Positions 1 through 64,000 of a DNA stretch of 64,000 bases are shown piece after piece. Source of the DNA: Streptomyces sp. CBMA29 (lineage in GTDB: Bacteria > Actinomycetota > Actinomycetes > Streptomycetales > Streptomycetaceae); contig NZ_MECL01000271.1 in NCBI RefSeq assembly GCF_014596445.1, positions 62,001 through 126,000 on the forward strand, in the 5' to 3' direction. The notes below the pieces were generated by a model, which did not search any database, had not been told where the DNA came from, and saw only the letters and a list, made by a program, of their open reading frames with translations. How positions within the stretch are numbered: position 1 is the first letter of the stretch; each line of letters starts with the position of its first letter. The position numbers were made by a program, and so were the translations under genes.

Positions 1-682
1 GGTAGTCCTTGACCGGGTCGGCGGTGGCACCGGCGACGGCGACCTGCTGTGCGGGCGCGTCGTCCTCGTCGTCGTCGGAGAGCACGAAGCTCTCGGACTC
101 CGACTTCTCGGTCTCCTCCTCGCCACCCTTGCCCGCGGCGGTCTCCTCGACCGTCTCCTCCGCGTCGACGGCCTCGTCCTCGCCTGCGGCCGTCTTCTTG
201 GCGGGGGCCTTCTTGGCAACGGTCTTCTTGGCAACGGTCTTCTTGACGGCGGCCTTCTTCGCCGGCGCCTTCTTTGCTGGGCTCTCCGCCTCCACCGATG
301 GCTCCACCGTGGTCTCGGCCTCGGCCTCCGCCTCCGGGGCGGCGACCTTGGGCGCAGCGGTCTTCTTGACAGGGGTCGCCCTGGAGGCGACCGTCTTGGT
401 GGCAGTACGCTTCGCCGGGCTCTTGGCTGCGACGCTCTTACGGGTGCGCTTGGGCGCCTCAGCGGCAGTCACCATCAGCGTCACACCCTCCTCGTCGAGG
501 ACCTGGTTGAGGCTGCGCAGAACGTTCTTCCACTGGGTTGCCGGAATCTGGTCCGCTTCGAACGCCCGACGCACATCGTCGCCGGCGATCTGCCCCTGGG
601 CCTTACCCTGCTCGATGAGCGCCATCAGAGACTCGGACTCGGCGATCTCGGACGGGAGCGTACGGGATGTGCTGGCCGACAC
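1..682 (-). CDS. hrdB: Principal RNA polymerase sigma factor HrdB, N-terminal part only
   Basis: This is the first 227 codons of the essential vegetative sigma factor; the catalytic sigma domains lie beyond the window edge. The reading frame starts at a GTG preceded by GAGAGG about 8 nt upstream. Residues 1-70 hold the conserved N-terminal segment with AESESLMALIEQGKAQGQI and RRAFEADQIPATQWKNVL, typical of Streptomyces HrdB. Next comes a long low-complexity stretch of Lys/Ala/Thr repeats (KKTVAKK, AKKAPAKK), then an acidic stretch, then SFVLSDDDEDDAPAQQ leading into ATADPVKDY, which is where sigma region 1.2 begins in the family. The Lys-rich segment varies in length between species. Recognition rests on this specific N-terminal pattern and on whiH lying next to it, as in S. 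coelicolor. The 3' end is missing only because of the window boundary. Confidence 0.93.
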   Translation of the reverse strand, partial: MSASTSRTLPSEIAESESLMALIEQGKAQGQIAGDDVRRAFEADQIPATQWKNVLRSLNQVLDEEGVTLMVTAAEAPKRTRKSVAAKSPAKRTATKTVASRATPVKKTAAPKVAAPEAEAEAETTVEPSVEAESPAKKAPAKKAAVKKTVAKKTVAKKAPAKKTAAGEDEAVDAEETVEETAAGKGGEEETEKSESESFVLSDDDEDDAPAQQVAVAGATADPVKDY

Positions 683-732
683 GAACAACCTCTCGGAACG
701 ATGGGAACGACTCGGTGGAACCGCACAGCCAC

Positions 733-754
733 TCAGCGTCAAAATCGACGCTGA
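733..754 (-). repeat. 8-bp perfect stem-loop in the hrdB leader
   Basis: TCAGCGTC and GACGCTGA form a perfect 8-bp inverted repeat around a 6-nt spacer (AAAATC). It lies between the putative hrdB promoter and its GTG start, so it would be in the 5' untranslated leader. The function is unknown; it could be an RNA hairpin or a protein-binding dyad. Confidence 0.5.
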
Positions 755-784
755 ATATTCCTTGTGCCGTGGCCACCTCTTAAG

Positions 785-811
785 TCATCGCGCTGCCTCG
801 CCAAGCGTTAC
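785..811 (-). promoter_or_regulatory. Putative hrdB promoter of ECF type
   Basis: On the minus strand GTAAC is followed by a 16-nt spacer and CGATGA, about 100 nt upstream of the hrdB GTG. An AAC-containing -35 with a CG-rich -10 is the ECF sigma style. In Streptomyces, hrdB is known to be transcribed mainly by the ECF factor ShbA. The assignment to ShbA is inference. The AT-rich stretch at 841-875 could hold a second promoter. Confidence 0.45.
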
Positions 812-988
812 GCCCACCTTACGTGGCCCGAGTCACACCCTAAATCGTGCAGATAGGTCATAAATACGGACACATGACCCGCCCGGCCGTGCGAGGGGTG
901 CGGGAGAGCTGCCGGGAGAGTCACGGGGGACCACATGGGACCGCCGCCGACCCCGGTGCTCCGGGGCCCGCGGCGGAGGGCGACACGG

Positions 989-1897
989 TCAGTGCTGCTC
1001 GCGCGGACCGGGGACGACGTGGTCGGCGGGAGCGGAGTCGGGCTGCTCGGGCAGGACGGTGAGGAGCTGGCGCATCGCCGCTTCCGCCGTGCCGCCGTCG
1101 CTCTCGGCGAGCGCTTCGACGATCCGCTGGTGCAGGCCGACCGAGGTGTCGCCGGGGCGGTCGCAGCCGGTGACCGGTCCGCCGGACACGTGCAGCGCGG
1201 AGGAGACGATCCCCGACAGGTGCTCCAGCATCCGGTTGCCCGCGACCTGGAGGAGCAGGGCGTGGAATTCGGCGTCGGCCCTGGAGAAGGTCAGCGCGTC
1301 GCCCTGCGCGGCGGCGTGCGCCATGATCTCCGCCATGTCGGCGAGGCGCTGCTGTACGTCCTCGCGGCCGTGGCCCGCGGCGAGCCGGGCGGCCAGCGGT
1401 TCGATCGTCCAGCGCAGTTCGAGCAGTTCGCGGCGCTGGTCGTCGCGCTGCGGCCCGAAGGCGCGCCATTCGATGATGTCGGGGTCGAGCAGATTCCAGT
1501 CGCTCACCGGGCGGACCCGGGTACCGACGTTGGGCCGGGCGCTGACCAGGCCCTTGGCCTCCAGCACGCGCAGGGACTCGCGCACCACGGTGCGGGAGAC
1601 CTCGAAGCGCTGGCCGATCTCCTCGGGGACCAGCGGGCGGTCGGCGCCCAGATCGCCGGAGACGATCATCTGCCCGAGCTGCTGGACGAGTTGTCCGTGC
1701 AGTCCCCGGCCACGGCTGCCGCCGGCCCGGCGACCCATCCGGTTCATATCCGGCTCCATGCCCTCCCAGGACGTCAGTCCAGGTCGGTCGGTGCCAGGGG
1801 CTTCGGCGTACGAATAGCGGTCCAGCTCGCCCGAGCCGGCGATTCCGGAGTCGGCAGAACGAGCCGCGGTCATCATGGTGTGCGCAAGGGTACTCAC
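989..1897 (-). CDS. whiH: Sporulation regulator WhiH, GntR/FadR family
   Basis: This 302-residue DNA-binding regulator has a GntR winged helix at about residues 65-135 (GDLGADRPLVPEEIGQRFEV, SRTVVRESLRVLEAKGLV) and a C-terminal all-helical FCD ligand domain at about 145-285. WhiH acts in aerial hyphae of Streptomyces, where it is needed for normal sporulation septation and chromosome condensation. The position directly beside hrdB and the family architecture support the name. The GTG start lies about 7 nt downstream of a sigma-WhiG-like -10 element with no Shine-Dalgarno sequence, so the mRNA is probably leaderless and this GTG is preferred over the ATG-ATG pair seven codons in. The FCD domain suggests control by a small carboxylic ligand or metal, but the ligand is unknown. 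Confidence 0.85.
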   Translation of the reverse strand: MSTLAHTMMTAARSADSGIAGSGELDRYSYAEAPGTDRPGLTSWEGMEPDMNRMGRRAGGSRGRGLHGQLVQQLGQMIVSGDLGADRPLVPEEIGQRFEVSRTVVRESLRVLEAKGLVSARPNVGTRVRPVSDWNLLDPDIIEWRAFGPQRDDQRRELLELRWTIEPLAARLAAGHGREDVQQRLADMAEIMAHAAAQGDALTFSRADAEFHALLLQVAGNRMLEHLSGIVSSALHVSGGPVTGCDRPGDTSVGLHQRIVEALAESDGGTAEAAMRQLLTVLPEQPDSAPADHVVPGPREQH

Positions 1898-1904
1898 GCA
1901 TCAT

Positions 1905-1932
1905 TTGTCGGCGATGCCGATGCGCGCCTTGA
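1905..1932 (-). promoter_or_regulatory. Sigma-WhiG-type promoter of whiH
   Basis: The minus strand reads TCAA, 16 nt, GCCGACAA, then 7 nt to the GTG of whiH. The flagellar/sporulation sigma consensus is TAAA-N15/16-GCCGATAA, so the -10 differs at one base. whiH is a known direct WhiG target in S. coelicolor. The distance implies that transcription starts at or next to the start codon. Confidence 0.6.
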
Positions 1933-2002
1933 GGGCTTTGCTGAAAAGCACACGAAAGGGTGAGCGCTCATCACCTCATAATTGACGTTTTATGGCGATG
2001 AA

Positions 2003-3781
2003 TCATCCCTTCTTGCTGGTAAGCGGTGCAGTTCGGCTGACGCGTGGGGCAGTTGGGCGGCGCCAACGTCGCCGCCCGCGCAACGCGGTTGCCAGATAGG
2101 CGCAGACCAGCACGGTGAGTGACAACGACAGCGCGGAGACCACCGGTTGGGCGGCGAAGCGCAGCACTCCCTCGACCGTTCCGCCGCCGCCTTGCGAGAC
2201 CCCGCTGACCACCGACCACAACGCTCCGCCCGCGTCGGCGAGTTGTCGTGCCACCGGCCCACCGAACAGTCCCCGTACGGCCGGAGCGACCAGCAGCGGT
2301 ACGGCGAGGACGGCGGCCACACCGAGCGCGGTGGTACGGAACACCCCCGCCGCGAGCACCCCCGCCCAGGCGCAGCCGACAGCGAGCGCCGCCCAGCCGC
2401 CGAGCGCGGCCGGAAGCGTCGTCAGATCCGGCGCCTTTCCCGGGCCGAGGGTCAGGCGCAGCGCCACGGTGTCGGCGATAGCGGCGAACGCGGCGAGCAG
2501 CAGCGCGCAGACTCCGCTCACGGCGAGTTTGGCGCCGAGCAGCCGCAGGACCCGCGGCTCGGGGCCGTACCCCGGCGCCAGGGCCGGGTAGCGGAACTCC
2601 TGCCCGTAGGCGAGCGCGCCCAGCACACCCGCGCCCACCGCCGCCGCGGGCAGCGGCAGCCGGACCGCCCATCCGGAGATCAACCGCAACGGCGGTACGG
2701 ACACGGCTCCGGTGCGCGCGATCAGGACCGTACCGAGCACCGAGCCGACCAGCGCCGCTCCGGCGATCGGCCACGGGGTGAAGACCCCGAAGGCACGCCG
2801 CAGTTCGTACCGCAGCGGCCGCACCGGGCCGTGCTGCCGTGCCGGACGCCGCCGCGGCTGCGGCAGGGCGGGCGGTACGGACGCCGCCGCGTCGCCTTCT
2901 GCCGCGGGGATGGCGTCCGGGGGTGCGGCGCCGTTTCCGCTCTCGTCGGCGAGGTGGTGCAGCAGGATTCCGTGGCGGTAGGCGGTCTCCCCCACGACGG
3001 CCGAGTTGGTGCCGTAGACCGCGATACGGCTGCCGGTCGCGGCGATCACCTCGGCGCCGTCCTCGATGAGCAGCGTGGCCAGGCGCTGGGCGTAGGGCGA
3101 GCGGACGGCCACGTACGGGCGCATCCTCGTGCGGGCGAAGTGCGCGGCCGACTGGTCCGCGACCAGCCGTCCCTTGTCGATCGCGATCACATGGTCGGCG
3201 GTACGGGCGAGGGCTTTGGTGTCGCGGCCGGTGAGCAGGACCGCGCCCCCCGCGGCGACGTGCCGTCGTACGAGCGCGTGCACCCAGGCGGCTTCGCGGG
3301 CCGGGAGTTCGCGCACCGGGTCGTCCAGGATCAGCGCGCGGGGTTCGGCGAGCAGGGCCGCGGCGAAACCGAGACGGCGGTCCATGCCCAGCGAGTACGT
3401 GCCGAGCCGCTGGTCGGCGACCTCGGTGAGGCCGACCTGGTCGAGCACCTCGTCGGCGCGGGTGGCGGGCAGTCCGAAGGCGGCGCAGAGCATCCGGAGG
3501 TGACTGCGGGCGGTGCGTCCTGGATGTCCGGGCACGTCGCCCAGGAGGGCGCCGACGACGCGGGCGGGGTGGGGGAGGTCGCGCAGCGGCCGGCCGTCGA
3601 CGAGGGTGGCGCCGCGTCCGCCCTCCAGTCCGAGCAGCAGGCGCAGGGCGGTGGACTTTCCCGATCCGGCGGGACCGAGCAAGCCGGTGACTTCACCGGC
3701 CCGGATGTCGAACGTGAGGTCGGTGACGGCGGGCGGGGCGTTGCGGCGGGGCATGCTGGTCAACCCGATGGCCTGGATCAC
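2003..3781 (-). CDS. ABC transporter, ATPase fused to its permease
   Basis: About 592 residues. Residues 1-220 form an ABC ATPase with an intact Walker A (GPAGSGKS, 36-43). The other motifs are degenerate: the signature reads YSLGM, the Walker B ends in LILDDP with Asp in place of the catalytic Glu, and the H-loop region reads LLTGRD with no His. After a proline-rich linker (about 280-320) comes a membrane domain with about six hydrophobic segments to residue 575. The architecture is that of an ABC-2-type exporter in one chain. The start chosen is the GTG 6 nt downstream of a TATGGT -10 box (leaderless); a TTG seven codons further upstream is less likely. The substrate is unknown. It follows the NUDIX regulator gene by 48 bp, with its own promoter and a dyad between them. 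Confidence 0.75.
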   Translation of the reverse strand: MIQAIGLTSMPRRNAPPAVTDLTFDIRAGEVTGLLGPAGSGKSTALRLLLGLEGGRGATLVDGRPLRDLPHPARVVGALLGDVPGHPGRTARSHLRMLCAAFGLPATRADEVLDQVGLTEVADQRLGTYSLGMDRRLGFAAALLAEPRALILDDPVRELPAREAAWVHALVRRHVAAGGAVLLTGRDTKALARTADHVIAIDKGRLVADQSAAHFARTRMRPYVAVRSPYAQRLATLLIEDGAEVIAATGSRIAVYGTNSAVVGETAYRHGILLHHLADESGNGAAPPDAIPAAEGDAAASVPPALPQPRRRPARQHGPVRPLRYELRRAFGVFTPWPIAGAALVGSVLGTVLIARTGAVSVPPLRLISGWAVRLPLPAAAVGAGVLGALAYGQEFRYPALAPGYGPEPRVLRLLGAKLAVSGVCALLLAAFAAIADTVALRLTLGPGKAPDLTTLPAALGGWAALAVGCAWAGVLAAGVFRTTALGVAAVLAVPLLVAPAVRGLFGGPVARQLADAGGALWSVVSGVSQGGGGTVEGVLRFAAQPVVSALSLSLTVLVCAYLATALRGRRRWRRPTAPRVSRTAPLTSKKG

Positions 3782-3787
3782 CCTTGC

Positions 3788-3818
3788 ACCATAGCTCCGC
3801 AAATGGGCGTTTTGCGGA
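3788..3818 (-). promoter_or_regulatory. Promoter with 23-bp dyad upstream of the ABC fusion gene
   Basis: TCCGCAAA and TTTGCGGA form a perfect 8-bp inverted repeat around a 7-nt spacer at 3796-3818. Just downstream on the minus strand is TATGGT (3788-3793), then 6 nt to the GTG. The dyad covers the spacer and -35 zone, where a repressor site would be expected. The cognate regulator is unknown; the adjacent NUDIX/winged-helix protein is one candidate. Confidence 0.55.
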
Positions 3819-3829
3819 AGGAGCCGGTT

Positions 3830-4564
3830 CTAGACCTCGGGCCGCAGCATCGGCGGATTGAGCAGTGCGGCCCCGCCCGCCCTGAACAACTGCGCGGGAC
3901 GGCCGCCCTGACGGGTCGTCGTCCCCCCTGTCGGCACGAGGAACCCGACCGTGCCGGTCACCTTGCGGTGGAAATTGCGCGGGTCGAGCGCGACACCCCA
4001 CACCGCCTCGTACACCCGCCGCAGCTCCCCCACCGTGAATTCGGGCGGGCAGAAGGCGGTCGCCAGCGACGAGTACTCGATCTTCGACCGCGCGCGCTCC
4101 ACCCCGTCCCCCAGGATCCGGGCGTGGTCGAACGCGAGCGGTGCCGTCTCCCCCGCGTGCTCCTGCCCCCCTTCGCCCAGCAACGTCCCGACCGGCGCCC
4201 AGCGCGCGCTGCGGGCGTCACCGCCCGCCCGGGGTGCGGGCAGGTCGGGCGCGAGCACCAGATGCGCGACGCTGACCACCCGCATCCGCGGATCACGCTG
4301 AGGATCCCCGTACGTGGCGAGCTGCTCCAGATGAGCGCCGCTCTGCGCCCGGAGCCCCGTCTCCTCAGCCAGTTCCCGCGCCGCGGCCTGGGAAAGGTCC
4401 TCGTCCTCGCGGACGAATCCGCCGGGTAGCGCCCACCGCCCCTGGAAGGGCGGCTCGCCGCGCCTTACCGACAGTGCGCACAGCGCGTGATGTCGCACGG
4501 TCAGCACGACCAGGTCGACGGTGACGGCGAAGGGCGGGAAAGCCGACGGGTCGTAGGGCGACAT
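3830..4564 (-). CDS. NUDIX-domain transcriptional regulator, NrtR-like
   Basis: This 244-residue protein has a NUDIX domain at about 13-150 and a C-terminal winged helix at about 155-235 (FTVGELRRVYEAVWG, DPRNFHRKVTGTVGFLVPTG), the layout of NrtR. NrtR-family repressors control NAD or sugar metabolism genes in response to ADP-ribose-type ligands. The NUDIX box is complete here (G49, E55, R63-E64, E67-E68-x-G70), so hydrolase activity may be retained, unlike in many NrtR proteins. The ATG lies 6 nt after a TATGAT -10 box, so the transcript is probably leaderless. No NAD biosynthesis gene is adjacent, so the target genes cannot be read from context; autoregulation through the dyad upstream is plausible. 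Confidence 0.8.
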   Translation of the reverse strand: MSPYDPSAFPPFAVTVDLVVLTVRHHALCALSVRRGEPPFQGRWALPGGFVREDEDLSQAAARELAEETGLRAQSGAHLEQLATYGDPQRDPRMRVVSVAHLVLAPDLPAPRAGGDARSARWAPVGTLLGEGGQEHAGETAPLAFDHARILGDGVERARSKIEYSSLATAFCPPEFTVGELRRVYEAVWGVALDPRNFHRKVTGTVGFLVPTGGTTTRQGGRPAQLFRAGGAALLNPPMLRPEV

Positions 4565-4570
4565 GGCGCG

Positions 4571-4596
4571 ATCATAGTCGTCTGCCTGACGATAAT
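4571..4596 (-). promoter_or_regulatory. Promoter and candidate operator of the NrtR-like gene
   Basis: TATGAT on the minus strand (4571-4576) lies 6 nt before the ATG. An imperfect palindrome, ATAGTCGTC / GACGATAAT with a 5-nt centre (4574-4596), overlaps the -10 and the spacer. This placement fits an autorepressor operator. No match to a characterised NrtR box is claimed. Confidence 0.5.
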
Positions 4597-4670
4597 CAGC
4601 CGGATAAGGAGCCTGATCCCTATCGGATCGATACGTTTTACCGTCCCCCTTGTTCGTTCCCCGTCCATGG

Positions 4671-6659
4671 TCAGGTCCCGAGGCGCAGTCCCGGCGCCGC
4701 CTCCTCGATCATGGCCATCCCCAGACGGCTGACCCGAACGGAGAACGGCTGTTCCGCGACCCGCAACCCCGTCAGATGCACGGCTCCCAGCGGCGCGGCG
4801 CTGATCGGCCGAACCGCCACCGTGCCGCCCGGCGCGTCCGGCCGCACCCCGGCGAGCGCCATCAGCAGAAGGACGGCCCCGGCCGCCGCGACCGCCGCCG
4901 GGCGGCACGCCATGGGGTGCGGGCACGGCGCACCGCCCGCAGAACGCTGCTCACCCCCATATATCTCCGGCATCCGCAGCCCGAACTCCGCCGCCGCGTC
5001 CAGCGCCGCGCACACCAGCGCGGACGCCTCCTTCTCCAGCCCCGCCGCGGCGAGTCCGGACACGGCGAGCGCCGTCTCATGGACGCGTACCGCGCCTCCA
5101 CGGTGGCCGAAGGGACTGAAGCCGGGCGTCTTCGCCGACATCGTCCGCAGTCCCCAGCCGGAGTTCATGTCCGGCGCGGCGAACAGCTTGCCGAGCTGTT
5201 CCGTCTGCCCCTTGTCCAACAGCCCGGGAGCGAGCGCCCCTTCGCCGAGCAGCCCCGTATCGAGGAGGTGCGCGAGCGACGAGGACAGCACCGGCACCGG
5301 TCTTCCCCCGGCGGCCAGCGCCAGCGCGGGCCGCCCACCGCCCGGATCCTCCAGCCAGAATCCCCGCCGGAAGCCCGCCCGCAGCGCCGCCGCGTACTCC
5401 CGCCAGCCCTCCGCCCCACTCCGTTCGTGGGCGTCGAGCAGATCCGCGCCCTGCAACGCCGCGCGATGCGCGTACGCCTGTACCTCCGCGCGCGCCGGTC
5501 CGTCCGCCGAGGGGTCCACGACCAGGCCGGAATCCGTCGTCGCCGCCCTCATCCAGCCGAGGCACCGCTCCGCCGCAGGGAGCAACGGCTCCACCTCGCG
5601 GGCCGGAAGCCCCCAGCGCCGGGCTTCGGCAAGCACGGTCACGAAGAGCAGCGTCGCCTCCACGCCCGAGTGCAACGGCGGCAGGTGCGGTCCGGAGTGC
5701 CGCGGCACTCCGGGCACACGGCCCGTCTCGGGGTCCTGCAACCTGGCGAGCATGCGGAGCGTGCCCGCCGCCAGCCGCGTGCCGAACGGCAGCAGCATCC
5801 GCGCCGCCCACAGCGCCTCCGCGGGCGCCATCCCCATCCGCCAGGGCGCCCCGGCCGCGGCGTAGGGGTCGGCGGGATGATCCGGCGCACGGAGCAGCAG
5901 GGCCTGTGCGTCCCCGAGCGAGGCGTCCAGCAGGGCCCCGGCCCTGGAGTCGTCGCCCTCCAACCGCGCGTCGGCCCACATAGGCGGCGGTCTGTCGCCG
6001 GCCGCTGTCCGCGCGCTGCCAGGGGCCGTGGCCGCCGGTGCTGGCTCCACCCGCAACTCGATCGTCCGTGCCGCGCCGGGCGCCACCTCCAGGTCCCATC
6101 TCAGCAGTCCGGACGAGCCCAGCGCCGCGTCAGGCACGGGGGTCGCGGTGACCCGCGCCGATCCCCCGCCGTTCGACCAGCGCAGCCCCGAGCCGCTGAC
6201 GCCAGCCGTCAGATCCGCCCCGGCCTGCCCTGCGGCCACAGCGGAGAGTGCCGCGAGATCCGTGCCGAACGCGATCTCTACGGGCAGCGCCACCCGTACC
6301 GGCCCCGCGTTGGCGAACGTGATCCGCTCACCGCCCTCGGCGGTCCTGACGCGCTCCACCGTGACGACCGGGTCGGGGCCACGGTCGCCGGGTGTCCGGA
6401 CGACCGCGAGGAAACGTGCCCGTCCCGCGTCGAGCAGCCTGGCCTGTACGGTCACCGGTTCGGCTCCCGCGACCGTCAGCTCGCAGCGGCTCAGCAGTCG
6501 CCTGCCGTCACGGTAGAAGCCGTCCAGACCGTCGCCGCGCATCTGCCCGTGCCGTGCGGACACCGCGAGGGCCGGCGCCGCCACGCAGATGACGGCGTCG
6601 TGGACGGGAGCCGGGCCGGGTGCTCCCAAGCGCGGTACGACGACCGTCGGCGTGCTCAC
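4671..6659 (-). CDS. Glycogen debranching enzyme N-terminal-domain protein (glucoamylase-like fold)
   Basis: About 662 residues. The N-terminal 210 residues form a beta-rich domain (HDAVICVAAPALAVS, GLDGFYRDGRRLLSRCEL), typical of the glycogen debranching N-terminal domain that actinobacteria fuse to an alpha/alpha-toroid catalytic domain. The rest, with helices around PWRMGMAPAEALWAARMLLPFG and MNSGWGLRTMS, resembles the GH15/amylo-alpha-glucosidase toroid. The family is presumed to act on alpha-glucans, but no substrate is proven for this branch. The GTG start at 6659 has GGAG upstream; longer frames into 8 kb are antisense to the hydrolase gene. It is divergent from the hydrolase at 6855, with 195 bp between them. 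There is no signal peptide, so it is likely cytosolic. Confidence 0.7.
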   Translation of the reverse strand: MSTPTVVVPRLGAPGPAPVHDAVICVAAPALAVSARHGQMRGDGLDGFYRDGRRLLSRCELTVAGAEPVTVQARLLDAGRARFLAVVRTPGDRGPDPVVTVERVRTAEGGERITFANAGPVRVALPVEIAFGTDLAALSAVAAGQAGADLTAGVSGSGLRWSNGGGSARVTATPVPDAALGSSGLLRWDLEVAPGAARTIELRVEPAPAATAPGSARTAAGDRPPPMWADARLEGDDSRAGALLDASLGDAQALLLRAPDHPADPYAAAGAPWRMGMAPAEALWAARMLLPFGTRLAAGTLRMLARLQDPETGRVPGVPRHSGPHLPPLHSGVEATLLFVTVLAEARRWGLPAREVEPLLPAAERCLGWMRAATTDSGLVVDPSADGPARAEVQAYAHRAALQGADLLDAHERSGAEGWREYAAALRAGFRRGFWLEDPGGGRPALALAAGGRPVPVLSSSLAHLLDTGLLGEGALAPGLLDKGQTEQLGKLFAAPDMNSGWGLRTMSAKTPGFSPFGHRGGAVRVHETALAVSGLAAAGLEKEASALVCAALDAAAEFGLRMPEIYGGEQRSAGGAPCPHPMACRPAAVAAAGAVLLLMALAGVRPDAPGGTVAVRPISAAPLGAVHLTGLRVAEQPFSVRVSRLGMAMIEEAAPGLRLGT

Positions 6660-6854
6660 CGGACTCCGGCCTTCGCCGCGCGTCCGACCCGGGCGACGGC
6701 CGGATCCGCCACCCACTCGTACGGGATTCGTCTTCCGGGAAAGTGCTGCACGCCGGGTGAACGCCCCGCCGAGCGCACAGGTCACGGCCCGTCTACCGTT
6801 CCTGAACGGGAGCCCCGGTTCCCCGCACGGCCCGCACCCCCGAAAAGAGACTCC

Positions 6855-8165
6855 ATGACCGTCCATCGCCAGCCAGGCACCGTCATCACCGACCACACAT
6901 TCGCCGTACCGCTCGACCACGCCTCCCCGGACGGGGAGCGGATCGAGGTCTATGCCCGCGAGGTCGTAGCGGCGGGCCGGGAGCACGAGTCGTTGCCTTG
7001 GCTGCTGTATCTCCAGGGCGGTCCGGGCTTCGGCTCGCCGCGTCCGCTGGGACGGGACGGCTGGCTGCCGCGCGCGCTCGACGACTTCCGGGTGCTGCTG
7101 CTCGACCAGCGCGGCACCGGGCGCTCCACTCCCGCCACCCGCCAGACGCTGCCCACCCGCGGCGACGCCGCCGCCCAAGCGCACTACCTGTCGTACTTCA
7201 GGGCCGACTCGATCGTCCGGGACTGCGAATTCATCAGGCGTCAACTCCTCGGAGAGGACGTGCGCTGGAGTGTGCTGGGGCAGAGTTTCGGCGGCTTCTG
7301 CGCGGTCACCTATCTGTCGTCGGCGCCCGAAGGTCTGCGGGAAGTGTTCGTCACGGGCGGCCTGCCGGGTCTTGATGTGACCGCCGAGGCCGTCTACCGC
7401 GCCGCCTATCCCCGCATCGAGCGCAAGAACATCGCCCACTACACCCGTTACCCCGAAGACGTCGAGACGGTGCGCACCATCGTCCGCCGCCTGCGCGACG
7501 AGGCGGTGGCACTGCCCGGCGGAGGCCGCCTGACACCTGAGGCGTTCCAGTCCCTCGGCCTGATGCTCGGCACCGGCACCGGTTCGCACACCCTGCACTA
7601 TCTGGTGGAGTACGCCTTCGTGACGGGTCCCTCCGGTCCCGTCTTCTCCGACTCCTTTCTCTCCCAGGTCCAGCAGCATCTGTCCTTCGCCGCGAATCCC
7701 CTTTACGCGGTACTGCACGAGTCGGTCTACGGACAGCAGTCCGTCTCTCCTCATGGCACCGGCTGGGCCGCCGAGGCCGTCCGTGGTGAATTCCCGCGGT
7801 TCGACGCGGAGCGCGCGCTGGCAGGGGACGCTCCCGTGCTGTTCACGGGAGAGAGCATCCACCCGTGGATGTTCACGTCCGATCCGGCGCTCGCACCACT
7901 GCGCGAGACGGCGGAGCTTGTCGCGCGCCGCGAGACGTGGCCGGACCTTTATGACACCCGGCAGTTGGCTGCCAATGAGATTCCGGTGGCCGCGGTGATC
8001 TACCACGACGACATGTACGTCGACACCGCCCACTCGCTGGCCACCGCGCGTGCGGTGCGCGGGTTGCGGACCTGGGTCACCGACGAGTTCGAACACGACG
8101 GTCTCCGGGTGAGTGGCGGCCGGGTCCTCGACCGGCTGATCCGACTGGCCCGCGGCGAGTTGTAG
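6855..8165 (+). CDS. Alpha/beta hydrolase of the prolyl aminopeptidase family
   Basis: This 436-residue cytosolic alpha/beta hydrolase has the oxyanion motif GGPGFG (55-60), LLLDQRGTGRS (81-91) and the nucleophile elbow GQSFGG with Ser144. The acid probably lies in YHDDMYVDTAHS and the His in FEHDGLR near the end. DQRGxGxS plus GxSxGG is the hallmark of proline iminopeptidases (peptidase family S33), which remove N-terminal proline from peptides. The length of about 430 residues fits the larger actinobacterial subgroup. The ATG is preceded by AAAAGAGA. The last 89 bp overlap the 3' end of the convergent DUF4192 gene, so the two transcripts are antisense at their ends. Specificity beyond the S33 family is not established. 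Confidence 0.8.
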   Translation: MTVHRQPGTVITDHTFAVPLDHASPDGERIEVYAREVVAAGREHESLPWLLYLQGGPGFGSPRPLGRDGWLPRALDDFRVLLLDQRGTGRSTPATRQTLPTRGDAAAQAHYLSYFRADSIVRDCEFIRRQLLGEDVRWSVLGQSFGGFCAVTYLSSAPEGLREVFVTGGLPGLDVTAEAVYRAAYPRIERKNIAHYTRYPEDVETVRTIVRRLRDEAVALPGGGRLTPEAFQSLGLMLGTGTGSHTLHYLVEYAFVTGPSGPVFSDSFLSQVQQHLSFAANPLYAVLHESVYGQQSVSPHGTGWAAEAVRGEFPRFDAERALAGDAPVLFTGESIHPWMFTSDPALAPLRETAELVARRETWPDLYDTRQLAANEIPVAAVIYHDDMYVDTAHSLATARAVRGLRTWVTDEFEHDGLRVSGGRVLDRLIRLARGEL

Positions 8166-9315
8166 TCGAGGCGATCACGCGCTGCCGCCGCTCCTGCCTC
8201 AGGCTCCGCCGCAACAGCTCAGGGTCCAGACCCTCGTTGACGGAGTGGTGGAGCAACCGCGCGAAGGTGTAGTGGGGTTCGAGGTCCAGCGCGAGGCCGA
8301 GGGCGACCCGCGCCTCGGCCTCGTCCCCCGAGGACCAGGCGACCCAGCCCGCCAGGGCGAGCGGGGCTGCGGCATGGTCCGCGTACGGTCCTGCGCAGCG
8401 CCGGGCGAGCGCCCGCCACAGTCGAAGGGCGGCGTCCGCCTGCGCGGGTTCCATCCATTCGGCGGCGCGGTCGCGTGCCATGCGGTCCTGGAGGCCGAGG
8501 ATGACCGCCGCGGCCTCGTCGTCGGCGAGGAGCCGGTCGTCCCGCCGGTCCGCGCGTGCGGGATCGTCGATCCGCGGCGCGGAGCGGAACTTCTCAAGTG
8601 CCGCACGGGCCAGGGCGAGTGTTCGCTGCCGGACGCTCTCGCAGTCACCGTCGTTGAGCATGCGGGGCACCAATTCGGCGCAGGCCGCGTCGAGGGCGAT
8701 CTCGTGTTCACGATCCCGTGACTCGGACGGCTTCAGCCTGGCTTCCAAGTCCCGCAGCGAACCCGGCGCCGGGATTCCCGCGTAGGCGCTGGCCGCCGCC
8801 ATCGTGGACCGGCCGGGCGGGGCCAGTACCGTTCCCTCCACCGGGGCGGTCTCCTCAGGGCGGCAGTACGACCACCAACGGCCGGCCGAGACGCACAACG
8901 CCTCGATGACGGGCACGTCCAGCGCCCCGCAGGCCACCCGGATCCGCTGGGCGAGCGGCCTCAGCCTTTCCATCACGGCCGACGCGCGCTCCCCCTCACG
9001 CGGGTCCCGGCACAGGAACAGCACGATGGCGTCGGGTCGCCCACCGCGCCGGGTGCTGTTCCTCACCAGACAGTCGGCGAGTTGGTCGGCGGTCTCCGGC
9101 CACTCACGCGGGTCGTCCGGCAGGCCCAGTCGCAGTCGGCCGCCGAAGCGGCCGTGCTCGCCATGCAGTGCGACGAGCACGACGGAATCATTGGGATGAA
9201 AACCCATCAAGTATGGCAATGCGTCCGCCAGGTCGGCGGGCCCGCGCAAAGTGACCTTGACGTCGACCGCTTCGGGTGATGACTCTCCGTGCTGAATCTC
9301 GTTGCTCTGTGTCAT
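8077..9315 (-). CDS. DUF4192 domain protein
   Basis: This 412-residue protein has the DUF4192 pattern in the first 340 residues (VTLRGPADLADALPYLMGFHPNDSVVLVAL near the N-terminus, then repeated helical segments with WRALARRCAGPYADHAAAPLALAGWVAW). DUF4192 proteins are common in actinobacteria and have no known biochemical role. The last 50 residues are basic and low complexity (TTTRRGPVGSAGRGPGRH), a tail seen in many Streptomyces members. There is no signal peptide or membrane segment. It is divergent from recQ across a 133-bp spacer that carries two DnaA boxes, and its 3' end overlaps the convergent hydrolase by 89 bp. Confidence 0.8.
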   Translation of the reverse strand: MTQSNEIQHGESSPEAVDVKVTLRGPADLADALPYLMGFHPNDSVVLVALHGEHGRFGGRLRLGLPDDPREWPETADQLADCLVRNSTRRGGRPDAIVLFLCRDPREGERASAVMERLRPLAQRIRVACGALDVPVIEALCVSAGRWWSYCRPEETAPVEGTVLAPPGRSTMAAASAYAGIPAPGSLRDLEARLKPSESRDREHEIALDAACAELVPRMLNDGDCESVRQRTLALARAALEKFRSAPRIDDPARADRRDDRLLADDEAAAVILGLQDRMARDRAAEWMEPAQADAALRLWRALARRCAGPYADHAAAPLALAGWVAWSSGDEAEARVALGLALDLEPHYTFARLLHHSVNEGLDPELLRRSLRQERRQRVIASTTTRRGPVGSAGRGPGRHSPGDRRVRTRR

Positions 9316-9364
9316 GGGATTGACGATGCCGTAATCGTGCGAATCACGCCAGACCCCCCAAAAA

Positions 9365-9442
9365 CCTGTGGATAACTTTCGGTGGAGTTATCCACAGGCC
9401 ACGGAGCGGGGTTGGCGCGATGTCGGTGCGATCAGGTTGCAT
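9365..9442 (+). promoter_or_regulatory. recQ promoter: paired DnaA boxes plus RecA-NDp-like motif
   Basis: CCTGTGGATAACT (9365-9377) and AGTTATCCACAGG (9386-9398) form a perfect 13-bp inverted repeat with an 8-nt spacer. Each arm contains the exact 9-mer TTATCCACA. Downstream, ATGTCGGTG (9420-9428), 8 nt, and TTGCAT (9437-9442) match the damage promoter pattern TTGTCRGTG-N8-TANNNT at all but two positions. Six nt later is the recQ ATG, which implies a leaderless transcript. The arm nearest the gene has the same orientation and spacing as in the recA and lhr promoters. Confidence 0.7.
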
Positions 9443-9448
9443 GGGGGC

Positions 9449-11629
9449 ATGACCGAGACCCCCACCGCGCTGCGTTCCGCGGCCGACACCGTACTGAGCC
9501 GACTCGTCGGCGCCGAGCCGGGCACCGCACGGCTCCGCGAGGACCAGTGGCTCGCCGTCGAGTCGCTGGTCGCGCACGGCCGCAGAACGCTGGTCGTCCA
9601 GCGCACCGGCTGGGGGAAGTCGGCCGTGTACTTCGTGGCGACAGCGCTGCTGCGCGAGCGGGGCAGCGGCCCGACCGTCATCGTCTCGCCGCTGCTGGCC
9701 CTCATGCGCAACCAGGTGGAAGCCGCCGCGCGCGCGGGCATCCGGGCCCGCACGATCAACTCGTCCAACACCGAGGAGTGGGGCGAGATCGAGGCGGAGG
9801 TCGCGACCGGTGAGGTGGACGTCCTGCTCGTCAGCCCGGAACGCCTCAACAACCCGGACTTCCGCGATCAGGTGCTGCCCAAGCTCGCTGCCACCACCGG
9901 CCTGCTCGTCGTCGACGAGGCGCACTGCATCTCGGACTGGGGTCACGACTTCCGCCCGGACTACCGACGGCTGCGGACGATGCTCGCCGATCTGCCACCC
10001 GGCGTCCCCGTGCTGGCGACCACGGCCACCGCCAACGCCCGCGTGACCGCGGACGTCGCGGAGCAGCTCGGCACCGGCGCCACCGGACCGGATCAGGAAG
10101 GCGCCCTCATCCTGCGCGGGCCGCTGGACCGCGAGAGCCTGTCACTCGGCGTGCTGCGACTGCCCGACGCCGCCCACAGGCTGGCCTGGCTGGCCGACCA
10201 TCTCGAAACACTTCCGGGCTCCGGCATCATCTACACGCTCACCGTGGCGGCGGCCGACGAGATCACCGCGTTCCTGCGGCAGCGCGGCTTCCCCGTCGCC
10301 TCCTACTCAGGGAAGACCGAGAACGCGGACCGGCAGGCGGCCGAGGCGGATCTGCTCGCCAACCGCGTCAAGGCACTCGTGGCGACCTCGGCCCTGGGCA
10401 TGGGCTTCGACAAGCCCGACCTCGGATTCGTCGTGCACGTCGGATCGCCCTCCTCGCCGATCGCCTACTACCAACAGGTGGGCCGCGCCGGACGCGGCGT
10501 CGACCACGCCGAGGTCCTGCTCCTGCCCGGTCGTGAGGACGAGTCGATCTGGCGGTATTTCGCGTCGCTCGCCTTCCCGCCCGAGGAGCAGGTGCGCCGC
10601 ACCCTGGAGGTACTCGCGGCCTCCGACCGCCCGGTGTCCATCCCCGCGCTGGAGACACGCGTCGATCTGCGCCGCTCCCGCCTGGAGATCATGCTGAAGG
10701 TGCTGGACGTCGACGGCGCGGTGCACCGGGTACGCGGCGGCTGGACCGCGACCGGGCAGCCGTGGGCGTACGACACCGAGCGGTACGCGTGGGTGGCCCG
10801 CCAGCGCGACACCGAACAGCAGGCGATGCGGGACTACGCGACCACCACCGGATGCCGGATGGAGTTCCTGCGCCGGCAGTTGGACGACGAGCAGGCCGCG
10901 CCTTGCGGACGCTGCGACAACTGCGCGGGCGCGCGCTTCCCTCTGGAGGTGTCGAACGCCGCGCTGGACGCGGCACGCGCGGCGCTCGGGCGCCCCGGAG
11001 TCGAGCTGGAAGCACGCAAGATGTGGCCGACCGGTCTCGAGGCGATCGGCGTCGCACTCAAGGGGCGTATTCCCGCGACGGAACAGGCCTCCACCGGGCG
11101 GGCGTTGGGCCGCCTGTCCGACATCGGGTGGGGCAACCGGCTGCGGCCCCTGTTCGCCGAAGGAGCCGTCGACCAGCCGGTTTCGTCGGAAGCGGTGAAC
11201 GCCGTGGTCCAGGTGCTCGCCGACTGGGCCAAGGGGCCCGGCGGTTGGGCCAGCGGCGCACCGGATGCCCCCGCACGCCCGGTCGGCGTGGTCGGTGTCG
11301 CCTCTCGCCGCCACGGCGTGCTGGTGGAATCGCTCAGCACCCGTATCGCGGAGGTCGGCAGAATGCCGCTGCTCGGCCGGGTCGAGTACGCGGAGCAGGG
11401 AGACCCAGGCGGCGTACCGCGCAGTAACAGCGCACAGCGGGTACGCGCCCTGCACGGGGCTTTCGTCGTACCGCAGGAGTTGGCCGCGGCCCTTCAGGCG
11501 AATCCCGGTCCCGTGCTGCTCGTCGACGATCTCGCCGACACGGGCTGGACGCTGGCGGTCCTGGCCAGGCAGCTGCGGCGGGCCGGTGCGACGGCTGTCT
11601 TCCCGCTGGTCCTGGCCGTTCAGGGGTGA
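9449..11629 (+). CDS. recQ: ATP-dependent DNA helicase RecQ with C-terminal phosphoribosyltransferase-like domain
   Basis: This 726-residue SF2 helicase unwinds DNA 3' to 5' in recombination and fork repair. Helicase motifs: Walker A QRTGWGKS (51-58), DEAHC near 155, ALGMGFDKPD, and QQVGRAGRG (motif VI). The RecQ zinc site is C469 with CGRCDNC around 485-491. From about residue 560 a second domain ends in LLVDDLADTGWT (690-701), a PRPP-binding signature of the ComF/PRTase fold, so the protein is a helicase-PRTase fusion known in actinobacteria. The RecQ HRDC domain is absent. The ATG at 9449 is favoured over the out-of-frame ATG at 9441 because it lies 6 nt from the -10. The promoter places it in a candidate DNA-damage regulon. 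Confidence 0.9.
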   Translation: MTETPTALRSAADTVLSRLVGAEPGTARLREDQWLAVESLVAHGRRTLVVQRTGWGKSAVYFVATALLRERGSGPTVIVSPLLALMRNQVEAAARAGIRARTINSSNTEEWGEIEAEVATGEVDVLLVSPERLNNPDFRDQVLPKLAATTGLLVVDEAHCISDWGHDFRPDYRRLRTMLADLPPGVPVLATTATANARVTADVAEQLGTGATGPDQEGALILRGPLDRESLSLGVLRLPDAAHRLAWLADHLETLPGSGIIYTLTVAAADEITAFLRQRGFPVASYSGKTENADRQAAEADLLANRVKALVATSALGMGFDKPDLGFVVHVGSPSSPIAYYQQVGRAGRGVDHAEVLLLPGREDESIWRYFASLAFPPEEQVRRTLEVLAASDRPVSIPALETRVDLRRSRLEIMLKVLDVDGAVHRVRGGWTATGQPWAYDTERYAWVARQRDTEQQAMRDYATTTGCRMEFLRRQLDDEQAAPCGRCDNCAGARFPLEVSNAALDAARAALGRPGVELEARKMWPTGLEAIGVALKGRIPATEQASTGRALGRLSDIGWGNRLRPLFAEGAVDQPVSSEAVNAVVQVLADWAKGPGGWASGAPDAPARPVGVVGVASRRHGVLVESLSTRIAEVGRMPLLGRVEYAEQGDPGGVPRSNSAQRVRALHGAFVVPQELAAALQANPGPVLLVDDLADTGWTLAVLARQLRRAGATAVFPLVLAVQG

Positions 11630-11700
11630 ACGTGCGTGGCGACGCGCCGGACGGGACAGGATCTAAGCGGCGGACAGGTCCATACCGGTCGGCGGCTTCA

Positions 11701-11723
11701 ATTGCCCGTTGCCGCGGGGCAAT
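11701..11723. terminator. Hairpin after recQ
   Basis: ATTGCCC and GGGCAAT form a 7-bp stem with a 9-nt loop, flanked by TCAATT and AATTGA, which could extend the pairing at a distance. It lies in the 196-bp gap between recQ and the next gene. There is no T-run. It may be a weak terminator or a binding dyad. Nothing else is evident in this gap. Confidence 0.3.
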
Positions 11724-11825
11724 ACGGGAGCGAGAATTGATGCCGGATCCCCTATCGGCTCATCGAGCCATCTGACCGGCGTGCGCCCGCGCCCGGTCTA
11801 CGGGTGCATCCATGAAAGGAGGACC

Positions 11826-12416
11826 GTGACCATCGGCTTCGTTCCGGAGACGTCCTCCGCCGCAACTTCCCTCGCGTCGCGCACTCTGGAGCCGGCCGAA
11901 TGGGCAAGCATCGGCGTACCTTTGCTGGCCAATCCGCGTGACGTGATCAAGGACCTGCACGCCCGGCACCTGCCGTCCCCGTCCACCGCGGTGATCGCGG
12001 TGTACGACCCGGACGGCCGGATCCGGGCCAGCGCCTCCTTCACCTCCCGCAGCGGGGTGGTCGACGGCTGGGAACGGCGCAATGCGCTGCTCTCGCACCT
12101 GCGCCGTGTCATCCCGCACGATCTGCGACTGCGCAAGCCCGTACGCACCGCAGTGCTGATGGTCTGCCGGGACGGTGGTCCCGGCTGGACCGAGGAGGAC
12201 GGGGCGTGGATGTGGGGGCTGCGTGACGCCTGCACCTTGCACGGCCTTCGCTCCGGGTCGTACGTCACCCTGACCGCCGATGGCTGGAATGTGATCGGCG
12301 AGAACCGCGTCGGTCGCACACCGAACGCCGCTTCATGGTCGCGGCGGCCACGCGACGCGGCGCACGGCATCCCCGGAGGGACGACGCAGGCTCTTCGCCG
12401 CGCGGCCGCGCGCTGA
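11826..12416 (+). CDS. Conserved protein of unknown function
   Basis: This 196-residue cytosolic protein has no recognisable family motif. The GTG start at 11826 is well supported by AAAGGAGGA just upstream; the open frame extends further 5' but without a ribosome site. The central part (DVIKDLHARHLPSPSTAVIAVYDPD to LRKPVRTAVLMVCRDGGPGW) alternates hydrophobic strands and charged helices and looks like a compact alpha/beta domain. The last 30 residues are Arg/Ala-rich. Base composition and codon use match the neighbours. It sits downstream of recQ and convergent with the next gene, separated from it by 3 bp, so their ends must be processed separately. I do not assign a function. Confidence 0.65.
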   Translation: MTIGFVPETSSAATSLASRTLEPAEWASIGVPLLANPRDVIKDLHARHLPSPSTAVIAVYDPDGRIRASASFTSRSGVVDGWERRNALLSHLRRVIPHDLRLRKPVRTAVLMVCRDGGPGWTEEDGAWMWGLRDACTLHGLRSGSYVTLTADGWNVIGENRVGRTPNAASWSRRPRDAAHGIPGGTTQALRRAAAR

Positions 12417-12419
12417 CGG

Positions 12420-13097
12420 TCAGGCGCTGGCCCCCAGCAGGGAATTGGCCCTGGTCGGGTCGCCGCAGACGATCAGCAGGACGCCCGCGTGGGCCAGTGC
12501 GCCCGCCAGCGCCCTCGGCAGCGTGTCGTCACTTCCGCCGTTGACGGCGACGACCACGACCGGTCGCCCGGTGGTCCGTTCGGCGGAGATGCCGGCGTAG
12601 AAGACGTCGTCGGCCGCGTCGTGCTGCGCCCAGTAGGACGCTTCGCCGAAGGTGAGCTCGTGCGCCGCCCACGGGTGCTGGTCACCGGTGGTGAGGACCA
12701 GGATCTCGCCGGGCGCCCGACCCGTGTCAAGCAGCAGGTCGACCGTCTCGTCGGCGGCGTCGAGCGCACCGTCGGTCGGCGCGGGGATGAGTTGGATCTG
12801 GGCGGCGGCGGGCTCTTGCGCACGCTGCTGCGGCACGGTGGGAGGGACCGCCGTCGCGGCCGGGGTCACCGGGCCGGAGGGAACAGCGGGACCAGGGGTA
12901 CCGCTGGGACGGGCGGGGCCGTGACGGCCCGGACCGACGCCTGCGGCGGCTTCCCTCGGCGGCGCGGGACGCGGTGCTGCGGGCCGCGGCGGACCGGGGA
13001 CAGGACGGGGGGTCGACGCACTGCGGCCGGTGGCCGGAGCTGTACGGGGACCCGGGACGCTCTCGTGAATCTGAGGCTCCTCGGGGATGAGAGGCAT
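12420..13097 (-). CDS. Proline-rich hypothetical protein beside rnhB
   Basis: This 225-residue protein has an N-terminal half (1-100) that is disordered and very rich in Pro, Ala and Arg (PGPPRPAAPRPAPPREAAAG). The C-terminal half is a compact alpha/beta domain (LDAADETVDLLLDTGRAPGEILVLTTGDQHPW, RPVVVVAVNGGSDDTLPRALAGALAHAGVLLIVCGDP). The strand-loop spacing loosely recalls the C-terminal part of UvrD-like or nucleotide-binding folds, but no P-loop is present. It is transcribed after rnhB, with a 54-bp gap, so it is probably cotranscribed. The function is unknown. Confidence 0.6.
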   Translation of the reverse strand: MPLIPEEPQIHESVPGPRTAPATGRSASTPRPVPGPPRPAAPRPAPPREAAAGVGPGRHGPARPSGTPGPAVPSGPVTPAATAVPPTVPQQRAQEPAAAQIQLIPAPTDGALDAADETVDLLLDTGRAPGEILVLTTGDQHPWAAHELTFGEASYWAQHDAADDVFYAGISAERTTGRPVVVVAVNGGSDDTLPRALAGALAHAGVLLIVCGDPTRANSLLGASA

Positions 13098-13151
13098 GAG
13101 TTGATGTCTATCAAATGCCGCACGGATGCGCAGCGGGGGGTGGCGTGTGAA

Positions 13152-13838
13152 TCAGAAATCGAAACCGAGTTGTTCCCCTGACTCGACCGGCTGACGGACC
13201 TTCTTGAGGTGCTGCCAGCGGGGCAGCGCGTCCAGATACGACCACGACATCCGGTGCTGTGCGGTGGGCCCCAACTCCTCCAGGGCCGCACGGTGAACAG
13301 GAGACGGATATCCGGCGTTGTCGGCGAAGGCGAACGGCGTGTAATCCGCGCCGAGTTCAGCCATCGCCGCATCCCGCTGCACTTTGGCGATGACGGACGC
13401 GGCGGCGACCGCGACACAGGACTGGTCGCCCTTGATCACGGTCCTGACCTTCCAGGAACCGCCGAGGTAATTGTGCTTGCCGTCGAGGATCACCGCATCG
13501 GGCCGTTCCGGCAGTCCCTCCAGCGCGCGTACGGCCGCCAGTCGGAGCGCGGCCGTCATCCCGAGATCGTCGATCTCCTCGGGTGAGGCGTGCCCGAGGG
13601 CGTAGGAGGTGACCCAGTCGCCGAGGACGGCGGCCAGCCGAGCCCTGCGCTTGGGGGTGATCAGCTTGGAGTCGGTCAACCCCTCGGGCGCGCGGCGCAA
13701 TCCGGTGACAGCGGCGCACACGGTGACGGGCCCGGCCCAGGCGCCGCGGCCGACTTCGTCCACACCCGCGACGGTCCGCGCCCCGAGGGTGGCACGAAGG
13801 GAGCGTTCGACGCTGTGGGTGGGTGGTTCGTACGGCAT
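13152..13838 (-). CDS. rnhB: Ribonuclease HII
   Basis: This 228-residue enzyme nicks RNA in RNA-DNA hybrids and single ribonucleotides in duplex DNA. It has the family's first acidic motif [13 protein letters not shown] (Asp-Glu pair near 25-26), [12 protein letters not shown] with the second catalytic Asp, the [16 protein letters not shown] helix and the C-terminal [12 protein letters not shown]. The length is typical of RNase HII (200-260). The ATG at 13838 is chosen; a longer frame upstream has no ribosome site and poor similarity. The next gene upstream is the ADP-ribosylglycohydrolase, 49 bp away. Confidence 0.92.
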
Positions 13839-13887
13839 GGCAGTACCAAGCGTACCCCGCTGCTTCGCGCCGTCCCACGGCGGTCGG

Positions 13888-14793
13888 TCAGTCGGACAAC
13901 GCCCAGGCCGGGAGGACTTCGGTCCGCTCCCGCCATTCGCCCGGCGGTCGGCCACCGGGCCGGGACGCGACGATGCCGCCGACGATCGCGCAGGTCGTGT
14001 CCACATCGCCACCGGCTCTGGCGGTGGCCCAGAACGCCTGCTCGTAGTCGTCGAGATGGCGGGCCGCCGCCCACAGGGCGAAGGGCACGGTGTCATGGGC
14101 GCTGGTGCGCCTGCCGCAGCCCAGCACGGCGGCCACCGTGGCGACGTCCGCGTAGTCGAGCATGTCCCTGGCTCGTCGGATGCCCGCGTGTACCGCGCTG
14201 CGCGGTACGAGGTCGAGAACCGCGCCGAGGAGGTCGGACGGGGCCTCGGGTCCCATGGGGTCGGCGACGAGGGCCGCCGCCGCGGCGACCGCCATGGCTC
14301 CGACGACCGCCTCCCGATGCTGATGCGTCGTGTAGGCGGAGATCTCCGCCTGATGGGTGGCCTGGACCGCGTCACCCGCGTACCAGGCACCGAGCGGTGC
14401 GACCCGCATCGCGGCCCCATTGCCCCACGAGCCCTGCCCGTTGAACAGGTCGGCCGCGAGTTCCCGCCAGTCGCCGCCTTCCTGGCGGATCAGCCGCAGC
14501 ATACGGTTGACGGCCGGGCCGTAGCCGCGGTCGAAGTCGTGGTGCTCGGCGAAGGAGTGGGCCAGGGCGTCCTGGTCAACACGTCCGTGCTTGATCAGCA
14601 CGGCGACCACCGAGCAGGCCATCTCGGTGTCGTCCGTCCACCCCCATGTGCCGGGTGGCAGCTGGCTGTTCTGGAGTGCCGGGTAGTTGGCGGGGACGAA
14701 GAACTGGGAGCCCAGGGCGTCGCCCACGGCCAGCCCGCGGAGGCTGGCCACGGCGCGCGCGGCGCGGTCGGTTTCAGTGGGATGAGGGGTCAT
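13888..14793 (-). CDS. ADP-ribosylglycohydrolase family protein
   Basis: This 301-residue DraG/ARH-type hydrolase removes ADP-ribose from proteins or small molecules using a binuclear Mg site. It has GDALGSQ (24-30), GWTDDTEMA (metal ligands at 53-58) and the C-terminal [20 protein letters not shown], which supplies the remaining ligands, so the active site looks complete. The ATG at 14793 gives a start close to the conserved core; an in-frame upstream extension of 20 codons lacks support. The natural substrate in Streptomyces is unknown. Confidence 0.85.
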
Positions 14794-14862
14794 GGCGTCG
14801 GAAACTCTGACATCGTGTCCGATCCCGGTCAATCTCCGTGTGCCCAAAGTCACCGGCCGACT

Positions 14863-15525
14863 TCACCACTCCCCGCCGCCAGGCGGGCCGGGCGTCCGCC
14901 ACCTCGCGAACGGCCGGTCCAGGGTGTAGCCGCCGGAGGGGCCGAGCAGGAGTGTGCGGCTCTCGGCGTTGTCAGGGTTGGACAGCGCCTCGAACTCCTC
15001 CACCGTCCAGTGGAACCAGCGCATGCAGAACAGCCGCATCGTCAGCCCGTGGGTGACCATCAGCACGTTCGGCGGGAAGTCCTCCTTGTCGAAGGCGCGG
15101 TACAGAGTCTCCAGGAAGGCCCCGACCCGGTCGTAGACGTCCGCGCCGCTCTCCCCCATCGCGAAGCGGTAGAAGAAGTGACCGTAGGCATCGCGGGCTT
15201 TGCGCTGCCGCTGGATGTCCTCGACGTCCTGCCAGTTTCCCCAGTCCTGTTCCCGCAGGCGCGGCTCCTCCTTGGCCCGGGTCAGCCGGGGGTCGAGCCC
15301 CAGCGCCCGGAAGGTGTGCCAGGTGCGGCGGTACGGAGAGACGAATGCCTGGCCCCGTTCGTCGCCGAACAGCTCACGCAAGCCCGCTCCCGCCTCCGTC
15401 GCCTGTTGAAGGCCGGTGGCAGTGAGTTCCAGGGCGTGGTCCGGCACCCGCTCGTAAATGGTGTCGTCCCTGTTTCCCTGGGACTCGCCGTGCCGGATGA
15501 GCACGATGCGGCGAGGGCGTCCCAT
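14863..15525 (-). CDS. Histidine phosphatase family protein
   Basis: This 220-residue phosphoglycerate-mutase-like phosphatase has the catalytic motif RHGES (11-15, His12 as phospho-acceptor), the second Arg in SPYRRTWHT and the second His in MVTHGLTMR. The substrate is not predictable from the sequence. It starts at the ATG at 15525 and lies 69 bp upstream of the ADP-ribosylglycohydrolase gene in the same direction. The region further upstream holds only the stump of a dehydrogenase gene. Confidence 0.85.
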   Translation of the reverse strand: MGRPRRIVLIRHGESQGNRDDTIYERVPDHALELTATGLQQATEAGAGLRELFGDERGQAFVSPYRRTWHTFRALGLDPRLTRAKEEPRLREQDWGNWQDVEDIQRQRKARDAYGHFFYRFAMGESGADVYDRVGAFLETLYRAFDKEDFPPNVLMVTHGLTMRLFCMRWFHWTVEEFEALSNPDNAESRTLLLGPSGGYTLDRPFARWRTPGPPGGGEW

Positions 15526-15583
15526 GACGATCAGCCTATTGCGCGACCGTCGCTCCGGCGCGTTGATCCGGGGGTCATCCGCC

Positions 15584-15716
15584 TCACAGTCGCGCCGTCA
15601 GCACCTCCGACAGCTCCCGCAGCCGACGTCGGGCGTCCCCGTCGTACGCCTGCCGGTCGGCCCTGGCTTCCCGGGTGCCGTTGAAGTAGCGCCCGGTCGC
15701 CGACAACGCGTTCGTT
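15584..15716 (-). pseudogene. C-terminal remnant of a short-chain dehydrogenase gene
   Basis: On the minus strand a frame of about 43 codons ending in TGA at 15584 reads ALSATGRYFNGTREARADRQ, then AYDGDARRRLRELSEVLTARL. This is the usual C-terminal tail of Streptomyces SDR/retinol-dehydrogenase-like proteins (TGRYFNG.RE..A...AYD). Its own frame is stopped upstream by TGA at about 15717-15719, and no Rossmann domain or start codon precedes it. The piece lies divergent from an intact TetR gene, the usual place for the regulator's target. I read it as a deletion that removed most of the dehydrogenase. Confidence 0.6.
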
Positions 15717-15730
15717 CATTGCGAGCTCCA

Positions 15731-15785
15731 TTTACGAGACATGCTGACCCGTAAAGAATATGCGAGACACCATGCCTTGTAAAGT
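15731..15785 (+). promoter_or_regulatory. TetR gene promoter and candidate operator
   Basis: TTTACG and CGTAAA form an inverted repeat (15731-15755). CGAGACA occurs twice in direct orientation (15735-15741 and 15763-15769). TAAAGT (15780-15785) lies 6 nt before the GTG of the TetR gene and fits a -10 for a leaderless transcript. The repeats overlap the promoter region, as expected for an autoregulatory TetR operator. Confidence 0.5.
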
Positions 15786-15791
15786 GGATTC

Positions 15792-16499
15792 GTGAACGAG
15801 ACACCCGCACGGGGCAGACCCCGCAGTGAGACCGCCCGCCGCGCCGTGCTCGACGCGGCGCTGCGGCTCTGCCAGGACGGCGGCTATCAGGCCCTGACCA
15901 TGAAGGGCATCGCGGAGAGCGCGGGGGTCGGCCGCCAGACCGTGTACCGCTGGTGGCCCGCCAAGCAGGACGTCCTGCTCGACGCTCTGCGTGATCTGGG
16001 CCTGCGCAAGGCGGAGCATCTGGACCCCGACAGCGGCGACACGCTGCGCGACGTCCGGACGCTGCTCGACGCCGCCTTCGCGCTCACCCGCGAACTCACC
16101 GGCAAGGCGCTGATCGGACTGATGGCCGAGGCCCAGCACGACCCGGCCCTCTCACGGCGGCTCCAGTCCACGGTGATCGGGCCCCGGCGGCAGGCGCTCC
16201 GCGCACTCCTGGTCCGCGGGGTGGAACGCGGTGAACTGGCCGGGGAGGACCAAACACTGGACCTCGCGGTCGACTTCGCCTTCGGCACCATGTGGTACCG
16301 GCTGATCAGCCACCACGCGCCGGTGGACACGAGCCTGGCGGAACAGATCGCCACCGCCCTGGCGAAGCTGCTGAGCGCGGACGGGGCCACTGGGGCACGC
16401 GCGACCACAACCGTAGACGCGAGCACAGGCACAGCCACAACGGCGAAAGAGCAGGCACCTGTCAGCGCCGCGACCCCCGCCGCGCCCACTGCCGGTTGA
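15792..16499 (+). CDS. TetR family transcriptional regulator
   Basis: This 235-residue repressor has an N-terminal helix-turn-helix at about 13-58 (AVLDAALRLCQDGGYQALTM, then IAESAGVGRQTVYRWWPAKQ) and a C-terminal ligand domain (IGLMAEAQHDPALSRRLQST, DLAVDFAFGTMWYRLI) of the TetR_C_11-like type. The last 40 residues are Ala/Thr-rich and probably disordered. The likely target, a divergent short-chain dehydrogenase, survives only as a fragment at 15584-15716, which leaves the regulator an orphan. Its 3' end overlaps the convergent sigma factor gene by 38 bp. Confidence 0.85.
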   Translation: MNETPARGRPRSETARRAVLDAALRLCQDGGYQALTMKGIAESAGVGRQTVYRWWPAKQDVLLDALRDLGLRKAEHLDPDSGDTLRDVRTLLDAAFALTRELTGKALIGLMAEAQHDPALSRRLQSTVIGPRRQALRALLVRGVERGELAGEDQTLDLAVDFAFGTMWYRLISHHAPVDTSLAEQIATALAKLLSADGATGARATTTVDASTGTATTAKEQAPVSAATPAAPTAG

Positions 16500-17472
16500 G
16501 GAACACCAGCCGTACCGGGTCGGCCACTGTGCGGATGCCGACCAGCCCCTGCGGCCCGAACTCCGGTGCCACGACGGCCACCACGACATCCCCGGTCGTC
16601 GCCAGTACCGCCGCGTCGCCGTTGATCTCGACGATCCGGCCGCGGGTTCCCGCCGGTGCCTGGCTGATCAGTCCGGCCAGAAAGCGGGCCACTTTGGCGG
16701 CTCCCAGGGCGGGGCGCCGGGCAGTCCCCGGGACACCGCCGCCGTCCGACCAGGCCACCACATCGTCGGCGAGCAGTTCTGCCAGCGCCTGCTGGTCCGC
16801 GTGTGAGGCGGCCCGCATCAGGTCCTCGGCGAGCTGCCGTCGCTGCGACCAAGGCAGGTCAACGCCGGTGGCGGACTCCCGCACCCGTTGTCGTGCCCGG
16901 CGCCGCAGGGCGCGGCACTGAACTTCGGGCAGTCCGAGGACGACGGCGGTTTCCGCCGACCCGTAGCCGAAGGTCTCCCGCAGGACGTATGCGGTCCGCT
17001 CGGCCGACGACAGGCGTTCCAGCGCGACCAACCGCGCCATGGACACCGATTCCCGGCTCTCGACCGTCTCCAGAGCGCCCAGGGCGCCCATCGCGCCGCC
17101 CTCGGTGAGCACAGGTTCCGGCAGCCAGGAGCCCGCGTGCGCCTCGCGCCGGTGCCGCGCGGCCTGCTCGGGCACGGCCCGTATCGCGCCGAAGACCTCG
17201 CGGACCAGCTCGGGCAGCGCGTCGCCCGCGCCGGTGTCCGCCGTACGGGTGAGCGCGTGCCGTACGACCTCGTCCGCCGCGCACGCCGATCCGAGCATCC
17301 GATAAGCGGCCCCGAAAAGCCGCACCTGGTGCGGGAAAAGGGCGTGCCTATCGTCGGCCGCCACTGCTGTCACAGCAGAAGCTTCCGCCCCACCCGTGAC
17401 AGCGCCGCCTGTATCCGGCGCGCGGTCGGCACCACCCGTGTCACCCGAGTCATCCGCTCTCAGACCGTCCAC
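16462..17472 (-). CDS. ECF sigma factor with C-terminal SnoaL-like domain (ECF41/SigJ type)
   Basis: This 336-residue extracytoplasmic-function sigma factor has region 2 around HQVRLFGAAYRMLGSACAAD, region 4 around LSSAERTAYVLRETFGYGSA, and a C-terminal NTF2/SnoaL-like domain (HADQQALAELLADDVVAWSD), the architecture of ECF41 factors whose tail controls activity. Region 2.4 is shorter and less conserved than in typical members (VVRHALTRTADTG), so DNA recognition may have changed. Its GTG start overlaps the stop of the upstream DUF4937 gene by 13 bp, which implies translational coupling. Classical ECF41 partners are carboxymuconolactone decarboxylase-like or oxidoreductase genes; here the partner is DUF4937 instead. 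Confidence 0.75.
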   Translation of the reverse strand: MDGLRADDSGDTGGADRAPDTGGAVTGGAEASAVTAVAADDRHALFPHQVRLFGAAYRMLGSACAADEVVRHALTRTADTGAGDALPELVREVFGAIRAVPEQAARHRREAHAGSWLPEPVLTEGGAMGALGALETVESRESVSMARLVALERLSSAERTAYVLRETFGYGSAETAVVLGLPEVQCRALRRRARQRVRESATGVDLPWSQRRQLAEDLMRAASHADQQALAELLADDVVAWSDGGGVPGTARRPALGAAKVARFLAGLISQAPAGTRGRIVEINGDAAVLATTGDVVVAVVAPEFGPQGLVGIRTVADPVRLVFLNRQWARRGSRR

Positions 17473-18065
17473 GCCTGCACCACATCCACCACGTCACCTG
17501 CCACGGACACCACATCGGTGTCGAGTTCGGCGCGCTCCGACAGCCGCGTCACCGCTCCCTCGCGGTATTTACCGCGCTCCGTCGCCGAATTCCACATGGA
17601 CAGCACGAGGAAGTCGTTCCCCGGACCCTGGCCGAAGACGCCGCGCAGCATGCCGGGAGAGCCCGCCATGGCGGGATTCCACACCCGTTGCTGCATGGAT
17701 GTGAAGTGGTCGACACGGTCCGGCCGCACTTTGCACAGGGCGACACGCAGGACGTCGACGTCGGTGAAGGTCGGTTCGAAGCCGACCTTCACGTCCAGCA
17801 GGTGCTCGAAGAGATTCACCGCGAGCATCTCGTAGGTGTCGCCCTGTGATGCGGCGATCCCGTCGTGCGGCCCGGCCATGAAGGCGTCGTAGGACCGCCG
17901 GCTGTCCCAGAAGGCGAAGAGATGCGCCATTCCGGGCTGGGCACGGCTCCAGCCGCCGCCCTGCCCTCGGAAGCCGGGCTGGTCCTTGAGCGCCGCCCAC
18001 CTGCGCTGCCCCCGGTCGAACCCCGCCTGATCCACAACCCCGCAGCGCATCCACTTCACCAACAC
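17460..18065 (-). CDS. DUF4937 / YdbC-like double ferredoxin-fold protein
   Basis: This 201-residue protein is made of two related halves (WMRCGVVDQAGFDRGQRRWA to FAFWDSRRSYDAFM, and LRVALCKVRPDRVDHFTSMQ to VLSMWNSATERGKYREG). This is the dimeric alpha/beta-barrel style of antibiotic-biosynthesis-monooxygenase-like and DUF4937 proteins. The GTG start at 18065 gives VLVKWMRCG, the usual family N-terminus. It is translationally coupled to the downstream ECF41-type sigma factor. A heme or small-ligand sensing role is conceivable for this fold but unproven. Confidence 0.7.
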   Translation of the reverse strand: MLVKWMRCGVVDQAGFDRGQRRWAALKDQPGFRGQGGGWSRAQPGMAHLFAFWDSRRSYDAFMAGPHDGIAASQGDTYEMLAVNLFEHLLDVKVGFEPTFTDVDVLRVALCKVRPDRVDHFTSMQQRVWNPAMAGSPGMLRGVFGQGPGNDFLVLSMWNSATERGKYREGAVTRLSERAELDTDVVSVAGDVVDVVQAWTV

Positions 18066-18147
18066 CGCGCCATCGTAATGGCGTTGACACCGGAGATCGT
18101 CCCCGTGCGAGGGAGGCAATTGTGTGACGGGCCGGAAGGGCCGGAAA

Positions 18148-18185
18148 AGGGCGGTGGCACCGGGTCGCCCCGGTGCCACCGCCCT
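18148..18185 (-). terminator. Strong hairpin terminator after nrdJ
   Basis: A perfect 17-bp GC-rich inverted repeat (AGGGCGGTGGCACCGGG with its complement) closes a 4-nt loop (TCGC). It lies 36 bp past the nrdJ stop and upstream of the DUF4937 gene. There is no T-run, as is common in Streptomyces. Confidence 0.8.
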
Positions 18186-18221
18186 GACCAGTCAGTTCAA
18201 CAAGCGGGCCGCGCCCGGATG

Positions 18222-21119
18222 TCAGCTACAACCGCTCGTCGATCCGCAGCCCTCGCACAGGTAGCAGCTTCCCGCGCGGCGCATCTTGGTGCCGCAGGAG
18301 AAGCACAGCGGCGCGTCGGCGTTGAGGCCGAGCTGGATCTCCAGCAGCTCCGTGGAGTTGTGCGCTTCCTTGGGCGCCGGTACGGCCGCCGCCCCGGCTT
18401 CGGGCTTGGCCACGGCCAGCGGCTTACGGGGTTGGACATCGCGGACCTCTCGCGGCGCGGACTGCGCCAGGCCCTCGACGTCGACCTCTTCCTCGGCGGC
18501 CTCGTAGGAGCCGGTGTCCAGGTGGCGCTGCCGCTCGGGCGCGGAGTGGATGCCGAGCGCTGAGCGGGTCTCGAAGGGCAGGAAGTCCAGCGCCAGGCGA
18601 CGGAAGATGTAGTCGACGATCGACTGCGCCATCCGTACGTCCGGGTCGTCGGTGAGACCGGCGGGCTCGAAGCGCATGTTGGTGAACTTCGAGACGTAGG
18701 TCTCCAGCGGGACGCCGTACTGCATACCGACCGAGACGGCGATGGAGAAGGCGTCCATCATGCCCGCGAGGGTGGAGCCCTGCTTGGACATCTTGAGGAA
18801 GACCTCGCCGAGGCCGTCGTCCGGGTAGGAGTTGGCCGTCATGTAGCCCTCGGCGCCGCCGACCGTGAAGGACGTGGTGATGCCGGGACGGCCCTTGGGC
18901 AGGCGCTTGCGGACCGGACGGTACTCGACGACCTTCTCGACCGCGGCGGGCGCCTCGGCGGCGGCCTCGGCCGGCTTCTCTTCCTTCTTCTTGGCCGAGA
19001 GGGGCTGGCCGACCTTGCAGTTGTCGCGGTAGATCGCGAGCGCCTTCAGGCCGAGCTTCCAGCCCTCGAAGTAGACCTCCTCGACCTCTTCGACGGTCGC
19101 CGTCTCCGGCAGGTTGACCGTCTTGGAGATCGCGCCCGACAGGAACGGCTGGGCGGCGGCCATCATCCGTACGTGACCCATGGCGGAGATCGCGCGCTCA
19201 CCCATGGCGCAGTCGAAGACCGAGTAGTGCTCGGGCTTCAGGCCGGGGGCGTCGATCACATTGCCCTGTTCGGCGATGTGGGCGACGATCGCCTCGACCT
19301 GCTCGGCCTGGTAGCCGAGCCGCTTGAGGGCCGCGGGCACCGTGTTGTTGACGATCTGCATCGAGCCGCCGCCGACGAGCTTCTTGAACTTGACCAGGGC
19401 CAGGTCCGGCTCGACGCCCGTGGTGTCGCAGTCCATCATCAGGCCGATGGTGCCGGTCGGCGCGAGCACCGACGCCTGCGCGTTACGGAAACCGTTCTTC
19501 TCGCCCAGCCGGACGACGTCCTGCCATGCCTCGGTGGCCGCGGCCCAGACGGGGGTGTCCAGGTCGTCCACGCGGGTGGCGGTGCCATTGGCGTCGGCGT
19601 GCTGCTTCATGACGCGCTTGTGGGCGTCCGCGTTGCGGGCGTAGCCCTCGTACGCGCCGACGACCGAGGCCAGTTCGGCGGAGCGCTTGTAGGAAGTGCC
19701 GGTCATCAGCGAGGTGATGGCACCGGCGAGGCCGCGACCGCCGTCGGAGTCGTACGCGTGGCCGGTCGCCATCAGCAGCGCGCCGAGGTTGGCGTAGCCG
19801 ATGCCGAGCTGGCGGAAGGCGCGGGTGGTCTCGCCGATCTTCTGGGTCGGGAAGTCGGCGAAGCAGATGGAGATGTCCATCGCCGTGATGACCAGCTCGA
19901 CGACCTTGGCGAAGCTCTCGGCGTCGAAGGACTGGTGGCCCTTGCCGTCGTCGCGCAGGAACTTCATGAGGTTGAGCGAGGCGAGGTTGCAGCTCGAGTT
20001 GTCGAGGTGCATGTACTCGCTGCACGGGTTCGAGGCGGTGATCCGGCCCGTCTCCGGCGAGGTGTGCCAGCGGTTGATCGTGTCGTCGTACTGGATGCCC
20101 GGGTCGGCACAGGCCCACGCGGCCTCGGCGAGCTTGCGGAAGAGCGCCTTCGCGTCGACCTCCTCGATGACCTCACCGGTCATCCGGGCGCGCAGCCCGA
20201 ACTTCGAGCCGGACTCGTACGCCGTCATGAACTCGTCGTTCACACGGACGGAGTTGTTGGCGTTCTGGTACTGCACCGACGTGATGTCGTCGCCGCCCAG
20301 GTCCATGTCGAAGCCCGCGTCGCGCAGGGCGCGGATCTTCTCCTCTTCCTTGACCTTGGTCTCGATGAACGCCTCGACGTCGGGGTGATCGACGTCCAGG
20401 ACGACCATCTTGGCGGCGCGGCGGGTGGCGCCGCCCGACTTGATGGTGCCCGCGGAGGCGTCCGCGCCGCGCATGAAGGAGACCGGTCCCGAGGCGTTGC
20501 CGCCGGAGGAGAGCAGTTCCTTGGAGGAGCGGATCCGGGAGAGGTTCAGGCCGGCGCCTGAACCTCCCTTGAAGATCATGCCCTCTTCCTTGTACCAGTC
20601 GAGGATCGACTCCATGGAGTCGTCGACGGACAGGATGAAGCAGGCGGAGACCTGCTGGGGCTGAGCCGTGCCGACGTTGAACCACACCGGGGAGTTGAAG
20701 CTGAACACCTGGTGCAGCAGCGCGTAGGTCAGCTCGTGCTCGAAGATCTCGGCGTCCGCGGGGGAGGCGAAGTATCCGTGGTCCTCGCCCGCCTTGCGGT
20801 AGGTGAGCACCACACGGTCGATGAGCTGCTTCAGGCTCTTCTCGCGCTTGGGGCTGCCCACCGCGCCGCGGAAGTACTTGCTGGTGACGATGTTGACCGC
20901 GTTCACCGACCAGGAGTCGGGGAACTCGACGCCACGCTGCTCGAAGTTGATCGAGCCGTCGCGCCAGTTGGTCATGACGACGTCACGGTGCTCCCAGACC
21001 ACTTCGTCGTACGGATGCACGCCGGGGGTGGTGTGGATGCGCTCGATGCGCAGGCCCTTGCTCGCCTTGGATCCCTTGGTACGGGAACCGCGTGCCGGGC
21101 CGCTCGTCGTCTCTGTCAT
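18222..21119 (-). CDS. nrdJ: Adenosylcobalamin-dependent (class II) ribonucleotide reductase
   Basis: This 965-residue enzyme makes deoxyribonucleotides from ribonucleotides using a B12-generated thiyl radical, without needing oxygen. It has the substrate-site Cys in QQVSACFILSVDDSM, the radical-site block NPCSEYMHLDNSSCNLASLN with the N-x-C-x-E arrangement, and GTIGLMMDCDTTGVEPD. The C-terminus has a tail of Cys pairs (CFSCGTKM...CYLCEGCG), a zinc-ribbon-like end carrying the redox cysteines. The size and layout are those of Streptomyces NrdJ. The ATG at 21119 is preceded by GGAGG. It follows nrdR by 120 bp in the same operon, controlled from the NrdR boxes upstream of nrdR. No cobalamin riboswitch is seen here. 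Confidence 0.95.
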   Translation of the reverse strand: MTETTSGPARGSRTKGSKASKGLRIERIHTTPGVHPYDEVVWEHRDVVMTNWRDGSINFEQRGVEFPDSWSVNAVNIVTSKYFRGAVGSPKREKSLKQLIDRVVLTYRKAGEDHGYFASPADAEIFEHELTYALLHQVFSFNSPVWFNVGTAQPQQVSACFILSVDDSMESILDWYKEEGMIFKGGSGAGLNLSRIRSSKELLSSGGNASGPVSFMRGADASAGTIKSGGATRRAAKMVVLDVDHPDVEAFIETKVKEEEKIRALRDAGFDMDLGGDDITSVQYQNANNSVRVNDEFMTAYESGSKFGLRARMTGEVIEEVDAKALFRKLAEAAWACADPGIQYDDTINRWHTSPETGRITASNPCSEYMHLDNSSCNLASLNLMKFLRDDGKGHQSFDAESFAKVVELVITAMDISICFADFPTQKIGETTRAFRQLGIGYANLGALLMATGHAYDSDGGRGLAGAITSLMTGTSYKRSAELASVVGAYEGYARNADAHKRVMKQHADANGTATRVDDLDTPVWAAATEAWQDVVRLGEKNGFRNAQASVLAPTGTIGLMMDCDTTGVEPDLALVKFKKLVGGGSMQIVNNTVPAALKRLGYQAEQVEAIVAHIAEQGNVIDAPGLKPEHYSVFDCAMGERAISAMGHVRMMAAAQPFLSGAISKTVNLPETATVEEVEEVYFEGWKLGLKALAIYRDNCKVGQPLSAKKKEEKPAEAAAEAPAAVEKVVEYRPVRKRLPKGRPGITTSFTVGGAEGYMTANSYPDDGLGEVFLKMSKQGSTLAGMMDAFSIAVSVGMQYGVPLETYVSKFTNMRFEPAGLTDDPDVRMAQSIVDYIFRRLALDFLPFETRSALGIHSAPERQRHLDTGSYEAAEEEVDVEGLAQSAPREVRDVQPRKPLAVAKPEAGAAAVPAPKEAHNSTELLEIQLGLNADAPLCFSCGTKMRRAGSCYLCEGCGSTSGCS

Positions 21120-21239
21120 TCCGCCTCCCTATACGGGCGAAAACGCCCTAATGTGCGCGGATCTTCCCGCAACACGGTGATGTCTGCCGCCTCGGCGCAC
21201 CTGGCGCTCCGGCAAATCTGTGGGTCCCCGCGGTTCCGC

Positions 21240-21752
21240 TCAGTCGGCGGCGACTGCGGGCGTGGGGACTCCGAGGTCCTCGTCGAGCCCGCCGGGAGTG
21301 GTGGGTGGCAACTGCTCGCGCAGCTCCGTAATGGCCGTCTCGAAGTCCTCGAGCGAGTCGAACGCCCGGTAGACCGAGGCGAAGCGCAAATACGCGACCA
21401 GGTCGAGGTCCTGGAGCGGACCGAGTATGGCCAGTCCCACGTCGTGGGTCGACAGCTCGGCGCTGCCGGTGGCCCTGACCGCCTCCTCGACACGCTGCCC
21501 GAGCTGGGCGAGGGCGTCCTCGGTGACGGGGCGACCCTGGCATGCCTTGCGCACGCCCGCGATCACCTTGCTGCGACTGAAAGGCTCGGTCACTCCGCTG
21601 CGCTTGATGACCATCAGTGACGCGGTCTCGACCGTGGTGAAACGGCGACCGCAGTCCGGGCACTGGCGACGGCGGCGGATCGAGGTGCCGTCATCGGTGG
21701 TACGGCTGTCGACGACGCGGCTGTCGGGGTGCTTGCAGAAGGGGCAGTGCAT
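21240..21752 (-). CDS. nrdR: Transcriptional repressor NrdR
   Basis: This 170-residue repressor of ribonucleotide reductase genes senses the ATP/dATP balance. It has an N-terminal zinc ribbon with C3, C6, C31 and C34 ([18 protein letters not shown]) and an ATP-cone domain at about 46-136 ([20 protein letters not shown]). It is the first gene of the nrdR-nrdJ operon and is expected to autoregulate through the two boxes at 21885-21931. Translation starts at ATG 21752 with AAGGGAGCC upstream. The last 20 residues are a variable tail. Confidence 0.95.
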
Positions 21753-21884
21753 GGTTCCCGGCTCCCTTCCTCACCCGCGGTGAGCGCACGACAAAGTGGC
21801 CTTCGGGGAGCCTTGCCAGCCCCTCGAAGCAGTCCCAAGCATAGGCGATCCCGCGGAGTTTGGGGTCGTCGGCCCCCCGCGAAA

Positions 21885-21931
21885 CCACTACGGGTGGTGG
21901 CTGGTGCATATACAACCACTAGATCTGGGGG
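21885..21931 (-). promoter_or_regulatory. Tandem NrdR boxes
   Basis: Two 16-mers, CCACTACGGGTGGTGG (21885-21900) and CCACTAGATCTGGGGG (21916-21931), resemble the NrdR box ACACWATATCTAGTGT. Their starts are 31 bp apart, the three-helical-turn spacing known for NrdR sites. They lie about 135-180 bp upstream of the nrdR ATG and flank the AT-rich GCATATAC, which may be the -10 region. Confidence 0.75.
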
Positions 21932-22140
21932 CGACGGGCAAACACCGCCGCTCCGCGTGTCGCACTTGCGGCCGGAGGTGAGCCTAGGGGAAGTGTCGTG
22001 ACGGCCCGCCGCCGGGGCACGGGTGGCAGACTGAGCCGCACGAAGCCCCCGGGACACTCGGCGGGACGCAAATAATCGAACGCTCATTCGCCCGATACAC
22101 CCGATACCTTGATCACGTCAGCGGATTTACGCAGATTCAC

Positions 22141-22156
22141 TCGAACGTGTGTTTGG
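22141..22156 (+). promoter_or_regulatory. LexA (SOS) box upstream of lexA
   Basis: TCGAACGTGTGTTTGG matches the actinobacterial SOS box TCGAAC-N4-GTTCGA with two mismatches in the right half. It lies about 100 bp upstream of the lexA GTG, consistent with autorepression. The rest of the 505-bp nrdR-lexA spacer holds the NrdR boxes and no gene that I can support. Confidence 0.7.
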
Positions 22157-22257
22157 CGCAACCTTTCGAAACCCACTACCGTTGTACTAACTGCCCGCGA
22201 CTGCGAAGCGGGCCGGCCGCAGTCCATGCGGTGGGAGAACATCGAAAAGGGGCCGCC

Positions 22258-23031
22258 GTGACCACCACCGCAGACAGCGCCACATTGACCGCCCATGACC
22301 GCTCCCAGGATCGGACCGGCCCGTTGGACGTGACAGGCGAAGACAACAGCCCGAAGCCCGCACGATCGCTCCCCGGGCGGCCCCCCGGTATTCGTGCCGA
22401 CAGCTCCGGGCTCACCGAGCGGCAGCGGCGCGTCATCGAGGTCATCAGGGACTCCGTGCAGCGCCGCGGATATCCGCCGTCCATGCGCGAGATCGGCCAG
22501 GCCGTCGGCCTGTCCAGCACGTCCTCGGTGGCCCACCAGCTCATGGCACTGGAGCGCAAGGGCTTTCTGCGCCGCGACCCGCACCGTCCCCGCGCGTACG
22601 AGGTCCGCGGCTCCGACGGCGGCCACCCGCAGCCCACCGACACGGCGGGCAAACCCTCCGCCTCGTACGTGCCGCTCGTCGGCCGGATCGCGGCGGGCGG
22701 CCCGATCCTCGCTGAGGAGTCGGTCGAGGACGTCTTCCCGCTCCCCCGTCAACTGGTCGGCGACGGCGAGCTGTTCGTGCTCAAGGTGGTCGGCGACTCG
22801 ATGATCGAGGCGGCGATCTGTGACGGCGACTGGGTGACGGTACGCCGTCAGCCCGTCGCAGAGAACGGGGACATCGTCGCCGCGATGCTGGACGGCGAGG
22901 CCACCGTGAAGCGCTTCAAGCGGGACAACGGCCACGTGTGGCTGCTTCCGCACAATGCGGCGTACCAGCCCATCCCCGGCGACGAGGCGACGATCCTCGG
23001 CAAGGTGGTGGCGGTGCTCCGCCGGGTCTGA
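22258..23031 (+). CDS. lexA: LexA repressor
   Basis: This 257-residue master repressor of the SOS response cleaves itself when RecA forms filaments on single-stranded DNA. The winged helix is at about 52-118 ([40 protein letters not shown]). The cleavage site Ala146-Gly147 lies in RIAAGGP and the catalytic dyad is Ser181 (VVGDSMIEA) and Lys218 (ATVKRF). An N-terminal extension of about 45 residues is normal for Streptomyces LexA. The GTG start at 22258 has AAGGGG upstream; earlier starts lie before the ribosome site. It is divergent from nrdR-nrdJ and convergent with the DinG-like helicase. Confidence 0.95.
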
Positions 23032-23046
23032 CCGACCCCAACGACC

Positions 23047-23080
23047 GGGCCCCGGGACCTCTGCGCCGGTTCCGGGGCCC
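23047..23080 (+). terminator. Hairpin terminator after lexA
   Basis: GGGCCCCGGGACC and GGTTCCGGGGCCC pair over 13 bp with one G-T wobble around an 8-nt loop, starting 16 bp past the lexA stop. Confidence 0.7.
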
Positions 23081-23198
23081 CGCCATGCCCGCTGAGCGGC
23101 CATCCTCCTGTCGGCTGAGCCGTACGACTCCCCTCGTCAGCCGCCGACCTGAAGCCCCGCCCCGGTCGGCCCTGTCCCCGTCTCCTGTCCCCGCCCCG

Positions 23199-25181
23199 TC
23201 AGCCGACGACCGCCGCCGTCGCCGCCGCGTCGATCGCCGCCAGAGAACGCCGCACCTGATTGCGGTCCGTCGTATACCAGAGGTCGGGCATCGAGGACCG
23301 CAGGAAGCTGCCGTAGCGGGCGTTGGCCAGCCGTGGATCGAGTACGGCGACCACGCCGCGGTCGCCCATCGCCCGGATCAGCCGGCCCGCGCCCTGCGCC
23401 ATCAGCAGGGCCGCGTGGGTGGCGGCGACGGCCATGAAGCCGTTGCCGCCGTGTTCCTCGACCGACTTCTGCCGGGCGCTCATCAGCGGGTCGTCCGGCC
23501 GCGGGAACGGGATCCGGTCCATCACCACCAACTGGCAGTTCACGCCCGGCACATCGACGCCCTGCCACAGCGAGAGCGTCCCGAACAGACACGTCTTGGC
23601 GTCCTGCGAGAACGTACGGATCAGCTCACCGAGCGTCTCCTCGCCCTGGAGCAGTACCGGGTGGTCCAGGCGGCCCCGCATGGCCTCCGCGGCGGCCTGG
23701 GCGCCGCGCATGGACGAGAACAGCCCGAGGGTACGGCCGCCGGCCGCCTCGATCAGCTCGGCGAGTTCGTCGAGCATGTCCTCGCGGTTGCTGTCCCTGC
23801 CGGGCTGGTTGAGGTGCCTGGCGACGTAGAGGATGCCCTGCTTGCGGTAGTCGAAGGGCGAGCCGACGTCGATGCCCTTCCACTGCGGGACGTCCTCGCC
23901 CTCGGTGCCCTCGGGGGCCAGGCCGAGCGAGGCGGCCACCCCGTTGAAGTCGCCGCCCAGCTTGAGGGTGGCGGAGGTGAGCACCACCGAGCGCTCGGTG
24001 AAGAGCTTCTCGCGCAGCAGTCCGGACACGCTCAGCGGGGCGACCCGCAGCGAGGCCCCGTACCGGTCGTGCCGCTCGCACCACACCACGTCGAACTCGG
24101 AGCCGAGCACCAGCCGCTCGCTGACCTCGTGGATGTGCTCCACCGCGGCGAGGGCCTGCTTGCGGACCGCGTCCTCGTCCTGCACGGACTTGTCGCGGGT
24201 GTCGCCGATGGCGGTGATGACCTGGCGGCAGGCGTCACGCAGCGCCGCGAGGACGTACCCCAGATCCTCGGGGATCTCCTCCAGGCGTCCCGGCAGGGCC
24301 AGCTCCATCACGCGCTCGAAGCCTTCGGCAGCGGTGAGCAGGGCGTCCGCGGCCTTCTCGTTGACCAGCCGGGACGCGCGCTTGACCGCGCGGTTGACGG
24401 CGCCCGGGGACAGCTCGCCGGTGGCGGCCCCGGTGACGCGGGAGACCAGTTCGTGCGCCTCGTCGATGATCAGGACCTCATGGCCCGGCAGGACCGGGGC
24501 GCCCTCGATGGCGTCGATCGCCAGCAGCGCGTGGTTGGTGACCACCACGTCGGCCAGTTTGGCGCGCTCGCGGGCGGCCTCGGCGAAGCACTCGGCGCCG
24601 TAGGCGCACTTGGTGGCACCCAGACACTCGCGCGAGGTGACCGACACCTGGCTCCAGGCGCGGTCAGAGACGCCGGGAGTGAGGCCGTCCCGGTCGCCGG
24701 TCTCGGTCTCGTCGGCCCAGTCGCGCAGGCGCAGCAGGTCCTGGCCGAGCTTGCTGGTCGGCGCGGCGGCCTCGAAGGGGTCGAAGAGACCGTCCGCCTC
24801 GTCCTGCGGCACGCCCTCGTGCAGGCGGTGCAGGCACAGGTAGTTGGAACGGCCCTTGAGCATCGCGTACTGCGGCTCACGGCGCAGCAGCTGCTTCAGC
24901 GCGTCGACGGTGCGCGGCAGGTCGCGCTCGACGAGCTGGCGCTGGAGCGCGAGGGTGGCGGTGGCCACCACCACGCGCTCGCCGTGGGCGAGCGCGGGCA
25001 CCAGATAGCCGAGCGATTTTCCGGTGCCGGTACCGGCCTGGACGAGCAGATGGGACTGGTCGTCCACGGCGGCCTCGACGGCTTGGGCCATGGTGACCTG
25101 ACCGGCCCGCTCGACACCTCCGACGGCGGTGACGGCGGCGTGCAGCAGGTCGGTGAGCGCGGGTGGGGGCGTGGCAGTCAT
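23199..25181 (-). CDS. DinG/XPD-type ATP-dependent DNA helicase
   Basis: This 660-residue SF2 helicase of the Rad3/XPD-DinG group has Walker A QAGTGTGKS (48-56), four Cys for an iron-sulfur cluster (C116, C186, C192, C198 in YLCLH and ECLGATKCAYGAEC), DEAH (240-243) and the C-terminal QGAGRLIRAMGDRGVVAVLD motif. Such enzymes unwind 5' to 3', resolve R-loops and D-loops, and act in damage repair. The ATG at 25181 lies 9 nt after a RecA-NDp -10 element, so the gene is probably damage-inducible independently of LexA. It is convergent with lexA and divergent (91 bp) from the NYN-FHA gene. Confidence 0.88.
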   Translation of the reverse strand: MTATPPPALTDLLHAAVTAVGGVERAGQVTMAQAVEAAVDDQSHLLVQAGTGTGKSLGYLVPALAHGERVVVATATLALQRQLVERDLPRTVDALKQLLRREPQYAMLKGRSNYLCLHRLHEGVPQDEADGLFDPFEAAAPTSKLGQDLLRLRDWADETETGDRDGLTPGVSDRAWSQVSVTSRECLGATKCAYGAECFAEAARERAKLADVVVTNHALLAIDAIEGAPVLPGHEVLIIDEAHELVSRVTGAATGELSPGAVNRAVKRASRLVNEKAADALLTAAEGFERVMELALPGRLEEIPEDLGYVLAALRDACRQVITAIGDTRDKSVQDEDAVRKQALAAVEHIHEVSERLVLGSEFDVVWCERHDRYGASLRVAPLSVSGLLREKLFTERSVVLTSATLKLGGDFNGVAASLGLAPEGTEGEDVPQWKGIDVGSPFDYRKQGILYVARHLNQPGRDSNREDMLDELAELIEAAGGRTLGLFSSMRGAQAAAEAMRGRLDHPVLLQGEETLGELIRTFSQDAKTCLFGTLSLWQGVDVPGVNCQLVVMDRIPFPRPDDPLMSARQKSVEEHGGNGFMAVAATHAALLMAQGAGRLIRAMGDRGVVAVLDPRLANARYGSFLRSSMPDLWYTTDRNQVRRSLAAIDAAATAAVVG

Positions 25182-25190
25182 AGGGAGGCA

Positions 25191-25213
25191 AGCCTAGAGG
25201 GCCGCACTGACAT
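25191..25213 (-). promoter_or_regulatory. RecA-NDp-type promoter of the DinG-like helicase
   Basis: On the minus strand ATGTCAGTG, 8 nt, TAGGCT matches TTGTCRGTG-N8-TANNNT with one mismatch. The ATG follows 9 nt later. This motif class was described for Streptomyces recA and for PafBC-dependent genes in mycobacteria. The AGTTATCCACAG element found at recA, recQ and lhr is absent here. Confidence 0.7.
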
Positions 25214-25272
25214 CGCCGTCCGCGCCGGGCGCCGCGGATCGTTCCGGTCGGGCGGTGATAGCTTCTGGACAC

Positions 25273-26442
25273 ATGCCGTTCGAGCGCCGCCTGACTCTGG
25301 ATGCCTCCGCCGCGGAATATGTGATCGACGTCGCGAATGTGGTGCGTGAACCGGCGCTCGGCGGGGAACGGGCGGCGGATCTGGCCCGGTTGTCGGGTCT
25401 GCTGGACGCGCTGGCGGAGTTCACCCGCGATCCCGCCGTCCAGGTGTACGCGATCACCGACCGCTCCCTGCTGACCGACGGCCGTCTGACGCCCGAGGAG
25501 CGGCAGGGCCTGGACCGCTGGTATCTCGAAGGGCTGCTGGAGGTCCTGCCGCGGGCGGACGACCGCATCCTGGAGCTGGCCGACGCGCTGGAGTTGCGGG
25601 TGGTCAGCGCGGACAATTTCCTGGACTTCCACCGCGCCTATCCGTGGATTCCCGGCAACCGGGACCGTTTCCTGCGGCCCTTCCTCAATCCGGACGGTGT
25701 GATCGGCGTACGGCCGCGGATCATGCCGGTGCCTCCCGAGTGGCAGGTCTCCCGCAAGGAGGAGGAAGGGCTGCTCCTGGAGGCGGGCGTGTACCGGCGC
25801 TGGGACCGGTCGGCCCACCGGGCGGTGCTCAGCCGTGACTGGCGCTGTCCCGAGGCCGACTGCCCGCTGTTCGGTTCCGCCAGCCGGCCGAGTACCGCCC
25901 TCCCCCGCCGCCGTAAATCCCAGGTTCTCTGCCCGACGCACGGACTGCCCCTGGCGGACGCGGGTCCCCGTCCGTCCCGCGCCCAGGTGAAGGTGGTCAT
26001 GGACGGGACGGTGCGGGGCCGCTTCATAGTGACGGCGGGCGAGCCGCTCGCGGTCGGCCGGGCGCCCGCCGACGGCGGTGTCGTGCTCGGCACCTGGATC
26101 GACGACACCGAGGTCGAGTCGGTGAGCCGCACCCATGTGATGGTCAGTTACGACGGCACAGGGCTGAGCGTGGTGGACGAGCGCAGTGCGAACGGCACCT
26201 GGGTGCGGCGCCGCCGCCCGGCCGGTGACGAGCTGGTGCCGCTGCCGCACGGCGCGCTGTGGCATCTGCGCCAGGGTGATTCCGTCGTCCTGCACGAACG
26301 GCTGGAACTGCTGCCCAGCGGCCGTCAGTTCGTTTTCGAGGAGGACCCGGCGGAAGGTACCGTCGGACCGCGGGTGAGCGCGGACGCGGCGGGTCCCACC
26401 ATGATGGCCGTACCGTGGCCGCCGGGGCAGGCGCCCGGGTGA
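25273..26442 (+). CDS. NYN/PIN-like ribonuclease domain fused to FHA domain
   Basis: This 389-residue protein has residues 14-125 resembling the NYN (Zc3h12a-like) branch of PIN nucleases: YVIDVANVV with Asp19 and Asn22, ITDRS with Asp63, RADDRILELA with Asp96/97, and VVSADNFLDFH with Asp114/118, so the acidic active site looks intact. A Cys/His segment (WRCPEADCP, VLCPTHG; 190-224) may bind zinc. Residues 240-335 form an FHA phosphothreonine-binding domain (VGRAP, SRTH, SANGTWV). The nuclease call is inference from the acidic pattern. The ATG lies 8 nt after TAGCTT, so it may be nearly leaderless. The kinase gene follows after 39 bp in the same direction, and the divergent neighbour is the DinG-like helicase. 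Confidence 0.65.
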   Translation: MPFERRLTLDASAAEYVIDVANVVREPALGGERAADLARLSGLLDALAEFTRDPAVQVYAITDRSLLTDGRLTPEERQGLDRWYLEGLLEVLPRADDRILELADALELRVVSADNFLDFHRAYPWIPGNRDRFLRPFLNPDGVIGVRPRIMPVPPEWQVSRKEEEGLLLEAGVYRRWDRSAHRAVLSRDWRCPEADCPLFGSASRPSTALPRRRKSQVLCPTHGLPLADAGPRPSRAQVKVVMDGTVRGRFIVTAGEPLAVGRAPADGGVVLGTWIDDTEVESVSRTHVMVSYDGTGLSVVDERSANGTWVRRRRPAGDELVPLPHGALWHLRQGDSVVLHERLELLPSGRQFVFEEDPAEGTVGPRVSADAAGPTMMAVPWPPGQAPG

Positions 26443-26481
26443 ACCGGGCCGCGACGGCGAACGAGCGGGGACGAGGACGAC

Positions 26482-27681
26482 GTGTCGGGGGAGATCGGGA
26501 TCGGTACGGTCCTCAGCGACCGGTACCTCCTGGAGGAGTCGCTGGGCGGCGGCGGGTACGGGCAGGTCTACGCGGCTCTCGACCGGAGTCTCGGGCGGCG
26601 CGTCGCGGTGAAGGTGCTGACGCTGCACGCCGATTGGGGTGACGGCGAGCGTGACGAGCGCCAGGGCCGGTTCCGCAGGGAGGCGATGGCCGCCGCCGCG
26701 CTGAGCCATCCCAATGTGGCCACCGTCCATGACGCGGGCGAAGACCGGGGCAGGCCGTTCATCGTCATGGAATTGCTGCGCGGCGCAGACTTCCGCCAAG
26801 TGCTGCTGGACCGCGGCGGACTGCCGGTGACCGATGTCATCGCCTATGGCGCTCAGATCAGCGCCGGGCTGCGGCACGCGCATGAGCGCGGGCTCGTCCA
26901 CCGGGACATCAAGCCGGAGAATCTGATGCTTCTCCCGGACGGCGTCGTCAAGATCTGCGACTTCGGCCTGGTGGCGCACCGCGACGACAGCGCCACCCGG
27001 TACACCGACCCGCGGGCGGTCATGGGCTCACCGCCGTACTTCTCGCCCGAGCAGGCGCGCGGCGCCGAGGTGACCGCGCGGTCCGACCTCTATTCGCTCG
27101 GCTGCGTGCTGTACGCGATGCTCGCCGAGGGGCCGCCCTTCTCGGCCGGGACGTCCGTGGGATACGCGTACATGCACGTCCACGAGACGCCGGAGCCTAT
27201 CGAGCTGCGGCGTCCCGAGGTACCCGCCGGACTCGCGCGCCTGGTGCACCGGATGCTGGCCAAGAAGCCGGACGACCGGCCCGCCGACGCCGGGGAGGTG
27301 GCCGAGCGGCTGCGTGCGCTGATGCGGCCCGCTCCCGTACGGCGCAGTCCCACGGTGCTGGACCGGAGCGCCGGCCATGTGCTGTGGGCGCTGCTGGAGG
27401 ACGCCGAGGGGCTGCTCGCCGCGGACCGGTTCACCGACGCGGACGAGCGCTACTGGCAGGCGCTCCAGCACATCACGCGCCAGGGTGCGGAAAACGAGGC
27501 CGCGCCATTCGCGGCCCTTTTCGGCAGGGCACGGGCCCTGGAGGGTCTGAACGGCACGGCCGCCGTCGTCCGCCGCTTCGAGGAACTGTCGGCCGACGCC
27601 GCGGAGGCGCTGGGCCCCGAGCACCCGCTGGCTCGTTGTATCGCCGCCTATGCGGAGGTCAGAGCAGTACGCGGACGGTGA
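26482..27681 (+). CDS. Soluble Hanks-type serine/threonine protein kinase
   Basis: This 399-residue kinase has the Gly-rich loop GGGGYGQV (22-29), Lys44 in VAVKV, Glu67, HRDIKPEN (140-147) and DFG (160-162). GSPPYFSPEQARG forms the activation segment end. The kinase domain covers 15-285. The C-terminal 110 residues are helical and TPR-like (ALLEDAEGLLAADRFTDADE, YWQALQHITRQG), with no transmembrane segment and no PASTA repeats, so unlike PknB it is cytosolic. GTG start with GAGG 5 nt before. It is in an apparent operon behind the NYN-FHA protein, which is a plausible phospho-dependent partner. The 3' end overlaps the convergent zinc-ribbon/FHA gene by 23 bp. Confidence 0.9.
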   Translation: MSGEIGIGTVLSDRYLLEESLGGGGYGQVYAALDRSLGRRVAVKVLTLHADWGDGERDERQGRFRREAMAAAALSHPNVATVHDAGEDRGRPFIVMELLRGADFRQVLLDRGGLPVTDVIAYGAQISAGLRHAHERGLVHRDIKPENLMLLPDGVVKICDFGLVAHRDDSATRYTDPRAVMGSPPYFSPEQARGAEVTARSDLYSLGCVLYAMLAEGPPFSAGTSVGYAYMHVHETPEPIELRRPEVPAGLARLVHRMLAKKPDDRPADAGEVAERLRALMRPAPVRRSPTVLDRSAGHVLWALLEDAEGLLAADRFTDADERYWQALQHITRQGAENEAAPFAALFGRARALEGLNGTAAVVRRFEELSADAAEALGPEHPLARCIAAYAEVRAVRGR

Positions 27682-28252
27682 CGTCGGCGGCGAGCCGAAG
27701 AGTGTCGCCGGGGCGTACGGACGCCCGCTCGCCGGGCGCGAGCCGGTAGCCGTGGACGAAGGTGCCGTTCGTGGAGCTCTCGTCGGAGATCCAGGCGGAG
27801 CCGTCGGGCTCGACCCCGACCGTGGCGTGGATACGGGACAGATTGTCGTGCGCGGCGAGGAAGGGCACGGCGGGGCAGTACTTCGGGTCGCGGCCGAGCC
27901 GGATCGAGTTGCCCGGCTCCACCGGGACGATCTCACCGCTGGGGAACCGCAGTCTCAACGCCCGCGGCGGTGCGTCCCTGCGGGTCTCCAGGGGGCGGGG
28001 CAGCGCTCCGGGGATCACGTTGATCACGCGGGTGTGTTCGGAGTCGGCGCCGTGGGTACTCGGCAGCAGGGCGGTCGGTTCCGGGGGTGCCTCGGGGGCT
28101 GCTCCCTGTGGCGGGGTCTGCGTGACGCGGGCCGCGGCCACCAGCGAGAAGGGCACGAAGCAGCCCTGGCAGAGCAGTTGTCCCGGCCGCACGGCCGTAC
28201 CGCACTCCGGGCAGGGCTCGGCGCCCGCTGCCTCCCGCATGCCCGCCCCCAC
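27659..28252 (-). CDS. Zinc-ribbon plus FHA domain protein
   Basis: About 197 residues. C14, C17, C28 and C31 (CPECG, CQGC) form a zinc ribbon, followed by a Pro/Ala-rich linker (40-75) and an FHA domain at about 95-195 (IRLGRDPKY, NLSRIHATVG, SSTNGTFVHG) containing the Arg, Ser-Arg-x-His and Asn-Gly core residues needed to bind phosphothreonine. The start could be GTG 28252 or ATG 28240. It is convergent with the Ser/Thr kinase gene, overlapping it by 23 bp, so the two FHA proteins flank one kinase. It is a probable kinase substrate or adaptor (inference). Confidence 0.82.
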   Translation of the reverse strand: MGAGMREAAGAEPCPECGTAVRPGQLLCQGCFVPFSLVAAARVTQTPPQGAAPEAPPEPTALLPSTHGADSEHTRVINVIPGALPRPLETRRDAPPRALRLRFPSGEIVPVEPGNSIRLGRDPKYCPAVPFLAAHDNLSRIHATVGVEPDGSAWISDESSTNGTFVHGYRLAPGERASVRPGDTLRLAADVTVRVLL

Positions 28253-28265
28253 CTTTCCGCGGTGA

Positions 28266-28312
28266 TTCCCGTACGCGTTCCGTACGCGTTCCGTACGGGA
28301 TTCCGTACCGGG
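28266..28312. repeat. Four tandem copies of a TTCCGTACGCG unit
   Basis: Units TTCCCGTACGCG, TTCCGTACGCG, TTCCGTACGGGA and TTCCGTACCGGG follow one another directly. Each contains the self-complementary GTAC. The array lies just upstream of the zinc-ribbon/FHA gene start and before the siderophore operon's 3' end. It could be an operator array or a slippage product. Confidence 0.6.
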
Positions 28313-28352
28313 TCCCCGTGCTCGGATCGTATCGGCTCGGTCGCGGCGCCCT

Positions 28353-30119
28353 TCAGGGACGGGGAAGGCGGAGGGGATTGGCGACCGTGCCGTGCACGGC
28401 GGCGTGCGGGCGCTGCGACCGGTCGCGGTAGCCGTCGAGGTGCAGCCGGTTGCGGTTGAGGCAGAGCCGGTCGATGCGGGGCGTAAGGAGGTCGAAGGCG
28501 GCGAAACGTTCCTTGAGTTCGGGAAAGCGCTCCTGATGGCGGATGATCTCGTCCCGCACCAGGGTCCAGAATTCGGCTTCGGGCACGTTCAGTTGTGCTT
28601 CGCACAGGGGCGCGAGATAGCGCAGGACGCCGATGAAGAGTCCCGCGTGGATGAACTGGGTGAGAAATTCGGGCCGTTCGGTGAGCAGTACCCGGCGTAC
28701 GTCGTCCGGCATGCCGTCGTGTTCGGGCAGCGGGTCCGCGGAAACGTTGATGTCGTCGACGAAGTCCTTCACCGCGAGGCGTACCGGGATGTCGTGCTCG
28801 TCGTAGACCACGATGGTGTTCTCGCCGTGCGGGGAGAAAACCGTGCCGTATTGGTAGAGAAAACGCAGCAGGGGCGGCAGCAACGCCGCGAAGAGATGGC
28901 GCAGCCATACGCGGGGCGCGAGACCGGACCGGTCGACGAGTTCGGCGGTGAAAGATCGCCCGTTCGGGTCGGTGTGCAGCAGCGCGGCGAGGGTACGGGC
29001 GTGCTCTCCCGGTTCCAGGTGGGCGGCCAGCGGCTCGCGCCAGATGCAGCCGAGCAGTTCGCGGTACTGGTACGGGACGGTGGGCAGCCGGTTGTACTGC
29101 GGGTGTTCGACGGTGACGGAGGCGACCTCGCCGAGCAGGATCACCCGGGTCTCGTCCCGTAGGAAGGGGTCGGCGTCCCGCAGTTCCCGCACCCAGGCAG
29201 TGACGGCCGGTGCGGCCAGCGTGCGTTCGGTGGGAAGGCCGCGCCAGACGAGGGTGTTGAGGACGGACAGCGGGAGCTTGACGGTGCGCCGGTGCGGGCG
29301 GCTGGTGTTGAGGAAGGTGCGGATCGACTGCTGGGGCAGCCGCAGGTCGTTGTCAGTGGTGAGGTGGAGGATGGATCCGTCGCTGATCGCGGGGGCGAAG
29401 AGCGGCGCGATCACCTGGTCCCACTGCCAGGGGTGGACGGGCAGCAGCAGGTAGTCGGCTGGGTCGCGGTTCCGGTCGGCGATGGTGTGCCGGAAGGTGT
29501 CGAGGATGCCGGGGGTGAGCTCTTCGGCGTAGAGGAGATCGGGGGTGGCGAGCGTGGAGATACCGCGGTACTGGGCGAGGTCGCGGTGTACGGCGATCCA
29601 GGGCAGGCGCTGCGGCTTGCGTGCCTCGGGTGCCCAACGGGCGGCGTCGGCGGCGGAGAAGCCGATACGTCCCTTGTTGGCGACCAGCCAGGGGTGGCCG
29701 GTCTGGTGGCCTTCGAGGTCGGCGTAGTCCAGGTCGGCGAGTTCGGCCGCCGTCAGCGCGGTGCTGTCGAGCCGCACGTCGGCGCGGAGCGTCGCGAGGA
29801 GTTCCTGGATCAGGTGCCCTGTGGTGTCGCCGCTCAGGCCGAGCACGCTCTCGTGGCCGTGGAGCAGGAAGTGCAGCGGGTCACCGGTCGGCGTGATGCT
29901 GTCCGCGTCCACGTACCAACTGCCGTACGCGCCGCGCCGGGCACGGAAGCGGTAGGTCACGTCCGGGCTGAGCCGTAGCCGGTACGCGGTCGGGCCCTCG
30001 GCGGGCTCCGGCTCGGGGACGATCACCTCCTCGTACGCGAACTCGGCGAGCATCTTGGCCAGCAGGCGCCTGGCCGCGTGCTGCCAGACGGCGGAGTCGG
30101 GAGCGGAAGGGGTGAGCAC
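28353..30119 (-). CDS. NRPS-independent siderophore synthetase (IucA/IucC family), last gene of the operon
   Basis: This 588-residue ATP-dependent ligase of the IucA/IucC family joins a carboxylate such as citrate to an amine or alcohol. It has the family blocks EGHQTGHPWLVANKGRIGF (substrate/ATP region), LLPVHPWQWDQVI, KLPLSVLNTLVWRGLP and HGENTIVVYDEHDIPVRLAVKDF, and the C-terminal FerR-like iron-reductase-type segment ends near CLNRNRL. GTG start with AGGAG at good spacing. The size is typical (580-620). It is transcribed after the aminotransferase, the second synthetase and the acetyltransferase, as one operon. The product of this cluster cannot be named from the sequence. Confidence 0.88.
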   Translation of the reverse strand: MLTPSAPDSAVWQHAARRLLAKMLAEFAYEEVIVPEPEPAEGPTAYRLRLSPDVTYRFRARRGAYGSWYVDADSITPTGDPLHFLLHGHESVLGLSGDTTGHLIQELLATLRADVRLDSTALTAAELADLDYADLEGHQTGHPWLVANKGRIGFSAADAARWAPEARKPQRLPWIAVHRDLAQYRGISTLATPDLLYAEELTPGILDTFRHTIADRNRDPADYLLLPVHPWQWDQVIAPLFAPAISDGSILHLTTDNDLRLPQQSIRTFLNTSRPHRRTVKLPLSVLNTLVWRGLPTERTLAAPAVTAWVRELRDADPFLRDETRVILLGEVASVTVEHPQYNRLPTVPYQYRELLGCIWREPLAAHLEPGEHARTLAALLHTDPNGRSFTAELVDRSGLAPRVWLRHLFAALLPPLLRFLYQYGTVFSPHGENTIVVYDEHDIPVRLAVKDFVDDINVSADPLPEHDGMPDDVRRVLLTERPEFLTQFIHAGLFIGVLRYLAPLCEAQLNVPEAEFWTLVRDEIIRHQERFPELKERFAAFDLLTPRIDRLCLNRNRLHLDGYRDRSQRPHAAVHGTVANPLRLPRP

Positions 30120-30244
30120 AGTGGGGCTCCTGCGGTGGGGACCTGGTGACCTGGAAGGCAGGGGTGAGGAGGGTTCGGGGAACCGCCGTCGCGGCAGCCG
30201 CCCGAAGGACGCGGTGTCGGGCGCGCAGGCGCTGCCGGCCGGGC

Positions 30245-30949
30245 TCAGAGCCGGTGGCGCAGGGAACGGTCGCGGATCATGAGGGCCGCCCGCTTGCCGG
30301 GCAGTTCGAGTTCCGCGGACAGGCGGAAACCCGCCGTGAGGAAGGCCGCGACGGAAGGAGTGTTGCGCAGGTCGGGCTCCGCGATCACGCGTGGGCAGCC
30401 GGGGCGGTGGTCGAGGATGATGTCGCACACGGCGCGCAGCAGTGTGCCGCCGAGGCCGCGTGCCCGGTCGGCGACGCCGCCGATGAGCAGGTGGACGCCG
30501 ATGTCGTGCGGCCGGGCCGGGTAGAAGCGGGCGACCGGGTCCAGATCGGCGCTGTAGATCTCCCAGTAGCTCATCGGGGTGCCGTCCAGCACGCCGAGGC
30601 AGGGCACGCTGCGTCCGTCGCCCTCGGTCTGGCCGCGCAGGTGCCGCTCGGTGACGCGCTCGTCGCCGGCCAGTTCCCAGAATTCGGCGACGGCCGGGTC
30701 GTTCATCCAGCGGGTGAGCAGCGGCAGGTCACGCTCGACGCGGACCGGCACCAGCCGGAAGGAGCCTGCGGGGGTCTCGACGGCCGGCCAGGAGGCGGCC
30801 GCGCCGAGGAGTCCGGGCCTCGCGGCGCCAGCCGGGTCCTGGGCGTCCGGTTCGGCGGCGTCGAACGCCGTCGCGGCGAAGAGGGCCAGGACCTCGGGCG
30901 GCAGCTTCAGGTCGAGGGTGTCCTCGGTACTGGAATCGGCGGGTGTCAC
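30245..30949 (-). CDS. Siderophore-type N-acetyltransferase (IucB/MbtK-like GNAT)
   Basis: This 234-residue acyl-CoA N-acyltransferase has a variable 65-residue N-terminus followed by the RimJ/AlcB-like GNAT domain: VERDLPLLTRWMNDPAVAEFWELAG, PMSYWEIYSADLDPVARFYP, and DIGVHLLIGGVADRARGLGG, which carries the acetyl-CoA loop. This subfamily acylates hydroxylated amines in hydroxamate siderophores such as aerobactin, rhizobactin and mycobactin. GTG start with AAGGAG upstream. It lies between the two IucA/IucC genes. The operon has no visible N-hydroxylase, so the acyl acceptor is uncertain. Confidence 0.82.
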   Translation of the reverse strand: MTPADSSTEDTLDLKLPPEVLALFAATAFDAAEPDAQDPAGAARPGLLGAAASWPAVETPAGSFRLVPVRVERDLPLLTRWMNDPAVAEFWELAGDERVTERHLRGQTEGDGRSVPCLGVLDGTPMSYWEIYSADLDPVARFYPARPHDIGVHLLIGGVADRARGLGGTLLRAVCDIILDHRPGCPRVIAEPDLRNTPSVAAFLTAGFRLSAELELPGKRAALMIRDRSLRHRL

Positions 30950-31072
30950 GGAAGCTCCTTCCTCTCCTGAGCGGGGTCAGGTCCTGGTCGGGGTCCGGGC
31001 CGGTTCCCGGCGGGGATCCGGCACGGATCCGAGGGCGAGGACCGGGGACGGGCGCGCGGTCGGACCGTGCGC

Positions 31073-32974
31073 TCAGACGGTCAGCGGGTTGGGCATGGTG
31101 ATGTAGACCGACTGGGTGTCGACCGGTCCGACGAGTTCGTCCATTCCGTGCAGCCTGGTCAGCAGATTGGCCTTGCTGCGCAGTTCCGGGGCGTCCAGCA
31201 GCCGGGCGGGCAGGCTGCTGCGGCCTCCCGCGGCGGCGGCCAGGAAGCGGCGGAAGGCGGCGAGCAGCACCTGCTCGTCCGCGAGCCGCTGGGAGCCGAA
31301 GGCGCCGATGAGACCGAGGACGTTGTTGACGCCGAGGTAATAGGCGAGCCTCTCGTCCGCGACCTCGTCGGCGACGAAGGTGTCGCTGTCGGCCCCGATG
31401 CCCGGCTGCTGACGTTCCAGTTCCGCGCGGTGCGACTCACGGAAGTAGTACCCCTGGTTGTCGCGGTAGCGCCCGCCGCAGGGCCAGCCGGAGGCGTCGA
31501 GCAGGACGAGGGTGTTCTGCTGATGGGCCTCCAGGGCGATGCCCGCCTCGCCGTCGAGCCACAGCACGGGCCGTACGACGGCGTCGAGGTAGCGCAGGAA
31601 CCACTCGGTGGCAACCGCCGTCGCGGGCCTTCCGGTGCGCTCCGCGAGGCGGGTGACGAGCATGGCCAGCCGGGAGCGCAGCGCGGGCGCGGGAACGCCG
31701 GGCCAGGGGCGCGGCGAGGTGAGTCCCGCCACGCAGTGCGCCTGGTCGCCGGGGCCGAACGGGCTGTGCCTGAGCACGACGTCCAGGCCGGGCACCGGTG
31801 TCCCGTCCGGCGTGTCCACGCCCAGCCAGGCCGGGTCGCGGACGATGTCGAAGCCCGGGTGGGCGGCGTGCCACCGCGCGACGAGCCCGCCGCGCAGCAG
31901 CCGGTGCACCTCGGTGCCGCGCTTGAGTTCCTTGCGGAGGTTCTCCCTGCGGGAGTTGGTGATGCGCAGCGCCAGGGAGAGCTTGAGCATCGCGGGCGCG
32001 TCGGGCCGATAGACGGTGCGCACGGATGAGGTGGGGTACCAGGGGTCGCCGACCGGGCCCAGGTCGCGCAGCAGTCCGGCGTCGAACAGCCGCTGGGCGG
32101 CGGGCCGGTGCATGATGTCGCGCGCCTGCCAGGGGTGCAACGGCAGCGGCGCGGTGCCTGCCGGGCAGGCGAGTTCGGGCCCGGCCATCGCGGTCAGCAG
32201 GTCGGCGGCCGGTACGGGCCGGCCGCGGTCGGTCCACGCGGAGTCGGTGGCGAGGACGGCGGCGTCCACGGCGAACCAGTGCAACGCGAATGAACCGCGC
32301 GTCTCGGGCGAGTACGCGGCGCTCTCGCTCTCGCTGAGCCCTTCGCGGGCCTTGGGCGCGGGATGCGTCGGGTGGCCGAGGAGCAGGGCCTGTTCCGACT
32401 CCAGGAAGGGCAGTTCCGGCTCGGGCCTGCCGGGACGCGCACGCCGCTCGCTGACGAACGCGGCGGTCCTGCGTACCGAATCGGCCACCCTCGCCACCAG
32501 GTCGTCGCCCTCGTCCGCCGCGCCGCCGCCTTCACGGGCCAGGAGCGCGGCGAGCGCGACCGCGGTCAGCGGGCGGCTCGGGGCGGTTGTGAGGCGGACC
32601 GGTCCGAAGCGGTGGTGGCCGGTGGCCGACCAGCGCAGGACAGCCGCCTGGGCCTGCGTGCCGCTGGCGGGCAGCGGGATCCGCAGCAGGCTGTCGGCGG
32701 GCTCTGTGAGGCCCGTCTCTCGGACCCAGCAGCGCAGCAGGTTCTCGGCGCCCGCCGCGTCGGCGACGCGGTACGGGTCCGGGTGCTCCAACGGGTCCGG
32801 ATCCTGGTCGGCCGCGGCGGCGCGCGGTCGCTGCACCGGTACGGCGGCGGCCAGGGGCACCGCCGTGCCGGGCGGCATGGGGGTGCCGGGGTCCACGGGT
32901 GCGGTCATGCCAGGGCTCCACTCGTCGGTACCGCGCGGCGGCGCGGCTTCTCGCGGTCGGTCCGCCGGGGTCAT
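31073..32974 (-). CDS. NRPS-independent siderophore synthetase (IucA/IucC family), second gene of the operon
   Basis: About 633 residues. The family blocks are ALLLGHPTHPAPKAREGLSE (about 205-225), PLHPWQARDI, KLSLALRITNSRRENLRKEL and EAHQQNTLVLLDASGWPCGG with RYRDNQGYYF. The first ~70 residues are a low-complexity Pro/Ala extension; an internal ATG at 32908 with GGAG upstream would remove 22 of them. I chose ATG 32974 because it overlaps the stop of the upstream aminotransferase as ATGA, indicating coupling. It differs clearly from the other synthetase in the operon, so the two probably catalyse successive condensations. Confidence 0.87.
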   Translation of the reverse strand: MTPADRPREAAPPRGTDEWSPGMTAPVDPGTPMPPGTAVPLAAAVPVQRPRAAAADQDPDPLEHPDPYRVADAAGAENLLRCWVRETGLTEPADSLLRIPLPASGTQAQAAVLRWSATGHHRFGPVRLTTAPSRPLTAVALAALLAREGGGAADEGDDLVARVADSVRRTAAFVSERRARPGRPEPELPFLESEQALLLGHPTHPAPKAREGLSESESAAYSPETRGSFALHWFAVDAAVLATDSAWTDRGRPVPAADLLTAMAGPELACPAGTAPLPLHPWQARDIMHRPAAQRLFDAGLLRDLGPVGDPWYPTSSVRTVYRPDAPAMLKLSLALRITNSRRENLRKELKRGTEVHRLLRGGLVARWHAAHPGFDIVRDPAWLGVDTPDGTPVPGLDVVLRHSPFGPGDQAHCVAGLTSPRPWPGVPAPALRSRLAMLVTRLAERTGRPATAVATEWFLRYLDAVVRPVLWLDGEAGIALEAHQQNTLVLLDASGWPCGGRYRDNQGYYFRESHRAELERQQPGIGADSDTFVADEVADERLAYYLGVNNVLGLIGAFGSQRLADEQVLLAAFRRFLAAAAGGRSSLPARLLDAPELRSKANLLTRLHGMDELVGPVDTQSVYITMPNPLTV

Positions 32975-34401
32975 ACGGTGCCGCCTCGCGTCGCGGTCCG
33001 CGCGGCGTCGATGGCGGCGGCCAGCCGGTCGAGCACGGCTTCGGTCTGTTCGTCGGTGATGGTCAGCGGGGGCAGCAGCCGGATCACGGCGCCGTGCCGT
33101 CCGCCCAGTTCGACGATGAGTCCGCGGCGCAGGGCCTCCTGCTGGACGCGGGCGGCGAGCAGGGGGGCGGCGGGAAGCGCTCCGTAGTCGTCGGGCTCGG
33201 CCTCGGTGTCGACGAGTTCGACGCCGATCATCAGACCGCGTCCTCGGACGTCGCCGATGCAGTCGTGGTGCGCGGCGAGTCCGCGCAGGCGGCTGAGCAT
33301 GCGCGCGCCGACGGTCTCCGCGCGCTCGTGCAGCGCGTGCTGCCGTACGAAGCGGAGCGTGGCCGTGCCGGCGGCCATGGCGAGTTGGTTGCCGCGGAAG
33401 GTGCCCGCGTGGGCGCCCGGCTGCCAGGTGTCGAGCTCTTCGCGGTAGACGATCACGGCCAGCGGGAGGCTGCCGCCGATGGCTTTGGACAGCACCATGA
33501 CGTCGGGCACGATTCCGCTGCGCTCGACGGCCCAGAAGGTGCCGGTACGGCCGACGCCCGTCTGCACCTCGTCGACCACCAGCGGGATGCCGCGCGCGGC
33601 CGTGATCTCGCGCATCGTGCGCAGCCAGGTGTCGGGCGCCGGGATGACGCCGCCTTCGCCCTGCACCGGTTCGAGGAGCATCGCGGCGGGCGGCTGCACC
33701 CCGCCCTTGGGGTCGTCGAGGAGATGCGCGGTCCAGCGCGCCGAGAGCTCGGCCCCCCGGTCGCCGCCGATACCGAACGGGCAGCGGTAGTCGTACGGGT
33801 ATGGCAGGCGGGTGATCCGCGCGTCCGCTTCGCCGACGGTGCCGCGGACGGCCGTGTCACCCGTAGCGGCGAGCGCGCCGGCCGTCATGCCGTGGTAGGC
33901 GCCGGAAAACGCGAGGAGTCCGCCGCGCCCGGTGGCGATACGCGCGAGCTTGATGGCCGCCTCCACCGCGTCGGTTCCGGCGGGGCCGCAGAACTGGATC
34001 CGGCCGTGCTCGGCGAGTTGAGGCGGCAGCGTCTCGAACAGCGAGGTGGTGAAGGCGTCCTTGACCGGGGTCGCGAGGTCCAGGACGTGCAAGGGGGCGC
34101 CCGAGTCCAGGACACCCCTGATGGCCTCCAGGACGACGGGGTGATTGTGGCCGAGTGCGAGCGTTCCCGCGCCGGACAGGCAGTCGAGATACCGGCGGCC
34201 GTCGGCGCCCTCCACGGTCATCCCGCGGGCGCGGACGGGTACCACCGGCAGAGACCGCGCATAGGTGCGCGCGGCCGACTCGCGCTGCGCCTGCCTGCGG
34301 AGAATCGCCTCCCCCGTCATGGATTCGTCGGCCGGTCCCTGGGCGGACACCTCGGCCGATGCCGCCAGTCGTTGTCCCGGCGCGCTCGAAATGGCGGCCA
34401 C
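32971..34401 (-). CDS. Diaminobutyrate-2-oxoglutarate aminotransferase-like PLP enzyme
   Basis: This 476-residue class III aminotransferase is close in pattern to EctB/RhbA-type enzymes, which make L-2,4-diaminobutyrate from aspartate semialdehyde. It has FCGPAGTDAVEAAIKLAR (PLP phosphate site), FSGAYHGMTAGAL, VVDEVQTGVGRTG and the Schiff-base Lys in MVLSKAIGGSLP. It is the first gene of the siderophore operon. GTG start with GGAG 8-9 nt before. Ectoine genes are not adjacent, so the diamine is likely for siderophore assembly. No decarboxylase to 1,3-diaminopropane is present, unlike in rhizobactin clusters. I saw no iron box in the 211-bp promoter region. Confidence 0.87.
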   Translation of the reverse strand: MAAISSAPGQRLAASAEVSAQGPADESMTGEAILRRQAQRESAARTYARSLPVVPVRARGMTVEGADGRRYLDCLSGAGTLALGHNHPVVLEAIRGVLDSGAPLHVLDLATPVKDAFTTSLFETLPPQLAEHGRIQFCGPAGTDAVEAAIKLARIATGRGGLLAFSGAYHGMTAGALAATGDTAVRGTVGEADARITRLPYPYDYRCPFGIGGDRGAELSARWTAHLLDDPKGGVQPPAAMLLEPVQGEGGVIPAPDTWLRTMREITAARGIPLVVDEVQTGVGRTGTFWAVERSGIVPDVMVLSKAIGGSLPLAVIVYREELDTWQPGAHAGTFRGNQLAMAAGTATLRFVRQHALHERAETVGARMLSRLRGLAAHHDCIGDVRGRGLMIGVELVDTEAEPDDYGALPAAPLLAARVQQEALRRGLIVELGGRHGAVIRLLPPLTITDEQTEAVLDRLAAAIDAARTATRGGTV

Positions 34402-34612
34402 GTGCTCACTCCTCCGGGTCGGCGTCCAGGCAGTCGTCCCCCGTCCGTACTAACGACTGGGTGACGGCTCGATCACGGGCGGCCCGGAGACTTTCGGCAC
34501 GGAACCGGCGAACACCCCCGGCCGTCCCTCACACCAGCGGCATAGTGGTGGCCACCGCGCGTCGGGGGCGGCAACTGTCGTACAGCCGAAGACATCTCAG
34601 GGGGAGCAGTCC

Positions 34613-35776
34613 ATGTCATCCATACGAAGGCCCTTGGTGGCCGCGGCGGCGGCAACCGTTCTCCTCGCGGGCACCGCCACCGCGTGCGGGTCGTCCGGTG
34701 ACTCCGCGGACGCCAAGCCCAGCTCATCAGTGACGGCGGGCAACGACCTCGGTCTGCCGACGTCCTTCCCGACCAGCCTCGACGACCTGAAGAAGTGGGA
34801 GCAGGCGTACAAGCAGGGCGGCTGGAAGAACTGGGACAAGGCGAAATGGCTGCGCAAGGCAGCGGATTTCGTCAACCCGGTGATCAACGGGCTGTGGAGC
34901 GACGACCGCATGAAGGGCGCGGACCAGAGCGACAAGAAGGTGCCGACCAATGTGTCGGCCGACCAGGGCGAGAGCGACCCGGCGCCGGATCCGGTGCAGG
35001 CGAGCCGGGTCACGGCGCCGTACCACGAGGCCGCACCTGGTGTCGGAAAACTCTTCTTCGACGGGCCCAAGGGCTCGATGGTCTGCTCGGCCACAGTGGT
35101 CCGGGATCCGGCGCATCCGGGCAAGTCGAATCTGGTGTGGACGGCGGGCCACTGCGTGCACGCGGGTGCCTCCGGTGGCTGGTACCGCAACATCGCCTTC
35201 GTTCCCGCCTACAACGACACGGGCAAGAGCGCCGCGGCCCTGGAGGGCGCCTCGCGTGATGTGCTGGCGCCGTACGGTGTGTTCTGGGCCGACTGGGCCA
35301 GCACCTCCGACCAGTGGATCAGCACGGGCGCCGAGTCCGGCGGCAGCGGTTCGCCGTACGACTTCGCGGTGCTGCATGTGAAGCCGGAGGAGGGCGCGGG
35401 CGGCAAGTCGCTGGAGGAGACGGTCGGTACGGCGATGCCGGTGTGGTTCGACGCGCCGTCCGCGACGCAGATCGGGACGATGGGCGCCTGGGGCTATCCC
35501 GCGGCGCCGCCGTTCAACGGACAGCAGATGTACGACTGCGTGGGGAAGCCGGGCCGGCTGTCGCTGAACGCCCAGGCGCCGACGGAGTACCGGATCGGCT
35601 GCACGATGACGGGTGGTTCGTCGGGCGGCGGGTGGTTCGCCAAGCGGCCGGACGGCACGACGGCGCTGGTCAGCAACACGTCGATCGGGCCGGTGACGAA
35701 CACCTGGCTGGCGGGGCCGCACTTGGGCGCCGGGGCGAAGAAGGTCTTCGACGGGGTGAGCCAGAAGTTCAACTGA
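34613..35776 (+). CDS. Exported trypsin-like serine protease, probable lipoprotein
   Basis: This 387-residue protein has a signal peptide with a hydrophobic core (VAAAAATVLLAGTATAC), ending at Cys25 as a probable lipid anchor, though the lipobox is weak. The protease domain spans about 140-385 with the catalytic triad His in VWTAGHCVHAG (near 180), Asp in YDFAVLHV (near 250) and Ser in GGSSGGGWF (near 335). A Trp/Lys-rich pre-domain (LKKWEQAYKQGGWKNWDKAK) precedes it. It acts outside the membrane; the substrate is unknown. The ATG has GGGGGAG 7 nt upstream. It is divergent from the siderophore operon and ends at a strong hairpin shared with hflX. Confidence 0.88.
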   Translation: MSSIRRPLVAAAAATVLLAGTATACGSSGDSADAKPSSSVTAGNDLGLPTSFPTSLDDLKKWEQAYKQGGWKNWDKAKWLRKAADFVNPVINGLWSDDRMKGADQSDKKVPTNVSADQGESDPAPDPVQASRVTAPYHEAAPGVGKLFFDGPKGSMVCSATVVRDPAHPGKSNLVWTAGHCVHAGASGGWYRNIAFVPAYNDTGKSAAALEGASRDVLAPYGVFWADWASTSDQWISTGAESGGSGSPYDFAVLHVKPEEGAGGKSLEETVGTAMPVWFDAPSATQIGTMGAWGYPAAPPFNGQQMYDCVGKPGRLSLNAQAPTEYRIGCTMTGGSSGGGWFAKRPDGTTALVSNTSIGPVTNTWLAGPHLGAGAKKVFDGVSQKFN

Positions 35777-35785
35777 CGGACGACG

Positions 35786-35828
35786 CATGGGTAAGGGGCC
35801 GCCTCCTGGAGGCGGCCCCTTACCCATG
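35786..35828. terminator. Perfect 21-bp palindrome, bidirectional terminator
   Basis: CATGGGTAAGGGGCCGCCTCC and its exact complement are separated by a single base. The hairpin lies between the 3' ends of the protease gene (+) and hflX (-) and would terminate both. There is no T-run. Confidence 0.85.
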
Positions 35829-35881
35829 TCAGCGTGCGCGGCGGCGATCCGGTGTCGAGCTGCCGTGGCGCCTCAGTGCTG

Positions 35882-37378
35882 TCAGGTCCTGGCCACGAGC
35901 GTGAACGGGGCCAGTTCCGCGGCCAGTTCCTCGTGCACCCGCACCTTGAGCAGCGTGCCGTCGCCGGTGTGCTCCTCGGAGAGGACCTCACCCGCGGCGT
36001 GCACCCGGGAGACGAGACCGCCGTGCGTGTACGGCACCAGCGCCTCGACCTCCACGTCGGGCCGCGGCAGTTCCTGGTCGATGATCTCCAGCAACTCGTC
36101 GATTCCCATGCCGCTGCGGGCCGAGACAGCGATGGCGTGCTTCTCGTTGCGCAGCAGGCGCTGGAGGACCAGCGGGTCCGCGGCGTCCGCCTTGTTGACG
36201 ATCACGATCTCGGGCACGTCGAGCGCGCCGACATCGCGGAACACCTCGCGTACGGCCGCGAGCTGCTCCTCGGGCACCGGGTGCGAACCGTCCACCACGT
36301 GCAGGATCAGGTCGGCGTCGCCGACCTCCTCCATCGTGGACCGGAAGGCCTCGACCAGGTGGTGCGGCAGGTGCCGCACGAACCCGACGGTGTCCACCAG
36401 GGTGTAGAGCCGTCCGCTCGGGGTCTCCGCGCGGCGCACGGTCGGGTCCAGGGTGGCGAACAGCGCGTTCTCCACCAGGACGCCCGCGCCGGTGAGCCGG
36501 TTGAGCAGCGAGGACTTGCCCGCGTTGGTGTATCCGGCGATGGCGACCGACGGCACCTTGTGGCGCTTGCGCTCCTGACGCTTGAGGTCACGGCTGGTCT
36601 TCATGTCCGCGATCTCCCGGCGCATCTTGGCCATCTTCTCGCGGATACGCCGACGGTCGGTCTCGATCTTGGTCTCACCGGGACCACGCGTCGCCATACC
36701 GCCGCCGGACGAACCGGCGCCACCGCCACCCATCTGCCGGGACAGCGACTGACCCCAGCCGCGCAGCCTCGGCAGCATGTACTGCATCTGCGCCAGCGAC
36801 ACCTGTGCCTTGCCCTCACGGGACTTGGCGTGCTGAGCGAAGATGTCGAGGATCAGCGCGGTCCTGTCGACCACCTTGACCTTGACGACGTCTTCCAGAT
36901 GGATGAGCTGGCCTGGGCTCAGCTCACCGTCGCAGACAACGGTGTCGGCGCCGGTCTCCACAACGATGTCGCGCAGTTCCAGCGCCTTGCCGGATCCGAT
37001 GTACGTGGCCGGGTCCGGCTTGTCGCGGCGCTGGATGACGCCGTCGAGGACGAGTGCTCCGGCGGTCTCGGCGAGCGCCGCCAGCTCGGCCAGCGAATTC
37101 TCGGCGTCGTCGACGGTCCCCGTGGTCCAGACGCCCACGAGCACCACGCGCTCCAGTCGGAGCTGCCGGTACTCGACCTCGGTGACGTCCTCGAGTTCGG
37201 TGGAGAGTCCGGCGACCCGGCGGAGCGACGCACGCTCGGAGCGGTCGAACTGGTCGCCGTCCCGGTCCTCGTCGATCTCATGACTCCAGGCGACGTCCTC
37301 TTCCATCAGGGCGTCGGCCCGAAGGCTCTCGGGGAGGCGCTGGCGGTTGTTCGAAGAGGAAGAAGAAGAGGAGGTCAT
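35882..37378 (-). CDS. hflX: GTPase HflX, ribosome-splitting factor
   Basis: This 498-residue protein has an N-terminal HflX domain (AENSLAELAALAETAGALVL, IGSGKALELRDIV, LDIFAQHAKSREGKAQVSLAQ), the glycine-rich linker GGGGAGSSGGGMATRGPGE, and a GTPase domain with G1 GYTNAGKSS, G3 DTVGF and G4 NKAD. HflX splits stalled 70S ribosomes under stress. The chosen ATG starts MTSSSSSSSNNRQRL, coded by a TCC/TCT serine run; a TTG eight codons upstream is possible but less likely. AAAGGA precedes the ATG. It is downstream of rshA, separated from it by 346 bp, so it probably has its own promoter. Confidence 0.93.
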   Translation of the reverse strand: MTSSSSSSSNNRQRLPESLRADALMEEDVAWSHEIDEDRDGDQFDRSERASLRRVAGLSTELEDVTEVEYRQLRLERVVLVGVWTTGTVDDAENSLAELAALAETAGALVLDGVIQRRDKPDPATYIGSGKALELRDIVVETGADTVVCDGELSPGQLIHLEDVVKVKVVDRTALILDIFAQHAKSREGKAQVSLAQMQYMLPRLRGWGQSLSRQMGGGGAGSSGGGMATRGPGETKIETDRRRIREKMAKMRREIADMKTSRDLKRQERKRHKVPSVAIAGYTNAGKSSLLNRLTGAGVLVENALFATLDPTVRRAETPSGRLYTLVDTVGFVRHLPHHLVEAFRSTMEEVGDADLILHVVDGSHPVPEEQLAAVREVFRDVGALDVPEIVIVNKADAADPLVLQRLLRNEKHAIAVSARSGMGIDELLEIIDQELPRPDVEVEALVPYTHGGLVSRVHAAGEVLSEEHTGDGTLLKVRVHEELAAELAPFTLVART

Positions 37379-37724
37379 TGGATCCTTTGGTCGAGCGGTC
37401 AACGGGTCGGCGGTGTTTCTGCCGTTACTACGATGGTCGCACGCCGGGCACTCGCGGTCACGCGGGTTTCGCCGCGGATACGCGCGAGGGCTGTACTCCG
37501 GTCGACAGGACCGGATCTCCAGCGGCCGTCGCCCGAATCACTCGTGTGGGTGACGATCACTCCGGAACCTACGATCTGCCACCAGACGTTCACTGGGAGT
37601 AACGATCGAAGGAGAGTGTGTGATGCCCCCCATCCAGAAGTCCCCGCCAGTGCTCACGCGGGCTTCCGCGCCCGCGTCCTCGCGAGAGTCCCCGCACGCG
37701 TCCTCGCGTGTGTACGCCCTGGTC
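37379..37724. other. Intergenic region between rshA and hflX
   Basis: This 346-bp stretch must contain the hflX promoter on the minus strand, but no clear -10/-35 stands out. On the plus strand AAGGAG lies 8 nt before an ATG at 37623, whose frame stays open through the antisense strand of rshA. Codons of the first ~35 triplets are G/C-biased. A short gene here is possible but not supported by any recognisable motif. Confidence 0.4.
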
Positions 37725-39896
37725 TCAGGGCTGCGCCGCCGTGACGGCCAGTCGCGCACGGTAGACGTCATAGACACCCGGCACCGACCGCATCGCCCGC
37801 ATCAGGACCGCCAGCGCCTGGGGGTCGGGCAGCTCCACCGTGTACGTGTGCCGCACCCGGTGCTCCTGCGGGGGCTCCACCGCGGCCGAGACGATCCCGA
37901 CGCCCTGGGCCGCGATGGCCTCGGTGAGGTCGGCGAGCAGGCGCGGGCGGCTCAGCGCCTCGGCGAGGACCGTGGCCCGGAAGCCGTTGGCGGGGCTGTC
38001 GTCGCGCCAGCGGACGGGTACGGGCGCCCGGCCCGCCGTGACCATCCGGGCGGTGCTCGGACACTCGACGCGGTGGACGGCGACGGTCCCGCCGCGGATG
38101 ACGAATCCGGTGACGCCGTCCGGCGGCACGGGCGTGCAACAGCGGGCCAGCCGTACGGTCGCGTGCGGCAGGTCGGTGACCGCCACCGGTTCGGCTGCGC
38201 GCGCCTGGCCCGCGGCGTGGGCCGGGCGTACCGCAGGGGCCGACGCCGGCTTGTCCTCGCCTGCCGTCGCCGGGTTCTGGGTCAGCCACCTGGTGATGGC
38301 GATCCGGGCGGCCGGGGTGATGGCGTGCTCCAGCCAGTCGGCGTCGGGGCCGGAGGTGGCGGAGTCGTCCATCAGGAGCTGGAGGGTGTCGCCGTCGCGC
38401 AGTCGGGTCCCCAGCGGCGCCAGCCGCCCGTTGACGCGGGCGCCGACGCACTGGTGACCGGCCTCGCCATGCACGGCGTAGGCGGCGTCCACACAGCTCG
38501 CCCCGGCGGCCAGCCGCATCGTGCCGATGGACTCGCCGGACTCGGTGGCGAAGACGGTGATCTCGCGGTCCTGGGCGAGGTCGTCCCGCAGAGCGGACCA
38601 GAAGGTGTCGGGGTCGGGGGCGTCGCGCTGCCACTCCAACAGCCGGGCAAGCCAGCCGGGTTGGGTCGGGTCCACCCTCCCCCAGGTCTCCGCCGCGGTC
38701 GCCCCCAGCTCGGCCTCGGCGGCCTGCGGAGTCTCCTCCACGGCGTGCGGGTCGCCGAGCGCGATCACCCCGGCCTCCGCGACCCGGTGCATCCGCCGGG
38801 TGCGGACCAGGACTTCGGCGATCCGGCCACGCTCGTCGGCGACGGCGGTGTGCAGCGACTGGTACAGGTTGAACTTGGGGGCGGCGATGAAGTCCTTGAA
38901 CTCCGCGATCACCGGGGTGAAACAGGTGTGCAGTTCACCGAGCACGGCATAGCAGTCGGCGTCCTCGGCCACCACGACGAGCAGGCGGCCGAAGTCGCAA
39001 CTGCCGAGTTCCGCGCCGCCGCGCTTGAGCAGGACGCGGTGGACGGAGACCGCGTGCCGCGGACGGATGGCGACCTCGGCGGCGATGTCCGCCTCGCGCA
39101 GCACCTTGCGCAGGTCCTCGGCGACGGCCGCGAGGAGGTCGGGTCCGGCGGCGTTCGCGGCGATCATGGCGCGGGTCCTGGCGTGCTCCTCTGGGTGGAG
39201 GATCGCGAAGACCAGGTCTTCGAGCTCGGTCTTGAGCGCCTGCACACCGAGGCGTTCGGCGAGCGGGATCAGCACATCGCGGGTGACCTTGGCGATCCGC
39301 ACCTGCTTCTCGGGGCGCATCACCCCGAGGGTGCGCATGTTGTGCAGCCGGTCGGCGAGCTTGATCGACATCACGCGTACGTCGTTGCCGGTGGCGACGA
39401 GCATCTTGCGGAAGGTCTCCGGCTCCGCGGCGGCGCCGTAGTCGACCTTCTCCAGCTTGGTGACGCCGTCGACGAGATAGCTGACCTCCTGGCCGAACTC
39501 CTCCCGTACCTGATCGAGCGTCACCTCGGTGTCCTCGACGGTGTCGTGGAGGAGGGAGGCGGTCAGGGTGGTGGTCTCCGCGCCCAGTTCGGCGAGGATC
39601 AGCGTGACCGCGAGCGGGTGGGTGATGTACGGCTCGCCGCTCTTGCGCATCTGACCGCGGTGCGAGGACTCCGCGAGCACATACGCCCGCCGCAGCGTCT
39701 CGATCGCTTCGGGACCCGCTTCGGGGTGGCGCGCGCGGTGCACCTTGGTGAGGTGCTCGATGGCGTCCGGCACACGGTCCCGGCCGCTGGGGCCGAGCAG
39801 CGCCGCGCGGCCGAGCCTGAGCAGGTCGATCCGGCGCAGTCCACGGCGCGGGGCCCCGGCACTGCGGTCGGCGTCCACCGCGTTGTCTGCGCTCAT
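37725..39896 (-). CDS. rshA: RelA/SpoT homologue RshA, (p)ppGpp metabolism
   Basis: This 723-residue RSH protein has an HD hydrolase domain with His93, His117-Asp118 (LLHDTVEDTE) and RLHNMRTLG intact. The synthetase domain (about 240-360) keeps EFKDFIAAPKFNLYQSLHTAV, but the nucleotide-binding half reads RPRHAVSVHRVLLKRGGAEL and CDFGRLLVVV in place of the usual YSI.KKM and DLVGIRV blocks, so synthesis is doubtful. TGS (about 460-515) and ACT (about 645-715) domains follow. S. coelicolor has a second relA homologue, rshA, at this position beside hflX and dapF. ATG with GGAGG 7 nt before. It is probably mainly a hydrolase (inference). Confidence 0.9.
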   Translation of the reverse strand: MSADNAVDADRSAGAPRRGLRRIDLLRLGRAALLGPSGRDRVPDAIEHLTKVHRARHPEAGPEAIETLRRAYVLAESSHRGQMRKSGEPYITHPLAVTLILAELGAETTTLTASLLHDTVEDTEVTLDQVREEFGQEVSYLVDGVTKLEKVDYGAAAEPETFRKMLVATGNDVRVMSIKLADRLHNMRTLGVMRPEKQVRIAKVTRDVLIPLAERLGVQALKTELEDLVFAILHPEEHARTRAMIAANAAGPDLLAAVAEDLRKVLREADIAAEVAIRPRHAVSVHRVLLKRGGAELGSCDFGRLLVVVAEDADCYAVLGELHTCFTPVIAEFKDFIAAPKFNLYQSLHTAVADERGRIAEVLVRTRRMHRVAEAGVIALGDPHAVEETPQAAEAELGATAAETWGRVDPTQPGWLARLLEWQRDAPDPDTFWSALRDDLAQDREITVFATESGESIGTMRLAAGASCVDAAYAVHGEAGHQCVGARVNGRLAPLGTRLRDGDTLQLLMDDSATSGPDADWLEHAITPAARIAITRWLTQNPATAGEDKPASAPAVRPAHAAGQARAAEPVAVTDLPHATVRLARCCTPVPPDGVTGFVIRGGTVAVHRVECPSTARMVTAGRAPVPVRWRDDSPANGFRATVLAEALSRPRLLADLTEAIAAQGVGIVSAAVEPPQEHRVRHTYTVELPDPQALAVLMRAMRSVPGVYDVYRARLAVTAAQP

Positions 39897-40094
39897 CGGG
39901 CACCTCCAGCAGCCTGAACCGGCTGCGGACGCTCTCCACGCCCCGTGGGGCCGCGCCGGTGATTGATGCTACCGAGCCCACCACGTGCGGCAGTCACGCT
40001 CTCGCCGAGAGTGATCCCCATCACCCGTTCGAGGGAACGTGTGCGGGAATCCCGGTCGGATACCGCCGGAAAGGTGGTGGTTCAGGCGCCGGGG

Positions 40095-41000
40095 TCAGCG
40101 GGAGGCGCCGCCGAGCCAGGCCGGGTCGATGACGCCCTCGGCGACGATCACCGCGGGTCCGGTCATCTCGATCTGCCCGTCGGCGGTCTCGGTGATCACC
40201 AGTCGGCCGCCGGGGACGTCGACCATGTACGTGACCGGGCGGCCGGTGACGGCCGGGTCGGCGCCGTCGCGGCGGGCCGCGGCGACCATCACGGCGCAGG
40301 CGCCCGTGCCGCAGGAGCGAGTCTCGCCGGAACCGCGCTCGTGGACGCGCAGAGCCACGTGGCGCGGCCCGCGGTCGACGACGAATTCGACGTTGGTTCC
40401 CGCCGGGTAGGCGTCGGCTGGGGCGACCGCCGGGGCGCGGAGGAGGTCACCGGCGTGGTCGAGGGTGTCGACGAAGGCGACGGCGTGCGGATTGCCCATG
40501 TCGACGTGCAGCGCGGGCCAACTGCGGTCGCCCACGGTGACGGTGACGGCGCCGTCGGGAAGCGTGGCGCGGCCCATGCGGACGGTGATGTCGCCGGGAG
40601 TGCCGTCGTCGGCATCCTTGGCGATGTGGACGTCGCGGACGCCGGCGCGGGTGGCGACGGCCAGATCGCCCGCGTCGGTGATCCCGACGCGCTGGAGGTA
40701 GCGGGCGAAGACGCGGACGCCGTTGCCGCACATCTCGGCGATGCTGCCGTCGCTGTTGCGGTAGTCCATGAACCACTCGGCCCGGTCGGCGAGTGCCGCG
40801 GCCTCGGGGTGGCCAGCGGAGCGGACCACGCGCAGCAGGCCGTCGCCGCCGATTCCGGCGCGCCGGTCGCACAACCGGGTGACGTCGGCCGGGGACAGGT
40901 CGAGCAGACCGTCCGGGTCGGGGACGATCACGAAGTCGTTCTCGGTGCCGTGGCCCTTGAGGAAGGCAAGCGGTGCGGTGTCGTGGCGCGCGTCAGTCAC
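40095..41000 (-). CDS. dapF: Diaminopimelate epimerase
   Basis: This 301-residue enzyme interconverts LL- and meso-diaminopimelate for lysine and for LL-DAP peptidoglycan of Streptomyces. The two catalytic cysteines are Cys91 in EMCGNGVR and Cys230 in RSCGTGAC, each within its canonical motif. The GTG start gives FLKGHGTENDFV near the N-terminus, as expected. It lies 198 bp upstream of the position where rshA begins, in the same direction; that gap has no other gene I can support. Confidence 0.95.
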   Translation of the reverse strand: MTDARHDTAPLAFLKGHGTENDFVIVPDPDGLLDLSPADVTRLCDRRAGIGGDGLLRVVRSAGHPEAAALADRAEWFMDYRNSDGSIAEMCGNGVRVFARYLQRVGITDAGDLAVATRAGVRDVHIAKDADDGTPGDITVRMGRATLPDGAVTVTVGDRSWPALHVDMGNPHAVAFVDTLDHAGDLLRAPAVAPADAYPAGTNVEFVVDRGPRHVALRVHERGSGETRSCGTGACAVMVAAARRDGADPAVTGRPVTYMVDVPGGRLVITETADGQIEMTGPAVIVAEGVIDPAWLGGASR

Positions 41001-41052
41001 GTCATCGATCGTACGCGGGCGACGGAGGGGGACGGGCTGGTGGGCGGGGCCG

Positions 41053-41577
41053 TCAGCGCAGCCGGGCGACGCGCCAGACGGCGAGCACCGCGAGCAGGGC
41101 GATCAGTGCGGTGTACCCGGCCACGTAGCGCCAGTCGACACGGGCGCCGGAGCCGCGGGCGGGCAGGCCGGGCCAGGTGTAGCCGACCCGGCGGGCGGCC
41201 ATCAGACCCCATCCGGCGGAGCAGCAGCACAGCAGCAGGCCGAGCATGGCGACGACAGGTCCCGCGTCACCGGATTCGAAGGCGAGGGGGAAGGCGAACA
41301 TCAGCGATCCGCTCACCGCGAGGGCGATGATCGGGGCGAGTTGCCAGATCCGCAGTCGGCGCTGGGGGCGCAGTTCGCCGAAGGACTGGCCCTCCTCCAT
41401 CGGCGGAAGGGGCTCGATCGCTTCCAGGGAGCCGAGAGAGTCCAGGGGCTCGAAGGGCTCCAGGGTGTTCCTCGACTCGGGGATCGCGCCGTTGCGCGGA
41501 AACTCCGGGGGAATCTGGGCTTCCGCCGCGGGGTCGCGCCCGGCTGAGGTGTCGCGTGGGCCGGCTTCCATCGCCAC
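41053..41577 (-). CDS. Small predicted membrane protein
   Basis: About 174 residues, with an acidic, Pro/Glu-rich cytoplasmic N-terminus (EPFEPLDSLGSLEAIEPLPP) and then three hydrophobic segments (LAPIIALAVSGSLMFAFPLA, VVAMLGLLLCCCSAGWGLM, VAGYTALIALLAVLAVW). The start may be GTG 41577 or ATG 41571; GGGAGG lies 4 or 10 nt before them. It sits between miaA and dapF, as a conserved hypothetical does in other Streptomyces. The function is unknown; the position suggests cotranscription with dapF. Confidence 0.7.
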   Translation of the reverse strand: MAMEAGPRDTSAGRDPAAEAQIPPEFPRNGAIPESRNTLEPFEPLDSLGSLEAIEPLPPMEEGQSFGELRPQRRLRIWQLAPIIALAVSGSLMFAFPLAFESGDAGPVVAMLGLLLCCCSAGWGLMAARRVGYTWPGLPARGSGARVDWRYVAGYTALIALLAVLAVWRVARLR

Positions 41578-41676
41578 GCGCCCTCCCGATTCTCCGACAC
41601 CGTAGCTAGATGCTCGATGATGGCACGGTCGACCGGCAGGTCCGGGACGCCGGAGCGTCCCGATGCCATCACGTGA

Positions 41677-42591
41677 TCAGGCTGTAACCGCTTCTTGGAG
41701 CAACGTCAGCGCCTGGTGCGCGAGTTCCGTGCCGCGGGCCGTGAGCCAGTGCACACGCGGGTCGCGGCGGAACCACGAGTCCTGACGGCGTGCGAAGCGC
41801 TTGGTGGCGCGTACGGTCGTGGCGCGGGCCTCGTCCTCGGTGCACTCACCGGCGAGCGCGGCGAGCACCTGCTGGTAGCCGAGCGCGCGGGAGGCCGTAC
41901 GTCCTTCGCGCAGCCCGGCGGCCTCCAGGGTGCGGACCTCGTCGACCAGACCGGCCTCCCACATGCGGTCGACGCGCAGGGCGATGCGTTCGTCGAGTTC
42001 GGGCCGGGGGACGTCGACGCCGATCTGGACGGTGTCGTAGACGCCCTCGGGGCCGGGGAGGTTGGCGGCGAAGGGGCGGCCGGTGATCTCCACGACTTCG
42101 AGGGCGCGGACGATCCGGCGGCCGTTGCTGGGCAGGATGGCGCGTGCGGCCTCGGGGTCGACGGCGGCCAGCCGGGCGTGCAGGGCGCCGGAGCCGCGCA
42201 TGTCGAGTTCGGCCTCCAGGCGGGCCCGGACGGCCGCGTCCGTGCCGGGGAACTCCAGGGCGTCGATCGCGGCACGTACGTAGAGGCCGGAGCCGCCGAC
42301 GAGCACCGGGACGCGGCCCTCGGCGTGCACCCGGTCGATCTCGACGCGGGCGAGGCGCTGGTAGTCGGCGACGTTGGCGGCCTGTGTCACAGCCCAGATG
42401 TCCAGCAGGTGGTGCGGTACGCCCTGGCGTTCGTCCGGGCTGAGCTTGGCGGTGCCGATGTCCATACCGCGGTAGAGCTGCATGGAGTCGGCGTTGATCA
42501 CCTCGCCGTCCAGAATCCGGGCCAGGGCCACGCCCAGATCGGACTTACCGGCTGCGGTCGGGCCGACGACGGCGATCACACGGTTCTTCAC
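41677..42591 (-). CDS. miaA: tRNA dimethylallyltransferase
   Basis: This 304-residue enzyme transfers the isoprenoid group from dimethylallyl diphosphate to A37 of tRNAs reading U-starting codons, the first step before MiaB. It has the P-loop GPTAAGKS (10-17), INADSMQLYRGMDIGTAK, GGSGLYVRAAID, NGRRIVRALEV and the C-terminal TKRFARRQDSWFRRDPRVHWL. The GTG start places the P-loop at the normal distance. miaB lies 1.3 kb upstream in the same direction, separated by two unrelated genes. Confidence 0.95.
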   Translation of the reverse strand: MKNRVIAVVGPTAAGKSDLGVALARILDGEVINADSMQLYRGMDIGTAKLSPDERQGVPHHLLDIWAVTQAANVADYQRLARVEIDRVHAEGRVPVLVGGSGLYVRAAIDALEFPGTDAAVRARLEAELDMRGSGALHARLAAVDPEAARAILPSNGRRIVRALEVVEITGRPFAANLPGPEGVYDTVQIGVDVPRPELDERIALRVDRMWEAGLVDEVRTLEAAGLREGRTASRALGYQQVLAALAGECTEDEARATTVRATKRFARRQDSWFRRDPRVHWLTARGTELAHQALTLLQEAVTA

Positions 42592-42711
42592 GTGGCCAGT
42601 CTCGCAAACATTGGCCGCTGACCTCGATCGATTGGCGTGAAGCGGGTCAGGGCGGGCACAGGTATGGTCGAAAACAGGGTGGGAGATTCACGACGCTTGG
42701 AAAGGTGCCAC

Positions 42712-42948
42712 ATGGGCCTCAAGGACACGTTCAAGGACAAGCTCGGTTTGGCGAAGAGCAAGGCCGGCGACTTGGCGCAGCAGCACGGCGGCAAGATTGA
42801 GTCGGGTCTGGAGAAGGCGGCGCACACCGTCGACTCCAAGACCGGCGGCAAGTACAGCGACAAGATCGGGACCGGGGTGGACAAGGCCAAGGACGCCTTG
42901 GGCAACCTCAAGGGCAAGGGCGGCAAGGACGGCGACGCGACCGCCTGA
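42712..42948 (+). CDS. Small Lys/Gly-rich amphipathic protein (Rv0909-like putative antitoxin family)
   Basis: This 78-residue protein is built of short amphipathic repeats (KDTFKDKLGLAKSKAGDLAQ, GKIESGLEKAAHTVDSKTGG, VDKAKDALGNLKGKGGK) that resemble LEA/CsbD-like proteins and the actinobacterial proteins annotated as Rv0909-family antitoxins. The ATG has AAAGGTG upstream. No toxin-like gene is adjacent, so the antitoxin label is only a family name. A stress-protective or nucleic-acid-binding role is equally possible. Confidence 0.75.
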   Translation: MGLKDTFKDKLGLAKSKAGDLAQQHGGKIESGLEKAAHTVDSKTGGKYSDKIGTGVDKAKDALGNLKGKGGKDGDATA

Positions 42949-42972
42949 GCGCTCGCGTCGCACCCTGCCGTA

Positions 42973-43006
42973 GGAGGTCCGAGTCGCGCGTCGGGTCCGG
43001 GCCTCC
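42973..43006. terminator. Possible hairpin between convergent genes
   Basis: GGAGGTCC and GGGCCTCC pair with one wobble. Inside, CCGA and TCGG add to the structure. It lies between the small protein gene and the convergent LigB-like gene. Confidence 0.4.
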
Positions 43007-43034
43007 GGGCCAGGTATCCGGATGGCTCTCCGGC

Positions 43035-43793
43035 TCAGGTCCAGGTCGCCACGGCATAGCCCACGCCGTACGGCGCGGCCTCGTACAGCAGCTCCCCCGC
43101 CAGGCCCGCGCCCTGAGCCGCGCCCGCGAGCACCTGCCACGGCGCCCGGCCGGACACCTTCAGCGCATCGGCCAACTCCGCGTCCAGCGCGGTGAGCGCG
43201 TCGGTGTCGGCCGCCGCCAGGGCCGAGGTCACCGCCGCGTCGAAGGGCTCGGCTCGCTCGTCCAGGTAGCCGGGCGCCTTGACCGTACGGCAGGCGCTGC
43301 CGTCCCCCATCACGAGCAGGGCGACGCGTCCCGCTGCCTCGGCGACAGCGCGGCCCGCGGCGGCGCAGCGCGGCTGTTCCAGTTGCCCGCCGATCCCCAG
43401 GCCCTCGACGGGTGCGGCGCGCCAGCCGCGCAGCAACCAGGCGGCCACGGCGAGCGAGGGCGGCAACGTGAGTGCGGGTTCAGCGGCGGGCTCGGCCGTG
43501 GCGTCGGCCGTGACGTCGGCCGCGGGATCACCCGCGCCAGGTTCCGATCCGAGGCGGACGTCCAGTACGACACCGAACGGCCGGAAGGAGCCCGTGGCGC
43601 CCTCGGCGAAAGCGCCGCGGTGCGGCCGGTCCGCCGGACCGATCACGACCAGCCGGTCGGGCCGGGAAGCGGCCAGGACGCCGATCGCGTCGGCGCAGGA
43701 GGCCCGCAGAGCGTCGAGTTCGGGTGCGGCGCCTGCCGCCACCTCCGGGACCAGCAGCGGCGGGCAGGGACAGACGGCAGCGGCGACCAGCAT
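43035..43793 (-). CDS. Class III extradiol dioxygenase subunit B-like (LigB/Memo-fold) protein
   Basis: This 252-residue protein has the alpha/beta fold of the LigB family: MLVAAAVCPCPPLLVPEVAA at the N-terminus, DRLVVIGPADRPHRGAF, GRVALLVMGDGSACR and PFDAAVTSALAAADTDALTA. Dioxygenases of this class bind iron through His residues near CPHPP; here that His is Cys (CPCPP), so catalysis is doubtful. The function is unknown. It lies downstream of miaB (101 bp gap), and Streptomyces genomes usually keep it there. Confidence 0.75.
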   Translation of the reverse strand: MLVAAAVCPCPPLLVPEVAAGAAPELDALRASCADAIGVLAASRPDRLVVIGPADRPHRGAFAEGATGSFRPFGVVLDVRLGSEPGAGDPAADVTADATAEPAAEPALTLPPSLAVAAWLLRGWRAAPVEGLGIGGQLEQPRCAAAGRAVAEAAGRVALLVMGDGSACRTVKAPGYLDERAEPFDAAVTSALAAADTDALTALDAELADALKVSGRAPWQVLAGAAQGAGLAGELLYEAAPYGVGYAVATWT

Positions 43794-43894
43794 GATCGAA
43801 ACCTTACCGGCGCGGCCTCGCGGACCGACGGCCGTCGCCGGACAACGGCGTCGGCATGTTCAGCCGCGCGCCGGTCTCCGCGACAGCGTGCGCG

Positions 43895-45382
43895 TCACTG
43901 GACGCTGCATCCGCCCAGGGACGCCGGCTCCGTCACGGCGGGCGCGCCGATCGTCGGCAGGCCCAGCATCACGCCCGTGCCGGTCGCGGCCGGAGCCGCG
44001 TTACGCCGCTCCCACGCGTCGCCCGCCCGCGTACGGCGCACGGCGGCGGCGGGCTTCTCCGCGAGCAGATGGTGCGGCGCGGCGTAGGTGATCTCGACGG
44101 TCACCATGTCGCCGGGCCTGACCGGCTCGTCCGGGCGCTCGAAGTGCACAAGGCGGTTGTCGGGCGCGCGGCCTGACAGCCGCCGGGTGGCGTCGTCCTT
44201 GCGGCCCTCGCCCTCGGCGACCAGCACCTCTATGGTGCGGCCGACCTGCTTCTTGTTCTCCTCCCAGGAGATCTCCTCCTGGAGCGCGACCAGCCGCTCG
44301 TACCGCTGCTGGACGACGGCCTTCGGGATCTGGCCGTCCATCTCGGCGGCGGGGGTGCCGGGCCGCTTGGAATACTGGAAGGTGAATGCCTGCGCGAAGC
44401 GGGCCTCGCGCACCACGTGCAGGGTCTGCTCGAAGTCCTCCTCGGTCTCGCCGGGGAAGCCCACGATGATGTCGGTGGTGATGGCGGCGTCCGGCATCGC
44501 GGCGCGCACCTTCTCGATGATCCCGAGGTAACGATCCTGCCGGTACGACCGGCGCATCGCCTTCAGCACCGTGTCGGAGCCGGACTGGAGCGGCATGTGG
44601 AGCTGGTGCATCACGTTGGGCGTCTCGGCCATGGCGGCGATGACGTCGTCGGTGAAGTCACGCGGGTGCGGCGAGGTGAAGCGGATCCGCTCCAGGCCGT
44701 CGATGGCGCCCGCGGCGCGCAGCAGCTTGCCGAACGCCTCGCGGTCGCCGATGTCGGAGCCGTACGCGTTCACGTTCTGGCCGAGCAGGGTGACCTCGAC
44801 GACGCCCTCGGAGACCAGGGCCTCGACCTCGGCGAGCACGTCGCCGGGCCTGCGGTCCTTCTCCTTGCCGCGCAGGGCGGGGACGATGCAGAAGGTGCAG
44901 GTGTTGTTGCAGCCGACGGAGACCGCGACCCAGGCGGCGTACGCGGACTCGCGGCGCGAGGGCAGCGTGGAGGGGAAGGTCTCCAGCGACTCGACGATCT
45001 CGACCTGGGCCTCTTCTGCGATCCTGGCCCGTTCCAGCAGCACCGGGAGCTGCCCGATGTTGTGGGTGCCGAAGACGACGTCGACCCAGGGGGCCCGCTT
45101 CACGATGGTGTCGCGGTCCTTCTGCGCCAGGCAGCCGCCGACGGCGATCTGCATGCCGGGCCTGGCGGCCTTCTTCGGTACGAGCTGGCCGAGGTTGCCG
45201 TACAACCGGTTGTCGGCGTTCTCCCGCACCGCGCAGGTGTTGAAGACGACGACATCCGCGCCCTCGGCGTCAGAAGGCGCGCGGACATACCCCGCGTCCT
45301 CCAGAAGGCCGGACAGCCGCTCGGAGTCGTGGACGTTCATCTGGCACCCGTAGGTGCGGACCTCGTAAGTACGCGCGCTCAT
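43895..45382 (-). CDS. miaB: tRNA-2-methylthio-N6-dimethylallyladenosine synthase
   Basis: This 495-residue radical-SAM methylthiotransferase acts on i6A37 tRNA made by MiaA. The N-terminal MTTase domain has cluster Cys13, Cys50 and Cys84. The radical-SAM motif C158-x3-C162-x2-C165 is in [14 protein letters not shown], and a TRAM domain lies at about 375-440 ([20 protein letters not shown]). The ATG at 45382 gives the standard N-terminus [16 protein letters not shown]; the open frame extends 450 nt further upstream but would run through the divergent gene. A C-terminal tail of about 45 residues is Streptomyces-like. Confidence 0.95.
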
Positions 45383-45494
45383 AACAATCACCCAGAGTAC
45401 GTGGTCGCCGGGGCCCGGCGCCCCTGCCTTCCCGGGACCGGCCGCCGCCGACGGCCCTTCCCCGATTCCCGCCCGGCTGGCAGGATCCCCATGC

Positions 45495-46511
45495 ATGGAC
45501 CTCCCCCGCCCCGTCGTACGCCTGCGCGATGCCGCGCTGGGCAGGCGGCGGCGCGTGCTCCAGGCGCTGCTGGCCGGGGTCTCCGTGCTCGCCCTCCTGC
45601 TGTGGTGGCTGCTGCCGAACGCGGGTCCTTCGTATCCGCGGGCGCCGATGTCGCTGGCCACCGGGGTCGCTAACGGGGTGTACGAGAAGTACGGACTGCT
45701 CCTCAAGGGCGATCTGCACACCGCGCTGCCGGGGGTGCGGGTCAATCTCGTGCACACCGAGGGCTCGGTCGACAACATCAAGCGGGTGGCGTCCGGACGG
45801 GCGGACTTCACCATCGCCGCGGCCGACGCCGTCGCCAACTACGACGGTCCCGGCAAGGAGCAGTTGCGCGCCTGCGCCCGGCTCTACGACGACTACATGC
45901 AGCTTGTCGTACCGAGCGATTCCACGGTGCGGTCGGCACGCGATCTGCGCGGGCTGCGGGTCGGGGTCGGCCAGGCGGACTCCGGGGTCAATCTGATCAC
46001 CAGGCGGCTGTTCGCGGCGGCTGGCCTGGACATCACGAAAGATGTGGACGCCATACCGGTCGGCATCGACCAGGCGCCCGCGATGCTGCGCGACAAGCAA
46101 CTGGACGCGTTCTTCTGGTCGGGCGGGCTGCCGACCGCCGCCGTGGCCGAGATGGCGCACTCCTCTCCGGGCATCAAGCTCGTCCAGCTCGGCGACCTGG
46201 TGGCGAAGCTGCACTCCATGGGACCGCAGATGGCGTACTACCGGCAGGCCGTGATGCCAGCCGACGCGTATCCGCAGGCGCAGAAGGGGCAGGCGATCGC
46301 CACCATCGCCGTCGCCAATCTGCTGGTCACCACGGACCGCGCGAACACCGGCCTGGTCGAACGGCTCACCCGTGCGGTGATCGACAGCCGGGACGCGATC
46401 GGCAAAGAGGTGCACGCCGCGCAACTGGTGGACCTGCGGACCGCGGTGTTCACCGATCCGCTGCCGCTGCACGTCGGCGCGGAGCGGTACTACCGGTCGG
46501 TGAAGCCGTAG
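45495..46511 (+). CDS. TAXI-family solute-binding protein, membrane anchored
   Basis: About 338 residues. A basic stretch and a hydrophobic segment ([20 protein letters not shown]) at 17-42 form a signal anchor or signal peptide without a lipobox. The rest is the TAXI/NMT1-like binding domain ([60 protein letters not shown]). TAXI proteins deliver substrates to TRAP transporters, but no TRAP permease gene is nearby. The two-component genes lie convergent downstream (98 bp), and this grouping is kept in other Streptomyces as far as I recall. It may therefore work as a sensor partner of that kinase (inference). Confidence 0.8.
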
Positions 46512-46608
46512 CGGGTGCTCCGCCACCGCCTCGGCCGCGCCGCGCGCTCACCCCGCCGCGCACCGCGTAGTCATGATCGGACGGTCGTACGGTCCGACAG
46601 CCGGACGA

Positions 46609-48075
46609 TCACACCCCGACCGGCGCGGTCCTCGGCACCGTCAGGATGACCTCCAGGCCGTGCGGATCGCACCGCCCGTAACTGATGACGCCGCCGCCCT
46701 GGCTCAGCAGGGCGCGGGCGATGGACAGGCCGAGGCCGGAGCCGTGCACATTCTGGTGGCGGGCGCTGCGCCAGAAACGATCGCCGACCCTGGCGAGTTC
46801 CTCGTCCGTCAGGCCGGGGCCGCTGTCGGCGACGGAGATCGCGGTGCGCTGGTCGTCAGCCGTCACCCGCACATGGACGGCCTCGCCGCGCGGGGTGAAT
46901 TTGATCGCGTTGTCGATCACCGCGTCCAAGGCGCTGGACAGCGCGACCGCGTCGGCCCACCCGGTCACCTTGAGTACCGCACGCTCCCCCGTCCCGTCAC
47001 GTTCCTGATCCTCCGGGTCCTCCCCCTCCACCGTGAACTCCACGGCGATTCCCGCCTGGTCGGCGACGGGTCGCCAGGCCGCCGAGCGGATACGGGCGAG
47101 CGCGGCGAGGTCGGTGACGGCCAGATGACTGCCGGAACGTTCGGCGAGCGCAAGGCCCAGCAGGTCGTCGAGCACCTGGGCGAGCCGGTGCCCCTCCTCC
47201 TTCACCGCCTCGGCCTCGTCGTGGCCGTCGGGCAGTTCCAGGCCGAGCAATTCGATCCGCAGCAGCAGTGCGGCGAGCGGATTGCGCAACTGGTGCGACG
47301 CGTCCGCCACGAAGGCCCGCTGCTGGTCGAGGACTTCCTCGACGTTGTCGGCCATCTCGTTGAACGAACGGACCAGGCGCCGGAGTTCCGGCGGGCCGCC
47401 CGCCGTTCCGACGCGCGACTTCATCCGGCCGGTCGCGATGTCGTGGGTGACGCGGTCCAAGGTGGCGACCGGAAGCAGCACCCAGCCGGTCAGGCGGACG
47501 GCGAAGAGCACGGCGATGGCCATCGCCGCCAGTTCCCCGGCCGCCAGCAGCAGCCAGCCGTGCAGGATGCGGGAGCGCAGCGCGCCGGTCGGCGAGTCGG
47601 TCACGACGACGGCGACGACGTCCCCGTCCCGGACGATCGGTGAGGCGATGGCAAGTTTACGGGTCTGCCACGGCCACACCTGGCGGGGGTCGTGGGTGCG
47701 GCGGCCGAGCAGCGCCGAGTTGTAGGCGTCGAACAGCTCGCCCTCGTCCGGCACCTGCCAGCCGCCGGGCGCGGCGGCCATCGCGGTGCGGTCGCGGTAG
47801 AAGACTCCGGCGTCGATGCCGTACAGCTCCTTGTAGCGGGTCAGTTCGGTCCGCAGGGTGTGCAGCCGCTCGTCGTCGGCGCTGTCCACGGCGGTCTGTT
47901 CGTCCCGCGCGGTGACGTACTGCGCGAGTGCCGCGAAGCGCGTGGTGTCGTCGATGCGGTCGACCACGACGCGCTGCTGCTGGGACGCGGCCTGGCTGGC
48001 GGCCAGCGGGAAGCCGAGGGCCAGCAGGACACCGGCCATCAGCACGATGAGCAGCGGGAGCAGGCGGGAGCGCAA
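46609..48075 (-). CDS. Membrane sensor histidine kinase
   Basis: About 488 residues. TM1 at 5-28, an extracytoplasmic sensor region at 29-170, TM2 at 172-195, HAMP at 196-250, then HisKA with His261 in FVADASHQLRNPLAALL and the ATPase domain with N-box DAVIDNAIKFT, G1 VADSGPGLTDEE and GSGLGLSIARALL. The start codon is TTG with GAGG about 7 nt before. It follows the response regulator gene by 18 bp, so the pair is an operon. The sensor domain has no named fold; the TAXI protein next door is a possible ligand-delivery partner. Confidence 0.9.
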   Translation of the reverse strand: MRSRLLPLLIVLMAGVLLALGFPLAASQAASQQQRVVVDRIDDTTRFAALAQYVTARDEQTAVDSADDERLHTLRTELTRYKELYGIDAGVFYRDRTAMAAAPGGWQVPDEGELFDAYNSALLGRRTHDPRQVWPWQTRKLAIASPIVRDGDVVAVVVTDSPTGALRSRILHGWLLLAAGELAAMAIAVLFAVRLTGWVLLPVATLDRVTHDIATGRMKSRVGTAGGPPELRRLVRSFNEMADNVEEVLDQQRAFVADASHQLRNPLAALLLRIELLGLELPDGHDEAEAVKEEGHRLAQVLDDLLGLALAERSGSHLAVTDLAALARIRSAAWRPVADQAGIAVEFTVEGEDPEDQERDGTGERAVLKVTGWADAVALSSALDAVIDNAIKFTPRGEAVHVRVTADDQRTAISVADSGPGLTDEELARVGDRFWRSARHQNVHGSGLGLSIARALLSQGGGVISYGRCDPHGLEVILTVPRTAPVGV

Positions 48076-48093
48076 GGTGGTGGCCTCGACGGG

Positions 48094-48861
48094 TCAGCCG
48101 ACGGGGACGACGAGCCGGTATCCGACCCCGCGCACCGTCTCGATCATCGCCGGGGTCCGCAGTTTGGAGCGCAGGGACGCCACATGGACCTCAAGGGTGC
48201 GACCCGTACCCTCCCACGCGGTGCGCCACACCTCGCTGATGATCTGCTCCCTGCGGAAGACGACACCCGGTCGTTTGGCGAGCAGCGACAGCAGGTCGAA
48301 CTCCTTGCGGGTGAGGGCGATCAGATCGCCCTCCACGGTGACGCGGCGGGTGGACAGTTCGATGGTGACCGTGCCGAGCAGCAGTTTGGCGCTCTCCTGC
48401 GGGCCGGTCCCGCCGGTCCGCGCGGCGGCCAGCACTCCGGTGCCCGCGACGGTCGCGTCGGTGGCCGTCGGCCCGGCGGTGCCTCGCGCGGTCAGCGGCG
48501 GACGGCGGCTCACGGCGTGGATCCGCGCCAGCAGCTCACCCGTGTCGTACGGCTTCACGACGTAGTCGTCCGCGCCCAGGTTGAGGCCGTGAATCCGGGA
48601 GCGTACGTCGGCCCGCGCCGTCACCATGATCACCGGGATCGCGGTACGACGGCGTATCCGGCTGCACACCTCGAAACCGTCCTGGTCGGGCAGCCCCAGA
48701 TCGAGCAGGACGCAGTCGTACGCGGGGCCGTCGCCGGGCAGCAGCGCCTGGATCGCCTCCTCGCCACTGCGGGCGTGCCGCACGTCGAAGCCGTGCTTGC
48801 CGAGGACCGCGGAGAGGGCGGAGGCGACCCTGTCGTCGTCCTCCACGAGGAGCAGTCGCAT
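48094..48861 (-). CDS. OmpR/PhoB-family response regulator
   Basis: This 255-residue protein has a receiver domain with acidic pocket E7-D8-D9, phospho-acceptor Asp54 (VLLDLGLPD) and Lys103 (VVKPYD). The winged-helix effector domain spans about 160-255 (LTRKEFDLLSLLAKRPGVVF, IETVRGVGYRL). The linker between them is unusually long, about 45 residues, rich in Gly, Ala and Thr. The ATG at 48861 has GGGAGG 6 nt before and is preferred to a TTG two codons earlier. It is the partner of the sensor kinase immediately downstream. Confidence 0.93.
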   Translation of the reverse strand: MRLLLVEDDDRVASALSAVLGKHGFDVRHARSGEEAIQALLPGDGPAYDCVLLDLGLPDQDGFEVCSRIRRRTAIPVIMVTARADVRSRIHGLNLGADDYVVKPYDTGELLARIHAVSRRPPLTARGTAGPTATDATVAGTGVLAAARTGGTGPQESAKLLLGTVTIELSTRRVTVEGDLIALTRKEFDLLSLLAKRPGVVFRREQIISEVWRTAWEGTGRTLEVHVASLRSKLRTPAMIETVRGVGYRLVVPVG

Positions 48862-49160
48862 CGTCAACCTCCCTGTTCATCCGGTCTTATGATCATTTCA
48901 GCTGATCTTGTCGTTCGTGTGTGGTAGCGGTGCCTGTGGACCGAATCCACGCCGATCGGCACGGGGTGCGTCAAGGCCCTACCGGCTCGCGCGGCGGACC
49001 GTTACCGACCCGGTACGCACCGGAGGTGCCCGCGGGCGCGTACGGAGCGCGGAGGGCGCGTGGAGCGGCGCACCGCGCCGAGGTGGGACCGTCGCTTGAC
49101 GTGGGCAGGCGCAGTGGGTTGCATACGCTTTGTGACCGCACTTCTTCCGGGGGCCTCTCC

Positions 49161-50867
49161 ATGGACCCGGTGATCGTCGCGGGGGCGGGTCCCGTGGGCC
49201 TGGCCCTCGCCCTCGCTCTGGCCCGCCGCGACGTCCCCGTCATCGTCCTCGACGAGGCGGAGGCACTCACCGATGCCGACGGGTTACGGCGCCCACGCAC
49301 CGCGGTCCTCGGCCCCGACACGGTCGCGTTCGTCGAACGGCTCGGCTACGCCGGTGTCCGCGGCGACGGAGCCTCCTGGTCGGCCTGGCGCACATTGCGC
49401 CGTCGTACGGAAGTGCTGCGCGTCGAATTCGGACCGCAGGACTCCCCCACGCACATCGCGCAGCACCAATTGGAGCGCGGTCTGCGCGACGCGCTGCTCG
49501 CCTGCGGTTCGGTGCGGATCGTGCCGGGCTGCCGGGTGGACGCATTCGAGCAGGACGGTCTCGGGATCACCGTGCACACCCGCGGGTCGCACGACACCTG
49601 GTGGCGCGGCAGTTTCCTGGTCGGCTGCGACGGTCCCCGTTCGACGGTCCGCAAGCTGACGGGCGTACGTTTCCCCGGCCGCACCGCCGTCGACCGGCAC
49701 GCGGTCGCGGTGATCCGCGCGGAACTCCCCGAACCGGGTGTGGCGTTGCTGCACCGCGACCCGCCGGGGGCGCCCGCGGGCCAGGAAGTGACGGCCCGTC
49801 CGTTGCCGGACGGCCTGTGGCGGCTGGACTGGCTGCTGCCCCCGCAGGGGCGGCTGCTCACCTCCGACGCGCTGGTGGAGCGGCTGCGGTCCACGCTCAC
49901 CGCCTGGTGCGGCAGCGTCGTCCCGTACGAACTCGTCGGCTCAGCCGACTATCCGGTGCATCAGCGGCTGGCCAGACGCTGGCGCAGGGGGCGGGTCTTC
50001 CTCGCGGGGGACGCCGCACACCTGATGGGCGCGCTCGGCGCGCAGAGCGTCGAGGAGGGGCTGCGGGACGCGGAGAATCTGTCCTGGAAACTCTCGCTGG
50101 CCTGGCACGACGGCGCGTCGAAGATACTGCTGAACAGCTACGAGGCGGAGCGGCGCGGGGCGGTCGGCGCCCGGTTGCGCGCCACCGACCAGGCGCTTCC
50201 GCTGCTGCGGGCCAGTGGCGCGTGGCAGACGGTGCGGCACGCGGTGCTGTCGGGCTCGGCGCGCGGCCAGGCGGAGCTGCTGACCGACAGCCATCTCGGC
50301 CGGGGGTCCGCCGCCGCGTCCTCGGTCTACGGGCGCTCGCCGCTCGCTCTGCCCGCGCCGCGTTCCGGTGGCGGCAAGTCCGGGCCGTCGCCGCTGGTCG
50401 CCGGGTGCGACACGCCGCCGGGCGGTGCGGTGACCGATGTGTCGGTGACCGCGCTCGACGGCACCGTCGGACGGCTGCGGGACCGGCTCGGCCGGGGGTT
50501 GGTCGTGGTGCTGATCGCGCCGGGTACGGGGGTGTGGGACAGCCGTCACTGGCTGACCGCCGGGCTCATGCCCCGGCTCGCCTCCGCGGTCGCCGCGTTG
50601 CCGACCCGCGCGGAACTGGTCGTCGCCGAGACGTATCCGGGGGCGACCGCGCACAGTGTGCTGCTGATCCGGCCGGACGGGCGCCTGGTCACGGCGATGG
50701 TGGGCTGCCGCCCCGCGGAGCTGTATTCGTACGCCGACCTGGCTCGCGGCGGTCCGCCGGTGCCGGCTGGCAGCGAAGGCACGGAGCCGGACTCCGACGA
50801 CGGGGACGGAGAAGGCGGCGGGCCCGGCGGCGCGGCGGGGACGCGGGTCAGCGGGCACACCCGGTAG
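49161..50867 (+). CDS. FAD-dependent aromatic monooxygenase with a TTA codon
   Basis: This 568-residue flavoprotein of the PheA/TetX-like hydroxylase family has a dinucleotide fold VAGAGPVGLALALALARR (6-23), the DG motif FLVGCDGPRSTVRKLTG, the FAD-ribityl motif RVFLAGDAAHLMGALGAQSV, and a C-terminal thioredoxin-like domain (LVVVLIAPGTGVWDSRHW). Such enzymes hydroxylate phenolic rings in catabolism or antibiotic tailoring. Codon 42 is TTA (49284-49286), the rare codon read only by the developmentally controlled bldA tRNA, so translation may be limited to late growth. The ATG starts MDPVIVAG. The 299 bp upstream, shared with the divergent response regulator, show no clear operator. A disordered acidic tail ends the protein. 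Confidence 0.85.
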   Translation: MDPVIVAGAGPVGLALALALARRDVPVIVLDEAEALTDADGLRRPRTAVLGPDTVAFVERLGYAGVRGDGASWSAWRTLRRRTEVLRVEFGPQDSPTHIAQHQLERGLRDALLACGSVRIVPGCRVDAFEQDGLGITVHTRGSHDTWWRGSFLVGCDGPRSTVRKLTGVRFPGRTAVDRHAVAVIRAELPEPGVALLHRDPPGAPAGQEVTARPLPDGLWRLDWLLPPQGRLLTSDALVERLRSTLTAWCGSVVPYELVGSADYPVHQRLARRWRRGRVFLAGDAAHLMGALGAQSVEEGLRDAENLSWKLSLAWHDGASKILLNSYEAERRGAVGARLRATDQALPLLRASGAWQTVRHAVLSGSARGQAELLTDSHLGRGSAAASSVYGRSPLALPAPRSGGGKSGPSPLVAGCDTPPGGAVTDVSVTALDGTVGRLRDRLGRGLVVVLIAPGTGVWDSRHWLTAGLMPRLASAVAALPTRAELVVAETYPGATAHSVLLIRPDGRLVTAMVGCRPAELYSYADLARGGPPVPAGSEGTEPDSDDGDGEGGGPGGAAGTRVSGHTR

Positions 50868-51064
50868 CAGCCGGGCCGGACACGCCCCGCCGGACGGTCA
50901 CCGTCAGCCCGCCGCGGCTGCGGGTCATCGGTGCCGTTTCCTTGGCGAATGGTCTCGGCGCCGGACGGCGGGGCGGATTTCGGAGGCCCTGGCGGCAGGG
51001 CGACGCCCGGCGGCGGGGCCTTCGTGCTCCCTCGCCTTCCAGGTTTCCGCCGTCCTCGCCGCCG

Positions 51065-51628
51065 TCACTCCCACGGCTCCTCTTCGAGCTCCTCCTCCAC
51101 GCCCTCGGCGGCGAGCGCTTCGCGCACCACCCGGAGGGCCAGGCCCTCGGAGTAGCCCTTGCGGGCGAGCATGCCCGCGAGGCGGCGGATCCGCTTGTCG
51201 CGGTCCAGCCCGCGGGTGCCCGGCAGCCTGCGCCGTACCAGCTCGCGGGCGGTCTGCGCCTCCTGGTCGTGGTCGAGCAGTCCGACCGCTTCGTTCACCA
51301 GCTCCGCGTCCACTCCGCGGTGGCGGAGTTCCTGTGCGAGGGCACGGCGGGCGAGACCCCGGCCGCGGTGCCGGGACTCCACCCAGGAATTGGCGAAGGC
51401 CCGGTCGTCGATCAGCCCCACGTCCTGGAAGCGTTCCAGGACCTGCTCGGCGACCTCGTCCGGGATCTCGCGCTTGCGCATGGCGTCGGCGAGCTGCCTG
51501 CGGGTGCGGGGCGTCCCGGTGAGCAGGCGCAGGCACAGCGCCCGCGCCTGCTCCTCGGGATCGAGCGGCGGCTCTCGCGAGGCCCTCGACTCGGAAGAGC
51601 CGCCGCGCTCAGGGGACCTGCGCGCCAC
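51065..51628 (-). CDS. recX: Recombination regulator RecX
   Basis: This 187-residue three-helix-repeat protein binds and inhibits RecA filaments. It has RALCLRLLTGTPRTRRQLAD, VLERFQDVGLIDDRAFANSW and RGRGLARRALAQELRHRGVD, the classical RecX repeats, and an acidic C-terminus (EGVEEELEEEPWE). The GTG start lies 4 nt after the recA stop, so translation is coupled to recA. The 197-bp gap to the convergent monooxygenase gene shows no clear gene. Confidence 0.92.
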   Translation of the reverse strand: MARRSPERGGSSESRASREPPLDPEEQARALCLRLLTGTPRTRRQLADAMRKREIPDEVAEQVLERFQDVGLIDDRAFANSWVESRHRGRGLARRALAQELRHRGVDAELVNEAVGLLDHDQEAQTARELVRRRLPGTRGLDRDKRIRRLAGMLARKGYSEGLALRVVREALAAEGVEEELEEEPWE

Positions 51629-51632
51629 GGCG

Positions 51633-52766
<1,134 letters not shown>

Positions 52767-52809
52767 GGGCTCCACCCGGGATGTCTGGTTCGATCGCTTC
52801 ACGTCCACG

Positions 52810-52866
52810 ACGCTAGCGCCTGGCACTGACAACGCGCCCGGCCGTCGCCCCGTGCTGTGGATAACT
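52810..52866 (-). promoter_or_regulatory. recA LexA-independent damage promoter with upstream DnaA-box element
   Basis: On the minus strand AGTTATCCACAG (52866-52855), 22 nt, TTGTCAGTG (52832-52824), 8 nt, TAGCGT (52815-52810). The last two parts match TTGTCRGTG-N8-TANNNT exactly, the promoter class described for Streptomyces recA and called RecA-NDp in mycobacteria, where PafBC activates it. Transcription would start about 40 nt before the ATG. The AGTTATCCACAG element is the same as at recQ and the lhr-type gene. Confidence 0.85.
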
Positions 52867-52918
52867 CCGGCGGAAACACGCTTCGTCACCACGGAAATCC
52901 ACCCGGCACAAGCCATAA

Positions 52919-52933
52919 GAATGGATGTTCGAA
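52919..52933 (-). promoter_or_regulatory. SOS-like box upstream of recA
   Basis: The minus strand reads TTCGAACATCCATTC. The core GAACATCCATTC is the Streptomyces recA variant of the LexA box GAAC-N4-GTTC, as far as I recall. It lies about 150 bp upstream of the ATG, beyond the NDp promoter. TTGACA further upstream and TATGGC just downstream could form a LexA-controlled promoter, though the spacing is long. Confidence 0.6.
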
Positions 52934-53003
52934 TTTGATGTCAAGCGACCCGCCGGGGGTGTCGGGCCACTCCTGAATCCGTCGCTCCGCTCGCGACGCC
53001 GCG

Positions 53004-53198
53004 TCAGCGCTTGGCGGCGGGCACGTCCATCGAGGCGCACACCGCGCGCCAGACGTCCTTGGCTTCCCAGCCGTCGTCCAGCGCCTGATGCACCGTACGG
53101 CCGCCCAATTCGGCCATCACATGGTCTCGCGCGAAGGAATCGGCGTACGCGTCGCCGAAGTGCGCGCGCATCCGCTCCCAGAAAATCGTCAACCGCAT
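53004..53198 (-). CDS. DUF3046 protein
   Basis: This 64-residue protein covers the whole DUF3046 family: MRLTIFWERMRAHFGDAYAD, then FARDHVMAELGGRTVHQALD, then GWEAKDVWRAVCASMDVP. It is found next to recA in many actinobacteria; the function is unknown. It ends about 70 bp before the SOS-like box of recA and is transcribed in the same direction. Confidence 0.88.
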   Translation of the reverse strand: MRLTIFWERMRAHFGDAYADSFARDHVMAELGGRTVHQALDDGWEAKDVWRAVCASMDVPAAKR

Positions 53199-53298
53199 GA
53201 CTGCCAGTATCCCGCGCCCGCACGCGTACCGTCACACAGCCGGGTGGCTCCTCGGCTCAGCCGTGTTCAGGCCGCCGCGCACGCCCTAGGGTGCGCGC

Positions 53299-54201
53299 AT
53301 GCCAGCAACCCCGCTAGGTCGCGCCGAGCAGTTCGTGTGGCTCACCGCCCGTGTGCTCGAGCAGCGCAGGTTCGCCTTCCACTTCCTCGACGGCGACAGC
53401 GACGCGGTCGAGACCGCGCTCGACGCGTACCGCAATGACGACGCCGGATACGGCCACGCGCTGGAGCCCGACCTGCGCGGTCCGGTGAGCCAGCCACTGC
53501 ACGTGGCGTACGCGCTGCGGGTGCTGGACGAGATCGACCGGTGCAGGGGCGGCAGGGCCGAGCGCATCTGCCGCTATCTGACGGCGTGTTCGACGGCGGA
53601 GGGCGCGCTGCCTGCGGTCGACGCGTCCTTGCGCGGCTATCCGCACGCGCCCTGGATGCGGATCTCCGACGACCCGCCCGGTGACCTGCTCGCCACCGGG
53701 CCCGTGGTGGGGCTGCTGCGCCGCAACGAGGTGTGGCACGCGTGGATGTTCAGGTCGACGGACTTCTGCTGGGCTGCGATCGACACGCTGGACCGGACGC
53801 ATCCCTATGAGGTGCTGGCCTCGCTGGCGTTCCTGGCCTCGGCGCAGGACCGGCCGCGGGCGCAGGGCGCGGTGGAGCGGCTGGGGCGACTGGTGCGCGA
53901 GCAGGGTCTGGCGCTACTGGAGCCCGAGCGCGCCGGGCAGGTCGCACCGCCGACCGGATACGCGCCGGGCGAACACCACTTCGCCCATGACTTCGCGTCC
54001 TCCCCCGACTCGGCCGCCCGGTCGTGGTTCACCGACACCGAGATGGAACGGTCGCTGGACCATCTCGCGGCGCAGCAGGCCGACGACGGAGGCTGGCCGA
54101 TCACCTGGCGCGAGTGGGCGCCGGGTTCCGCGCTCGAGGGGCGGCCCATGGTGACGATCGAGGCGCTGCGGACGCTTCGCGCGTACGGCCGTCTGGGCTG
54201 A
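53299..54201 (+). CDS. Alpha/alpha-toroid (prenyltransferase-like) protein of unknown substrate
   Basis: This 300-residue protein has helical repeats of the terpene-cyclase/protein-prenyltransferase toroid type (DDAGYGHALEPDLRGPVSQP, VDASLRGYPHAPWMRI, LAAQQADDGGWPITWREWAP). DDGGW is the QW-like repeat motif. No DDXXD or DXDD active-site motif is evident, so enzyme function is uncertain. The ATG lies 6 nt after TAGGGT (53287-53292), indicating a leaderless transcript and fixing the start. It is divergent from the DUF3046 gene and convergent with azlD. Confidence 0.7.
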   Translation: MPATPLGRAEQFVWLTARVLEQRRFAFHFLDGDSDAVETALDAYRNDDAGYGHALEPDLRGPVSQPLHVAYALRVLDEIDRCRGGRAERICRYLTACSTAEGALPAVDASLRGYPHAPWMRISDDPPGDLLATGPVVGLLRRNEVWHAWMFRSTDFCWAAIDTLDRTHPYEVLASLAFLASAQDRPRAQGAVERLGRLVREQGLALLEPERAGQVAPPTGYAPGEHHFAHDFASSPDSAARSWFTDTEMERSLDHLAAQQADDGGWPITWREWAPGSALEGRPMVTIEALRTLRAYGRLG

Positions 54202-54295
54202 CGTCGAGGCCGCGCGGGTAAGGAGCGCTGATCCAGGTGCCCGGTCCTTACGCCGGTGACCGGGCGCCGGATGTCGCGGAGGACCCGCCCGGGGC

Positions 54296-54622
54296 TCACA
54301 TGCCGGAGACGGCCCGTACGGCAGCGGTCACGACGACGGCCGCGGCCACCACCACGAGGAAGGGCGCCCGCAGCAGGAGGGCGACGGCCGCCGCCGCGAG
54401 TCCGGCCGAGCGCGCGTCCACGGCCAGCCGCAGTCCGCTGGTGCCGAAGGTCTGCAAGGCGGTGAGTGCTGCGAGGAGTGCGATGGGCACGAGCGCGGCG
54501 AGGCGCTTGACCAGGGGGCGTTCCAGTAGTCCCGCCGGTACGGACAGGCCCAGCAGTTTGACCGCGTAGCAGCCGAGGGCCGTCACGATGACGGCGATCC
54601 AGGTACTCGCTCCTGTGCTCAT
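54296..54622 (-). CDS. azlD: AzlD family branched-chain amino acid export subunit
   Basis: This 108-residue membrane protein has about four hydrophobic helices (WIAVIVTALGCYAVKLLGLS, VPIALLAALTALQTF, AAVALLLRAPFLVVVAAAVV). AzlD is the small partner of AzlC in exporters of branched-chain amino acids or analogues. The ATG overlaps the azlC stop as ATGA, so the two subunits are translationally coupled. It is the last gene of the araC-azlC-azlD operon. Confidence 0.85.
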   Translation of the reverse strand: MSTGASTWIAVIVTALGCYAVKLLGLSVPAGLLERPLVKRLAALVPIALLAALTALQTFGTSGLRLAVDARSAGLAAAAVALLLRAPFLVVVAAAVVVTAAVRAVSGM

Positions 54623-55446
54623 TCCTCTCCCTCTCCCCGTGCCTGTACTGGTGTCCGCTCCGGCTTCCGTACGGCTCCTGATGCGTCCTTTCCGGTGCGC
54701 TTCGCACGGGTGACGGCCAGGACGAGGGGCGCGGCCAGGGCGGCGACCAGGACCGGGACTCCGGCGGGCAGGAGTGGCAGGCAGACAAGGCCGAGCAGGA
54801 CGGCGACCGCGGCGACCGCCCGTTCGGCGCGCCCCTTGACCATGGGGGCGAGGAGCGCGAGGAAGACGGCGGGACCTGCGGCGTCCAGCCCCCAGGAGGC
54901 GGGGTCGCCGAGCGCCGAAGCGCCCAGGGCGCCAATGAGGGTGGTCAGATTCCACAGGGCGTAGAGGCTGACTCCGGTGACGGTGAAGCCCAGCCGCGCG
55001 GAGGCGCGGTCCTTCTGCGCCAACGCGACCGCGGAGGTCTCGTCGATGACCCACTGCGCGGCCAGTGGCCGTATCGCGGCGGGCAGGCGGAGGAGTTGGG
55101 AGAGCCGGAGACCGTAGAAGGCGTTGCGGGTGCCGAGGAAGAAGGCGCCCGCGGCTGCCGCGAAGGGGTTGCCGCCCGCTCCCAGCGCGCTGACCAGGGC
55201 GAATTGCGACGCTCCGGTGAACACCAGCAGGGACAGGGCGCAGGTCTGGGCGAGTGCGAGCCCGGCTCCGGCGGAGGTCACGCCGAAGGCGAAGCCGGAG
55301 AGCCCGACGGCGACGCCGACGCCGAGGGCGTCGCGGACGACCTGGGCGCGTGCGGAGCGCGGCTGCCGGTCCGCCAGCCCGGTGGGTTCCCTGTGGTCGG
55401 CGGATTCCGCGGGTTCTGTGGCTATCGGATGTCCCGTCACCCGCAT
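54619..55446 (-). CDS. azlC: AzlC family branched-chain amino acid exporter
   Basis: This 275-residue membrane protein has the AzlC signature LSLLVFTGASQFALVSALGA, then GTRNAFYGLRLSQLL and AAQWVIDETSAVALAQ, with about eight hydrophobic segments. A hydrophilic extension of about 35 residues at the N-terminus and a charged tail are family-variable. It starts at ATG 55446, 4 bp after the AraC regulator stop, and ends overlapping azlD. The substrate in Streptomyces is unproven. Confidence 0.87.
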   Translation of the reverse strand: MRVTGHPIATEPAESADHREPTGLADRQPRSARAQVVRDALGVGVAVGLSGFAFGVTSAGAGLALAQTCALSLLVFTGASQFALVSALGAGGNPFAAAAGAFFLGTRNAFYGLRLSQLLRLPAAIRPLAAQWVIDETSAVALAQKDRASARLGFTVTGVSLYALWNLTTLIGALGASALGDPASWGLDAAGPAVFLALLAPMVKGRAERAVAAVAVLLGLVCLPLLPAGVPVLVAALAAPLVLAVTRAKRTGKDASGAVRKPERTPVQARGEGEE

Positions 55447-55450
55447 GAGG

Positions 55451-56299
55451 CTAGGGACGGCGGGACAGCGGGTCTTGTACGTTCTTGCGCTCGCGTTGGT
55501 AGGCGCCGGGCGGGACGCCGACGATCCGGGCGAAGTGCCGGTTGAGGTGGGGCTGGTCGGTGAAGCCGACGGTGGCCGCCGTGTCGGCCGGGCTGACGCC
55601 TGTGTCGAGCAGGCGGCGGGCGGCCCTGACCCTTTCACCGGTCAGCCAGGCGTGCGGCGGCAGTCCGTAAGCGGCCTTGAAGGCGCGCAGCAGGGCGAAG
55701 GGGCCGGTGCCGAGCTCGCGGGCCAGTTCCTCCAGGCTCGGCGGGGCCGCCAGGCGGGTGGCCAGCAGGTCGCGGGCGCGGGCCGCGACGCCCGCGCCGC
55801 CGTTGAGCACGGGGCCGGGGGCCGCGGAGCTCGCGTGGCGGGCGAGCATCCGGGCGACGACGAGGCGCAGCTGCGTGTCGGCGGCGAGCGCGTTGTCCCC
55901 TTCGGCGGCGCGGTGGACGGCGGCGATCATGCGGGCGGTCACGGGGTCGTCGAGTACAGAGGCGTTGAAGGACGGGGTGCCGCGCAGCGCCGTGGTCTCC
56001 GCGGCGACGGCGGCGACCACGGCGGGCGAGGGGTAGAGGACGCGGTAGCTCCAGCCCTCCTCGACGCCCGCGTAGGCGGTGTGCGGGGTCTCGGGGTTGA
56101 TCAGGACGACCGCGCCCGCGCCCGCCCGCTCGGCTCCGCCGGGCAGCCCGATGCCCTCGACGCCGCCGGTGACCGCCGCGATCACGTAGCTGTCGTGGGC
56201 GTGCCGGGTGAAGGTGTGCCGGACGTAGCGGGCACGCAGCAGGTCGACCCCGGGCAGTCCGGGGTGTTCCCAGTACCTGGCCTGCTCTCGCACCGTCAC
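55451..56299 (-). CDS. AraC family regulator of azlCD
   Basis: This 282-residue regulator has an N-terminal cupin ligand domain (TRHAHDSYVIAAVTGGVEGI, INPETPHTAYAGVEEGWSYR) and a C-terminal pair of helix-turn-helix motifs (SLEELARELGTGPFALLRAF, DTAATVGFTDQPHLNRHFAR). This layout is common among regulators of AzlCD or LysE-type amino acid exporters. GTG start, 116 bp from the divergent helicase gene. It is the first gene of the operon with azlC and azlD, so it probably autoregulates and activates export. Confidence 0.88.
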   Translation of the reverse strand: MTVREQARYWEHPGLPGVDLLRARYVRHTFTRHAHDSYVIAAVTGGVEGIGLPGGAERAGAGAVVLINPETPHTAYAGVEEGWSYRVLYPSPAVVAAVAAETTALRGTPSFNASVLDDPVTARMIAAVHRAAEGDNALAADTQLRLVVARMLARHASSAAPGPVLNGGAGVAARARDLLATRLAAPPSLEELARELGTGPFALLRAFKAAYGLPPHAWLTGERVRAARRLLDTGVSPADTAATVGFTDQPHLNRHFARIVGVPPGAYQRERKNVQDPLSRRP

Positions 56300-56350
56300 A
56301 CGGCCATTGTGGACTGGTGGCGGACGGGTGGCGGACCGGGGCGTCCAGCG

Positions 56351-56408
56351 AGTTATCCACAGGCTGAGGGGTCGGCCGCCGCGCGGTGTCGGTGCGGCGA
56401 GGCAGGAT
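56351..56408 (+). promoter_or_regulatory. Promoter of the Lhr-type helicase: DnaA-box element plus NDp-like motif
   Basis: AGTTATCCACAG (56351-56362), 23 nt, GTGTCGGTG (56386-56394), 8 nt, CAGGAT (56403-56408), then 7 nt to the ATG. The middle motif has one mismatch to TTGTCRGTG and the -10 one mismatch to TANNNT. The order, orientation and spacing are the same as at recA and recQ. The position implies a leaderless mRNA starting at ATG 56416. Confidence 0.65.
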
Positions 56409-56415
56409 GGATGCC

Positions 56416-59400
56416 ATGTCCAGTCGCAGCAGTCTCGACGCGTTCTCCCCGGCCACCCGCGCGTGGTTCACGGGGGCGTTCAGCGAGCCCACCGACGCCC
56501 AGGCCGGGGCGTGGTCGGCCATCGCCGAGGGCTCCGACGTGCTGGTCGTCGCGCCGACCGGTTCCGGCAAGACGCTGGCGGCCTTCCTCGCCGCCCTGGA
56601 CCGGCTGGCCAGCACCCCGCCGCCCGCCGAGGCCCGCCGCCGGTGCCGGGTGCTGTACGTGTCGCCGCTGAAGGCGCTCGCGGTGGACGTCGAGCGCAAT
56701 CTGCGCAGCCCGCTCGCCGGGCTGCGGCAGGAGTCGGTGCGGCTGGGGCTGCCGGAGCCCGAGGTGCGGGTCGGCATCCGCTCGGGCGACACGCCTCCGG
56801 CGGAGCGGCGGGCGCTGGTGACCAGGCCACCGGACATTTTGATCACCACCCCCGAATCTCTGTTCCTGATGCTCACCTCCGCCGCGCGGGAGGCGCTGAG
56901 CGGGGTCGAGACCGTGATCCTGGACGAGGTGCACGCGGTCGCGGGCACCAAGCGCGGGGCGCATCTGGCGCTCTCCCTGGAGCGGCTGGACGAGTTCCTT
57001 GACCGGCCCGCCCGCCGGATCGGACTGTCGGCGACCGTCCGGCCGGTGGACGAGATCGCCCGCTATCTGTCACCGCGCCGCAAGGTGACGATCGTCCAGC
57101 CGCCGTCGCAGAAGCGGTTCGACCTGTCGGTGGTCGTGCCGGTGGAGGATCTGGGCGAGCTCGGCGGTTCCCCGGTGGCCGAGCACACCGGGCCGGCGGC
57201 GGGTCCCGCCGAGCGGGCCTCGATCTGGCCGCATGTGGAGGAGCGGATCGCCGACCTGGTGCAGGCGCACCGCTCCACGATCGTCTTCGCCAATTCGCGC
57301 CGTCTGGCGGAGCGACTGTGCAATCGGCTCAATGAGATCGCCTACGAGCGGGCCGAGGGCGAGGCGCTGCCCGAGGCGCACTCCCCCGCCGAGATCATGG
57401 CCCAGTCCGGTGCCGCCAAAGGCACTCCGCCAGTGCTGGCCAGGGCCCACCACGGCTCGGTGTCCAAAGAGCAGCGGGCCCTGGTGGAAGAGGACCTGAA
57501 GGCGGGGCGACTGCCCGCGGTCGTCGCGACCTCCAGCCTTGAGCTGGGGATCGACATGGGTGCGGTCGATCTGGTGGTGCAGGTGGAGTCGCCGCCCTCG
57601 GTCGCGTCCGGTCTGCAACGGGTCGGGCGCGCGGGGCACCAGGTGGGAGCGGTCTCCACCGGGGTCGTCTTCCCCAAGTACCGCGGTGATCTGGTGCAGT
57701 CCGCCGTGGTGACCGAGCGGATGCGGCAGGGCGCGATCGAGTCGCTGCGGGTGCCCGCGAACCCGCTGGACGTGCTGGCCCAGCAGATCGTGGCGATGAC
57801 CGCGCTCGACACCTGGGACGTGGACGACCTGCTGGCCCTGGTGCGGCGTGCGGCGCCGTTCTCCGCGCTGCCCCACTCCGCCTACATCGCGGTTCTCGAC
57901 ATGCTGGCCGGGCGCTACCCCTCGGACGCCTTCGCCGAACTGCGACCGCGCCTGGTGTGGGACCGGGTGGCGAACACGGTGACCGGGCGCCCCGGCACCC
58001 AGCGGCTCGCCGTCACTTCCGGCGGCACGATCCCCGACCGCGGGCTGTTCGGGGTGTTCCTGGCGGGCTCCGACCCGAAGAAGGGCGGCGGCCGGGTCGG
58101 GGAGCTGGACGAGGAGATGGTGTACGAGTCCCGGGTCGGGGACGTCTTCACCCTGGGCACCACCTCGTGGCGGATCGAGGACATCACCCGCGACCGGGTC
58201 CTGGTCTCGCCCGCGCCGGGAGTGCCGGGACGGCTGCCGTTCTGGAAGGGCGACCAACTCGGCCGCCCGCTCGAACTCGGCCGTGCGCTGGGCGCGTTCC
58301 TGCGCGAGGTGGGCGCGCTGGCACCGGAGCGGGCCAGGGAGCGGCTGACGGCGGCCGGTCTCGACACCTGGGCGTCGGACAACGTGCTGTCGTACCTGGC
58401 CGAGCAGCGGCAGGCGTGCGGTCATGTGCCGGACGACCGGACGATCGTGGTCGAGCGGTTCCGCGACGAGTTGGGCGACTGGCGGGTCGTCATCCACTCC
58501 CCCTTCGGCGCGCAGGTGCACGCGCCGTGGGCGCTGGCGCTCGGCGCGCGGCTCCAGGAGCGCTACGGCCTGGACGCCCAGGCGATGCACGCCGACGACG
58601 GGATCGTGCTGCGGCTGCCGGACGCCGACTTGATGGGCCTGGATCTGCTGGACTCCGATCCGGTGCTGCGCGGCGCGGAGTTCGACCCCGAGCAGTCGCC
58701 GGTGGGCGCGGCGGATGTCGCCTTCGACAAGGGCGAGGTCGAACAGCTCGTCACCGATCAGGTGGGCGGCTCGGCCCTGTTCGCCTCCCGGTTCCGCGAG
58801 TGCGCCGCCCGCGCCCTGCTGTTGCCGCGCCGCGACCCCGGAAAGCGCACCCCGTTGTGGCAGCAGCGCCAGCGTGCCTCGCAATTGCTCCAGGTCGCCT
58901 CGGAGTTCGGCTCCTTCCCGATCGTCCTTGAGGCGGTCCGCGAATGCCTTCAGGACGTCTTCGACGTGCCGGGCCTGGTGGAGCTGATGGGCGACATCGA
59001 GGCCCGCAGGGTGCGGCTGGTCGAGGTGACCACGCCCGAGCCGTCGCCCTTCGCCCGCTCGTTGCTGTTCGGCTATGTGGCGCAGTTCCTCTACGAGGGT
59101 GACTCGCCGCTGGCTGAGCGGCGGGCCGCGGCGCTGTCGCTGGACTCGCGGCTGCTGGCGGAACTGCTGGGGCAGGCGGAGCTGCGCGAGTTGCTGGACG
59201 CCGACGTCCTGGCCGAGCTGGACACCGAATTGCAGTGGCTGACCGAGGACCGGCGGGTGAAGAGCTCCGAGGGGGTCGCGGATCTGCTGCGGGTGCTCGG
59301 GCCACTGACCGGCGCGGAGTTGGCCGCGCGGGGCGCGGAGCCGGTGTGGGCGGAGGAGTTGGAGACGGCCAGGCGCGCGATCCGGGTGCGGATCGCCGGG

Positions 59401-61059
59401 GCGGAGCACTGGGCGGCGGTCGAGGACGCGGGGCGGTTGCGGGACGCGCTCGGTACGGCGCTGCCGGTGGGCGTGCCGGTGGCGTTCACCGAGCCGGTGA
59501 AGGACCCGCTGGGGGATCTGCTCGCCCGGTACGCGCGCACGCACGGTCCATTCACGACCAAGGAGGCGGCCGGGAGATTCGGCCTGGGCGCTGCGGTCGC
59601 GGACGGGACGCTGCAACGGCTGACGGCGGCGGGCCGTACGGTGCAGGGCGAATTCCGGCCGGGCGGCGCGGGCCAGGAGTGGTGCGACGCGACGGTGCTG
59701 CGGCGGTTGCGGCGCCGCTCGCTGGCGGCGCTGCGGCAGGAGTTGGAGCCCGTGCCGCCCGCCACACTCGGCGTCTTCCTCCCGCAGTGGCAGCACGTGG
59801 GCACGCACAGCCTGCGTGGTCCCGACGGGCTGGTGCGGGCCGTGGAGCAGTTGCAGGGCGCGTCCGTGCCCGCGTCGGCGCTGGAGAAGCTGGTGCTGCC
59901 GTCCCGGGTGACGGGCTACAACCCGGCGATGCTGGACGAGTTGACGGCCTCCGGCGAGATCCTGTGGGCGGGGGCGGGCGCGCTGCCGGGCAAGGACGGC
60001 TGGGTATCGCTCTACCTCGCCGACAGCGCCCCTCTGCTGCTGCCCGCCCCGCAGCCGCTGGAGCTGTCCCCGCTGCACGAAGCGGTGCTGGCCGCGCTGT
60101 CCGGCGGCTACGGTCTCTTCTTCCGGCAGATCGCCGAGCAGGTCCGGGCGGCGGGCCAGGACACCACCGATCCCCAACTGGCCGACGCCGTCTGGGACCT
60201 GGCCTGGTCGGGACGGCTCACCAACGACACGCTGTCGCCGCTCAGGGCGCTCCTCGGCTCGGGACGTACCGCGGGTTCCACCGCGCACCGGGCGCCGCGG
60301 TCCGTGCCGCGCGGCCGGTACAGCTCGCTGGCGACTCGCGCCCCGCGTGCGACGGCGTCCCGCTCCGGTCCGCCGACCACCGCGGGCCGCTGGTCCCTCG
60401 TACCGTCCGCCGAACCCGACCCCACGCTGCGGGCGCACGCCCTCACGCACACGCTGCTCGACCGGCACGGCGTGGTCACCCGGGGCGCCGTGGCCGCCGA
60501 GGGCGTCGCGGGCGGCTTCTCCGCGGCCTACCGGGTGCTCGCGGCCTTCGAGGAGACCGGGCAGGCCCGGCGCGGCTACGTGGTGGAGGGACTGGGAGCG
60601 GCACAATTCGCCATGGACGGCGCCGTCGACCGGCTGCGCGCCCTGAGCACGGCGCGCGACCGCGAGGAGGAGCACGCCGCCCGCGCCCGTACGGTGGTGC
60701 TCGCCGCCGCCGACCCCGCGAACGCCTATGGCGCGGCCCTCCCCTGGCCCGAGCAGCCTGCGGGCGTCACCCACAAACCGGGCCGCAAAGCCGGCGCCTT
60801 GGTCGTGCTCATCGACGGAGAGCCCGCCCTCTACGTCGAGCGCGGCGGCAAGACGCTGCTGGCGTGGCCCGACGACGAGATACGTCTCCAGGCCGCCGCG
60901 GACGCGCTGGCGCTGGCCGTCCGCGAGGGCGCGCTGGGCCGCCTCACGGTGGAGCGAACCAATGGTGAGTCGGCCCTCACCTCGCCCCTCGGCCGTGCTC
61001 TGGAAGCCGCGGGCTTCCACGCCACTCCGCGCGGTCTGCGCCTGCGGGACGGCGGATAG
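56416..61059 (+). CDS. lhr: Lhr-type large ATP-dependent DNA helicase
   Basis: This 1547-residue SF2 helicase has Walker A APTGSGKT (46-53), SPLKALAVD, TTPESLFLML, DEVHAV near 170, SATVRP, TSSLELGIDMG and QRVGRAGHQVG (motif VI). The Lhr-core winged helix and DUF1998-like beta domain follow, and the long C-terminal extension (about 880-1547) has repeated winged-helix segments, as in actinobacterial Lhr. Mycobacterial Lhr is a damage-inducible 3' to 5' translocase. The ATG at 56416 is preferred to ATG 56407 because it is the predicted transcription start. In S. coelicolor a Fpg/Nei glycosylase gene follows, as I recall, but here an ankyrin gene does. Confidence 0.9.
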   Translation: MSSRSSLDAFSPATRAWFTGAFSEPTDAQAGAWSAIAEGSDVLVVAPTGSGKTLAAFLAALDRLASTPPPAEARRRCRVLYVSPLKALAVDVERNLRSPLAGLRQESVRLGLPEPEVRVGIRSGDTPPAERRALVTRPPDILITTPESLFLMLTSAAREALSGVETVILDEVHAVAGTKRGAHLALSLERLDEFLDRPARRIGLSATVRPVDEIARYLSPRRKVTIVQPPSQKRFDLSVVVPVEDLGELGGSPVAEHTGPAAGPAERASIWPHVEERIADLVQAHRSTIVFANSRRLAERLCNRLNEIAYERAEGEALPEAHSPAEIMAQSGAAKGTPPVLARAHHGSVSKEQRALVEEDLKAGRLPAVVATSSLELGIDMGAVDLVVQVESPPSVASGLQRVGRAGHQVGAVSTGVVFPKYRGDLVQSAVVTERMRQGAIESLRVPANPLDVLAQQIVAMTALDTWDVDDLLALVRRAAPFSALPHSAYIAVLDMLAGRYPSDAFAELRPRLVWDRVANTVTGRPGTQRLAVTSGGTIPDRGLFGVFLAGSDPKKGGGRVGELDEEMVYESRVGDVFTLGTTSWRIEDITRDRVLVSPAPGVPGRLPFWKGDQLGRPLELGRALGAFLREVGALAPERARERLTAAGLDTWASDNVLSYLAEQRQACGHVPDDRTIVVERFRDELGDWRVVIHSPFGAQVHAPWALALGARLQERYGLDAQAMHADDGIVLRLPDADLMGLDLLDSDPVLRGAEFDPEQSPVGAADVAFDKGEVEQLVTDQVGGSALFASRFRECAARALLLPRRDPGKRTPLWQQRQRASQLLQVASEFGSFPIVLEAVRECLQDVFDVPGLVELMGDIEARRVRLVEVTTPEPSPFARSLLFGYVAQFLYEGDSPLAERRAAALSLDSRLLAELLGQAELRELLDADVLAELDTELQWLTEDRRVKSSEGVADLLRVLGPLTGAELAARGAEPVWAEELETARRAIRVRIAGAEHWAAVEDAGRLRDALGTALPVGVPVAFTEPVKDPLGDLLARYARTHGPFTTKEAAGRFGLGAAVADGTLQRLTAAGRTVQGEFRPGGAGQEWCDATVLRRLRRRSLAALRQELEPVPPATLGVFLPQWQHVGTHSLRGPDGLVRAVEQLQGASVPASALEKLVLPSRVTGYNPAMLDELTASGEILWAGAGALPGKDGWVSLYLADSAPLLLPAPQPLELSPLHEAVLAALSGGYGLFFRQIAEQVRAAGQDTTDPQLADAVWDLAWSGRLTNDTLSPLRALLGSGRTAGSTAHRAPRSVPRGRYSSLATRAPRATASRSGPPTTAGRWSLVPSAEPDPTLRAHALTHTLLDRHGVVTRGAVAAEGVAGGFSAAYRVLAAFEETGQARRGYVVEGLGAAQFAMDGAVDRLRALSTARDREEEHAARARTVVLAAADPANAYGAALPWPEQPAGVTHKPGRKAGALVVLIDGEPALYVERGGKTLLAWPDDEIRLQAAADALALAVREGALGRLTVERTNGESALTSPLGRALEAAGFHATPRGLRLRDGG

Positions 61060-61236
61060 AGCCCGGTCGGGCTGAGGGCGGCGGAGGCGGAGGGCCACTG
61101 CGAGGGGCAGTCGCGCGAGCCGAGTGCCCCTGCCTGGCGCCTCAGGGAGTCGCCCCGGTCTGCGGGCCGCTCGGAGGCGCCCGCCGCCGTGCGCGTCTCA
61201 CCCCGCCCTGGGCGACCGGGCGCGGGCTCGCCGCGG

Positions 61237-61268
61237 CCGGTCGCCCGCCCCGGCGAGGCGGGGACCGG
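61237..61268. terminator. Imperfect hairpin after the Lhr-type gene
   Basis: CCGGTCGCCCGCC and GGCGGGGACCGG pair with one bulged base around a 7-nt loop. It lies 178 bp past the helicase stop and 28 bp past the convergent ankyrin gene's stop. The rest of the 236-bp gap is GC-rich with no gene that I can support. Confidence 0.4.
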
Positions 61269-61295
61269 GGAGGGTGCCTGGGGCGGGCGCCCGCG

Positions 61296-61892
61296 TCAGG
61301 TCGTGGCGCGGAGTTGTTGGGCGATGGCGTCGAAGCCACGGCGTTCGGCGTGTTGGAGAGGGGTGACGCCGTCGGCGTCGGAGAGGGAGGGGGAAGCATG
61401 GGCGTCAAGGAGGAGTCGGACGATTTCCTGGTGGTCGGAGCCGCCGTCGCCGAGGATGACGGCTTCGAGGAGGGCGGTCCAGCCGAGCCGGTTGACGTGG
61501 TTGACGTCGATGTCGGTCTCGGCGAGGACGGCACGGACGTAGGCGACGTGGCCGCGTTCGGAGGCGGGGATGACGGAGACGCCGCCGAAACGGTTGGTGA
61601 GGGTCAGGTCGGGGTGCGCGGGCAGCAGGGCGCGCATCATCTCGACGCTGCCGGTCACGCCGGTGACCAGCCAGGGGGTGTCCTGACGGTAGTCCCGCGC
61701 GTCGGGGTCGGCCCCGGCGGCGACCAGTCTGCGGGCCGCCTCGGGGTGGTCGGCGAGCGCGGCGAGCAGCAGCGGGGTGCGCCGTTGGTCGTCACGGGTC
61801 TCGATGTCCGCGCCCCCGTCGAGCAGGGCGGTCACCTGCTCCGCGTCGCCGCAGTGGGCGGCGTCCAGAAGCCTGGTGTTCAGGTCGGCCAT
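61296..61892 (-). CDS. Ankyrin repeat protein
   Basis: This 198-residue protein is made of about five ankyrin repeats: LLDAAHCGDAEQVTALLDGG, TPLLLAALADHPEAARRLVA, TPWLVTGVTGSVEMMRALLP, ASERGHVAYVRAVLAETDID, and GWTALLEAVILGDGG with HQEIVRLLLDAHA. It is soluble and probably a protein-binding module; the partner is unknown. In Streptomyces such proteins are often near catalase genes, but none is seen here. The ATG is preceded by AAGGAGGAG. A 9-bp tandem array lies in its leader. Confidence 0.85.
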   Translation of the reverse strand: MADLNTRLLDAAHCGDAEQVTALLDGGADIETRDDQRRTPLLLAALADHPEAARRLVAAGADPDARDYRQDTPWLVTGVTGSVEMMRALLPAHPDLTLTNRFGGVSVIPASERGHVAYVRAVLAETDIDVNHVNRLGWTALLEAVILGDGGSDHQEIVRLLLDAHASPSLSDADGVTPLQHAERRGFDAIAQQLRATT

Positions 61893-61929
61893 GCCGGTGT
61901 CTCCTCCTTCTCCCGAATGCTTCTCCGGG

Positions 61930-61974
61930 TTTTCCCGCTTCTCCCGCTTCTCCCGCTTCTCCGGCTTCTCCGGT
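61930..61974. repeat. Five tandem 9-bp units (TTCTCCCGC type)
   Basis: TTTTCCCGC, TTCTCCCGC twice, TTCTCCGGC and TTCTCCGGT follow one another, with a similar partial unit before them at 61919-61927. On the minus strand each copy reads as a purine-rich GCGGGAGAA, which looks like a ribosome-binding site, 5' of the ankyrin gene. It could arise by slippage. Confidence 0.65.
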
Positions 61975-62042
61975 GCTTCGGGCTTTTCGCACGCCTCACG
62001 TCTGTCGGGCGCCGAGGTGATTGTCCCCCCGCCCGTCGGCCT

Positions 62043-62609
62043 TCAATGGCCGAGCGTTGCCGCTCCCGCCTGGGCGAACTGCTCGTCCTGGTCGCCGCTG
62101 GGCGCGCCGGCGACGCCGACCGCCGCGACGGGCCCGCTCTTGGCCGTGACCGGAACGGCGCCCGCGAGGAACAGCGTGCCGGGGATGTCCTTGAGCTGCG
62201 GGGTCTGCTGGAGGCGCTTGGAGAGTTCGGAGGTGGGGGCGTTCCAGGACACGGCGGTGTACGCCTTGCGCTCGGCGGACTCGTACGACTGGGGTCCCGC
62301 GCCGTCGCCGCGCAGGGTGACGACGGTGTTGCCGTCCCGGTCGACGACGGCGACGGTGACGTGCTGACCGGCGCGGTTCGCGGCGTTGAGGGCCGCCTGC
62401 GCGGCCTTCGTCGCGGCGGCGGTGGTGAGCCGGTCGACCTGACGGGTGTCCTTACCGTTCGCGGCGACGCTCACCGAGGCGGGGGCGGCCTTGCCGGACG
62501 CGGCCGGAGCGGCGGCGGTCGCGGAGACGGCTCCGAAGGTGGCCGCGCCGACGGCTGCGACGGCCACGGCGCCGGTCAGGACGCGGGTACGGGACGACAT
62601 CTTCTTCAT
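62043..62609 (-). CDS. Secreted heme-binding protein of the GlcG/HbpS family
   Basis: This 188-residue protein has a signal peptide (KKMSSRTRVLTGAVAVAAVG to ATAAAPA, about 33 residues) followed by the HbpS/GlcG domain: LTTAAATKAAQAALNAANRA, VAVVDRDGNTVVTLRGDGAG, ESAERKAYTAVSWNAPTSEL and GAVPVTAKSGPVAAVGVAGA. In S. reticuli, HbpS is an exported octamer that binds heme and controls the SenS-SenR two-component system. Here a NarL-type sensor kinase starts divergently 255 bp away, matching the hbpS/senS arrangement. The ATG at 62609 has GAGGAG about 12 nt before. Confidence 0.8.
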   Translation of the reverse strand: MKKMSSRTRVLTGAVAVAAVGAATFGAVSATAAAPAASGKAAPASVSVAANGKDTRQVDRLTTAAATKAAQAALNAANRAGQHVTVAVVDRDGNTVVTLRGDGAGPQSYESAERKAYTAVSWNAPTSELSKRLQQTPQLKDIPGTLFLAGAVPVTAKSGPVAAVGVAGAPSGDQDEQFAQAGAATLGH

Positions 62610-62864
62610 GGACGTTCCAACTCCTCGGGTCTGCGGGCCCGCCTTCGCGCTCCCGCCTCTGCCTTCGATCCTCGGGCCGGACCGGGGCCGCGCCGGTCCG
62701 CGATACGGATCGCCCGCGCGGGCATGATGGAGGACAGGCGGGTCATCCGATCGGTCTATGCGCGGGCCGTTCCGGCAGGTCACGCTGCGAATGGCGGCCG
62801 GTCACCGGGTCGCCCCCTCGTACCGCTCGCAGCGCCCCGACCCCGCCCTCGACCAGGAGCCCCG

Positions 62865-64000
62865 ATGCACAGCTCGCCGCCGCTCGGCCAGGACCGGGAC
62901 ACACCCCCGGCCACGGCGCCGGCTCCGGAGCCGAACCGGAGGCAGGAGTCAGAGCTGAGGCCGGAATCGGAGCGGGAGGCTGAGACGAGCCCTGACCCGG
63001 ACGGTTGGTGGCTGGCGGCGGTCATGAACGGCGCCTTCGTCGTCCTCCTCGCGGGCGCGCTCATCCGCTTCATCGACCGGCACCCCGACAGCGGTCGCCT
63101 GCCGTGGGTGATCGGGCTGAGCGTCACGCTCACGGTCCTCCAGTTCGCGGGCCGCCGGCTCGGGCGGCGACGCGAACCGCTCCCCCGTGGGTGGGAGCTG
63201 GCACGGCTCGCCGCACTCGTCGCCTGTTGGACCGCCGTCGTCCTGCTGGCACCGAGCTTCGCCTGGTGCGCCGTCCCGCTCATCTACACGGGCCTGCGGT
63301 CGCTGCCGACCCGGGCGGCCGTGGCGCTCGTGGCCGCGCTCGCCGTACTCGTCGTCATCGCGGAACTGCGGCTGGCGGACGGGACGGACCCCAATCTGGT
63401 GCTGCTGCCGCCCGCCGTCGCCACCCTCGCGACCGCCGTCTTCGTCCACATGCGGCGGCAGACCGGCCGCCAGCAGGCCCTCATCGACGATCTGGTGCGG
63501 ACCCGCCGCGAACTGGCGGCCACCGAACGGCGCGAGGGCACCCTCGCGGAACGGCAACGGCTGTCGATGGAGATCCACGACAGCCTCGCGCAGGGCCTGT
63601 CCAGCCAGCGGATGCTACTCCAGGCCGCGGACCGGATCTGGGAGACGGCGCCGGACGCCGCCCGCGGCCACGTCCGTACCGCCACCGCCGTGGCCGAGCA
63701 GAATCTCGCCGAAGCACGCCGCTTCGTGCACGACCTCACGCCCGCCGCGCTCGTCGGACAGGGCCTGGACGACGCCCTGCGCGCGCTCGCCGCGAAGCAC
63801 TCGGAAGAATCCGAAGACACCGAAGACACCGACCACTCACCGCGGTCCGGGCCCTCGGCCCTCACGGTCCGCTGCCACGTGGAGGGCGCGCCCGTACCGC
63901 TCCCGGACCGTACGCGGTCGGCGCTGCTGCGGATCGCGCAGGGCGCGCTCGCCAACACCGCGGAGCACGCCGGGGCCACCCATGCCACGCTCACGCTCAC
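62865..64000 (+). CDS. NarL-type membrane sensor histidine kinase, SenS-like, cut by the window end
   Basis: The first 378 codons are present. A hydrophilic 45-residue N-terminus is followed by five or six membrane segments (about 50-185: WWLAAVMNGAFVVLLAGALI, VALVAALAVLVVIAEL, LLPPAVATLATAVFVHM). A HisKA_3 domain then has the phospho-acceptor His238 in RLSMEIHDSLAQGLSSQRML, and the beginning of the ATPase domain follows (LLRIAQGALANTAEHAGATH). The ATG has AGGAG 5 nt before. Divergent position to the HbpS-like gene suggests a SenS-like redox/heme-sensing kinase; its response regulator should follow beyond the window. The identification as SenS is by context. Confidence 0.8.
   Translation, partial: MHSSPPLGQDRDTPPATAPAPEPNRRQESELRPESEREAETSPDPDGWWLAAVMNGAFVVLLAGALIRFIDRHPDSGRLPWVIGLSVTLTVLQFAGRRLGRRREPLPRGWELARLAALVACWTAVVLLAPSFAWCAVPLIYTGLRSLPTRAAVALVAALAVLVVIAELRLADGTDPNLVLLPPAVATLATAVFVHMRRQTGRQQALIDDLVRTRRELAATERREGTLAERQRLSMEIHDSLAQGLSSQRMLLQAADRIWETAPDAARGHVRTATAVAEQNLAEARRFVHDLTPAALVGQGLDDALRALAAKHSEESEDTEDTDHSPRSGPSALTVRCHVEGAPVPLPDRTRSALLRIAQGALANTAEHAGATHATLTL

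Follow-up and report, generated by a model that had tools for sequence, protein, structure and literature searches.

In E. coli, B. subtilis and Caulobacter, DnaA is reported to activate genes of its regulons by stabilising RNA polymerase (excerpts of PMC8203912 and PMC11317965), and DnaA boxes stand upstream of replication and repair genes, as they do in the bacterium analysed here. Unlike in those regulons, the targets described below include com genes, and the boxes are phased single copies or 18-bp doublets. At the RecA-NDp (PafBC) promoter of recA, TGTCRGTG is followed by 8 nt and a −10 element, and a −26 motif contacted by PafB replaces the −35 element (PMC11804915, in part); the recA promoter reported here has the same arrangement, and only here is there an extra upstream box. 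For S. venezuelae, PMC9380542 reports that the M. smegmatis PafBC motif did not emerge as conserved from a first search; in contrast to that report, the genome that we analysed is rich in strict NDp promoters of the form TGTCRGTG-N8-TANNNT (32 versus 0 for controls).

Little is known about the control of competence in Actinomycetota. A paper of 2026 (PMC12849477, in part) describes the competence cascade of Micrococcus luteus as unidentified, the accessible portions of the M. luteus competence papers (PMC8467076, PMC12849477) name no operator, and in Rhodoluna lacicola com and tad genes are dark-induced, with comEC, dprA and tad expressed jointly (excerpt of PMC8591293). As far as those excerpts go, these bacteria share with the genes considered here comEA/EC, an RcpC/CpaB-type gene with an HTH_17 neighbour, and an FtsK/SpoIIIE-like gene; they differ in that an operator is proposed here, and some families, such as f18 (see below), lack the box. 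The word competence is absent from a DnaA review (PMC8203912). In the open-licence literature, the literal 11-mer introduced below and two variants of it led to no title on actinobacterial promoters among the matches listed, and searches on DnaA and Streptomyces, on competence and actinobacteria, and on PafBC and Streptomyces gave no title or abstract opening that describes such an operator.

We analysed a 64,000-nucleotide stretch of DNA from Streptomyces sp. CBMA29 (the window), in which an initial annotation had reported an identical 12-mer, AGTTATCCACAG, before recQ, lhr and recA and had judged it too frequent for chance. Both observations were borne out: the window holds exactly four copies against 0.01 expected, with none added at one mismatch (Table 1). 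The reported spacing was likewise reproduced, the 12-mer beginning 34 bp (recQ, recA) or 35 bp (lhr) before the start of a 9-mer resembling the NDp damage motif, which is followed each time by 8 nt and a hexamer (TTGCAT, TAGCGT and CAGGAT for recQ, recA and lhr, respectively). The hexamer is a TAnnnT −10 element at recA alone, where the complete RecA-NDp form TGTCRGTG-N8-TAnnnT is present; at recQ and lhr the motif is present and the hexamers are weaker candidate −10 elements that are not TAnnnT. Two copies had been assigned to recQ; the minus-strand copy is instead directed at a divergent DUF4192 gene, so that this divergent pair has one box each.

Table 1. Positions in the window of the four boxes, the associated promoter elements and the genes behind them
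Feature	Position	Strand	Remark
DUF4192 gene	8077..9315	−	ORF; PF13830, E 1.7e-56
Box AGTTATCCACAG of divergent DUF4192 gene	9366..9377	−	exact match
Box AGTTATCCACAG of recQ	9386..9397	+	exact match
NDp-like 9-mer ATGTCGGTG of recQ	9420..9428	+	
Candidate −10 TTGCAT of recQ, not TAnnnT	9437..9442	+	7 nt before ATG at 9449
recQ-family helicase gene	9449..11629	+	ORF 9368-11629; start read by eye
recA	51633..52766	−	377 aa translation; longest ORF 51633-52916; named by eye
−10 TAGCGT of recA	52810..52815	−	
NDp motif TTGTCAGTG of recA	52824..52832	−	
Box AGTTATCCACAG of recA	52855..52866	−	exact match
Box AGTTATCCACAG of lhr	56351..56362	+	exact match
NDp-like 9-mer GTGTCGGTG of lhr	56386..56394	+	
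Candidate −10 CAGGAT of lhr, not TAnnnT	56403..56408	+	
Lhr-type helicase gene	56416..61059	+	ORF 56386-61059; start by eye

The partial RecQ protein scored 218.9 bits against TIGR00614 (cut-off 219.8), and the first 498 residues of the Lhr-type helicase matched PRK09751 with an E value of 4.9e-187. The recQ transcript would be leaderless. The recQ box recurs upstream of recQ in genome G001 and in two GTDB loci (L192 and L233), the DUF4192 box in G001 and G003, and the lhr box in G001, G003 and a locus of Actinacidiphila rubida (L232), which has the same recA and lhr composites; on that resemblance the window probably belongs to the genus Actinacidiphila. The 9-mer by itself is common in the window (37 matches at one mismatch or fewer, 17 expected), and NDp-type sites that lack a box were seen at 25191–25212 (−; TGTCAGTG-N8-TAGGCT) and 29351–29372 (+; TGTCAGTG-N8-GAGGAT). 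The exact LexA operator GAAC-N4-GTTC is absent from the recA, recQ and lhr promoters; the window has it twice, at 4743 and, within recA, at 52704. Upstream of recA, at 52919–52930 (−), is GAACATCCATTC, a near match to the LexA box.

Genome-wide, the 8.48 Mb draft carries 32 copies of the 11-mer GTTATCCACAG, compared with one of the reversed control, and all 35 genomes of the genus carry 10–39 copies (controls, 0–3); a chance origin of the boxes is ruled out by these counts together with those of the window. Across the phylum, 165 of 296 sampled genomes have a match, mostly in few copies. Enrichment is clear in the window's family and some others, and in family f18 it stems from oriC.

The initial annotation had read the box as an add-on to the PafBC/NDp promoter through which replication stress would act on damage repair genes. 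In keeping with that reading, the composite is present at recA, recQ and lhr and recurs, among the matches listed, before unrelated genes at set gaps, and NDp is itself a strong motif in this genome. However, a box followed by TGTCRGTG was found at only four places in the genome (control, 0), three in the window and a fourth on contig C204 at a different spacing; 28 of the 32 boxes are without TGTCRGTG in the scanned range, and an exact box stands at just one of the 32 strict NDp promoters, that of recA. A general coupling of box and NDp is thereby ruled out, and the box is moreover phased to −10 elements that have no NDp (see below). We therefore give the add-on explanation very little credence: the NDp motif is an optional partner of the box. 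What survives of the proposed composite promoter is its oriented, near-fixed architecture with a DnaA-type box as the upstream half; the coupling to the damage motif as such does not. In the genus, the boxes are oriented toward genes.

Beyond this genome, the spacing of the composite is kept at recA and, among the matches listed, recurs before unrelated actinobacterial genes. A GTDB scan for a box followed by TGTCRGTG at gaps of 18–32 nt matched at least 120 stretches, of which a sample of 80 loci supplied 81 sites; among the matches listed, the gap was 21–24 in 72 of 81 sites, 31–32 in seven, and 18 and 29 in one each. By alignment 58 of these 81 listed sites are recA, all with gaps of 21–24, and there the spacer between box and NDp varies in sequence while its length is nearly constant. 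The non-recA sites were assembled by eye into 17 groups, with homologues counted once and with recA, a cut recA (L234) and loci of other phyla (L217, L219, L261) excluded. Among the matches listed, 11 of the 17 groups have gaps of 21–23 (p = 7.6e-5) and four have gaps of 31–32, one turn further (p = 4.5e-6 for both gap classes jointly). The chosen start codon lies 49–50 or 59–60 nt after the box in 9 of 23 non-recA rows, again among the matches listed, which is what transcripts with a short leader or none would produce. In Saccharothrix a composite box stands before a PolA-type exonuclease gene, and in Microbacteriaceae and related groups such boxes stand before DUF222 genes; at the latter (L204, L215, L242, L258) the gaps are 21–22 or 31–32 and so differ by one helical turn.

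The genes behind the box or a doublet of it in the window's own genome are only in part the repair genes of the initial annotation: many serve DNA uptake and recombination and not general damage repair, and some, such as paa operons, serve neither. The recombination genes are recA, recQ, lhr, RecD2 (TIGR01448, above cut-off) and an SSB (ssbB), and the uptake genes are comF, yraN-comM-dprA, comEA-comEC and an RcpC/CpaB-like gene. ComF was identified by TIGR00201 on the orthologue from G003 (E 4e-11, below cut-off), and the RcpC/CpaB-like gene, whose match is also below cut-off (E 4e-4), is followed in G000 by mscL and not by a tad operon. Further boxes precede genes for DUF4192, DUF6397, EccC/FtsK-like, WHH nuclease, TIGR04222 and M23 peptidase proteins. 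Two paa operons, a lysyl-tRNA synthetase-like gene and a peptidase gene do not fit the set, and some boxes lie within genes or in box clusters. The boxes before the phenylacetate-degradation (paa) operons of this genome are at L001 and L002, and L067 (G003) and L110 (G057) resemble the same paa promoter. Names given by eye, with no family hit, are recA, paa, LysK-like, M55-like, MarR/GNAT-like, DinF-like, crgA, pheA and serS. TadZ was rejected as the identity of the P-loop gene at L166 and is a lead only, since its Pfam matches are weak (E 6e-5). One operator is thus common to an uptake channel, a DNA receptor, DprA, SSB and RecA, the combination by which a competence regulon would be recognised.

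Conservation of these associations was followed in 30 genomes, of which 29 have comEA and all have yraN. Within the window's family (f1, inferred to be Streptomycetaceae), 10 of 12 genomes have a box with at most one mismatch before comEA (11 at two mismatches; none in G227), and 10 of 12 have one before yraN (all 12 at two mismatches). Outside the family, the same threshold gave 6 of 17 for comEA (G084, G269, G281, G238, G173, G073) and 5 of 18 for yraN (G084, G269, G281, G238, G073), and G238 carries GTCGTCCACAG twice before each gene; exact boxes precede comEA in G084 and G269, yraN in G269 and dnaB in G084, G269 and G291. At recA, GTTNTCCACAG was found 23–24 nt before TGTCAGTG at 16 of 17 5′ ends within the family (the miss being G205), with A as its third base in 11, G in four and T in one. 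Of 12 recA genes from outside, two have a decayed GCTCTCCACA at gap 22 (G173, G302), two have a box without NDp (G042, G073), and in the remaining eight no NDp motif is preceded by a box. The comF box is present in 16 of 16 cases within the family and 17 of 23 overall, and the RcpC/CpaB box in 16 of 16 within the family; a query for the latter gene found no match in eight other genomes, none of them of f1. Six f18 genomes showed no box before comEA or yraN (comEA in six of six, yraN in two of six by a narrower pattern only), and f18 was set aside as a further example: its copies of the nonamer TTATCCACA are oriC boxes, 15–18 per dnaA locus in three genomes. We are confident that this is a genuine, conserved element and that in the window's family it belongs to genes for DNA uptake and recombination, and the pattern points to what may be a shared, apparently undescribed switch for these processes in Streptomyces-like bacteria.

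The promoter form of the box can be written as G-TT[A>G>T,C]TCCACA-[G>A]. In the intervals before comEA, yraN and recA of the family, 42 of 42 boxes are directed at the gene, and box density is 23–127 times that in the remainder of those loci. We then located TAnnnT hexamers within 90 nt after 77 distinct sites (32 in the window's own genome, G000; 28 in G003; 17 in G001, covered in part), a sample in which orthologous promoters are counted repeatedly. Offsets of 29 (nine cases) and 37–39 (ten) predominated, with two cases at 27, both in the crgA box cluster, and one each at 12, 42 and 44. After the 32 boxes of G000 alone, 9 of the 11 such hexamers are at 29 or 37–39, as in none of 20000 shuffles; these offsets were selected after inspection, and a choice-free statistic (four at one offset) gave p = 0.0016. 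In this genus the box lies upstream of the −10 element, separated from it by either 29 or about 37–40 nt, two distances in helical phase. No TAnnnT was found within 90 nt after the comEA, RcpC/CpaB or L166 doublets of G000, and in genomes of other genera the offsets that follow exact 11-mers are scattered. The variant TTGTCCACA was rejected as an equally phased site in G000: of 17 sites in 15 regions, three have a TAnnnT within the following 90 nt, at 39, 59 and 66.

Two distances that differ by about one helical turn are what an activator placed next to RNA polymerase would show. The boxes could instead be titration sites that keep DnaA from oriC, their position before repair and uptake genes being secondary, and clusters of boxes in mixed orientation do recur near crgA, between pheA and serS, and near dinF/dnaB in G000, G003 and G057. 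These conserved clusters (L014–L016, L011–L012 and L007; L068, L071, L069, L106, L108 and L109) may serve such a purpose. Titration, however, requires no orientation, no helical phasing and no kept gap to NDp, and as an account of the promoter boxes we regard it as highly improbable.

At the uptake operons the promoter is more elaborate. In the family, a second box with at most two mismatches follows 18 bp on at 13 of 16 RcpC/CpaB loci and 7 of 12 comEA loci, and many comEA and yraN promoters carry the word CAAGATC after the second box. A palindrome, CACYC-N4-GRGTG (scored at 8 or more of 10 positions, about one or fewer being expected per gene set), starts exactly 19 nt before the first box at 10 of 11 comEA, 8 of 12 yraN and 12 of 16 RcpC/CpaB loci (L306, L363, L456 and orthologues), and palindrome and box can be joined as CACYC-N4-GRGTG-N5-GTTNTCCACA. 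It was scored at 2 of 16 recA and 1 of 15 comF loci, at another offset; G227 comEA, G205 recA and G000 comF were left out of this comparison. The uptake operons therefore have an input that recA and comF do not. The palindrome, like the motif, its orientation, phasing, conservation and gene set, can be read from the DNA itself.

As to the protein that reads the box, the E. coli oriC region contains two exact copies of the 11-mer, one within the annotated oriC and one 5 bp beyond it, which we take to be R1 and R4, and 32 of the 39 copies of the consensus DnaA nonamer TTATCCACA in G000 sit inside the 11-mer. Since the E. coli oriC region has the identical word, DnaA is the likeliest binder. Its recognition signature, GRDHTTV, agrees with that of E. 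coli, and the Bac_DnaA_C domain was matched once per genome in 30 of 30 genomes, by DnaA; a DnaA paralogue as the binder is thus rejected, with no second DnaA_C protein in these genomes.

A dedicated transcription factor other than DnaA might nevertheless read a box that resembles a strong DnaA box, with a partner at the palindrome of the uptake operons. Such a factor would account for the difference between promoter and oriC boxes of the same genomes: in the family, the third base is G or C in 81 of 83 oriC boxes (A in one) and A in 23 of 42 promoter boxes (Fisher p = 1e-12), and a 5′ G flanks 42 of 42 promoter boxes versus 25 of 83 oriC boxes (Fisher p = 8e-16), so the base preference at promoters is not that of oriC. 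The doublet period of 18 and the palindrome at −19 are also unlike E. coli DnaA pairs, which are preferentially 2–3 bp apart (PMC11317965, in part), whereas the com doublets are 8–10 bp apart. Against a separate factor stand the identity of the 11-mer with two E. coli oriC-region boxes, the lack of a second DnaA_C protein or any other candidate found, and the nature of position 3, which is tolerant here and is the tolerant position at which DnaA boxes of several species differ (excerpt of PMC4285127); the published S. coelicolor DnaA box, TTGTCCACA, departs from the E. coli box at that position (same excerpt). The f18 oriC boxes are TTATCCACA (L365–L367) and those of f1 have G or C at position 3, though the DnaA signature is common to both. 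On balance a dedicated factor seems to us rather unlikely, and DnaA acting as an activator at the box is the best single explanation and probably the correct one. In our reading, promoters would carry single strong boxes and oriC many weaker, cooperative ones; in E. coli, only 13 of 32 single consensus boxes are within DnaA-bound regions, according to the available part of PMC11317965.

We accordingly propose that GTTATCCACAG is an activator-type operator that marks an uptake and recombination gene set in the window's family and parts of that set in several other actinobacterial families. DnaA would most likely bind the box and contact RNA polymerase. The level of free active DnaA, and hence the replication state, would then tune recA, recQ, lhr, recD2, ssbB, comF, yraN-comM-dprA and comEA-comEC. 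At recA (and at recQ and lhr, with their weak −10 elements), the same polymerase may receive a PafBC-type damage input through NDp, and at the uptake operons the second box 18 bp on and the palindrome would serve a further factor. We infer activation, DnaA as the binder, replication state as the signal, a role in natural transformation and competence itself from these sequence patterns. The fullest form of the proposal, held tentatively and at slightly less than even confidence, is that in Streptomyces and several other actinobacterial families DnaA itself is the master activator of genes for uptake and recombination. Uptake of foreign DNA would then be switched on when replication stalls or becomes unbalanced, with a second, palindrome-binding regulator gating the uptake operons alone.

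An operator common to comEA-comEC, dprA, comM, comF, ssbB and recA offers a bait for the regulator and a reporter for inducing conditions, and with it a means of asking whether DNA uptake occurs in Streptomyces. Should the factor be DnaA, a single protein would join replication control and DNA uptake.
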